A stretch of 35,465 nucleotides of DNA from Lachnospiraceae bacterium (GTDB taxonomy: Bacteria; Bacillota; Clostridia; Lachnospirales; Lachnospiraceae): positions 1 through 35,465 of the forward strand of contig JAJQDE010000008.1 of the NCBI GenBank assembly GCA_021202335.1, given 5' to 3'. A model generated the notes under the pieces. The model saw nothing but the letters and a program-made list of their open reading frames with translations, was not told the origin of the DNA and did no database searches. Below, one piece after another: positions 1 to 35,465 of the stretch. How positions within the stretch are numbered: position 1 is the stretch's first letter; each line of letters starts with the position of its first letter. A program made the position numbers and the translations under genes.

Positions 1-53
1 GTATAGCAAAGCCAACACGACAACAGTCTGTCATGTTCCTGCATTTAAATTGT

Positions 54-962
54 CTAATCACCATATTTTTGCGTGATTATCTTCAACGCCTCCACCAGTT
101 CTGCCCGTAAATCTTCCAGTTCCAACAGCTCCGCCCTGTCACGGAAGGTCAGAAGCCATGTCAGAATATCTTCCTTATTTGTGTAATCAGCAGTAAAAAG
201 CATTTTTCCATCCGGACGTGTCTGAAAACATCCCTTGCCAAATTCCTCAATAAGCCTCCATTTGCACTCCGGCTCAAACAGCGCTTTCACCCGAATGCCT
301 CCCGGAAAAATCCGTTCGTTCCGCAAATCCGGCATCAGAACCTCCCGCCCGTCAAACCGAACGCCGGACAAACAGACATCTTCCATACGGTTCAGCTTAA
401 ACAGCCTGAAATCCTCCCGCTTTGTACACCACGCCCACACATACCAGCTAGACCATCGGAACAATAGGAAATACGGCTCCACCTCCCGCTCGCTCTCCCC
501 TGTCGGAGAATAATAATAAAAACGCAGTCCGGTTTTACTTTCAATCGCTTCACGGATTAATTCAATTTTGGGCGCAAGGGAACCCTTATACCATGATGAG
601 AGATCAATCAGGACAGACTGACTCCCCACCATGAAATCAGAAGAACCCACCGAAAGCTTTTCCATTAACCGCCCATATCGGTTGGTGCCGTTCACACTGT
701 CCAGACTCCGCAGCCCCGCAAGAATATCCTGCATTTCCGCATTCGTCAGCAGCGTCCTATCCATACGGTAATTATCCATGATGGAAATGCCGCCGTTTGC
801 TCCCTGCTTTGTCACAACGGGAATACCGGCTCTGCACAAATCCTCCACATCACGGTTGATCGTCCGTCTGGAAACCTCAAACCGTTCCGCCAGTTCAGGA
901 GCCGTCACCGTATCCTTTTGCAGCAATATCGATAAAATGCCAATCAGTCTGTCTATCTTCAT
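54..962 (-). CDS. YafY-type WYL-domain transcriptional regulator
   Basis: The 302-residue product has an N-terminal winged helix-turn-helix of the HTH_11/DeoR-like kind at about residues 1-60 (LAERFEVSRRTINRDVEDL) and a WYL domain at about 135-210 (RFYYYSPTGESEREVEPYFL, then WYVWAWC). The C-terminal part matches the WCX extension usual in this family. WYL regulators of this layout bind DNA as dimers and sense nucleic acid or small ligands through the WYL fold; the ligand here is unknown. The ATG at 962 follows AAGGAT at a workable distance. The gene is transcribed leftward, away from the IS200 remnant. No partner gene is visible because its downstream side is the window edge. I am confident of the family; the target cannot be told from this sequence. 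Confidence 0.9.
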   Translation of the reverse strand: MKIDRLIGILSILLQKDTVTAPELAERFEVSRRTINRDVEDLCRAGIPVVTKQGANGGISIMDNYRMDRTLLTNAEMQDILAGLRSLDSVNGTNRYGRLMEKLSVGSSDFMVGSQSVLIDLSSWYKGSLAPKIELIREAIESKTGLRFYYYSPTGESEREVEPYFLLFRWSSWYVWAWCTKREDFRLFKLNRMEDVCLSGVRFDGREVLMPDLRNERIFPGGIRVKALFEPECKWRLIEEFGKGCFQTRPDGKMLFTADYTNKEDILTWLLTFRDRAELLELEDLRAELVEALKIITQKYGD

Positions 963-1021
963 TTAAGTAATCCTTTTTCAATCCATCAGCTAAAAGCACG
1001 CCTCTCGAGTGTCATGTTTCT

Positions 1022-1050
1022 ATTCTAGCAAATGATATGCTGTCCTTCAA
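1022..1050 (-). promoter_or_regulatory. Candidate promoter of the WYL regulator
   Basis: On the minus strand TTGAAG (1050-1045) is followed after 17 bases by TAGAAT (1027-1022), a fair vegetative -35/-10 pair about 60 bases upstream of the start codon at 962. The assignment rests on pattern only. Confidence 0.4.
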
Positions 1051-1118
1051 TCAAAAACTGTTGATTATTTTAACAACTTTTACTATACTTACAATACTAG
1101 GAAGTCTTTTCAATCAGC

Positions 1119-1245
1119 ACCACCGGCATAGCCGGTGGTTTGCTCACGCCCTATAAGGGCTCATTACCGGCGTTGGAGAGTCTAAAGACTCTTCGAATCG
1201 GCTCGCCAGCCGCAAAACATTTATCTACTGAACCCCTTGGGTTCT
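1119..1245 (-). mobile_element. IS200/IS605-type right-end hairpins
   Basis: Downstream of the transposase remnant lies a string of compact hairpins. The largest is a perfect 9-bp inverted repeat, ACCACCGGC-ATA-GCCGGTGGT at 1119-1139. It is followed by GCCC-TATAA-GGGC, AGAGTC-TAAA-GACTCT and GAACCC-CTT-GGGTTC. Subterminal imperfect or perfect hairpins are what single-strand HUH/Y1 transposases recognise at IS200/IS605 ends, and the order (end of tnpA, then hairpin, then outside) fits a right end. I see no matching left end, so the element cannot be intact. The outer boundary near 1115 is an estimate. Confidence 0.6.
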
Positions 1246-1247
1246 TT

Positions 1248-1403
1248 TTACTTGTTCTGCTTTACCGGCTCACCCGTAAACGGGTCAATATACTCTTTTA
1301 ACGTCATTTGATCATAATCCAAATCTTCTTTTAGTTGGTTTTGGATATATTCTTGGATTTTCTTTGCATTTTTCCCTACTGTATCCACATAATATCCTCT
1401 ATT
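1248..1403 (-). pseudogene. Remnant of an IS200/IS605 TnpA transposase (C-terminal end only)
   Basis: The last 51 codons of a leftward open frame encode a typical IS200-family TnpA tail: GYYVDTVGKN, then KKIQEYIQNQ with the tyrosine expected to be catalytic, then DPFTGEPV. A whole TnpA is about 130-155 residues and carries an HUH metal-binding motif, which is absent here. Upstream of about 1403 the same open frame changes to an unrelated low-complexity, secreted-protein-like sequence that I do not recognise, so the reading frame of 1248-1631 is a chimera, not a gene. It is antisense to the start of the TetR gene. The remnant cannot transpose on its own. Confidence 0.65.
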
Positions 1404-1605
1404 ACTGCTATAACTGTCATCTGTACCACTCCACACAACCGTTGCGTCACTATCTAAGCTGACAGTTGTATCCGATGCTGATATCGATTGAACCGTAACC
1501 ACAAATTCCGCATCATCAGAATCATAGTTACATACATACAGGTATACCGCACCCTTCGCGCTAATATCCGCTGCCTTGTAAAAATCTTCATGATAAGGAG
1601 TGACA

Positions 1606-2082
1606 ATGAGAGTGGTAAAGGACGCCGACATCCGGAAAGCTGAAATACTGGACGCGGCAGAAAAACTGTTTAACGAAAAGGGCTATTCCAAAGCAACAAC
1701 CGAGGATATTTTTGAAATGACAGGCATTGCAAGGGGAACCTTATATTACCATTTTAAGAGCAGGCTGCATGAAAAGGAAAATTCCGAGCTTCATCAAAAG
1801 AGCTTTCAGCAAAGCCTTTTGCGTTACACACCCGTCATGACTGAAATTGTGGAACAGGGAATAAAAAGCAGTGAATTTTCCACTCCATACCCTAAGGAGA
1901 GCGTGGAGCTGCTGCTGTGCGCCTCGCAGCTTCATGATCCGGGAGTTTTTCAGTGGTCGCAGGAGGAACGCGCGCAAAAAAAGAAAGCCTTCTTTTGGAT
2001 GCTTGAAATCACTCTCGGTATCGCGCCCGACGCAAAGGAAAAGCTTTATCGGTTAGCAGGATTATCACAGGAGGTAGTGTAA
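1606..2082 (+). CDS. Shortened TetR-family regulator, probably non-functional
   Basis: The product is 158 residues. Residues 1-50 form a standard TetR helix-turn-helix domain (AAEKLFNEKGYSKATTEDIF, TGIARGTLYYHFKSR). The sequence then jumps straight to HEKENSELHQKSFQQSLL, which in relatives lies some 45-50 residues further on, within the ligand domain. TetR proteins are usually 190-200 residues, so an in-frame internal deletion in the first ligand-domain helices is likely. I chose the ATG at 1606 because AAGGAG (1595-1600) sits 5 bases before it; a GTG at 1600 overlaps that site. TetR genes like this usually neighbour an efflux transporter, and the next fragment downstream may be the tail of one. 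DNA binding could survive, but ligand response is doubtful. Confidence 0.7.
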   Translation: MRVVKDADIRKAEILDAAEKLFNEKGYSKATTEDIFEMTGIARGTLYYHFKSRLHEKENSELHQKSFQQSLLRYTPVMTEIVEQGIKSSEFSTPYPKESVELLLCASQLHDPGVFQWSQEERAQKKKAFFWMLEITLGIAPDAKEKLYRLAGLSQEVV

Positions 2083-2107
2083 AAAATAAGCTTGATAGCT
2101 TATTTTT
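2082..2107 (+). terminator. Terminator of the TetR gene
   Basis: A perfect 11-bp stem, AAAAATAAGCT-TGAT-AGCTTATTTTT, starts at the stop codon of the TetR gene and ends in a T run, so it can work as an intrinsic terminator. The stem is AT-rich and may be weak. Confidence 0.6.
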
Positions 2108-2110
2108 ACA

Positions 2111-2163
2111 AAAACAAACAAAGTTTGTTTTAGCTATATTGTGCCGGAGCGTCACAAATAGCT
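2111..2163 (+). repeat. Truncated copy (C) of the intergenic pseudoknot repeat
   Basis: This copy keeps the two hairpins of the element. The upstream hairpin is AAAACAAAC-AAA-GTTTGTTTT at 2111-2131. The second is AGCTATATTGTG/CACAAATAGCT with the 9-base loop CCGGAGCGT at 2144-2152. The second stem has one extra base on its 5' side. The downstream strand that should pair with the loop (ACGCTCCG) is missing: the sequence breaks off after a short ACGCT at 2179-2183 and runs into a transporter-like fragment. It is the closest relative of the copy at 18160-18247, with which it shares CGGAGCGTCACAAATAGC. Confidence 0.7.
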
Positions 2164-2166
2164 TTG

Positions 2167-2292
2167 ATGGCAGACGCGACGCTGTTTCAGATTGGATTTT
2201 TCGGCGCAATGGCTACCTACGCACAGCTTATTATCTGCATTTGCTTCTATTTCTACATCAGGAAAAAAGACCTCAGGAAATTTGAAGCTTGA
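2167..2292 (+). pseudogene. C-terminal fragment of an integral membrane protein (transporter-like)
   Basis: The 41 codons from the ATG at 2167 encode one long hydrophobic helix ([20 protein letters not shown]) followed by a basic tail, [11 protein letters not shown], and a stop. This is the usual look of the last helix and tail of a polytopic transporter such as a MATE efflux pump, a common partner of TetR genes. No N-terminal portion is present, and the frame runs back into the repeat copy instead of into coding sequence. The MATE assignment is a guess; that this is a membrane-protein tail is more secure. Confidence 0.4.
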
Positions 2293-2389
2293 AACAATGT
2301 ACCACGCAAACGGTGTCGGGCTTGCCGCGCCACAGGTAGGTGTGCTGAAAAGAATAGTGGTTGTTGACACGGAAGGGGATAATCCGCTC
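2288..2389 (+). pseudogene. Peptide deformylase fragment (motif I region)
   Basis: Thirty-four codons read [20 protein letters not shown] and continue [24 protein letters not shown] is the diagnostic first motif of bacterial peptide deformylase, the metalloenzyme that removes formyl groups from nascent proteins. The other two motifs (EGCLS and the HExxH helix) are absent, and the sequence degenerates right after DNPL into a hairpin. It overlaps the end of the transporter fragment in another frame. This is a short fossil left by rearrangement; the working def gene must be elsewhere. Confidence 0.75.
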
Positions 2390-2415
2390 TGTACTTCTGC
2401 GGGACGAAAAACGGT

Positions 2416-2453
2416 AAGGGCTGTTTCGGCTTGCGGAAGCATGAACAGCCCTT
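2416..2453 (-). terminator. Terminator of the pectate lyase gene
   Basis: A perfect 10-bp inverted repeat (AAGGGCTGTT at 2416-2425, AACAGCCCTT at 2444-2453) with an inner GCTT/AAGC stem lies 12 bases past the stop codon. On the minus strand it is followed by ACCG and a run of five T, which suits an intrinsic terminator. Confidence 0.65.
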
Positions 2454-2464
2454 CATCCGGCTTT

Positions 2465-5400
2465 CTAATTTATATTCTTTGCGGTTATCTTAAATTTAAT
2501 CGTTTTGGTGCCGCTGTACACCCCTATTCCTTTTATGAATGCCAGCGCCGTACCCTTATTAACATTATCGGAATATACAATCTCATAGTCAGTACCCAAT
2601 TTAAGCGGATCCGTTACGCCCTTGAGCGTAACCTCCAGCTCGCCCTCAGCAAATGTAATCGCCTGACCCGTATAGACTTTTGTAACGGATTTACCCGTTT
2701 GGGCATCCTTTACCTTCGCCTTAGCTATGTTCACACCCACCGAAAACTCTGCTCTCTTTGTTTTTGTATCCGTTTCAAGGTTTTTGCCGTCTGCGGCTAC
2801 AGCCTCCACATAAACAGTTGTGCCCGCCGTAAGCTTATCACCCGGGCTGCAAGGCGTCGTATCGTTTTCCCCCTTATAAACATTCAGCTTATACTGTGAG
2901 GACTTTAGCGCGTTCCCATTGCCATCCTGCACGGTCGCCGTGACCTTGCCCGCCTTTATGCCATCGTAAACAGCTGCCGCACCGACTGCCGCCTCGGACA
3001 AATCCAGCTTATTAATGGTATAACTCTTGGTTATGCTTTTTGCGTAGTTGCCCTTGCCTGTAATGACTAGCTTTCCGCTCCCCGCCTTTTTATTGGACGA
3101 GTATTTTACGGTATAATCCGCTCCCTCCGTCAGCGTAATCTCCGCATCGTCGTTTTTGTATGTGACAATCAGGTTTTCAAGCGTCGCTCCCTTTACTGCA
3201 TATGTTCCTGCAAGCTCATACGTCGTGCCGCCATCGTCCGATTCCTGCGACACGCTGACCTTACTGTCATCAAGCTTTTGAGCCGTTATCTTAAAAGTCT
3301 TTTTGAGCGTGGTATTATCCGCGCCCGTAAGCAGTATCGTGGCAGTTCCTTTATTGACATTGTTGGAAAACGCTACTGTTGCCGGAATGAGAGCTTCCGA
3401 TTCATCATCCGTCACATATGTACCCTTCTCGTCAGAATATTTGTAGCTTACAGGGGAGCCGCCCTTTAATGTAAGCGTAAGGGAGTCCGGATAGATTTCC
3501 GCGCCAAAGCAATATTCCTGTGCCGCAATGCCCGCAAGCTTTGCACCCTTAAGGCTTTCAAGGTTTGCGGATTCGTCCGCTTCCTTATCCGCAATCTCAA
3601 AATAGCCCTTTAAATTTTTGCCCGTATAGTTTCCCTTGCCTGTTATTGCAACCACCGCTTTTTTATTTTCCGTGGTGACTTTGACATTGTCCGTATATTT
3701 TACGGTATAATCGGTTCCCTGTACCAAAAGCCTGCCGCTTGCGCTGTCAATATCATAATCCCTGACCTCAAATTCCGGGATTACCTTTGCGCCGGTATAA
3801 TAGTACACCTTCTGTGCGCCGGAAGAATCGCTTGCAAACACAATCTGCACGCCGCTGTTTTCTTCCGTATCGCTTTCTTCCGTTTCCGATTCGGAAGGCT
3901 CCGTATCGCTCTCATCCTCCTCCCACTCCGCATAAAACGTAGCGTCGCCGCTTACCGTATACGGATATGTGACTTCCGTGGAACAGGACGCGTCCAAATA
4001 CAGACCCTTTAGCGTATATCCCGTCCGCTTAAAGCCGGATGGCGCTAAAGCGCTCATATCGTCATAGCTTGTGCCGTCCGCTGCCTCTATTTCCTTTTCA
4101 TCGGGCGAGCCGTCATAATTGTAGCTGAAGGTAAGTATGCTGTAGGTCGTTTCCGGCTCCGCATTTACCACGGATATATAAAACAGATTAATTGTGTCGC
4201 CCTTCGTAATTTCATGTGTTCCTGCCGATAAATCCGAAACCGTGACCGTAGCCTCGGAATCCGTCGTATACGAATTTCCGTCAACCTTTACTGCTTTGCC
4301 CGTTTCCGTGGACGCAAACGCCATAAACAGCGACGCTCCTTCGTTACAGGTAAAAGTTATCGAGGTTTTAGACTCCATTTTTACGCAATATGCATATTCC
4401 GTGCCGTTTACCGTCGCCGACCCCTTGGAATCCGAATAGCTCACATTCGATGTCGTAAAGAAATCCGTATCTCCGTTATTGACCTTGCCCGTAAAATAAA
4501 GCACATAATCGCCCGCCGCCGTGCTGCCGGAGGATGCTTCGCTGTCATCGTCATCACTGCTCTCTCCAATTGCTATCTCCTGAGTCTGTACATCGCCGCA
4601 GACGGTGCATGTGCGGGTCTTTTCGCCCGTTTCGGTATCCGTGGCTTCCTTTGTCACAACCCAATCGCCGTAGCTGTGTCCCAATGCGGCAACTGTTTTA
4701 GTCTTGTCGCCCTCATAATCGCACTCACCGTCGCCCACGCATTTATAGTAGGTGGTTCCTTCCTCAGTGCAGGTGGCGGCAATCGTCCTGTCCTCGTCAA
4801 CCTCCCATACGTGATAATGCGCGTCGGGATCGTATGCCGTTATAACAAGCGAATCTATCGTCATGTCCTTAAATGTGACAATGGTTCCTTCCGAATAATC
4901 TCCTGTAGAGAAGGTTTCCGCCTGTATCATATATGTGCCCGCCGGCAGATTGATGACGCTGCCATCACCCTCCAGCAGATTTTCTCCTGCTTCGTTTACA
5001 ATCACGCCGACCACGGAGCTTGAATAAGAAACCTCCAGATTAAACGCCGTTTCAACGGTAAAGGCGTACGTGGTCTTTGATATCTTTCCGGGCGAAAGCT
5101 CCTGCGGAAGCGAGGTAAACGTATTGACAGCCGCACCGCTTCTCTCAACCACGGAATAGTCGCTTTGAGTCACCTCGGAAGCGGTCTTTGGCTTCTGCGC
5201 CTGCACGCCTGTCCGGGAAACTATCACCTGCCTTAAAGCGGTAAAATCCGTCTGAAGCTCATAGTCCTCATCGGGAATATATGAAAGGCTTGAGTCCGTA
5301 TCAAACGTGCTGTAATCAATACCCCCATATTCATACTGACAGCTGTTTTCCACCTCCTGCGTCTTGCTATCGACCACAGTGCCCAATGTTCCGTTATACA

Positions 5401-7096
5401 CGATGCTCGCAAACGAATCCTGCCAGCTTTTTATCGCGCCGCCGTCCACGCGCTGCGGGTTTTTGCTCGCGTAAAACAGATTGTATTCTGAAAATATGTA
5501 TGCGTCAGCCCTTGTATTCTGCGCGTAATCCGTCTGCATATCCACAACATTATTGTACATATGGATATTTGCCCTGCGCGCAAGCGGTCCCCTTGCCTTA
5601 CACATATACCAGTAATTATGGTGATATGTGAGGTTATACTGCAGACTGGTGTCCGCCGAGCCTACCAGATTTGTCTTATGGCAGCCCTCAAAATAATTGT
5701 AGCTGCATGTGAAATACTGCCCTCTTTTGAAATCCACGGAGCCGTCGCCCTCTGATTTGTCAGATTCCGCAGGGTTGGAAATTTCCGGACAGTAAAATTC
5801 ATTGTTGTGGATCCAGCACCGCTCCACGCTTGCGGTAAGATAGCTCGACGCGCTTGCGGAAGCCTGCACGCCCTCCATCCCTATGGCGTCCTCAGGGGTA
5901 TTGATGAACGTGAGGTTGCGCACCTCAAAGCTTTTCCCATAGCTTGTGGCGGAGCTTTCCGCCATAAAATGCACGCCCCAGCCGTCCAGCACGGCATCAA
6001 AGCCAATGCCCTCAAGCGTAATATCCTTGCCGGATTTCATGCGCGCCATATGTCCGTTATCCCCGCTGGTGCCGCCGTTTCCGGTCGAATCATAATCCGT
6101 GAGTCCCTCTATCAGACCCTCCGATGAAGCGTCAAACGTCCCCTGCTCATAAAGACCCGACTCCGACACGGTGCCTATAAATCTGACCACAAGCGGAGTA
6201 CCCGCAGCCGCCAGCTTTTTTATAATGCCCTGATTTGTATTCCCGGCATCCTGTCCTACGGAATTTAAAATATTGCCGATGCCGGTCACGGTCACGTCGC
6301 CGACGGTAAGCGACACTGTATTTTTATTATCGTCCGTGACATAAAGAACCACTGCGTCATCCTTAAGCGTGCCGTCGTCGTTATATGCGCCCACGCCGTC
6401 CGTATAATTAAAATGCGCATAACCGGAGCGGTCGTATGCATAAACGGAGATATCCTCTTCCTCGAGCGTGCTTTCCCCGACCTCTACCGTCAGCGTATAT
6501 GTACCCTCTTTAAGTCCCGGAATATCTATGCGGACCGTAGAATCACCGCTGTCCCTTACAAGATATTCAAAATCATCGCCGGTCAGGCTCCCCGACGCCG
6601 TCCCGGACCAGCTGACCGCCGTGACGTCGGAATCCGAAACACCTTCAATCTCCGCATAAATGCTTTCATTCCAGCCTCCCACGTTTGAAAATGAAGAAAC
6701 GCTGACTGTATTTACGGCATCCTCGGTTTCCGTTTCCGTTTCGGTTTCCGTTTCCGTTTCTTCCTCCATCTCAGTTTCACCATCCGTTTCGGCTTCCTCC
6801 TCCGTTTGGGCTTCCCCGTTTGTTTCCGTATCCGAGGCTTCATCTTCTGTCTGAGTTTTCTTCTCTGTTTGGGTTTCCCTGTTTGTTTCCGCATCCGAAG
6901 CTTCCTCTGAAGCATTCTCTTCGAAAGCTTCCGACGTTTCCTTAGCCACCTCGCTTTCCGTTTCCTCGACTGTTTCGCTTTCCGTTTCCTCCGTCAGTTC
7001 TCCTGCAAAGACTGTGATATTTGACATCACAAGCGCAAGCGACATCAGAAACGCAAAAATCCTGTTTTTACTTTTTAAATTTTTTAATCCTCCCAT
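2465..7096 (-). CDS. Secreted multidomain pectate lyase (PL1-type)
   Basis: The 1543-residue product begins at the ATG at 7096, placed 7 bases after GAAGGGAG; an upstream in-frame ATG at 7144 lacks a site and would spoil the signal peptide. Order: signal peptide (1-31, ending NITVFAG); Glu/Thr-rich linker to about 125; Ig-like domain to about 225; a PL1 right-handed beta-helix about 225-600; a Cys/His module with LGH at about 755-845; a carbohydrate-binding-like domain about 865-980; an InlB-type B repeat about 985-1055; a second acidic linker; then four Ig-like repeats with GKGNYTG or GKGNYAK cores. The lyase core shows [26 protein letters not shown] and the RGPLAR site matching the catalytic RxPxxR of the family. 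It would cleave polygalacturonan outside the cell. No sortase or S-layer anchor is visible; it ends in an Ig-like repeat. Confidence 0.85.
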
Positions 7097-7161
7097 ATAA
7101 AGCTCCCTTCTAAAGGCGGTCAAATAATTTACATGTATCCCCATCCTGCGACACCGGCTTG

Positions 7162-7188
7162 AGTTTGAAAGTTAAAAACCTTCAAACT
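7162..7188. promoter_or_regulatory. Candidate operator at the pectate lyase start site
   Basis: A perfect 8-bp inverted repeat, AGTTTGAA (7162-7169) and TTCAAACT (7181-7188), lies just downstream of the -10 box and so covers the expected transcription start. That position suits a repressor site, for example one responding to pectin breakdown products. It could also act as a 5' hairpin in the RNA. Confidence 0.4.
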
Positions 7189-7189
7189 T

Positions 7190-7218
7190 ATTATCGTCCG
7201 TCCTTAGATTTCTGTCAA
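7190..7218 (-). promoter_or_regulatory. Promoter of the pectate lyase gene
   Basis: On the minus strand a consensus TTGACA (7218-7213) is followed after exactly 17 bases by GATAAT (7195-7190). The transcription start would be near 7183, about 90 bases before the start codon. Confidence 0.6.
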
Positions 7219-7259
7219 CCGAATATCGTATGGAACAAGCTTTCATATACAATAAAAAT

Positions 7260-7300
7260 TTCAGGATGGGAAAGCATAAAAGCTGTTTTCCCACCCTGAA
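7260..7300 (-). terminator. Terminator of the DUF5722 gene
   Basis: The minus strand reads TTCAGGGTGGGAAA, a 13-base loop, then TTTCCCATCCTGAA, a 14-bp stem with one G-T pair, followed by ATTTTTATT. Strong stem plus T run, 22 bases past the stop codon at 7323. Confidence 0.8.
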
Positions 7301-7322
7301 ACTATTCTGCCGCCGATAACCT

Positions 7323-8909
7323 TTAATTTAAGCCTAAATCTGCCCAGCTTGCCGCGCCGATAATCGGCAGCGCAAAGTCTGTATAGGCTGTGTTTCCCGT
7401 ATCCATATACTTAAATACATCGTAAGCATATTTTTTGCCGGATTCCGTCCTGATGCCGACCGCCATGCCGTCGTTTGCCACCTCGGAAGCATTGTCAACC
7501 TGCCTGTGGATGATAACGCCCTCGATAAACGGATTTGATGAGGTCAGCTTATACGCATATACCATAGCCGCCGCCTGAATTGTTTCATCCGTCGGATATG
7601 TTGCATTATAAGAGGTAAAGCCCATCTCTGATATCCGGATATGTCTGACATTTCCGTCCGGCGCAAGCATGGACGCCTGTGTCATGTGATTGGTCACAAC
7701 ATCCACATTCATCGGATTTACCATCTTGGAATTATCCGTATGGTCAATCAAATTCATAGCGGCATATCCTGCCGGCATATTCCAAAACTGACAATTATAC
7801 AGCGGTACCGGATGCGGGTGCAGAGATAAGCCCCAGTCGATATTGCCCGTTTGCGAAATATTCTCCGCAAAGCTGTCCAAAACTGTCCTGCCCGCATACT
7901 GATTTGGCGTGCCGTCCGTAAAATTCCAGCGCTGGTCAATGTTTATGTACACTCTTGCGCCTGCATTTTGGCTCTTGATCGCATTATAGCAAAGCCTGAA
8001 TTCCTTCGCATACTGCGCGCTGAATGTCTGAGCATCCATATCTCCAGCGTAATGCCAGGGCGAGTTGTTGTTAATCTCATTGCCGATAATCCATGTGTGA
8101 ATGGTTCCCTTAGAGCCTGAATATCTTTCCGCAAGGAACGACATCAGCGCCTCAATCTTCTCTGCGCCGCCCTGCTCCGCCGTATTCATGGCATAGCAGT
8201 TTTTCCCTGCCACTCGGGCTGTCGGGAGAATTAAATCTGCGGTTGCCGCATTGAATGAATTTTTGATAACCATAACGACATTGCAGCCTTCATTTGCAAA
8301 TTTCTGACACACAATATCATACTCGCTGACAACGCTCGAATTAAAGCTGTAGGTCTTTCCGTTATATGTGTAATTTGTGCCGCCCCCTGTACAAAATCTG
8401 CTGATATCCAGCTCATAAGCGGCATATCCGACACCCAGGTCGCTAAGCTCGTCGCTATATCTCCAATCGGCAGTCAGACCCTTTTTCGAGCGGACCGGAT
8501 AGCCTGTCGTCTTTGTCGCAAGCGCCTCGGGATTTGTGATATACATTTCATTTCTCACGGGTACAAATACGCCGCCTTGCAGGGTCGTTACAACAAACCT
8601 TGAATACAGCTTGTTTCCCGTTTTACCATAATCCAGCGGAGTCGTAAAGGTCGCTGTTTCCGCTGCAGGAGCTGCTGCACAGTAATCCGTCCTTGCTCCG
8701 ACCTCTGTCTGATACGGCTTCAGCTCAAACAGATAATAAACGCCGTCATCGCTTGCGGGAACCGTGCCAAAGGCTGTCAGAGTCACCGTGTCCCCCGCAA
8801 TCAGGCAGCTGTTGATAGTGACTGTCTGCTCTGCTGCCATTACAGTCATCTGCACCATAAGCGCAAACAGCATGACAAGAGCAAGGCGTAAGCTCCATCT
8901 TTTTTTCAT
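7323..8909 (-). CDS. Secreted DUF5722 glycosidase-like protein
   Basis: The 528-residue product has a clear signal peptide (MKKRWSLRLALVMLFALM, cleavage after about AMAA at 22-25). A beta-sandwich-like region of about 120 residues follows, then a DUF5722 domain with a TIM-barrel look. Two likely catalytic glutamates are visible: WIIGNEINNNSPWHYAG, which resembles the Asn-Glu acid/base site of clan GH-A, and RISEMGFTS, which resembles its nucleophile strand. DUF5722 proteins have no settled substrate that I know of. The start has GGAGG 7 bases upstream. The neighbouring pectate lyase, separated by a terminator and by its own promoter, suggests plant cell-wall polysaccharide use, but the two genes are separate transcription units. 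Confidence 0.75.
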   Translation of the reverse strand: MKKRWSLRLALVMLFALMVQMTVMAAEQTVTINSCLIAGDTVTLTAFGTVPASDDGVYYLFELKPYQTEVGARTDYCAAAPAAETATFTTPLDYGKTGNKLYSRFVVTTLQGGVFVPVRNEMYITNPEALATKTTGYPVRSKKGLTADWRYSDELSDLGVGYAAYELDISRFCTGGGTNYTYNGKTYSFNSSVVSEYDIVCQKFANEGCNVVMVIKNSFNAATADLILPTARVAGKNCYAMNTAEQGGAEKIEALMSFLAERYSGSKGTIHTWIIGNEINNNSPWHYAGDMDAQTFSAQYAKEFRLCYNAIKSQNAGARVYINIDQRWNFTDGTPNQYAGRTVLDSFAENISQTGNIDWGLSLHPHPVPLYNCQFWNMPAGYAAMNLIDHTDNSKMVNPMNVDVVTNHMTQASMLAPDGNVRHIRISEMGFTSYNATYPTDETIQAAAMVYAYKLTSSNPFIEGVIIHRQVDNASEVANDGMAVGIRTESGKKYAYDVFKYMDTGNTAYTDFALPIIGAASWADLGLN

Positions 8910-8953
8910 TGTAATCCTCCAATCTATATTATTAAATTTTTATTAACACCTCC

Positions 8954-8982
8954 AGTATATCAATTACAAAAAAAATAAACAA
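8954..8982 (-). promoter_or_regulatory. Promoter of the DUF5722 gene
   Basis: TTGTTT (8982-8977), a 17-base A/T-rich spacer and TATACT (8959-8954) on the minus strand form a good promoter 45 bases upstream of the start codon at 8909. It sits immediately after the stop codon of the metallophosphoesterase gene, with no terminator visible between them. Confidence 0.6.
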
Positions 8983-8985
8983 GGT

Positions 8986-9606
8986 TTAGTCTACATAATT
9001 CCTGCGCTTTTTATCAAGCTCTATCCACTCATCCAAGGTCAGCGGCTCATAATCCGAATACATACAGAAGCAGTTTATCATATTGCAGGGAATATACTGC
9101 TCCTCTCCTTTTACATTAGTGACCGTCGTGCTGCGTGTTATCTCCTGAAACTGCTCAATCAGCCTTTGATCCTGCGTGTCATGCACATGTCCGTAGAGCA
9201 TATAGGTCTTTGGGTTCCCTTCTTTATCCATGCGGTACTGCCCGTTATAGCACATAACCGGATAATGGCACAGGATAACCTTGCGCCTGTTATCCGAAAG
9301 CTCCTCATATGGCTTCATCCATACAAACCTGTCCGCTCCCGCTTTTTTGTTGAAAAGGACAGCATCGTGATTTCCCATAATAAGATACAGCCTGCCGTTG
9401 AGCCGCTCAAGGAGCGCGCTTGTTTCCTGCGCGCTCCCCCACGACAAATCCCCGATAATGACCACATCGTCGTTTTTCCGGACCTTTCCGTTCCATTTTG
9501 CTATCATGTATTCGTTCATTTCCTCCACGCCCGCAAATCCCCGGCAATCCATTTTTTGGTTCAGCGCCGCATGAAAAAAATGTAAATCCGCAATATAATA
9601 TCTCAA
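8986..9606 (-). CDS. Calcineurin-like metallophosphoesterase
   Basis: The 206-residue protein carries the full set of metal-binding motifs of the calcineurin-like fold: DLHFFH (7-12), GDLSWG, GNHD, CHYP and GHVH. Members of this small cytoplasmic subgroup are predicted phosphohydrolases of unknown substrate. The start is a TTG at 9606 preceded by GGAG and AGGA. It lies 5 bases after the stop of the DUF4340 gene, so it is the last gene of the transporter operon. A role in that transporter is not evident. Confidence 0.85.
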   Translation of the reverse strand: MRYYIADLHFFHAALNQKMDCRGFAGVEEMNEYMIAKWNGKVRKNDDVVIIGDLSWGSAQETSALLERLNGRLYLIMGNHDAVLFNKKAGADRFVWMKPYEELSDNRRKVILCHYPVMCYNGQYRMDKEGNPKTYMLYGHVHDTQDQRLIEQFQEITRSTTVTNVKGEEQYIPCNMINCFCMYSDYEPLTLDEWIELDKKRRNYVD

Positions 9607-9611
9607 TTTTC

Positions 9612-11060
9612 CTACTCCATCTCAAGCACGATAGCAGTCATGGCTTCGCGAAGGTCAACCATCATGCTTCTCTGCATCAGACCGACCGTTTCTCCGTCCA
9701 CAAGCACCAGACAGCTTTCGCCGTCATATTGATAAATCTCAACCGTAACTGAGGAATAATCGTCCCTGTCCAGTGAAACCGTCATGGACAGCTCCTGAGT
9801 CTTATCGGCGGCATCCTCCGCAAACGTATCAATCTCCATCGCGTCCGCAGCAGTCATAACCGCCTCAAAATCTATCTCGCTGCCGTTCAAAACATAGACA
9901 GGCTCATCCCCGTCGGCTTCTTCGTCACCGTCCGATTCCCCGGCGTTTCCGGTTTCCTCCCAATCGGCTCTTGTCATAACATCCACGTCATAGGACTCTC
10001 CGTTCATGCCAATGCAGACCTCTGTAACAATATCCCAGTCAAGGCTCAGCACCTGCGTCGGGCGCAGTGAATTGTAAGAGCATTCCGACAATATTTCATA
10101 TTCGGCGCTGCTTAAGCGATAAACAATCTCACTTTCACCCAAACGCGCATAGGCGATAACATCAGCCTCCTCCTCTGCCGTATCGTCCGGAATTGTACCG
10201 ATATACAGAACAAATTCCACATCCTCCGCGCTCTCCTCATCGCTTTGCGCCTCTATGGTTCCGTTTACGGAGATGGTGTACGCGGGAGCATCCAGCCCGT
10301 ATTCCGACAAATCCTCATCGGAAGCCGTATAGGTGGCATAATCCGTCAAATCAAGCGATGTAAGCGTGTTAAGCCAGCTTTTCACCAAAGTGTCACTAAG
10401 AGCCAAATGGCTGCCGTCCTTAATCGCATAGTAATGATAGCTGTCCGTGTATGAATAACTGCTGTCCGGCTCATATACGATGTCCAGCGCTGTTTCCCCG
10501 GCGATTGTCAGCTCCGCCAGTGTGTCAAAATCAGAAACCTCATCGTGCTGCATAAAATCATCCCGGTCGGTAGTGACATACTCCAGCAAATCGTCCTCAA
10601 TCAGGTAAACCTTTTCATCGCCCACACTGATCTAACGCTGCTCATCCATTGTCGAATAGCCCCCAAGCGACACGACCGTTTCCCCAGAGTCCGCAGAAAG
10701 CGTAATCGTACACTGCGGAGCATCCAAGCCATACTGAGAGTAATCCTCAACATCGTCAATGATAAAGCAGGCATGGACTTCCTCAAAATGTGCCAAAAAC
10801 TCCGCCATCGTTTCCTGATTTACCGGAAAATCGGCATCCTCACTATCACACCATGTACCGTCCGTCTTTTCAAATGCAAGCGACTCTTCCTCATAGGTCC
10901 ATGTGACATTCGTAAGCGACTCCGTTTCGATGGTCAAAATAATTTCATCTGTCGTGTTGATGCTGTCAATATGCCGGGTTACAGCCTTTTCGATGCCAAT
11001 GACGCCGCAGAGGACAATCAGCACGGCAGCGAGAATTATCATATTTCTTTTCCGTTTCAT
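9612..11060 (-). pseudogene. DUF4340 transporter-associated protein interrupted by one TAG codon
   Basis: Two adjacent leftward frames (11060-10632 and from 10625) are in the same phase and together make one DUF4340 protein of about 480 residues. The first 143 codons give an N-terminal membrane anchor (MIILAAVLIVLCGVIGI) and a beta-rich part ending GGYSTMDEQR. A TAG at 10634-10632 follows, then ISVGDEKVYLIED continues the same domain without any loss. A tyrosine codon would fit the stop position. A GTG at 10625 could restart translation but has no good binding site. The second half keeps a repeated DUF4340 unit (SEYGLDAPAYTISVNG, matching SQYGLDAPQCTITLS in the first). The gene overlaps the GldG-like gene by ATGA. 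It may be a fresh pseudogene, a sequencing error or a suppressed stop. Confidence 0.8.
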
Positions 11061-12508
11061 GCCTGTTTCCTCCTTTTATAGACATCCTCCAGCCCCATAC
11101 CGAGATAAATCAGCGGAATCAGGGCAATCAGGCACACCTTTATCAATGTCGCCTGCGAGGTGCTGATGGTCCGGTAGCTGTAACTGAGCGACTTTGAGCG
11201 GATGGAAATTGCGTCCGTTTCTCCAATCATCCACGAGAGCGCATTCATCACAAAATCCGAATTGGCTCCGGACGAATACGAAACATAAGTGTCATCCATA
11301 ATGCTGTCAGAGCTGATCCAGACCATCATGCCTCCGCTTTGTGTATCTTCGACGGAAACGGCAACCGCAAACGGGCCGTCAATATCATTTTCCTCCTTTT
11401 CGGAGCTTGTCATACCGTAACCGTCAATCTTAGAAAATGATTCATCCGTCGTGGTGAGCAGAGATGTCACGGTAACGCCCGACGGAGTATTTCCGATTGT
11501 AAATCCCTGTGCAATCGCCGCAATAATATAGTTGTTGTTTTCCGACAGCTCTGACGTGATATCGGAATCGCCAAGCTCCGGCAAAAGCACATACGGCCAG
11601 CCAAACGCATAATTGCTGCGGCTTCCCTCCATCACAATTCCTTCCTCCGACGTAATGCCGTTGTTTTCAAGAAGCGTATGCAGATTTGTCATCTCATCAT
11701 CCTCCTGCGGTCCCGAAATGACAAACAGGCGCCCGCCGTCCGCAAGATATTCCGTAAGCATTGTGGCCTCCTCCTCGGAGATATCGCTTGTAGGCGCATA
11801 AATCAATATGGCGTCCGCATCCTCCGGAATTTCATCCACCGTCAGCAGAGAAAATTCCGCCGTTTCGATATTCTGATTTTCAAGGCTTTCCGTAAAGGTT
11901 TCCGACAAATCAGCCTCCCCGTGCCCCGTGACAATATATATAAGGGGCAGATCCTCGCTTGTCACATCGTCAATTGCGGTCGTAATCGCGCCCTCTCCGT
12001 CAAACGAATATGCCGCGGAGCCTGTCGTATAATAGCTTGAATAATCGCTTTCGTATATGTCATTGTAGGAAATATAGCGGTATCTCTCTGCGCACTCCAC
12101 AATCAGCGAGTTGTTGTAAACCGTGTCGTCCGTATACTGTGCCGCAAACGTAGGATAAATATCCGGATTTGTCTTTTCAATAGTAACATGGTCGCTTAAG
12201 GCGTCGTAGACGTCCAGCAGCTTTTCAACAATCGTGTCCTCCGAGCCGTCCTGCGTAATCCAGTAAATCGTAATATCGTCTGTCAGATTCTGCACCACCG
12301 CCTTTGTGGACGAAGTCACCGAATACAGCTGCGCCGCAGAAATATCATAGTGCGTCCATGTGCTCGGCAGTGAGGAAACAGCCACGTTCACCGCGATTAA
12401 AATGGCAAGCACGAACACCGCCATAATAAAGCTGTAACCCCCGATTTTTGCGGTGCGGGTGTTTAACGCCTCTCTGTTTTTTCTGAAAATATTGCCTAAA
12501 CTGCTCAT
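11057..12508 (-). CDS. GldG-like ABC transporter auxiliary protein
   Basis: The 483-residue protein has a transmembrane helix at about 25-45 (YSFIMAVFVLAILIAVNVAV), a large extracytoplasmic region of the ABC_transp_aux type (DITIYWITQDG, then LPLIYIVTGHGEADLSETF and ADAILIYAPTSDISEEE), and a last helix near the C-terminus (LIKVCLIALIPLIYLGMGLE) followed by basic residues. Proteins of this type accompany GldA/GldF-type ABC exporters. Here it overlaps the permease gene by ATGA upstream and the DUF4340 gene by ATGA downstream, so the proteins are probably made in step and form one membrane complex. The cargo is unknown; gliding is not implied in Clostridia. Confidence 0.85.
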   Translation of the reverse strand: MSSLGNIFRKNREALNTRTAKIGGYSFIMAVFVLAILIAVNVAVSSLPSTWTHYDISAAQLYSVTSSTKAVVQNLTDDITIYWITQDGSEDTIVEKLLDVYDALSDHVTIEKTNPDIYPTFAAQYTDDTVYNNSLIVECAERYRYISYNDIYESDYSSYYTTGSAAYSFDGEGAITTAIDDVTSEDLPLIYIVTGHGEADLSETFTESLENQNIETAEFSLLTVDEIPEDADAILIYAPTSDISEEEATMLTEYLADGGRLFVISGPQEDDEMTNLHTLLENNGITSEEGIVMEGSRSNYAFGWPYVLLPELGDSDITSELSENNNYIIAAIAQGFTIGNTPSGVTVTSLLTTTDESFSKIDGYGMTSSEKEENDIDGPFAVAVSVEDTQSGGMMVWISSDSIMDDTYVSYSSGANSDFVMNALSWMIGETDAISIRSKSLSYSYRTISTSQATLIKVCLIALIPLIYLGMGLEDVYKRRKQA

Positions 12509-13371
12509 CCGTTATACCTCCGTTTTTCCAAAGCCTGCACGCAAAGGAACAGGAAGAATATAATGACGCTTGCGTCGTAAACCAGCGCAGTGACGTCAAA
12601 AACACCGTTTACAAAAGTATTGAAGCGCGTAAACAGGCTTAACTGCCCCATAATGTTAGGAAGAAGCCCCTCCAAAATCGTGGAATCATACAGATAAGCC
12701 GCCAAAACCGCCGCTGCAAGCACCACCGCGACCAAAATCCCGGAAAAATCCGATTTTGTCAGATAGCGGACGATGAGCGCCAGCAAGGCAATTACCGCCG
12801 CAATCCCAATGACAGAGCCTGTCGTCGTGGAGGACACATAATCGGCAAGCGTGTCGCAGAAATAGTTGAACAGCATCAGCGCCACGCATATTCCCGCCGC
12901 CATGCTCTGCGACTCCGTAAGGCAGCTTACAAACATTCCCATGCTCAGAAGCGCCAGCCCCAAAAAAAAGAATGCCAAAATCGTGCCGTAAGAGGTGGGC
13001 AGATAAACGTCCCCATACTTTGAAAACAAAAGCGGATAAAGGCAAATAATCGCGACAGGTATCAGAAAGACGATCAGCAGAGAAAGAAATTTCCCTATAA
13101 CGATTTCCGTCGTCGTGATAGGAAGCGAAAATAAAAGCCGGTCTGTCTTTTGGCTGCGCTCCTCCGCCATAATCCGCATGGTCAGAATCGGCACAAGCAC
13201 TATAAATGTAATGGAAATAAAGTTCAATACATATTCAAAATTGGCAACCGACGCATTGATATTGTAAAGCAGCGCGCCGATTCCCGTAAATACCAGCAGA
13301 AAAGCGCCGAAAACATACGCCTTCATGCTGTGATAATACATGGAAAGTTCATGCTCTAATACTGCAGCCAT
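12505..13371 (-). CDS. ABC-2 type permease (GldF-like)
   Basis: The 288-residue product has about six hydrophobic helices, beginning AYVFGAFLLVFTGIGALLY, and the signature MRIMAEERSQKTDRLLFSLP after the second helix, which is characteristic of ABC-2 permeases of the GldF/NosY group. The ATG at 13371 follows GGAGG. It lies 15 bases after the ATPase gene and overlaps the GldG-like gene by ATGA. It would form the membrane channel of the exporter with the ATPase encoded just upstream. Confidence 0.88.
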   Translation of the reverse strand: MAAVLEHELSMYYHSMKAYVFGAFLLVFTGIGALLYNINASVANFEYVLNFISITFIVLVPILTMRIMAEERSQKTDRLLFSLPITTTEIVIGKFLSLLIVFLIPVAIICLYPLLFSKYGDVYLPTSYGTILAFFFLGLALLSMGMFVSCLTESQSMAAGICVALMLFNYFCDTLADYVSSTTTGSVIGIAAVIALLALIVRYLTKSDFSGILVAVVLAAAVLAAYLYDSTILEGLLPNIMGQLSLFTRFNTFVNGVFDVTALVYDASVIIFFLFLCVQALEKRRYNG

Positions 13372-13386
13372 GCACTTATTACCTCC

Positions 13387-14400
13387 TTATTCTTCTTTAT
13401 TTTCTTCATAATTTTCCTCATCATTTTCTTCTTCATTCTCTTCTTCCTCATTCGATTCCTTTGAATTGTCGCCGGTAATCTCTATGAAAATATCCTCAAG
13501 CGTCGCGCTTACCGGATTCATCTGCTGCAGGATTTTACCCGACCTTGAAAAAGCAAGGAAGATTTCCCGGCAGATTGCCTTCGGATCCGCCTCCCCTACC
13601 GTAAGCACGGCGCTGCAGGTTTCCCCGTTCTCCTCCGTGACGGTTATGTCCGTAATTTTATTGATGTCGAGCAGAAGCTGCGTCATTTCATCCGCAGAGG
13701 CTTCACAACACAGCTCAATCGTGTTTCCGCCCGAAAGCGCATGGCTTAAGTTTTCCGGCTTATCAAACGCGACCAGCTTTCCCTTATGGATGATCAGCAC
13801 TTCATCGCATATTGCCTGAATCTCGGAAAGTATATGAGAGCTTAGGATAACCGTATGGCTTTCGCCGAGTTTTTTGATGAGTTCGCGGATTTCGATAATC
13901 TGCGCAGGGTCCAGTCCAACTGTCGGCTCATCCAATATGATAATTTCCGGATTTCCCAAAAGCGCCTGCGCGATGCCGACACGCTGCCGATAGCCCTTTG
14001 ACAAATGCTTTATCAGCTTGTCGGACACATCCTCAATATGCGTTTCTTCGATAACCTTTTCCATTTCAGAGGCTATATCCTGTTTTTTTAAGCCCTTTGC
14101 CCTTGCCACAAAATGCAGATACTCACGCGCAGTCTGCTCCACGTAAAGCGGGGGCAGCTCCGGCAGATATCCGACAAGCTTTTTTGCTTCCTTTGCCTGT
14201 TCAAAAATATCATAGCCGCCGATTTTTACGTCCCCGGAGGTGGCGGCAAGGCACCCTGTAATAATGTTCATTGTGGTGGATTTCCCTGCTCCGTTGGGCC
14301 CCAGAAAACCGTATATTTTGCCCGGAGTGATGGTAAACGACAAATCCGACACGGCTGTATGGCTGCCATACCGTTTTGTCAGATGACTTACTTCTATCAA
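13387..14400 (-). CDS. ABC transporter ATP-binding protein (GldA-like)
   Basis: The protein contains Walker A GPNGAGKST, the LSKGYRQR signature, Walker B IIILDEP and the switch histidine in ILSSH, all in the usual order, followed by a regulatory C-terminal domain. I place the start at the TTG at 14400 (MIEVSHLTKRYG), because GGGAGG lies 8 bases upstream and ABC ATPases of this group begin there. A longer frame reaching 14523 adds 41 residues without family likeness. The last 25 residues are almost all Glu, Asn and Asp, an odd acidic tail that could be a disordered interaction segment. It powers the exporter with the permease encoded next. Confidence 0.88.
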   Translation of the reverse strand: MIEVSHLTKRYGSHTAVSDLSFTITPGKIYGFLGPNGAGKSTTMNIITGCLAATSGDVKIGGYDIFEQAKEAKKLVGYLPELPPLYVEQTAREYLHFVARAKGLKKQDIASEMEKVIEETHIEDVSDKLIKHLSKGYRQRVGIAQALLGNPEIIILDEPTVGLDPAQIIEIRELIKKLGESHTVILSSHILSEIQAICDEVLIIHKGKLVAFDKPENLSHALSGGNTIELCCEASADEMTQLLLDINKITDITVTEENGETCSAVLTVGEADPKAICREIFLAFSRSGKILQQMNPVSATLEDIFIEITGDNSKESNEEEENEEENDEENYEENKEE

Positions 14401-14526
14401 AGCTGTTTCCTCCCTTCCAATACCGGCGGACACTGACATATCCGCCGCATTAACAGCATAAGGCTGTTTGCTGAATTTACGCTGAAAATTACCGCGTATT
14501 TTTGTGAAAAGTCTGTGAAACATATC

Positions 14527-15741
14527 TTACTTCCTGCAGACCGGCAGCTCCACCGTAAATGTGACCGCGCCGGCTTCATATGACGCACGGATTTTACCCT
14601 TATGGGCTTTGACCACCGACTCCGCGATTGACAGCCCCAAACCGTAGCTGCCGCTTCCGGAGCGCGATTTTTCAACCCTGTAAAAGCGTTTGAAAATATC
14701 CTTAAGCTGCTCACCGCTTAAAGGCTCAGAGGCGTTTGATACCGTAAACCGGCATCGGCTGCGGCTGACTTTCCACAGCTTCAGATAGACCGGCTCCGAG
14801 CACAGCGCGTATTTTTGCGCGTTATCCAGCCGTATTGCCGCGACCTCCTCCAAATGCCTCGCGCTTCCTTTTATATAAATTCTCGACTGGATTCCCGTAA
14901 CGAGCTTCAACCCACGCTCATAAAAAACCGCTTCATAGGGCAGGACGGCATTTTTTAACAGCTCCCCAAAATCCAGCCGTTCCATAAGCATTTCTTCTCG
15001 TCCGCGGTCCGCTCTTGCAAGATTTAACAGGCTCTCCACAAGCGCCCGCATCCGGACGGACATTGCTAAAATGCTCTCCGCGCACCGTCGGTGCGAAGCG
15101 TCGTCGTAGGACGGGTTCAACACGATTTCCGCATTTGTAGATATCACGGTCAGCGGCGTTTTCAATTCATGGGACGCGTCCGCGACAAACTGCCTCTGCT
15201 GCTGCCACGCCGCGGCGACCGGTCTGATTGCCCATTTTGCCAAAAGAATACTGACAAGCAGAAACGCAAAAAAGCTCAACGCTCCGATGACGGCACAACT
15301 GCAGATCAGATTATTGAGCGTGGCAAGCTCGCTGGAAATGTCGGCAAACACCAGCAAATAACCGCTTACGCCCTCCACCCTCAAAAAGCGCAAACGGTAT
15401 TCCTCCAAAACGCCCACGGAGTCGGGGGAAGCAAGGCACAGCTCAATCAGATTTACAATAAGGCTTCCTCCCGACAAATCATAATATCCGCCGCCCGTCG
15501 CTACCAGCTCTCCCTGCCCGTCAACCTGCAAGGTAAAATAAGGAAGCTGCACCTCCTGATTTTCCGCTCCGGGCGGAAGCTGCTGAAACGGATTTACCGC
15601 AATGCCCTGCATCATGGTAATGCTGTTCTGCTCAAGCCCGCCCTTGGTAAAATGATATATCAGCCCGAAAATCACACCCAGCATGACGGTGACAATCAGC
15701 ATATTAATCATTACAAACCTAATCTGCAGCCGCTTTAGCAT
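14527..15741 (-). CDS. Sensor histidine kinase
   Basis: The 404-residue protein has transmembrane helices at about 10-30 and 142-168 enclosing an extracytoplasmic sensor of about 110 residues, a linker, a HisKA domain with the phospho-acceptor His191 (DASHELKTPLT) and an ATPase domain. The N box reads RLDNAQKYA with Asn308 and the G2 box GSYGLGLSIAE. The usual DxGxG box is replaced by VSNASEPLS, so ATP binding may be atypical, though similar loops occur in related clostridial kinases. Its start overlaps the end of the response regulator gene by 7 bases. Its position next to an ABC exporter suggests that it senses the exporter's substrate or cell-envelope damage; this is inference. Confidence 0.88.
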   Translation of the reverse strand: MLKRLQIRFVMINMLIVTVMLGVIFGLIYHFTKGGLEQNSITMMQGIAVNPFQQLPPGAENQEVQLPYFTLQVDGQGELVATGGGYYDLSGGSLIVNLIELCLASPDSVGVLEEYRLRFLRVEGVSGYLLVFADISSELATLNNLICSCAVIGALSFFAFLLVSILLAKWAIRPVAAAWQQQRQFVADASHELKTPLTVISTNAEIVLNPSYDDASHRRCAESILAMSVRMRALVESLLNLARADRGREEMLMERLDFGELLKNAVLPYEAVFYERGLKLVTGIQSRIYIKGSARHLEEVAAIRLDNAQKYALCSEPVYLKLWKVSRSRCRFTVSNASEPLSGEQLKDIFKRFYRVEKSRSGSGSYGLGLSIAESVVKAHKGKIRASYEAGAVTFTVELPVCRK

Positions 15742-16412
15742 GTTTCCTCAACCTCCAAATGATAGCCTAATCTGCGGATGGCTTCTATTTTGATATTGGA
15801 GCCGATGCTGCCAAGCTTTTTCCTGAGCAGCCCGACATACACCTCCACATGATTTTCCACCGCGTTCGACTCATATCCCCAAACGCGCGCCAAAATCGTT
15901 TCTTTGGATAATACGCTGCCCTTGGATTGCAGCAGAAAACGCATGACGTCAAATTCCCTTGATGAAAGACGCACTCTCTTTTCACCGCATATCAGCATAC
16001 AGGCGGACAAATCCAGGGACGTGTTGCCCATCGTCAGCTCGTCTACCTGATTTCCCTGACGGCGCAGCAGTGCATTGATGCAAGCCATCAGCTCCCGCGT
16101 GTCAAACGGCTTTGTCAAATAATAATCTGCCCCCGCGTTCAACCCCTGTATGCGGTCCTCAAGCCCGGATTTTGCCGTAAGCATCAGGATTGGCGTGCCG
16201 CAGCGCTTTGCACGCACCTGACGCGCCACCTCGTATCCGTCCGGCTCCGGCATCATGACGTCCAAAATCAGCAAATCGTACACACCGAGCAGGGCATAGT
16301 CCCGTCCGTCCTCACCATTATATACAGCCTCCACCTCAAAGCCCTTGCCCTCCAGCCTAATTTTTAGGGAGTCGGCAAGCGCCTCTTCATCCTCAATAAT
16401 CAATATTTTCAT
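15735..16412 (-). CDS. OmpR-family response regulator
   Basis: The 225-residue product has a receiver domain with the acidic pocket (IEDEE), phospho-acceptor Asp51 (LILDVMMPEPDG), the Thr of MLTAK and Lys of TKPFD, followed by a winged-helix DNA-binding domain (RLSSREFDVMRFLLQ, WGYESNAVENHVEVYVGLLR). It is paired with the kinase gene that it overlaps and is the first gene of the operon, so it probably controls the ABC exporter downstream and its own synthesis. The inverted repeat at 16491-16524 in the divergent region is a possible site. Confidence 0.92.
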   Translation of the reverse strand: MKILIIEDEEALADSLKIRLEGKGFEVEAVYNGEDGRDYALLGVYDLLILDVMMPEPDGYEVARQVRAKRCGTPILMLTAKSGLEDRIQGLNAGADYYLTKPFDTRELMACINALLRRQGNQVDELTMGNTSLDLSACMLICGEKRVRLSSREFDVMRFLLQSKGSVLSKETILARVWGYESNAVENHVEVYVGLLRKKLGSIGSNIKIEAIRRLGYHLEVEETC

Positions 16413-16490
16413 AAGAATACCTCTCCTGCCTGTTAATACAGACCTGCCTCACAATTAAAGCCTTAATACTGCACTGATTTTAGCATACTG

Positions 16491-16524
16491 AATTTCCCGA
16501 TACAAGTGCCGCTGCCGGGAAATT
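16491..16524. promoter_or_regulatory. Inverted repeat between the response regulator and the SprA-related gene
   Basis: AATTTCCCG (16491-16499) and CGGGAAATT (16516-16524) form a perfect 9-bp inverted repeat with a 16-base spacer. A third GAATTTCCC occurs at 16541-16549 between the promoter boxes of the rightward gene. Such a pattern suits binding by a dimeric regulator, possibly the response regulator encoded next door, but could be a 5' hairpin. Confidence 0.4.
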
Positions 16525-16538
16525 ATTCCGTAAAGCTG

Positions 16539-16568
16539 TTGAATTTCCCTCAAACGCTGTGTTATACT
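16539..16568 (+). promoter_or_regulatory. Promoter of the SprA-related gene
   Basis: TTGAAT (16539-16544), 18 bases, then TATACT (16563-16568). The start codon is 46 bases further with GGGGGAAA before it. Confidence 0.5.
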
Positions 16569-16613
16569 TATAGTAGATTATAAAAATAATCGCTTCTGAA
16601 GGGGGAAATTAGT

Positions 16614-17129
16614 ATGACTATTGGAGGCATTGGAGGATATCAGCCATATCAATCCGTTTATACAGGCGCTGCCAGAAAATCCGCGCAGACGCCGGAGAAC
16701 AGCTCTGTTTCGGGTGTTGACGGCAGCGCCGACCCCGATGAGGTTAAAAAGCCCGGGCGCAAATCCTCTCCTGCGGAGTGTGAAACCTGTAAAAACCGTA
16801 AATATCAGGACGGCTCTGACGAAAACAACGTATCGTTTAAATCAGCATCGCATATTTCGCCCGAGTCCGCCGCTTCAAAGGTACGCGCGCACGAAAACGA
16901 GCATGTGTCCAACGCATATAAAAAAGCCGCCGAGGATGACGGAAAGGTCTTAAACGCATCCGTTTCGATAAAGACCTCCATCTGTCCCGAGTGCGGACGC
17001 ACCTACGTTTCAGGCGGTCTTACCAGAACCTCGATTAAATACTCAAACGAGGATAACCCTTACACACAAAACCAAAAGGCGCTTGACGCGCTGGGTACGC
17101 GCGGCGCAAATATCGATTACGCAGCATAA
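16614..17129 (+). CDS. SprA-related putative metalloprotease
   Basis: The 171-residue protein has a disordered Ser/Gly/Pro-rich N-terminus (1-55), a CxxC at about 62-65 (CETCKNRKYQDGSD), a helix with VRAHENEHVSNAYKKA that looks like an HExxH-type zinc site (HENEH), and a second CPEC at about 125. This order matches the SprA-related family, annotated as putative metalloproteases but little studied. There is no signal peptide. ATG at 16614 follows AAGGGGGAAA. Its own promoter and terminator make it a single-gene unit, divergent from the two-component operon. Activity and substrate are not known. Confidence 0.7.
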   Translation: MTIGGIGGYQPYQSVYTGAARKSAQTPENSSVSGVDGSADPDEVKKPGRKSSPAECETCKNRKYQDGSDENNVSFKSASHISPESAASKVRAHENEHVSNAYKKAAEDDGKVLNASVSIKTSICPECGRTYVSGGLTRTSIKYSNEDNPYTQNQKALDALGTRGANIDYAA

Positions 17130-17134
17130 TAACC

Positions 17135-17158
17135 GGGCAGGGTGATTTCACCCTGCCC
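17135..17158. terminator. Bidirectional terminator between convergent genes
   Basis: GGGCAGGGTGA-TT-TCACCCTGCCC is a perfect 11-bp, GC-rich hairpin between the stop codons of the SprA-related gene and the dipeptidase gene. The flanks contain short T and A runs (ATAAAATTTC on the right). Confidence 0.75.
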
Positions 17159-17169
17159 ATAAAATTTCT

Positions 17170-18153
17170 TCACAGCATTTCGCGGTACACACGCAGCACA
17201 TTCCGGTACGCGATTTTTTCCATACCATCCTCAGAAAATCCCGCTTTTTTTAGCGCGTCAAACAGCTTATACATCTGCGAGCAATCCTCCATTTCAAGCC
17301 TTCCGCTGATTCCGTCAAAATCCGAGCCAAGCCCGAGGCCCTCAGACCCGCCCACCTTCACGATATAGCGCGCATGCTCTGCAATCCGCTCCACGGTTGA
17401 ATTATCGTCATACCTTTGATTGAGAAAGCAGCCGTAATAATTCAATCCTATCACGCCGCCGCGCTCTGCAATCTCCCTTATCATATCATCGTCAAGATTT
17501 CTTGCGTGCCCGCAAAGCGCACGCGCATTGGAATGGCTTGCGACAAAGGGCTTTTTGGTGCAGTCCGCGATTTCCCAAAAGCCTGCGTCGGACAGATGCG
17601 ACACATCAATAATGATACCAAGCTCCTCCATTCTCTCCACAAACGCAAACCCCGTTTCGGTAAGCCCTCTTGAGCCGTCAAACAGGGCAAAGCCCTCCGC
17701 GTTTCTTTGTTCACTGAAAATATTCGGGTTTGCAAGCTCGTTTTGATAGTTCCACGTCAGAGTCATCATGCGCGCGCCCAGCTCATAGAGCCGCTCAAGC
17801 TTTTTGATATCCCCCTTGCAGCAGCCTCCCTCCTCAATTGTCAGGAGTTCCGAAAGCCTTCCGCAGCGCTCGTTCTCCATAAGCTCATCATAGGTTTTTA
17901 TGACACCGATGTCATTTTTATTCTCCAACAGCTCCTCATAAAAAACCCTTATTAAATCCAACACGTACTCAAATGAATCCAAATCCTTTTTCAAATCAAC
18001 AAACATGGCAAAGCTTTGCAGCAAATAGCCCGACTGCTTCATTTTCGCAAGGTCGACATGCAGACTGTTTTGGGAAAGCCTCTGCGGCTTCCCCTCGCGC
18101 CTGCTTTCCCATATGGCTGATATCGTGTCGCAATGCATATCCGCTATTTTCAT
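17170..18153 (-). CDS. Membrane-dipeptidase-type peptidase (family M19)
   Basis: The product of 327 residues starts DMHCDT, the first zinc site (HxD) of renal-dipeptidase-like enzymes, and continues with TIEEGG, TLTWNYQNELAN, IDVSHLSDAGFW, ASHSNARAL and GLGSDFDGI, which supply the other metal and substrate ligands. M19 enzymes hydrolyse dipeptides, sometimes with D-residues. There is no signal peptide, so it is cytoplasmic. I prefer the ATG at 18153 over the TTG at 18159, since GGGG at 18164-18161 is 7 bases from the former and only one base from the latter. The leader contains a full copy of the pseudoknot repeat, so translation may be controlled there. Confidence 0.92.
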   Translation of the reverse strand: MKIADMHCDTISAIWESRREGKPQRLSQNSLHVDLAKMKQSGYLLQSFAMFVDLKKDLDSFEYVLDLIRVFYEELLENKNDIGVIKTYDELMENERCGRLSELLTIEEGGCCKGDIKKLERLYELGARMMTLTWNYQNELANPNIFSEQRNAEGFALFDGSRGLTETGFAFVERMEELGIIIDVSHLSDAGFWEIADCTKKPFVASHSNARALCGHARNLDDDMIREIAERGGVIGLNYYGCFLNQRYDDNSTVERIAEHARYIVKVGGSEGLGLGSDFDGISGRLEMEDCSQMYKLFDALKKAGFSEDGMEKIAYRNVLRVYREML

Positions 18154-18159
18154 TTTCAA

Positions 18160-18247
18160 TCCCCATTCCGGAGCGTTAGCGACGTGATGCCGTCAAAGCT
18201 ATTTGTGACGCTCCGACACAAATAGCCGGAACAAACAAAGTTTGTTC
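18160..18247 (-). promoter_or_regulatory. Pseudoknot leader element, copy A (before the dipeptidase)
   Basis: In RNA order on the minus strand: hairpin GAACAAAC-TTT-GTTTGTTC (18247-18229); two bases; a perfect 10-bp hairpin GCTATTTGTG/CACAAATAGC (18226-18217 with 18207-18198) around the 9-base loop TCGGAGCGT; a weak GACG/CGTC hairpin; then ACGCTCCG (18176-18169), complementary to eight loop bases, a ninth U-G pair being possible; then GAATGGGG, which carries the ribosome binding site 7 bases before the dipeptidase ATG. The loop-tail pairing would make an H-type pseudoknot ending at the ribosome binding site. Only the sequence is seen; the fold and any regulation are inferred. Confidence 0.65.
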
Positions 18248-18352
18248 TGTCCCCCATCTTAACGCCCATTTTGCACTAGCACATAATATTAACAGCTTAA
18301 AATATTTATGAAAAATATTCAATAAAAATTTGAAAAAGTCAGTAAAAATATC

Positions 18353-18380
18353 TTGCAAAATTTTTTAAATCCTTTATAAT
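18353..18380 (+). promoter_or_regulatory. Promoter of tRNA-Pro
   Basis: TTGCAA (18353-18358), 16 bases, then a consensus TATAAT (18375-18380), 32 bases before the mature tRNA start, in a very A/T-rich stretch. Confidence 0.6.
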
Positions 18381-18412
18381 GGATAGTGCGTGTTGATTTA
18401 TTATGCATATTT

Positions 18413-18486
18413 CGTTGCGTGGCTCAGTTTGGTAGAGCGCTGCGTTCGGGACGCAGAGGTCGCAAGTTCGAATCTTGTCGCAACGA
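18413..18486 (+). tRNA. tRNA-Pro (anticodon CGG)
   Basis: The 74-base cloverleaf is complete: acceptor CGTTGCG/CGCAACG, D arm GCTC-AGTTTGGTA-GAGC, anticodon stem CTGCG/CGCAG with loop TTCGGGA and anticodon CGG, variable loop AGGTC, and T arm GCAAG-TTCGAAT-CTTGT. The discriminator base is A and CCA is not encoded (ATT follows). It is a single-gene unit with its own promoter and terminator, and it reads toward the convergent GH2 gene. Confidence 0.95.
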
Positions 18487-18488
18487 TT

Positions 18489-18525
18489 AAAAAACCTTGA
18501 AAACATAATGTTTTCAAGGTTTTTT
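18489..18525. terminator. Terminator shared by tRNA-Pro and the GH2 gene
   Basis: A perfect 16-bp inverted repeat (18489-18504 with 18510-18525, loop ATAAT) has CCTTGAAAAC at its core, six A before and six T after, so it can stop transcription in both directions. Confidence 0.85.
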
Positions 18526-18534
18526 CTTTTGTTT

Positions 18535-18555
18535 TCCCTCCATTCCGAAGCGTTA
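18535..18555 (-). repeat. Partial copy (D) of the pseudoknot repeat, 3' end only
   Basis: The minus strand reads TAACGCTTCGGAATGGAGGG, nearly identical to the 3' tails of copies A and B, including the ribosome-binding-like GGAGG. The hairpins that should precede it are absent; instead the GH2 stop codon is 8 bases upstream. No gene follows in this direction. It is best read as a scar of an element or gene lost here. Confidence 0.65.
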
Positions 18556-18563
18556 CAAGATAA

Positions 18564-20856
18564 TCAGCACCCACCGCTCCTCTTGCTCACCTTCTGCAGC
18601 TGCGCATTAAGCAGCGCAATCTTATCTTCCGCCCCGGCTCCAATCATCGCGCCGAAAGTGCCGCTCATATCCTCCACTGTCTTCGTTCGCATTGCGGCAA
18701 GCATCTCCTCGTCAATCTTCATTCCGACAAGGGCGCTGACAGCAGGAATGAAAACCTCCTTCGCTTCCGCATGGCACAAAATATCGCCGATAGTGTCTTT
18801 GATGGAAAAGCACCCTGATTCAAATGACATATCCGGAATTTCCTCCATGTCCTTATCCTCAAACCAGTTGGCAACAGTGCCGTCCTCGTCCGCTCCCACA
18901 AAATGATAAGCCGGATTTTCCTCCTCTACCCTAGTCAGCACAATGCTGTCCTCAATATCACGATATTTTGCCATAAAGGTATGGCTGCCCGCGGAAAATG
19001 GAATATTTTCAAAAATGAATATCCGTTCCGCTGTTTTTTTCTCCACAAGACTGCCGTCCATGTAGAGCGCAACCTCCGGTTGATTTGAATATCCCTTCAG
19101 GCTAAGCGTACTGCCCGACCTTTCCGCGTACCTGCGCCCGCATATATGGATAAACGGCTCGCTGCTCCACCATGCCTTGTAAATATAAAACGCGTCCTTT
19201 TTCGTCCTGCGGTCCATTGTCACAAGACCTTTGTTGTTTCTTCCCTTTACGCCGCCCTCGTCCCTGCTGTCTGCCGCAAAGTCAAACATATTCCAAACAT
19301 GAGTTGCCCACAGCCACGGACGCTCAGAAATAATCCACGCCATATGCTCATGGTACAGCGCCTGATATTCCTCCGTATAATCCTTGCGCTTGGGCGTATC
19401 GCTGTGCCAAGTCAAAACAGCCTCGCAGCCATATTCGGAAAGCCCCAACGGACGATTAGGATATTTTTCATGAAAAACATCCAGACATTTTTCATTGTCC
19501 TCAAACTCTCCCACATACCAACCAAGATAATGGTTATAGCTGACAACATCCGTGATTTGGTTCAGCGGACCATCCATAGGATACGCAGTAAACTGGGCTA
19601 TAGCAGTAAGACGAACCGAATCCATATCGTGTACCATCTGATTAAGCTCTCTTAAATTTGCCTCCGTCTGTGCCCCTTCTCCGCCAAGCGTAATTTCGTT
19701 GGCAATGCCCCAAACGCAGATGGACGGATGGTTGTAATTTTGGCTAATCAGCTCCTTCATCTGCCGCAGGCTGTTTTCATGCGCTCCCTTAGCGGCGCTC
19801 ATCACGGAAATCAATGGTATTTCCGCCCAAACCACCAAACCCAGCCTGTCACATTCATCGTAAAAAGCCTGACTGTGCTGATAGTGGGCAAGCCGCACGG
19901 TATTTGCTCCGACCTCCCTAATCAAAGCGGCATCCTCTAAATGATCCTGCTCGGAGAGCGCATAGCCCTTATCCTCCCTGTCCTGATGGCGCGAAACGCC
20001 CCGCAAGGGCGTCAGCTTTCCATTCAAAATAAATCCCTTTTGCGAATCTGCCGAAAAGGTACGAATACCTGTCTTTACGGATATTTCATCAATTACCGCG
20101 CCACGGCGCAAAAGCCTCGCCGTTGCCGTGTAAAGATAAGGGTCGTCAACGCCCTGCCAAAAATGGGGCTGCTGAATGTGAAGCTGCGCGGAAACATATT
20201 CAGAGGCGGCATTTTCACTCTGCGCGACAACAACGCCATCCCTGTCCGTAACGGAAAAATATCCCGTATCGCTCCCCTTTACGTTCTCAAGCCATGCCTC
20301 CGCTTTAATTCTCGTGTCAATCTCATCGGAAATCGGCGTACACAAAAATCCGTCCGCGCCGTAGCGATTTAGCATAAAATGGCTTTCAGGCACGGTAATA
20401 AGATTAACTCCACGGTACAATCCTCCAAAGAACGTAAAATCAGCCAGCTGCGGATAGACAGCCTCATTGTTTGAATTGTCAACAAAAATGCAGAGCAGAT
20501 TTTTCCGTTTATTCAACATCTGCGTCACATCGGCGCGGAACGCGGAATAACCGCCCTCATGGCGCATTACCTCTTTCCCGTTGATATAGACCTCAGCAGT
20601 CATTGAAGCCGCTTCTATTTCAAGCCACACGCGACCGTCCGTTTTCTGCTTTGGAATCCGCACCGCATAGGCGCATTTTCCACGAAAATAATCGCTGCCG
20701 CCGTCCTGCCCGTCCATCGCGTTCCACGTATGAGGCAGGGAAATGCTCTCCCACCGCCTCGGAAAGCGCTTTGGAAGTTCAGCGCAGTCCTTTTTTGAAT
20801 TTCCAGCCCGCATTATTTATATTTTCCGTTTTCCGCGTTACCCTTATTGCCTTCAT
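18564..20856 (-). pseudogene. GH2 beta-galactosidase/glucuronidase-type glycosidase with N-terminal frameshift
   Basis: The main frame (18564-20813) encodes a GH2 enzyme of about 750 residues: a jelly-roll sugar-binding domain (ISLPHTWNAMDGQDGGSDYF, GGYSAFRADVT), an Ig-like domain, and a TIM barrel with acid/base Glu in WGIANEI and nucleophile Glu in LSEYGCEA. The upstream neighbour ends with TGA overlapping an ATG at 20856 (ATGA), and from there another phase reads MKAIRVTRKTENINNAGWKF, a normal GH2 N-terminus. The two phases join if one A is removed from the run of six at 20796-20791, giving FKKDCAELPKRFP. So the gene carries a +1 insertion, or is a sequencing error, or depends on slippage. 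The ATG at 20813 has no good ribosome binding site. The enzyme lacks a signal peptide. It is co-transcribed with the DUF308 gene. Confidence 0.8.
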
Positions 20857-21392
20857 TGCTTCCTGCATCTGAAAAAAAAAGCAACAACATCCAAAACAGC
20901 CTCAACAATCAGAGAAATCGCCGTAAAATTCCAAAGAATAACCGTGGTTGTAAATGGGTTTTTGATAATAACAGCTGCAGAAATCAGGGAAAGGAGCGCA
21001 CTAATCAGTGCAAACACCCACTGCTTTTTCTTTAATCTGATGCAATCTGCCACCCACTGAATTTTTGTTATTCCCGCAAACAATATTATAACGCCATAGA
21101 TAAGCGTCAGCACGGGAAACGTAACAATAAACCACTCTGAACGCGTCATGCAGAAAAGCCCGACAGCAAGAAGGATAAAACCGCTTGCCAAGTCTTGCCC
21201 TTTGGCGGCTTCCTCAGGCTTTGCGCGAAAATAGGCAATAACGCTCACTATACCACGAACCGCCAATACAGCACCCAACGCGATAATCACAAACGACGTA
21301 AAGCCTGTCGGGTTCATAAGCAGCAAAATCCCGATTACTGCCTCACACAAGCACATAATTAAATTTCCCGTGTTTTCTTTCAGATTTTTCAT
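20853..21392 (-). CDS. DUF308/HdeD-like membrane protein
   Basis: The 179-residue protein has six hydrophobic segments with short loops (for example CEAVIGILLLMNPTGFTSFV and SALLSLISAAVIIKNPFTTT), a pattern typical of the DUF308/HdeD family. Its function is not established; the E. coli namesake is linked to acid resistance. It is divergent from a TetR gene and translationally coupled by ATGA to the GH2 gene. Control by the TetR protein is likely from the layout. Confidence 0.75.
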   Translation of the reverse strand: MKNLKENTGNLIMCLCEAVIGILLLMNPTGFTSFVIIALGAVLAVRGIVSVIAYFRAKPEEAAKGQDLASGFILLAVGLFCMTRSEWFIVTFPVLTLIYGVIILFAGITKIQWVADCIRLKKKQWVFALISALLSLISAAVIIKNPFTTTVILWNFTAISLIVEAVLDVVAFFFRCRKQ

Positions 21393-21428
21393 TTAGTAAC
21401 CCTCCGTTATAACTCCGAATATTTTTGT

Positions 21429-21452
21429 CAACTGCAAGATATTTGACAGTTG
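21429..21452. promoter_or_regulatory. Candidate TetR operator near the DUF308 start site
   Basis: CAACTG (21429-21434) and CAGTTG (21447-21452) form an inverted repeat; overlapping it, TGTCAA (21426-21431) and TTGACA (21443-21448) form a second. It lies just downstream of the -10 box of the leftward operon, where a repressor would block transcription. Confidence 0.45.
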
Positions 21453-21463
21453 TTCCGTTATCT

Positions 21464-21491
21464 ATTATAATCATTTTTGTATCTTTTTCAA
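21464..21491 (-). promoter_or_regulatory. Promoter of the DUF308-GH2 operon
   Basis: On the minus strand TTGAAA (21491-21486) and a consensus TATAAT (21469-21464) are separated by 16 bases; the start codon is about 72 bases downstream. Confidence 0.6.
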
Positions 21492-21510
21492 TAATACAGT
21501 ATTCTCATAA

Positions 21511-21526
21511 TGTCAGTTAATTGACA
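21511..21526. promoter_or_regulatory. Second candidate TetR operator
   Basis: TGTCAGTTAATTGACA is a near-perfect 16-bp palindrome (one mismatched pair) with the same TGTCA/TGACA arms as the site at 21426-21448. It lies 43 bases before the TetR start codon, suitable for autoregulation. Confidence 0.45.
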
Positions 21527-21568
21527 AATGGTAAAATATGTTTCCGAATTAAAAATGGAGAAATGACG

Positions 21569-22171
21569 ATGGAACAAAAAACGGATTTAAGAATCATAAA
21601 AACCTACAAGGCGCTCACGGAAGCGTTAAAAGACCTGCTTTTGAAAAAACCGCTGACTGAAATAACCGTCAATGAAATATGTGAAAGGGCAGTGGTGCGG
21701 CGCGCGACCTTTTATAAGCATTTCGGAGATAAATATGAACTGCTGACATTTATTTTAAATGAAATGAGAAACGATATCAGCCAAAAGGGGGAGCAGTCCC
21801 ATCTGCCGGCGGATAACGGAAATTTGGACTTTTACAGCGATATTATCAATATGCTGGAATACATGAAAGCGGATGAGCCGCTGTTTCGCGCGTTGAGCGA
21901 TAACTGTTCATCATCCGCTGTTCTATCCCTGATGATTGATTTTATCACTCACACCATGAAAGAATTTTTAAAGCAGGACGACAGTATAAGCGATTTTCAC
22001 TCCGCATCGTTTGATTTGCTATGTCAGCTATTGACGGGGGCTTTTCTCCAAGGCATAAGCTGGTGGCTGAACAACAAGGAGCGCTTCACAAAGCCGGAAA
22101 TGGCAGAGCAGCTAAACTCCTTTATCGTAAATGCGCTTGTGAATGAAAAGGACAGGCTGCTCTCGTGTTAA
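21569..22171 (+). CDS. TetR/AcrR-family regulator
   Basis: The 200-residue protein has an N-terminal helix-turn-helix (EALKDLLLKKPLTEITVNEI, ERAVVRRATFYKHFGDKYEL) and a helical C-terminal domain of the TetR_C type seen in clostridial DhaS-like regulators. I chose the ATG at 21569 because GGAG is 8-9 bases upstream; an ATG two codons earlier is too close to it. The divergent DUF308-GH2 operon and the palindromes between them make that operon the likely target. Its stop codon overlaps that of larC by a few bases on the other strand, leaving no room for a terminator between them. Confidence 0.85.
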   Translation: MEQKTDLRIIKTYKALTEALKDLLLKKPLTEITVNEICERAVVRRATFYKHFGDKYELLTFILNEMRNDISQKGEQSHLPADNGNLDFYSDIINMLEYMKADEPLFRALSDNCSSSAVLSLMIDFITHTMKEFLKQDDSISDFHSASFDLLCQLLTGAFLQGISWWLNNKERFTKPEMAEQLNSFIVNALVNEKDRLLSC

Positions 22172-23409
22172 AAATCAGACGGGCAAATACATCCGGCGTC
22201 GGCAAGCGATATGCCGTTCTCTTTTGCAATCCTCGCGATATCGTCGTACTCCGGCTTTTCGCGCTGAACGCCCCAGCCGGACACCCTCTTCACGCGGACA
22301 GGCCCATATTTTGTCTGTCTTGTTTCCACAGTGCGGTTAAGCACATAGCGGCTGCAAAGATATTCCCGTACTCCCAGCGTTGTTGTGTGCAAAAACAGCA
22401 GCCGGAGCATTTCCTCGCGCTTATCCTGCCCGCACATGCAGGTAAGAAGAACACCCGGACGGTTTTTCTTCATGCCAGTCGGTATTGTATACACATCAAG
22501 CGCGCCGGCGGCGAAAAGCGCGTCCATTGCAAATCCCACAGCCTCCGGCGTCATGTCGTCAAGGTTGCAGCGAAGCTCCACGATGCTGTCGCGCCCGTCG
22601 TCGGTATTTCCCAGCATTGCCCTGACGCAGTTTGCCGCCTCAAAGTCCTTTTTCCCGCATCCGTAGCCGATTTTTTCCACGCGCATAGGCGGCAGGTTTC
22701 CAAATTCCTGCACAAAATGCTTTAAAAGCGCCGCTCCCGTAGGCGTACACAGCTCACCCCGCACCTGTCCGCCGTAGGTTGGCACATCCCGCAAAATCCA
22801 TGCGGTCGCAGGAGCCGGGACGGGAAGTATGCCATGCGCGCACCTGACCTGCCCGCTCCCCACATGAACAGGAGATGCCGCGATGCAGTCAGGCGACAAT
22901 TCATAAATCAACAGGCAGACCGCCGTCACGTCCGCTATGGCGTCAAGCGTCCCCACCTCGTGGAAATGTATTTCCTCCACGGGCTTTCCGTGAGCATGGC
23001 TCTCCGCGTCGGCAATCAACCCATAAACCGCAATAATATCCTCCCGCACCTTATCAGGTACATCCATATGGGAAACGATATGCTCAATTTCATGAAGCGT
23101 GTGATGCTCATGCGGATGCTCGTGTCCATGTCCGTCATGATGATGCTCATGAGAATGGGTATGTTCTCCGTGATGCTCATGTACGTGAAAATCAGAAGCA
23201 GCTTCCTCCTCCCCATAAACCGACACATGCATCTGCGTGCCGCTAATCCCGCATTTTGCGGATGACCCGGCACAAAACCGAATACTGGGAAGACCCAGCG
23301 AATTAAGCCTTTCCACAAAAGCGTCAGGCTCCGGGTACAGCTCAAGCAGCGCCGCGGTCAGCATATCGCCCGCAGCTCCCATATTCAAATCAAAATAAAG
23401 CGTTATCAT
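22168..23409 (-). CDS. larC: LarC, nickel insertion enzyme for the nickel-pincer cofactor
   Basis: The 413-residue protein begins FDLNMGAAGDMLTAALLEL, typical of LarC, and contains EEIHFHEVGTLDAIADVTAV, ASPVHVGSGQVRCAHGILPV, PTGAALLKHF and IGYGCGKKDF. LarC is the CTP-dependent cyclometallase that puts nickel into the pyridinium dithiocarboxylate made by LarB and LarE. Residues about 73-105 hold a dense His-rich stretch (HVHEHHGEHTHSHEHHHDG), a probable nickel store. The two domains are in one frame, unlike the frameshift-joined larC1/larC2 of Lactiplantibacillus. Its ATG overlaps the larB stop (ATGA). It is the last gene of the operon. Confidence 0.95.
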   Translation of the reverse strand: MITLYFDLNMGAAGDMLTAALLELYPEPDAFVERLNSLGLPSIRFCAGSSAKCGISGTQMHVSVYGEEEAASDFHVHEHHGEHTHSHEHHHDGHGHEHPHEHHTLHEIEHIVSHMDVPDKVREDIIAVYGLIADAESHAHGKPVEEIHFHEVGTLDAIADVTAVCLLIYELSPDCIAASPVHVGSGQVRCAHGILPVPAPATAWILRDVPTYGGQVRGELCTPTGAALLKHFVQEFGNLPPMRVEKIGYGCGKKDFEAANCVRAMLGNTDDGRDSIVELRCNLDDMTPEAVGFAMDALFAAGALDVYTIPTGMKKNRPGVLLTCMCGQDKREEMLRLLFLHTTTLGVREYLCSRYVLNRTVETRQTKYGPVRVKRVSGWGVQREKPEYDDIARIAKENGISLADAGCICPSDF

Positions 23410-24164
23410 TCTTTCACCCCGATATGATTAATCATACTTGCCAAATACCCGGCTCCAAATCCGTTGTCTATATTTACCACGCTGACGCCGCCGGCGCAGG
23501 AATTCAGCATCGACAGCAGGGCGGACAAGCCCCCGAAGCTTGCGCCGTAGCCCACGCTGGTAGGCACGGCAATCACAGGGCAATCAGCAAGACCTCCGAT
23601 AACCGACGCCAGCGCGCCCTCCATTCCGGCTATGGCGATAATGACCCTCGCCGACATGATATCCTCCTGATGCGATAACAGCCTGTGTATTCCCGCAACT
23701 CCCACATCATAAAGCCGGACGACCACGTTTCCCAACGCTTCCGCCGTGCGGGCGGCTTCCTCGGCAACAGGCATATCGCTGGTGCCGCCGGTTGCCACCA
23801 CAATCCTTCCGGCGCCATCGGGCTTTGGCATTTCCCCAATAACGCCGACCCGGCTCAGCTTATCGTACTGCATGGGCATCTCCCTTCCGACAAGCTCAGC
23901 CGCCTCAGCGCTCATCCGGGTAATCAGTATGGTTTTCTGACCGTGCGCTTTCATTGCGGCGGCGATATCCTTTATCTGCTCCGGAGTTTTTCCGGCTCCA
24001 TAAATAACCTCGGCAATTCCCTGCCTTAAGGCGCGGTGATGGTCGGGCTTTGCAAAGCCCAAATCCTCAAACGGCTCCATTTTTAACCGCATCTGCGCGT
24101 CATCAACGGAAATTCTGCCTGCCGCCACATCCTCCAAAAGCGATTTTACCTCAATCCTTTCCAA
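23406..24164 (-). CDS. larB: LarB, pyridinium-3,5-biscarboxylate synthase
   Basis: The 252-residue protein resembles PurE-like AIR carboxylases in its C-terminal half (VATGGTSDMPVAEEAARTAE, VIIAIAGMEGALASVIGGL, VPTSVGYGASFGGLSALLSM) with a LarB-type N-terminal region (DHHRALRQGIAEVIYG). LarB carboxylates nicotinic acid adenine dinucleotide, the first step of cofactor synthesis. The start is a TTG at 24164 with GGAGGGG before it; an ATG is not available nearby. It overlaps the larE end by 19 bases and larC by 4, so the three genes are translationally linked. Confidence 0.95.
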   Translation of the reverse strand: MERIEVKSLLEDVAAGRISVDDAQMRLKMEPFEDLGFAKPDHHRALRQGIAEVIYGAGKTPEQIKDIAAAMKAHGQKTILITRMSAEAAELVGREMPMQYDKLSRVGVIGEMPKPDGAGRIVVATGGTSDMPVAEEAARTAEALGNVVVRLYDVGVAGIHRLLSHQEDIMSARVIIAIAGMEGALASVIGGLADCPVIAVPTSVGYGASFGGLSALLSMLNSCAGGVSVVNIDNGFGAGYLASMINHIGVKE

Positions 24165-24982
24165 ACCTGCCCCTCCTTCAGCGTTTCATTCATGCTCCCT
24201 GTCCGATAGCCCTGCAGATCAAGCGACACATAGGTAAAACCGTATTTTTTTAATTCAGTGACGATTTTCTCTCTGTTTGGCTTTTCCATTATCTTTGGAA
24301 AATCCGCTTCCTCCAATTCAATCCTTGCAGCCGTTTTATGGATACGGACTCTAAGCTGATGAAATCCCATGTCAAGCAGAAGCTGCTCCGCCCTGTCCAC
24401 CATCCTAAGCTTATCCTCGCTGATTTCTTCGCCATAGGGAAAGCGTGATGCAAGGCATGCAAAGGACTGCTTGGCAAAGGTTTTTAATCCCAGCCTTTCC
24501 GACAGCTCTCTTATTTCTTCCTTATATAATTGTGCATGACGCAGCGGGCTTTTGACGTCAAGCTCCTCTACAGCCTGCAGCCCCGGACGGTAATCACCCA
24601 AATCATCCATATTGGAGCCTTCCGCCACATTTTTCATGCCGTTTTGCGCTACAATCGCCTTTATCTTTTCAAAAAGCTCTCTCTTGCAAAGATAACAGCG
24701 GTTGACGGGATTTTTCCGAAAGCCTTCGATTTCCAACTCCTCCGATTCACAGACGATTTGCCTTATATCATTATCCCTGCAAAATTCCTCCGCTTCCCTG
24801 CGCTCTCTCTCAGGAAAAGAGCAGGATTTGGCGGTAACTGCAATCACGTTATCTCCCAGCACATCCTTAGCCGTTTTCAGCAGCAGGGTGGAGTCCACAC
24901 CGCCCGAAAACGCGACGGCAACGCTCTCAAGACTCAATATGTATTCTTTTAAAGCGACATATTTCTCATCAATCGTCATCAA
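24146..24982 (-). CDS. larE: LarE, ATP-dependent sulfur transferase
   Basis: The 278-residue protein has the PP-loop SGGVDSTLLLKTA at about 26, then CYLCKRELF, EGSNMDDLGDYRPGLQAV and QSFACLASRFPYGEEIS. LarE adenylates the biscarboxylated precursor and adds sulfur, in some species by giving up the sulfur of its own cysteine. The Cys in ACLASR is a candidate for the functional cysteine, which I cannot confirm without alignment. It starts 11 bases after the end of the small membrane protein gene upstream and is in the same operon. Confidence 0.93.
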   Translation of the reverse strand: MMTIDEKYVALKEYILSLESVAVAFSGGVDSTLLLKTAKDVLGDNVIAVTAKSCSFPERERREAEEFCRDNDIRQIVCESEELEIEGFRKNPVNRCYLCKRELFEKIKAIVAQNGMKNVAEGSNMDDLGDYRPGLQAVEELDVKSPLRHAQLYKEEIRELSERLGLKTFAKQSFACLASRFPYGEEISEDKLRMVDRAEQLLLDMGFHQLRVRIHKTAARIELEEADFPKIMEKPNREKIVTELKKYGFTYVSLDLQGYRTGSMNETLKEGQVWKGLR

Positions 24983-24993
24983 ATGCCTCCGCC

Positions 24994-25314
24994 CTAATGC
25001 CGTCCGTTCTTAAAAAGCGCCTCTCTTACAACACCCTTCGGGTCTTTGATGAGCACCCGCGCAAGCCAAATTACAAGACCGAGCGCCACCACGGATATTC
25101 CCAAATAAAAATCGTTTAACATATCGCCTGCCTCCGGCGTAAAGTATGCAGCCCCCAGCTCGGCATATTCAAAAATCGCATCCACAAGCCACATCAGTGA
25201 TGCACCCCAATACATAAGGCAAAGCATACCGATTTTCATTTCACTTCGGCTGCTGCTCTCGTACCAAACTATTGTACTGATAACAGCCGCAAATACGGCA
25301 GTAAGCAGCGTCAT
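24994..25314 (-). CDS. Small membrane protein of the lar operon, unknown function
   Basis: The 106-residue protein has three hydrophobic helices (LLTAVFAAVISTIVWYES, IGMLCLMYWGASLMWLVDAI and FYLGISVVALGLVIWLARVL). I chose the ATG at 25314 because it overlaps the stop of the upstream gene (CCATGA); a longer frame to 25395 would lie inside that gene. I do not recognise the family. Its position between another small membrane protein and larE suggests nickel or lactate transport or anchoring, but nothing in the sequence proves this. Confidence 0.75.
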   Translation of the reverse strand: MTLLTAVFAAVISTIVWYESSSRSEMKIGMLCLMYWGASLMWLVDAIFEYAELGAAYFTPEAGDMLNDFYLGISVVALGLVIWLARVLIKDPKGVVREALFKNGRH

Positions 25315-25727
25315 GGCTCTCTCCTTCCTCTTACGGGCTGCGGTGCAAGCGGCTTCTTTTCCAACATATTCGATACCGCCACCATTCCTGCCCATACTGC
25401 CGTCACAAGAATCGACATTGATACTCCCACGGTTCCCATTTCATGAAACAGCTCCATCGCATCGGCAGGGTCGGACATCGCTGTCAGGAACGGGAAATAA
25501 GGAACCACCTCCCCATGCCAGATGTGCTCAAAGCACAAAAGAGCGGAACCGCCCCAAAGCATATTATTCAGCCATTTCAGCTTTTCTGAAAACTGAATTT
25601 TGTTTTCCGCAAAAAGCTCCGTCCTTTCAGCGGGATTTTTCTCCGCCTGATTTTCCCTCCTTTGCAGGATTTTAGTCGCTGCCGTCGTAACAACTGCCTC
25701 CGTTACCGGTACAATAAAACAACCCAT
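25311..25727 (-). CDS. Small membrane protein heading the lar operon, unknown function
   Basis: The 138-residue product begins MGCFIVPVTEAVVTTAATKI, has a charged middle segment (about 22-50) and two further hydrophobic stretches (WLNNMLWGGSALLCFEHIWH, VSMSILVTAVWAGMVAVSNM). The middle contains HIWHGEVVP, with two His that could bind a metal. I set the start at 25727, since GGAGG (25737-25733) is 5 bases upstream; the ATG at 25739 is part of the repeat tail. It overlaps the next gene by ATGA. It is the first gene after leader copy B and may be a membrane partner of the next protein. Confidence 0.75.
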   Translation of the reverse strand: MGCFIVPVTEAVVTTAATKILQRRENQAEKNPAERTELFAENKIQFSEKLKWLNNMLWGGSALLCFEHIWHGEVVPYFPFLTAMSDPADAMELFHEMGTVGVSMSILVTAVWAGMVAVSNMLEKKPLAPQPVRGRREP

Positions 25728-25732
25728 TTTTT

Positions 25733-25863
25733 CCTCCATTCCGAAGCGTTTTCGCTGAGGAACGCGAGCCGAATCTCAAATTCGGCTCTGCGATAAAAAG
25801 ATTTGTGACGCTTCGGCACAAATCTGAGGTTGAAAAAATACTCATCAGAGATTTTTTCAACCT
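25733..25863 (-). promoter_or_regulatory. Pseudoknot leader element, copy B (before the lar operon)
   Basis: In RNA order on the minus strand: a 13-bp hairpin AGGTTGAAAAAAT/ATTTTTTCAACCT (25863-25851 with 25839-25827); one base; a 9-bp hairpin AGATTTGTG/CACAAATCT (25825-25817 with 25807-25799) around the loop CCGAAGCGT; a 9-bp hairpin GAGCCGAAT/ATTCGGCTC (25788-25780 with 25774-25766); then ACGCTTCGG (25749-25741), complementary to all nine loop bases; then AATGGAGG with the ribosome binding site. Compared with copy A, a G-C pair of the loop-tail helix has become A-T on both sides. The first hairpin could also end transcription from the restriction genes upstream. Confidence 0.7.
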
Positions 25864-25896
25864 TGTCCTCCTTCTATTCAATGCTTCATAAGATTA

Positions 25897-25925
25897 ATTT
25901 AAACGATACATTCCTCATCTGTCAA
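25897..25925 (-). promoter_or_regulatory. Candidate promoter of the lar operon
   Basis: On the minus strand TTGACA (25925-25920), which overlaps the last codons of the type III restriction subunit, is followed after 17 bases by TTAAAT (25902-25897). The -35 is consensus and the -10 poor. It would produce a leader starting just ahead of copy B. Confidence 0.4.
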
Positions 25926-28890
25926 TCCCCATTATCTCATTTATAATCTGCAGCATCTGCCTATTGCCTAACTGGTCTCTGAAATACACCTTATAACCGT
26001 CAGCGGTAAGCATATCAAAAAACACCCTTGCGCACTCTATCTTTGCTTTTTCGCTGCCTCTTAAATCATTCTTGCCCTCCACATCCTTTGTTTCAACGAT
26101 AATGTTAAGCTCCTTATCGCCGTTTTTCTTCTTCACCACATACATAAAATCCGGACTGTACATTCCCCCCGTAACTGTCGGTATCGCTATACTCGAACGA
26201 GGAATTTTACCGTAAACGACAACCTCCTCTATATCCGCCATAATATTCTCCTTCTCAAGCGGCGAGTCATACGCGTACGCGTCATACAGATACTTTGCGC
26301 TTGGCGTGCCGGGAACGATTCTTGTCCCTATCCGCCCCTGCGCAATCTCACCCCTGACCGTTCCGTCGGCATATGTCAGTGCCGTCGCGCCAACAGGTGA
26401 CGCACTCCTTACATACCTGAAACGCCCCTGCAGATTTTCATTCTTCCATGCTGCAAACTCCGAACAAAAAGCGGCAACTGCACTGTCGTTTATATAATTC
26501 TTAAATTCCATTCCGTGTTTTTTTGCATACCTGCACAGCGCGGTATGAAGCGTCCTGATTGGCAGGCTTGTGGCTGCGCTTATACGCTTTAGGAAAACAT
26601 TGTATGGAATAATCCTGCGCAATACATACTGCACTCCTGTTTCATTCAGCACGCTCATCCGCTCACCGTCGCTTTCCACTCTCTCTCGCTCGCTTCGCAT
26701 AACCAAATCCGCAAAAACACTTGGCTTCTCAAATATAGACAGCGCCACAGCCTCGATACAGTCATTGAGTTCGTCATCATAAAACAGCAGATAGCGGTGG
26801 TTTATCGTTTCCCACAATTCCTTAAGCTCATCATAAGCAGCCTTTCGTATTTTCACGGGCTTTGGCTTTTCCCCATTCAAATCCCTGACCTTTCCGGATT
26901 TAAGTCCCGATACTAAATCCGGATATTCATCAAAGAGCTTATCGCGCGTTTCCGCTTTGATTTCCATATGCCTGTCAATATATCGCTTGCTGTAAAGCTC
27001 ATCAAACAGCTCATCCGGCGTAATCTTTAATTTCCCTGCGGCAGCCTTAAGCCTTTCCTCAGTGATAAATGACGCCTGCGGTACCTCCGCATTTATTTGG
27101 TCTACAAGCTTCTGCGCAAAATCCGCCTCGGTAAAATCCACAATATAGTTCAGCAAAAATTCTTCGTTCGATATGCGGTTGCCATTCTCGTCAACGGGAA
27201 GCCTAAGCCCTCTGCCGACCTCCTGAAGCTTGGAATTATCACTGCCGCTTGAGCGCAGCTTTGCGATAGTAAACACGTTCGGATTGTCCCACCCCTCTTT
27301 TAATGTCCACTTTGAAAAGAGAAAACGCAGGGTATTCGGTTTGCCGGCACTGTCCTCAAACGAAAGAAGCTCCTTTTTGCCGTGCAAAATAGTGTCCACC
27401 TCTTTAGCAATGTCCTCATCGGAATCACTGTTGTCCTGCGAAAAATATCCTGCATGGCAAGCTCCCAAATCCGCAAGGCTCGCCTCCAGATATTTTCTGT
27501 ATTCCGCATCATGCTCATCATCAAGTATACTGAGCGTCCGCTCAATCTGCTCCCCCAAAAGCCTCTCAAACGCTTCCAGCAAATATGGACATTTCCCATC
27601 GTCACCCGTCCTGTATGACGTTATGTCGTCAATGAAAAACAGCGCAAGCGTTTTTATCTTGTATTTGCGGTTACAAAAATTCACCTTTTCCGTTTCAAAA
27701 TGCCGCTGCAGGGCAAGCCTGAGCATCTGCTCCTGATAGGATGTCATATAAATATCCACATCCAGCTCCTCGCCTGATGTTTTTGTAATTCCGTTTGAAA
27801 ATTCCACGCTGCTGCGCCCGATAGCCTCTACCGTTACTCCCTCAAAGGCATTGCTTATAATAGACAGCGAATCACCCGTTTTCAAGGTATAGCTTTTTGG
27901 CGCCTCGTCACGTTTCCTATATTGAAAGCGCACCGCATCCCTGCTGTCAATGCCGACAATTTTAACCTTTTCTTCCTTTCTTGACAACGGCTCAAAATGC
28001 TCCTTCGCTACCCCCTTTATAAGCCCCTTATTGAAGGCTGCACAGGCGTTCAAATCATAGAGCAGATTATTGTAATCTCTGACATTTGTCGTGCTTTTTT
28101 TCCCTATTGCTCTCTCCGGAAATGTTGCCCCATACCTGATTATTGCCTGCGGCTTTATCTGCTCCATAATTACCTTAAACGCTTTTTGGTCACGAGAAAA
28201 ACGGTGCGGCTCATCAATAATGACAATCGGTTTTGTCGCAGCTATCGCATCTATCGGTCTGTTAAACCCTTCCGCTCCGTAATCATAATCGTCCCTCGTC
28301 AAAAGTTTGGCGTTAGTCAAAAGCTGCATATTCGCAAGCAGCACATATATTTTTTTCGTATTTTGACATGAACCTCTGATAAATTCGCTGACTGCGCTCG
28401 GAAAATACAGACGACCCTTTTTCCTGTTCTTTGGCGCTTCAAGCGTAAGCGCCTCTATCTGCGCTCCATAGCCGCAGCTATCCTCAAAATGCCTCCTCGC
28501 ATACGGCTCATTCAAAAACTGCTCTGTCCCTGCCTTGATTGTAAGAGATGGAACCGCAATTATGAACTTATTAAAGCCATACCGCTTGTGAAGCTCAAAT
28601 ATTGTTTTTGCATAAACATAGGTTTTTCCCGTGCCTGTTTCCATTTTTACATCCAGCCCCAAGTATTCCTTGCTGTCTGCTGCTCCTGAGCGGTACTCTG
28701 AACGATACTCCTTAGGGAGTTTTTTCTGAATCTCCCTTATATTTCCTATAATGTATCCATCCCTCGGTGAAAAAGAAGGATTTTCATAAAATTGCTTTGG
28801 CGGCATGATAAATGCATCCTCAAAAACGTCGCAGACTGCATTGACTGCCTCCTGCTGATGCGGTAAATTCTGCTGTAAAATAATCTCCAT
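25915..28890 (-). CDS. Type III restriction endonuclease subunit Res
   Basis: The 991-residue protein is a superfamily 2 helicase-nuclease: Walker A METGTGKTYVY at about 78, DEPH box (IIDEPHRFSRDQ) at about 223, a GATFPE motif, and motif VI QEVGRGLRLPV at about 553. Near the C-terminus, SPDFMYVVKK and NIIVETKDVEGK form the PD-(D/E)xK nuclease core (Asp, then Glu-x-Lys). It needs Mod for DNA recognition, translocates with ATP and cuts beyond the site. I chose the ATG at 28890, which has GGGAGG 6 bases upstream; a GTG at 28911 overlaps the mod stop and has none. Length and motifs are complete, so it is probably active. Confidence 0.93.
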   Translation of the reverse strand: MEIILQQNLPHQQEAVNAVCDVFEDAFIMPPKQFYENPSFSPRDGYIIGNIREIQKKLPKEYRSEYRSGAADSKEYLGLDVKMETGTGKTYVYAKTIFELHKRYGFNKFIIAVPSLTIKAGTEQFLNEPYARRHFEDSCGYGAQIEALTLEAPKNRKKGRLYFPSAVSEFIRGSCQNTKKIYVLLANMQLLTNAKLLTRDDYDYGAEGFNRPIDAIAATKPIVIIDEPHRFSRDQKAFKVIMEQIKPQAIIRYGATFPERAIGKKSTTNVRDYNNLLYDLNACAAFNKGLIKGVAKEHFEPLSRKEEKVKIVGIDSRDAVRFQYRKRDEAPKSYTLKTGDSLSIISNAFEGVTVEAIGRSSVEFSNGITKTSGEELDVDIYMTSYQEQMLRLALQRHFETEKVNFCNRKYKIKTLALFFIDDITSYRTGDDGKCPYLLEAFERLLGEQIERTLSILDDEHDAEYRKYLEASLADLGACHAGYFSQDNSDSDEDIAKEVDTILHGKKELLSFEDSAGKPNTLRFLFSKWTLKEGWDNPNVFTIAKLRSSGSDNSKLQEVGRGLRLPVDENGNRISNEEFLLNYIVDFTEADFAQKLVDQINAEVPQASFITEERLKAAAGKLKITPDELFDELYSKRYIDRHMEIKAETRDKLFDEYPDLVSGLKSGKVRDLNGEKPKPVKIRKAAYDELKELWETINHRYLLFYDDELNDCIEAVALSIFEKPSVFADLVMRSERERVESDGERMSVLNETGVQYVLRRIIPYNVFLKRISAATSLPIRTLHTALCRYAKKHGMEFKNYINDSAVAAFCSEFAAWKNENLQGRFRYVRSASPVGATALTYADGTVRGEIAQGRIGTRIVPGTPSAKYLYDAYAYDSPLEKENIMADIEEVVVYGKIPRSSIAIPTVTGGMYSPDFMYVVKKKNGDKELNIIVETKDVEGKNDLRGSEKAKIECARVFFDMLTADGYKVYFRDQLGNRQMLQIINEIMGIDR

Positions 28891-28910
28891 AGATTTCCTC
28901 CCTTCCCCCA

Positions 28911-30884
28911 CTAATACCGAATATCAAAATTAATCCTCAAATTTCTTTCCGTACTTCCCAACCTTGCAAGGTTCGTTTTCAATTCATCGGTTATCGTCCA
29001 TGCAAAGCTATAGCCGAATATCACTACATTTTCAGGATTAAATGTACCGTCCATTTCATACATATCCGTGATTGCCATGATACCGTCATTCGTAAGCCCC
29101 CCATCAATCAGGTACAAATGCCGATCAATATAATACCCGTCATATCCTGCAAAATCTATTTTTCGCACTGGCGCATTGAAACCGTAACCATCGCGCACAA
29201 GCCACGTTGTAAGCACAGTCTGCGTTCCAAAATCGTTCAATATGTCATTTGTAGCGGCAAATCCCTGCTTCGCCGCGTCAAAATCCTCTATCTTGTCAAG
29301 CGTATCGTCGGACGGCTCCTGCAAAGTATAATGCTTAAAGCCCAGGTCTGCGGTGGTATCTGAAAACTCTTTTTTTAAAATCTCGGCGGATTTTTTTATC
29401 CTGTCCATACCTATATCGCAAATAGTACGATAACCCGCTTTATACGCAGATGTCCCTTCTTTGCACATTTCCGGCAATTGTATCATTATGAATTTTCTCT
29501 CATTTTCAGGCTCTTGGCAATTTATTTTCATAACCGCCTCGGCTGTGGTTCCTGAACCCGAAAAAAAATCTAATATAATATCATCCTTACGGGTACATAA
29601 TCTTGCAATCAGCGTAATCAATTCCACAGGCTTTGTGTGGTCAAATATTTTTTTCCCTATTGTTTTGTCTGCAGCCTTAGTCGCATTATCATTGGAATAA
29701 ATATTTTCGGTTAATTCCAAAGTAGACAGCGGCTTTGTCCTGTCAGAATAGGCAATATAATAGCCGTTTTTCTCACTCTTTATAGACGCGTTCTGATAAG
29801 TTTTGGTATAAATTCTCTTTCCGGTTTTACATGATTTCACAACCACAAATCCATTTTTAAATCCAAATTCAAACTTTTCTTTGCTCCATCTCCACGCCCA
29901 ATCAGCAATATCATGATTGCCTTTTTTTCTTTCCTCATATAATTCCTTAGATTGCCCTGCATAAAAAATCTCCCCGTTTATTTCAAGCGGATAGTCAAGA
30001 CTTGTACTATATTGAAGGCTGTCATAGTCAAGTGTTTGATTTAATTTATAAAAACCTCTTTCCTCAAAAAATTCATCTTTATTTTTAAATGCTTCATCGT
30101 CATGTTCAATAGGATATAAATTAGGCTTTTCACCCCTTGAATACATCAAAAGATAATCATGATTTTTTGCTGTAACATCCGATGACTTACCTCCCCTTTT
30201 AGTAATGCGCGGAAATTCAGCGACAAAATTCTCCTCCCCAAATACATCATCGCATATCAGCTTCAAGTTATGACACTCGTTATCATCTATTGAAATAAAA
30301 ATTACGCCGTCATCCGTCATCAAATCTCTCGCAAGCAAAAGGCGGGGATACATAAACATCAGCCATGCCGAATGTGACGCCGACCCTCGTTTCGTCAAGT
30401 CAAGTATTCGCGCAGCCTGCTCCTCGTCGATACTAAGCTTCTCCGACAACTCCTCCGCCGTAAAGCTAAAGCTGTCTTTGTAGACAAATCCGTCCGAGCC
30501 TGTATTGTATGGCGGATCTATATATATGCATTTCACCTTGCGCGCATAGCTTTTAAGCAAATGCTTTAAGCCATCAAGGTTATCACCTGAAATATAAATA
30601 TTTTGGCTCTCTCTGTTCTCTGGCTTACTGTTGTGCTCCTCATCTGGCACAATCACACAGGTTGAATCCATCGACGCCAAAAGGCGCGCGTAATTTTTGC
30701 CAAGGAATTTAAGCTCATATCCCTCATGGCTCACTGCCACCTTACCATTCAGAAATTCCTTGAAACGCTCTATATCAAAGCTCCCATCCTCCTTAAAGCA
30801 CGATGGGAAATTCTCTCTTAAAACCGTTATCTCCTTCGTGTTCGGTTCAAGCGTTTCATTTGCTTCAATAATGCCCTTTATCAT
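28911..30884 (-). CDS. Type III DNA methyltransferase subunit Mod
   Basis: The 657-residue protein has the beta-class N6-adenine methyltransferase order: DPPYNTGSDGF (about 124) first, a target recognition region of about 200 residues, then FSGSGTTAEAV (about 442), the SAM-binding motif. It methylates the recognition site and gives Res its specificity. The recognition region (about 29650-30200) is clearly more A/T-rich than the flanks, which suits domain exchange, a known habit of mod genes. The ATG at 30884 follows GAGGGAG. No simple repeats suggesting phase variation are seen. It precedes res with 20 bases between stop and ATG. Confidence 0.93.
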   Translation of the reverse strand: MIKGIIEANETLEPNTKEITVLRENFPSCFKEDGSFDIERFKEFLNGKVAVSHEGYELKFLGKNYARLLASMDSTCVIVPDEEHNSKPENRESQNIYISGDNLDGLKHLLKSYARKVKCIYIDPPYNTGSDGFVYKDSFSFTAEELSEKLSIDEEQAARILDLTKRGSASHSAWLMFMYPRLLLARDLMTDDGVIFISIDDNECHNLKLICDDVFGEENFVAEFPRITKRGGKSSDVTAKNHDYLLMYSRGEKPNLYPIEHDDEAFKNKDEFFEERGFYKLNQTLDYDSLQYSTSLDYPLEINGEIFYAGQSKELYEERKKGNHDIADWAWRWSKEKFEFGFKNGFVVVKSCKTGKRIYTKTYQNASIKSEKNGYYIAYSDRTKPLSTLELTENIYSNDNATKAADKTIGKKIFDHTKPVELITLIARLCTRKDDIILDFFSGSGTTAEAVMKINCQEPENERKFIMIQLPEMCKEGTSAYKAGYRTICDIGMDRIKKSAEILKKEFSDTTADLGFKHYTLQEPSDDTLDKIEDFDAAKQGFAATNDILNDFGTQTVLTTWLVRDGYGFNAPVRKIDFAGYDGYYIDRHLYLIDGGLTNDGIMAITDMYEMDGTFNPENVVIFGYSFAWTITDELKTNLARLGSTERNLRINFDIRY

Positions 30885-30928
30885 CTAAGCTTCTCCCTCT
30901 ATTCCAACATTTTAAATGCAAAAATTTC

Positions 30929-30948
30929 AAGACTTGCTCGCAAGTCTT
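30929..30948. promoter_or_regulatory. Palindrome upstream of mod
   Basis: AAGACTTGCGAGCAAGTCTT at 45 bases before the mod start is an inverted repeat of 9 bp with a 2-base centre. It may be an operator for control of the restriction genes or a 5' hairpin. No separate controller protein gene is present. Confidence 0.4.
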
Positions 30949-31016
30949 CAACTCTCTTTATTCTATCACACATAAGTCTTTAAATGAACATTTATTTAAA
31001 TTTTCGACAATTAATG

Positions 31017-31045
31017 TTGCACATTTTGTTTTAAATTAGTATTAT
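31017..31045 (+). promoter_or_regulatory. Promoter of the chemoreceptor gene
   Basis: TTGCAC (31017-31022), 17 bases, TATTAT (31040-31045). Transcription would start near 31052, giving a leader of about 165 bases. It does not look like a flagellar sigma-28 promoter. Confidence 0.45.
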
Positions 31046-31087
31046 TTTATTATAGAGGACAGGCAATCGCCTGACAGCATATCTTAA

Positions 31088-31210
31088 GAACCAACCTTGT
31101 TGGTTCTGCAACCTTGTTGGTTCTGCAACTTTGTTGGTTCTGCAAGTTTGTGATTGCGCGCTGCTTGCACAAACATTGCTTTATGCGCAAAAAGCAGCGC
31201 AGAAATGAGG
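31088..31210 (+). promoter_or_regulatory. Pseudoknot leader element, copy E (before the chemoreceptor)
   Basis: Order: hairpin GAACCAAC-CTT-GTTGGTTC (31088-31106); further 17-base repeats of its 3' half; hairpin GTTTGTG (31146-31152) / CACAAAC (31168-31174) with a 15-base loop containing GCGCTGCTT (31158-31166); then AAGCAGCGC (31192-31200), complementary to all nine; then AGAAATGAGG with the ribosome binding site 6 bases before the ATG at 31217. Loop and tail share almost no sequence with copies A and B, yet the complementarity, the TTTGTG/CACAAA stem and the tail AATGRGG are kept. An alternative TTGCGC/GCGCAA pairing (31154-31159 with 31185-31190) competes with it. Confidence 0.55.
31093..31143 (+). 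repeat. Three tandem 17-bp repeats in the chemoreceptor leader
   Basis: AACCTTGTTGGTTCTGC occurs at 31093-31109 and 31110-31126, and with one change (C to T) at 31127-31143; a decayed fourth start, AAGTTTGTG, continues to 31152. Each unit carries GTTGGTTC, able to pair with the single GAACCAAC at 31088-31095, so three alternative hairpins are possible. Confidence 0.85.
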
Positions 31211-31216
31211 AAAAAT

Positions 31217-32947
31217 ATGAGAAGGCATATCGGTACTAAAATTATCACTTTATTGGTAGTCCTATTCGTGATTTTCGAGCTGACCTGCGCAATAGGGTTA
31301 AGCTCAACAAGGAAAATCTCAAGCGAGGTAAGTACGCTGTCAAATATTTATCTCGAGATGGAAAGGGAAAGAGCAGAGCTTACATACAATTTTGACAACA
31401 TAAAGAATTACTCAAACCTGATAGCATTTCTTCCTCTTCCCGAGGCAACGGCAGGCATTATCGGGGAGGTGGACGGCACCATAGCCGCGGTGGATGAAAA
31501 TATTGAGTCGATAAGGCAGCTTTGCCAACAAACAGGAAACGCGCAGCTTTTGTCGGCATATGAGGATTATGTTGCGGCGCTCCTGCCCGCAGAGGATGTG
31601 CTCACACAGGTTGCCGAGCTGTACAGCCAAGGTGACTCGGACGCCATGACCACCGTGGCATTGACCTTCAATGATTTAATAGAGAATATAACCGCAACGG
31701 AAAATGCCTTCAACGATATACGAAACTCTCAAAGCGCCCTGTGCCAGCAGGAGGTTGAGAGCGTTATAAACAGAACGCAGGCAATTATGGCAGCAGCGAT
31801 GGTCATATCAGCGCTGTTCGTAGTCGGAATTTCACTTGTGGTACTGCTAAGCGTAGCAAGACCGGCGCAGAATGCCGGCAGGCGCCTGGAGGGCATCATT
31901 GAAAAAATCGACCACGAGGAGGGCGACCTCACGGAGCGCATTGACGTGACATCGCAGGACGAAATCGGACAGCTTGTAAGCGGTATCAACAGCTTCATTG
32001 AAAAGCTGCAGAGCATAATCCGGACACTGCGGCAGGATTCGAGGCTTATGGCAGAATCCGCCAACCAGATATTTGACCATGTAAATGAGTCAAACGATAA
32101 TGCCGTCAATGTATCGGCAGTCATGGAGGAGCTTGCCGCAAGTATGCAGGAAATAGCGGCAACGGTTGAGCAGATTGGCGGAAACACGCAGTCAGTTCTC
32201 GGCGAAACAAACATGATAGCCTCAGGCGCTCAAGAAGGTTCGGAGCTTGTCGATGTGATTAAGGAGCGCGCGGAAACAATACGCGAGGATACCTTGGAGA
32301 GCAAAAACAACACCAGCGTGAAAATGGACGGCATAAAAACAATACTTGCAGCCTCCATTGACGAAAGCAGGAGTGTTGAACAGATTGCAAAGCTTACGGG
32401 GGATATCCTTGACATATCCGGCCAAACTAATCTGCTGGCGCTGAATGCCTCAATAGAGGCCGCGCGCGCGGGTGAGGCAGGAAAGGGCTTTTCCGTCGTG
32501 GCAGACGAAATCCGCGTATTGGCGGACAACAGCCGCAATACCGCAAACGATATACAGGTCATCAGCAAGACGGTCATGGATGCGGTAAAGAAGCTTGCGG
32601 ACAACGCAAACGAAATGCTTTCTTTCATCAATACCACGGTACTGTCAGACTATGAAAAATTTGTCAGCGTAGCGGACCAGTATCATGCGGACGCAGACAG
32701 CATAGACCAGATTATCAAGCGTTTTGCGGACGGCGCAAAGACACTTGTGGGAACGATGAACAATATGACAAGCGAAATTGAGGGTATTGCGGCATCCGTG
32801 GAGGACAGCGCAAAGGCCGTGACAAGCGCGGCGGAAAGCACGGAACAGTTCGTTTCGGCAACCGCCGGCATCCGGGAGGAGGTCAATGTCAACCGTGACA
32901 TTGCCGCACAGTTAGAAAGCGAAGTGAATAAATTTAAGCATATTTGA
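31217..32947 (+). CDS. Methyl-accepting chemotaxis protein
   Basis: The 576-residue receptor has a transmembrane helix at about 8-28 ([20 protein letters not shown]), a helical extracytoplasmic domain of about 160 residues resembling the 4HB type, a second helix at about 190-214, a HAMP domain to about 270 and a long signalling coiled coil. The hairpin tip reads [20 protein letters not shown] then [20 protein letters not shown], the site for CheW and CheA contact. I chose the ATG at 31217 with GAGG 6 bases upstream; earlier in-frame ATGs lie inside the leader. Ligand unknown. No other chemotaxis genes are in the window. Confidence 0.93.
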
Positions 32948-33001
32948 TGTGCCGGCTATTGTCACTTTACATAATTCCCCTTATGTCACGACCAATTACC
33001 A

Positions 33002-33421
33002 TTACCGCCCTAAAGCTCTTCCTAAATCCCTGCACGGCTGCGGGTCGTCAGGAGCGCCATTACAGATTACCGAATCGCTCACAAGACTCGCGCCTGCAGT
33101 CATGCAGGCATTTTCCCAATCCCGCATCCACTGACCGTCTCCCCAGCCATATGAGCCAAACAAAGCAATTTTCCTGCCTTTAAGCTCTGACTCACACGCT
33201 GAAAACATTGGTTCAAATTCCGTTTCCTCCAACTGCTCAGCTCCCATAGACGGGCATCCAAAGGCAACCGCGTCATAGTCAGGCAGCATATCTGCCGTAA
33301 ATTCTGCCGAAGTCCAAAGGCTTACCTCTGCTCCAACCTCTCTTGCCCCTTCCGCAACATACTCTGCCATGGCTGCCGTATTTCCGGTGCCGCTCCAATA
33401 AACAACTGCTGCTTTACTCAT
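33002..33421 (-). CDS. Flavodoxin
   Basis: The 139-residue protein starts MSKAAVVYWSGTGNTAAMAE, where SGTGNTA is the FMN phosphate loop; later loops are FGCPSMGAEQLEE and GSYGWGDGQWMRDW, the flavin-flanking segments of short-chain flavodoxins. It would carry single electrons in the cytoplasm, often replacing ferredoxin when iron is short. The gene is 77 bases downstream of the DUF3793 gene and probably in the same transcript. It is convergent with the chemoreceptor gene, with no obvious terminator in the 54 bases between. Confidence 0.93.
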   Translation of the reverse strand: MSKAAVVYWSGTGNTAAMAEYVAEGAREVGAEVSLWTSAEFTADMLPDYDAVAFGCPSMGAEQLEETEFEPMFSACESELKGRKIALFGSYGWGDGQWMRDWENACMTAGASLVSDSVICNGAPDDPQPCRDLGRALGR

Positions 33422-33498
33422 GCTAAAGTACCGCCTTTCTTAATAAATTTATCTTATATTTGCTGTACGGCAATAACGCCATACATAAATATACAATT

Positions 33499-34071
33499 TT
33501 AAACCGCCACTAACAGCCGTGATATCGGTATTCCTTTCCCATAACATTTCCTGTAACATTCACTGCATATATCAAATGCCTGAAACAGCTTTGCGGACTG
33601 CTTCTCATTTTCATAGACCTTCCAATACCCGCAAAAAACATAGTTATTGCCGGCGTTATCTATGAACCCTTTCACATCGTAATAAGGATATCCGAGAAAA
33701 ATACCTATTTCATGTGGAAAAATATCAGAGGTTTCAATTCTGTCCTTCAGCACATTTAAGGTTGAATTTAAGTCCTCATCTCTTTGATATCCACAGCCGT
33801 AAAGCAATTCCCATACAGCTTCATTATCCAATATGCTTTTTAAAAGCTTTTCCCTAAAAACAAAAATCAGCGCCCTATTTTTTTGATGCTGCAATATCCT
33901 GATATTAATTCCCTTGTCATTGCACATCATATTCAGGCGCGCAACTTCATTCAGCAGATTTTCTTCGCTGCCATACATCATCCCAAACAGATTTGCGCAT
34001 TTAATCCCTGCCAGCGTAGGCGCGCAAAATTCTACCAGATAATCCTCGCATTTTTTTATTTTAACAATCAT
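33499..34071 (-). CDS. DUF3793 family protein
   Basis: The 190-residue protein carries the DUF3793 hallmark FPHEIGIFLGYPYYDVKGFI followed by FCGYWKVYENEKQSAKLFQA and CSECYRKCYGKG, with several Cys near the C-terminus (about 168-175). The N-terminal half contains CAPTLAGIKCANLF. The family is common in Clostridia and often sits beside flavodoxin and iron-transport genes; its biochemical role is unknown. The start is an ATG at 34071. The promoter with paired palindromes upstream suggests that this gene and flavodoxin are repressed together, perhaps by iron. Confidence 0.85.
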   Translation of the reverse strand: MIVKIKKCEDYLVEFCAPTLAGIKCANLFGMMYGSEENLLNEVARLNMMCNDKGINIRILQHQKNRALIFVFREKLLKSILDNEAVWELLYGCGYQRDEDLNSTLNVLKDRIETSDIFPHEIGIFLGYPYYDVKGFIDNAGNNYVFCGYWKVYENEKQSAKLFQAFDICSECYRKCYGKGIPISRLLVAV

Positions 34072-34097
34072 ATAACATCAGTCCTTTTCGGCTATGT

Positions 34098-34113
34098 GTT
34101 AGTTTTGACTAAC
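34098..34113. promoter_or_regulatory. Operator-like palindrome 1 before DUF3793
   Basis: GTTAGTTTTGACTAAC has 6-bp arms (GTTAGT/ACTAAC). It lies about 55 bases downstream of palindrome 2, centre to centre about 56 bp, in the 5' untranslated region. Confidence 0.55.
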
Positions 34114-34125
34114 TCAAGCTTTGAA

Positions 34126-34151
34126 ATATAACGGGCTTGTGCCCGTTATAT
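34126..34151. other. Strong hairpin between the two palindromes
   Basis: ATATAACGGGC-TTGT-GCCCGTTATAT is a perfect 11-bp stem with a 4-base loop in the DUF3793 leader. It lacks a following T run on the minus strand, so it is not an evident terminator; it may stabilise the transcript or space the two operator-like sites. Confidence 0.55.
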
Positions 34152-34153
34152 TG

Positions 34154-34169
34154 GTTAGTTTTTTCTAAC
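34154..34169. promoter_or_regulatory. Operator-like palindrome 2 at the DUF3793 transcription start
   Basis: GTTAGTTTTTTCTAAC repeats the GTTAG/CTAAC arms of palindrome 1 with the same 6-base gap. It begins 7 bases after the -10 box, so it covers the transcription start. DtxR-like iron regulators use TTAG/CTAA-type sites, which fits the flavodoxin context, but other families cannot be excluded. Confidence 0.6.
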
Positions 34170-34176
34170 TCATTAT

Positions 34177-34205
34177 AATATAATACCTTTTAGTCCTTCT
34201 GTCAA
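34177..34205 (-). promoter_or_regulatory. Promoter of the DUF3793-flavodoxin unit
   Basis: On the minus strand consensus TTGACA (34205-34200), 17 bases, TATATT (34182-34177). Transcription would start near 34170. Confidence 0.65.
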
Positions 34206-34280
34206 GTATATATGTTTGAGTTTTCGCCGTTATTTTAGTATAAGGTTCCTTCTTATGCCGCCTACATTAATATGTCAATA

Positions 34281-34359
34281 TTGTATTGATTTTTACATTT
34301 CAGGCACTTTTTTTACATTTTCCATTGCATTTTTTTGAATATTCGTGTATGCTCCAAAT
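34281..34359 (+). repeat. 79-bp direct repeat, left copy, holding the Rpn promoter
   Basis: This stretch recurs at 35387-35465 with 3 differences in 79 bases; the last 50 or so are identical. It contains TTGCAT (34325-34330), 17 bases and TATGCT (34348-34353), a plausible promoter for the Rpn gene, so the repeat is probably a duplicated promoter region. Confidence 0.85.
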
Positions 34360-34409
34360 ACAGGTCTGCGCAAATCCGGTATCAATCTTACGAAAGGACA
34401 CATCTTTTT

Positions 34410-35324
34410 ATGCAATATCAAAACACATTTCACTCTTTTGAGGACGCCCACGGTCCGCTTCCCTACAACATGACCAACGATTATCTTTTCCGCGCCGTGC
34501 TGCAGCGCAACAACTTTGTTCTCTGCGGTCTTATCCGCTCACTCTTACATATCCCGAAGGAGGTTTCCGTCGAGGCGGAAATCACCAACCCGATCGTGCT
34601 CGGCGATTCCATCTCCGACAAGGAAATACGTTTGGACATCAGCCTGATTTTAAACCGTTCCACTCTGATAAACCTTGAAATGCAGGTGGTGAACAGGTTT
34701 AATTGGAAGGAGCGTTCCCTTACCTATCTCTGCCGCTCCTTCGACCAGCTTGAGCACGGCGATGATTATTCGGACATCAAACCCGTAATCCACATCGGTT
34801 TCCTTGACTATACTCTCTTTGACGACGCTCCCGAGTTTTATGCCTCATATATGCTCATGAATGTAAAAAATCACCGCATTTATAGTGACAAATTCAACCT
34901 CCGTGTGGTAGACTTAAATCAAACGGAACTGGCAACTGATGAAGATAAGGCGTACCATATCGACTATTGGGCGCAGCTTTTTAAATCAACCACATGGGAG
35001 GAATTGCATATGTTAGCAGAGAAGGACGAATATATAAGCGAAGCTACAAAGGCGATTTTCCAGGTTACTACTGACGCTCAGGAGCAGAAGCTCCTGCACG
35101 ACCGCAGGGAATATAATAATGATGTACGATATTATAATAAGCAGATTCAGCTTTTGAAAGAGGCACGGCAGGATATCGCTTCGCAGAAACAGGTCATTGA
35201 TGAGCAGCGGCAGGATATTGCCGAAAAAGACAAGGCTCTTGATGAGAAAGACAGGGCTCTTGAAAAACTGTCAGAAGAAATTGCCGCACTGAAAGCTAAA
35301 CTGACGGCATCTGACAACAATTGA
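34410..35324 (+). CDS. Rpn-family PD-(D/E)XK nuclease/transposase-like protein
   Basis: The 304-residue protein starts at the ATG at 34410, with GAAAGGA about 11 bases upstream. The N-terminal half is a PD-(D/E)XK nuclease of the Rpn/PF12784 type: MTNDYLFRAVLQ, then Asp in EIRLDISL (about 76) and Glu-x-Gln in INLEMQVV (about 90-92), ERSLTYLCRSFDQL and IGFLDYTLF. The C-terminal part (about 235-300) is a coiled coil with short charged repeats (QDIAEKDKALDEKDRALEKL). Rpn proteins raise RecA-independent recombination in E. coli and relatives have been reported to act in phage defence. A second product may start inside the gene at 35010. The upstream repeat returns after the gene, suggesting tandem relatives. 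Confidence 0.88.
   Translation: MQYQNTFHSFEDAHGPLPYNMTNDYLFRAVLQRNNFVLCGLIRSLLHIPKEVSVEAEITNPIVLGDSISDKEIRLDISLILNRSTLINLEMQVVNRFNWKERSLTYLCRSFDQLEHGDDYSDIKPVIHIGFLDYTLFDDAPEFYASYMLMNVKNHRIYSDKFNLRVVDLNQTELATDEDKAYHIDYWAQLFKSTTWEELHMLAEKDEYISEATKAIFQVTTDAQEQKLLHDRREYNNDVRYYNKQIQLLKEARQDIASQKQVIDEQRQDIAEKDKALDEKDRALEKLSEEIAALKAKLTASDNN
35010..35324 (+). CDS. Possible intragenic small Rpn product (antitoxin-like)
   Basis: In the same frame as the Rpn gene, GGGAGGA at 34996-35002 stands 7 bases before an ATG at 35010. This is the best ribosome binding site at the locus, better than that of the full gene. The product would be 104 residues: MLAEKDEYISEATKAIF and the whole C-terminal coiled coil, without the nuclease. 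In-frame small proteins from the C-terminus of rpn genes have been reported to block the full-length toxin. Here the Trp-Glu-Glu codons before the Met themselves spell the binding site. Expression is inferred only. Confidence 0.5.
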   Translation: MLAEKDEYISEATKAIFQVTTDAQEQKLLHDRREYNNDVRYYNKQIQLLKEARQDIASQKQVIDEQRQDIAEKDKALDEKDRALEKLSEEIAALKAKLTASDNN

Positions 35325-35336
35325 TTTCGCATTTGT

Positions 35337-35367
35337 TTCCATGGACATACACTTATGTTCATGGGAA
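35337..35367 (+). terminator. Weak terminator-like hairpin after the Rpn gene
   Basis: TTCCATGGACATA and TATGTTCATGGGAA pair with a bulge and a G-T pair around CACT, 12 bases past the stop codon; only a broken A/T-rich stretch (TAAATGTTT) follows. Confidence 0.4.
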
Positions 35368-35386
35368 TAAATGTTTAATACATATT

Positions 35387-35465
35387 TTGTATTGATTTAT
35401 ACATTCCAGTCACTTTTTTTACATTTTCCATTGCATTTTTTTGAATATTCGTGTATGCTCCAAAT
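35387..35465 (+). repeat. 79-bp direct repeat, right copy at the window edge
   Basis: This is the second copy of the Rpn promoter-region repeat, 1106 bp after the first. It ends exactly at the window boundary, so it may extend further and probably precedes another Rpn-type gene. Confidence 0.85.

Follow-up and report, generated by a model that had tools for sequence, protein, structure and literature searches.

A family of small structured repeats, probably mobile, at ribosome binding sites of Lachnospiraceae

A 35,465-nucleotide stretch of Lachnospiraceae DNA (hereafter the window; contig C22 of G000, a 2.74-Mb genome in 65 contigs) carries copies of a short repeat immediately ahead of genes, and these copies belong to a real family, undescribed in the literature that was searched, of structured leader elements that are mobile and sit at ribosome binding sites. 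The sequences are best read as a new family of small repeats, mobile but non-autonomous, with a specialisation for Shine-Dalgarno sites. The whole explanation, in which insertion is targeted to the Shine-Dalgarno region, duplicates it and, in one subfamily, is accompanied by a pseudoknot that keeps the site open, is assigned a probability of roughly 0.6. The interest of this explanation lies in its target rule and in the function of the knot, both of which are unproven.

Copies in the window and anatomy of the elements

The sequence-only reading of the window had recognized three copies, A, B and E, each with an upstream hairpin, a second hairpin and a tail complementary to the loop of the latter. 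Re-reading of the exact coordinates placed all three copies where they had been reported, with loop and tail pairs precisely as given. The RNA strand corresponds to the minus strand for copies A and B and to the plus strand for copy E. The features, including those of a fourth, decayed copy, are as follows.

18229..18247, minus strand: copy A, hairpin 1 (GAACAAAC..GTTTGTTC), sequence re-read
18198..18227, minus strand: copy A, hairpin 2 with stem core TTTGTG/CACAAA, from the core search and a model hit
18208-18216, minus strand: copy A, hairpin 2 loop TCGGAGCGT
18181..18194, minus strand: copy A, short hairpin 3 (GACGGCATCACGTC), located where other copies have the variable hairpin 3
18168..18176, minus strand: copy A, tail ACGCTCCGG, complementary to the hairpin 2 loop with T.G at the first loop base
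18157..18164, minus strand: copy A, Shine-Dalgarno region GGGGATTG, with the start codon ATG at 18153
17170..18153, minus strand: gene behind copy A, M19 membrane dipeptidase (Pfam)
25828..25862, minus strand: copy B, hairpin 1 (GGTTGAAAAAATC..GTATTTTTTCAACC)
25799..25825, minus strand: copy B, hairpin 2 with loop CCGAAGCGT at 25808-25816, model hit, re-read
25763..25794, minus strand: copy B, hairpin 3 (ATCGCAGAGCCGAAT..ATTCGGCTCGCG), a helix that covaries in alignments
25741..25749, minus strand: copy B, tail ACGCTTCGG, compensated relative to copy A
25858..25873, minus strand: copy B, left flank AAGGAGGACAAG..., resembling by eye the ribosome-binding region of element-free orthologues
25311..25727, minus strand: gene behind copy B, 138-aa protein without a Pfam match, ATG at 25727
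31088..31146, plus strand: copy E, hairpin 1 module and repeats (GAACCAACCTTGTTGGTTC; three copies, 17-nt spacing)
31147..31173, plus strand: copy E, hairpin 2 (type II) with 15-nt loop ATTGCGCGCTGCTTG
31192..31200, plus strand: copy E, tail AAGCAGCGC, complementary to the loop part GCGCTGCTT at 31158-31166
31217..32947, plus strand: gene behind copy E, chemoreceptor (HAMP, MCPsignal), ATG at 31217-31219
2075..2196, plus strand: fourth, decayed type I copy, model hit at 2131-2196, re-read

The elements are ~70 to 200 bases in size and carry no protein gene. Read on the RNA strand, a typical type I element starts from a left flank that often contains a G-rich word resembling a Shine-Dalgarno sequence. 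There follow in order hairpin 1, of which several unrelated versions exist, hairpin 2 with a stem around TTTGTG/CACAAA and a 9-nt loop CCGGAGCGT that pairs with the tail, hairpin 3 in a long (GATGGCAGACGC...GCGTCGCCCCGTC) or short form, the tail ACGCTCCGG, the stretch AATGGAGATTA and the ATG of the gene. The hairpin 1 module of copy A also precedes hairpin 2 in several other copies. Type II elements follow the same order with a 15-nt loop (ACTGCGCGYTGCTTG or close), in which the part GCGCTGCTT faces the tail AAGCAGCGC or GAGCAGCGC. The tail is separated from the Shine-Dalgarno sequence by about 3 bases in type I and by 6 bases in copy E. By eye, only the loop and tail are inverted repeats and the outer ends of the elements are not, and the hairpins are not followed by a U-run that would suggest a transcription terminator.

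A covariance model, R1, which was built from 56 type I sequences, recovered copy B (E=1.8e-19), copy A (E=2.6e-13) and the decayed copy (2131-2196, plus strand) in the window, and the same search returned no match for copy E. The grouping of A, B and E as one family holds for the architecture, which is shared, but copy E belongs to a separate subfamily that differs in sequence. The decayed copy has hairpin 1 at 2075-2109, a second hairpin at 2113-2130, an extra base in the hairpin 2 stem and a degenerate tail. The genes behind the copies had been described as an unrelated dipeptidase, nickel-cofactor operon and chemoreceptor: the first and last of these assignments stand, but copy B adjoins the gene for the 138-aa protein, with a Ni_insertion protein further downstream on the same strand.

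Hairpin 1 of copy E consists of a 17-nt unit amplified in tandem (31088-31151), as if modules can expand. By eye, AAGCA, which makes up the first half of the tail in type II, also can pair with TGCTTT just after hairpin 2 (e.g., window 31174-31200) as an alternative to the pseudoknot. In further relatives, designated type III, a hairpin 1 of the same style precedes a simple hairpin (TTTGTGCAGAGGCACAAA or a similar sequence) whose loop is tiny and has no tail to pair with. These loci (L205, L207, L242, L263, L266, L271, L282 and L289) are from relatives of the window genome; in L205 and L207 the type III element is upstream of der, and R1 weakly matches L205 on the opposite strand. As type III lacks a pseudoknot, some members of the wider group can do without this structure.

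An NTG at the start of hairpin 1 might open a short frame that controls the gene behind, and many copies indeed have a Shine-Dalgarno-like word before an NTG AAA AAT start inside this hairpin. However, inspection by eye revealed that the start codon is lost where hairpin 1 begins GTGTAA or GGGGGAAA and that the frame differs between copies. A leader peptide was rejected on this basis, as neither start nor frame is conserved, and is highly improbable. At the other end of the element, an ATG that overlaps the Shine-Dalgarno sequence is located in frame 12 nt before the true ATG in the window (31205-31219 and 25725-25739) and in many other copies. In-frame upstream ATGs that are created by copies can mislead start-codon annotation.

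Two other repeats were noted in the window. An 82-nt direct repeat, 95% identical, occupies 34278-34359 and 35384-35465 at the window end, and dense short repeats (TTTCCGTTTCC type) lie at 6721-6992 inside a 1559-aa minus-strand ORF (2465-7144).

Distribution and insertion sites

The type I core TTTGTGNCGNAGCGTCACAAA was found 27 times in G000 compared with none in a reversed control. The pattern TTTGTGN{6,20}CACAAA, which is its own reverse complement and counts the same places on both strands, occurred at 68 places in G000 compared with 8 in the control. The covariance-model search that had been proposed as a check on the sequence-only reading identified 57 copies in G000 and produced matches, at E up to 0.01, in all 12 genomes supplied, which were chosen for earlier pattern matches: 57 in G000, 48 in G114, 34 in G226, 28 in G009, 20 in G211, 16 in G151, 15 in G183, 12 in G030, 2 in G010 and one each in G232, G056 and G189. 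G030 is a member of another family in the same order as the window genome. Among 200 genomes of the window's family, about one per genus, the type I core was present in 13, with 20 copies in G114. A scan of named genomes yielded at least 117 stretches with the core; among the 80 matches listed, about four in five bore the name Lachnospiraceae or a genus (Acetatifactor, Roseburia, Eisenbergiella, Lachnospira), and the other titles were Clostridium, Clostridiales, Eubacteriales, Bacillus sp. or only bacterium. The type II pattern, copy E included, occurred at 16 places in G000, which was the only one of 38 genomes of the genus to contain it; none was found in the other 37 genomes searched. Element cores are situated ~30 bases from contig ends at C14:30-50 and C25:31-51 of G000. 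Cores in such positions imply that the repeat may break assembly and that copy counts may be lower bounds. Carriage by phages or plasmids was rejected: the exact core was present in none of the stretches in IMG/VR, and a blastn search of plasmid and phage sets with copy A returned no match.

Orthologous sites were compared between element-bearing genomes and their relatives. Fifty-one elements were read in G000, of which 15 had both flanks matched to one place in the relative G004. The element was absent from G004 at all 15 testable sites (nine type I, six type II), and neither R1 (in 1.39 Mb of G004) nor the type II pattern had any match in that genome. The der gene, assigned by reading, has an element in G000 and was devoid of a type I element in all 29 loci read from the 36 relatives with a match. 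Similarly, the element was missing from 23 of 23 orthologues read of the copy A gene (31 genomes had a match and 7 were not read) and from 4 of 4 orthologues of the copy B gene. In L026 and L017 the element lies, by eye, between stop and start codons that overlap or nearly touch in the relative. These empty orthologous sites support the interpretation of the elements as insertions that are absent from relatives at the compared positions, in agreement with the earlier suggestion of a mobile repeat. The properties observed are those of MITE-like sequences, namely short length, lack of a protein gene, many copies, and presence or absence at orthologous sites. Dozens of genes in one bacterium (57 model hits) have an additional structured leader that is missing from close relatives at the compared sites, and two of these host genes are, as read from the sequence, presumably der and coaD. 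The pairs of element-bearing and element-free genes offer a natural test of the effect of the leader on translation.

The position of the elements relative to start codons was examined in a named set of 118 exact cores, 97 of which were followed by ≥250 nt after a recognised tail. An ORF start was present 7-23 nt after the tail in 89 of the 97, and at exactly 13 nt in 69; 8 elements had no ORF start behind them. Random positions passed the same test in 896 of 4991 cases (18%), and, as a further control, an ORF start within 60 nt on the antisense far side was present for 24 of 108. An earlier count under other rules gave 102 of 108. Neither count used elements that were chosen for a downstream ORF, whereas the sense elements in the G.U/A.C, flank and folding tests were so chosen.

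Empty sites mostly display the gene's own ribosome binding region before the ATG (e.g., AGAAATGGAGATA in der), and for der and copy B it is similar to the sequence that flanks the insert on the left. Sequences to the left of hairpin 1 and to the right of the tail were compared in 72 elements, which remained from 152 sense elements after omission of 67 without a recognised hairpin 1, 11 with tail-like left flanks and 2 for length. The longest common word averaged 5.65 compared with 4.75 in shuffled flanks (sd 0.12; highest of 2000 shuffles, 5.21), and a shared word of ≥7 nt was evident in 20 of the 72 elements compared with 6.7 expected and at most 16 in shuffles. Odd words were observed on both sides of some copies (GAGGCATA, AACGGAGGTTA, AATGGAGACCAG, AATAGGAGAAA) in a first flank set that included some antisense false hits. 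Likeness of flank words within a copy would be expected if a target that includes the Shine-Dalgarno site had been duplicated. As duplication is apparent in a minority of elements only and spacing to the ATG is uniform (69 of 97), part of AATGGAGATTA, or the second Shine-Dalgarno sequence, may belong to the element itself.

The following sequence of events would accommodate these observations. Many insertions have occurred, and nearly all copies tested are sense-oriented and lie immediately upstream of the start codons of unrelated genes. In comparisons with empty sites, the old ribosome-binding region corresponds to the left flank of the insert. Insertion would target the Shine-Dalgarno region and duplicate it (target-site duplication), leaving the gene with a ribosome binding site downstream of the insert. 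In type I only, the pseudoknot may then hold the tail away from the Shine-Dalgarno sequence in the mRNA, leaving the site open and rendering the insertion tolerable. A more specific version, in which the element itself recognises the Shine-Dalgarno sequence, inserts in the sense direction between that site and the start codon and duplicates the site, with the knot either making the insertion harmless or representing the moving RNA form, is advanced tentatively. We know of no element with a Shine-Dalgarno target rule. If true, a mobile element specialised for ribosome binding sites would represent a new insertion strategy.

Covariation and folding of the loop-tail pseudoknot

Covariation was assessed in two alignments. 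The first, A1, consists of 56 sequences, most of which were selected by the fixed core. In A1 the hairpin 2 outer stem and hairpin 3 covary, with 183 cells showing two-sided change compared with 61.2 in shuffles. Pairing in the loop-tail helix reaches 98.0%, although the loop is mostly fixed by selection. The second, A2, comprises 38 model hits from other genomes in 33 distinct rows, with identical rows counted once. In A2, 94.2% of cells pair compared with 78.8% when shuffled and 35 to 45% when slid, and 24 pairs change on both sides compared with 14.5 in shuffles. The loop-tail covariation expected by the sequence-only reading was recovered in A2, where the helix is 94.6% paired with two-sided change at six of nine pairs and the model was built without that helix. 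A2 includes 19 near-identical places from G009 that have one shared history, as well as one weak antisense row; as the G009 places dominate the alignment, the two-sided changes represent a few events seen many times.

The loop and tail sequences also differ with pairing kept, as had been claimed for copies A, B and E, in type II, G009, G030 and others. In G009, loop TCTGAGCGA faces tail TCGCTCAGA with three of nine pairs different from type I, and the pair closing the stem is changed from G-C to T-A. In L054 of G000, ACTTGGTC occurs with GGACCAAAG. Apparently separate events, with the G009 set among them, are a change from G-C to A-U at loop position 4, in which 12 of 12 loops ending CGAAGCGT have CGCTTCGG; TTGGAACGT with ACGTTCCAG in L339 of G226; the G030 loops ACGAAGCGC and CCGAAGCGC with GCGCTTCGG and GTGCTTCGG; CTGGAGCAT with ATGCTCTGG in L188; and GCGTTGCTT with AAGCAACGC in the type II locus L038. 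An A at loop position 4 is opposite T in 13 of 13 cases and never opposite C, whereas G.U occurs 16 times in 152. Among type II elements, the loop-tail helix is not kept in L051 and contains a single mismatch in L045 and in L047. Selection of the named set (L078-L194) by the exact core means that its loop cannot vary, and the pseudoknot count instead rests on A2, on G000 and G114, and on type II; a good match between loop and tail was required of the elements from G000 and G114, which favors pairing. Overall, an H-type pseudoknot formed by the hairpin 2 loop with the tail is well supported as a prediction from these comparisons.

Pairing between loop and tail might alternatively operate in DNA, with the two segments acting as subterminal inverted repeats for a transposase or within single-stranded DNA structures and the RNA fold as a by-product. 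The loop and tail are inverted repeats near both ends of the element, terminal inverted repeats are described for small MITE-type repeats (PMC3049150), and folding of type II leaders predicts no effect of the pseudoknot on the Shine-Dalgarno site. However, the sense orientation beside start codons speaks against such an element, and hairpins 2 and 3 covary too. Moreover, at loop-tail positions 3-9 of 152 type I elements there are 30 G.U compared with 3 A.C combinations, as expected for RNA, albeit with loops that are partly fixed by the search. Positions 2-4 of the hairpin 2 outer stem show a weak RNA-strand asymmetry (14 G.U, 10 A.C). An element that functions at the DNA level is considered a doubtful, although serious, competitor.

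The effect of the predicted pseudoknot on the Shine-Dalgarno site was computed. When 147 type I leaders were folded without pseudoknots, the mean probability of the site being unpaired was 0.31, which is partly due to its pairing with the tail (CUCC) in the nested fold (mean 0.34). With loop and tail held, the site was unpaired at 0.47, and the same value was obtained with the tail alone held. In contrast, a control in which the loop and a neighboring 9-nt stretch were held gave 0.19. Of 149 individual leaders, 68 had a more open site with the pseudoknot and 26 a less open one. The duplex of loop and tail is strong, with a mean of -15.5 kcal/mol. The computed folding suggests that the type I pseudoknot would favor an open state of the second ribosome binding site. 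For 17 type II leaders, the site was unpaired at 0.56 in the nested fold, 0.62 with the pairing held and 0.63 in the control, with tail pairing at 0.001. Opening of the site by the pseudoknot was ruled against in type II, for which computed folding revealed no difference. As type II retains loop-tail pairing without a folding effect, opening of the Shine-Dalgarno site cannot be the whole purpose of the pseudoknot. Regulated opening and closing, or a role in mobility, is possible.

A translational switch was considered in this context. The pseudoknot would sense a protein, ligand, temperature or the ribosome, and the repeat would have spread by placing genes under common control. The position beside the start codon, the covarying pseudoknot and the capacity of the type I tail to pair with the Shine-Dalgarno sequence (mean 0.34) are compatible with this proposal, but the downstream genes are unrelated, orthologues lack the element, occurrence is patchy (type I core in 13 of 200 genomes) and there is no competition between tail and Shine-Dalgarno site in type II. 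Such a switch is judged unlikely compared with insertion at Shine-Dalgarno sites by a mobile repeat.

Known families and candidate mobilisers

The earlier statement that the element matched no known riboswitch or ribozyme was corroborated with Rfam 15, which at the gathering score returned only a tRNA from the window. Relaxed scans added nothing but matches far below the cut-offs: the best match in the copy A region was to a coronavirus 3'UTR family (E 0.0013; 20.6 bits compared with a cut-off of 174.8), copy B had one match at E 0.55 and copy E had none. No description of these repeats was found in open-access PMC full text. The suggestion of a cis-acting RNA family was upheld in part: a repeated structured RNA with a loop-tail pseudoknot is indicated by covariation and by the lack of an Rfam match.

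Riboswitches typically serve functionally related genes. The genes behind the present elements do not share this property: a dipeptidase, a chemoreceptor and a protein without a Pfam match in the window and, by eye, der, coaD and a ParA-like gene elsewhere. Translational riboswitches of the preQ1 type are similar insofar as the pseudoknot overlaps or adjoins the Shine-Dalgarno sequence, as outlined in the available part of PMC9410914, but differ in that the genes downstream of the present elements are unrelated and no Rfam family matches. Patchy presence before unrelated genes, combined with absence from orthologues, speaks against a classical riboswitch. The pseudoknot at the 5' end of tisB provides a likeness in mechanism only, and not a relative, as a leader pseudoknot matters there for translation initiation; the portion of that report available concerns one gene with a standby site ~100 nt upstream of the ribosome binding site and does not describe it as mobile (PMC7708055).

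The nearest known kind is probably, by analogy, a small non-autonomous repeat such as BOX, RUP or SPRITE of Streptococcus pneumoniae, which their authors think to be parasitic and non-autonomously mobile in the available part of the report (PMC3049150). These repeats likewise are small, multi-copy, structured and transcribable, and BOX is modular, but according to the same part of that source they are enriched between convergent genes, and BOX and RUP have paired terminal inverted repeats (PMC3049150). The elements reported here are set apart from that description by sense orientation at start codons and by the loop-tail pseudoknot.

REP/BIME, ERIC and Correia-type sequences are interspersed intergenic hairpin repeats that possibly act at the RNA level. 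These and other stem-loop repeat families are covered in a review (PMC2267715, available part). The present elements differ from them in ribosome-binding-site position, in the pseudoknot and in the absence of a Y1 transposase from G000. An IS200/IS605-type mobiliser of the REP/PATE kind accordingly was rejected, as the Y1 transposase domain (PF01797) had no match in G000; one or two matches were detected in each of G004, G114 and G030.

RNA-mediated, SINE-like mobility would entail reverse transcription of the leader RNA and its insertion at the Shine-Dalgarno site by a reverse transcriptase acting in trans, for example one encoded by a resident group II-type intron ORF. Sense insertion, flank duplication of variable length and the presence of a PF00078 match in five of the seven genomes searched (G000, G114, G183, G211 and G151) are in keeping with this pathway. 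However, G030 has 12 copies and no PF00078 match at 98% completeness, and the core pattern was not found in the locus of the single reverse transcriptase ORF of G000, which is of the group II-intron type by reading of the sequence. The reverse transcriptase was rejected as mobiliser on these grounds, and movement by this route appears improbable. Autonomous long copies also were considered and rejected for two loci. L163 and L165, in which the only tail-like match is >220 nt away, had no further tail in the locus and no transposase was visible in the 500 nt read. The enzyme that moves the element, once found, would be a tool for adding leaders before genes.

Certain elements are close to one another. 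Two elements are convergent at a distance of about 600 bp (L009, G000:C26, positions 17387 on the plus strand and 17966 on the minus strand; see also L316). In addition, the left flank resembles the tail of another element in 11 of 152 cases. The convergent arrangement and the tail-like left flanks point to nested or tandem insertion.
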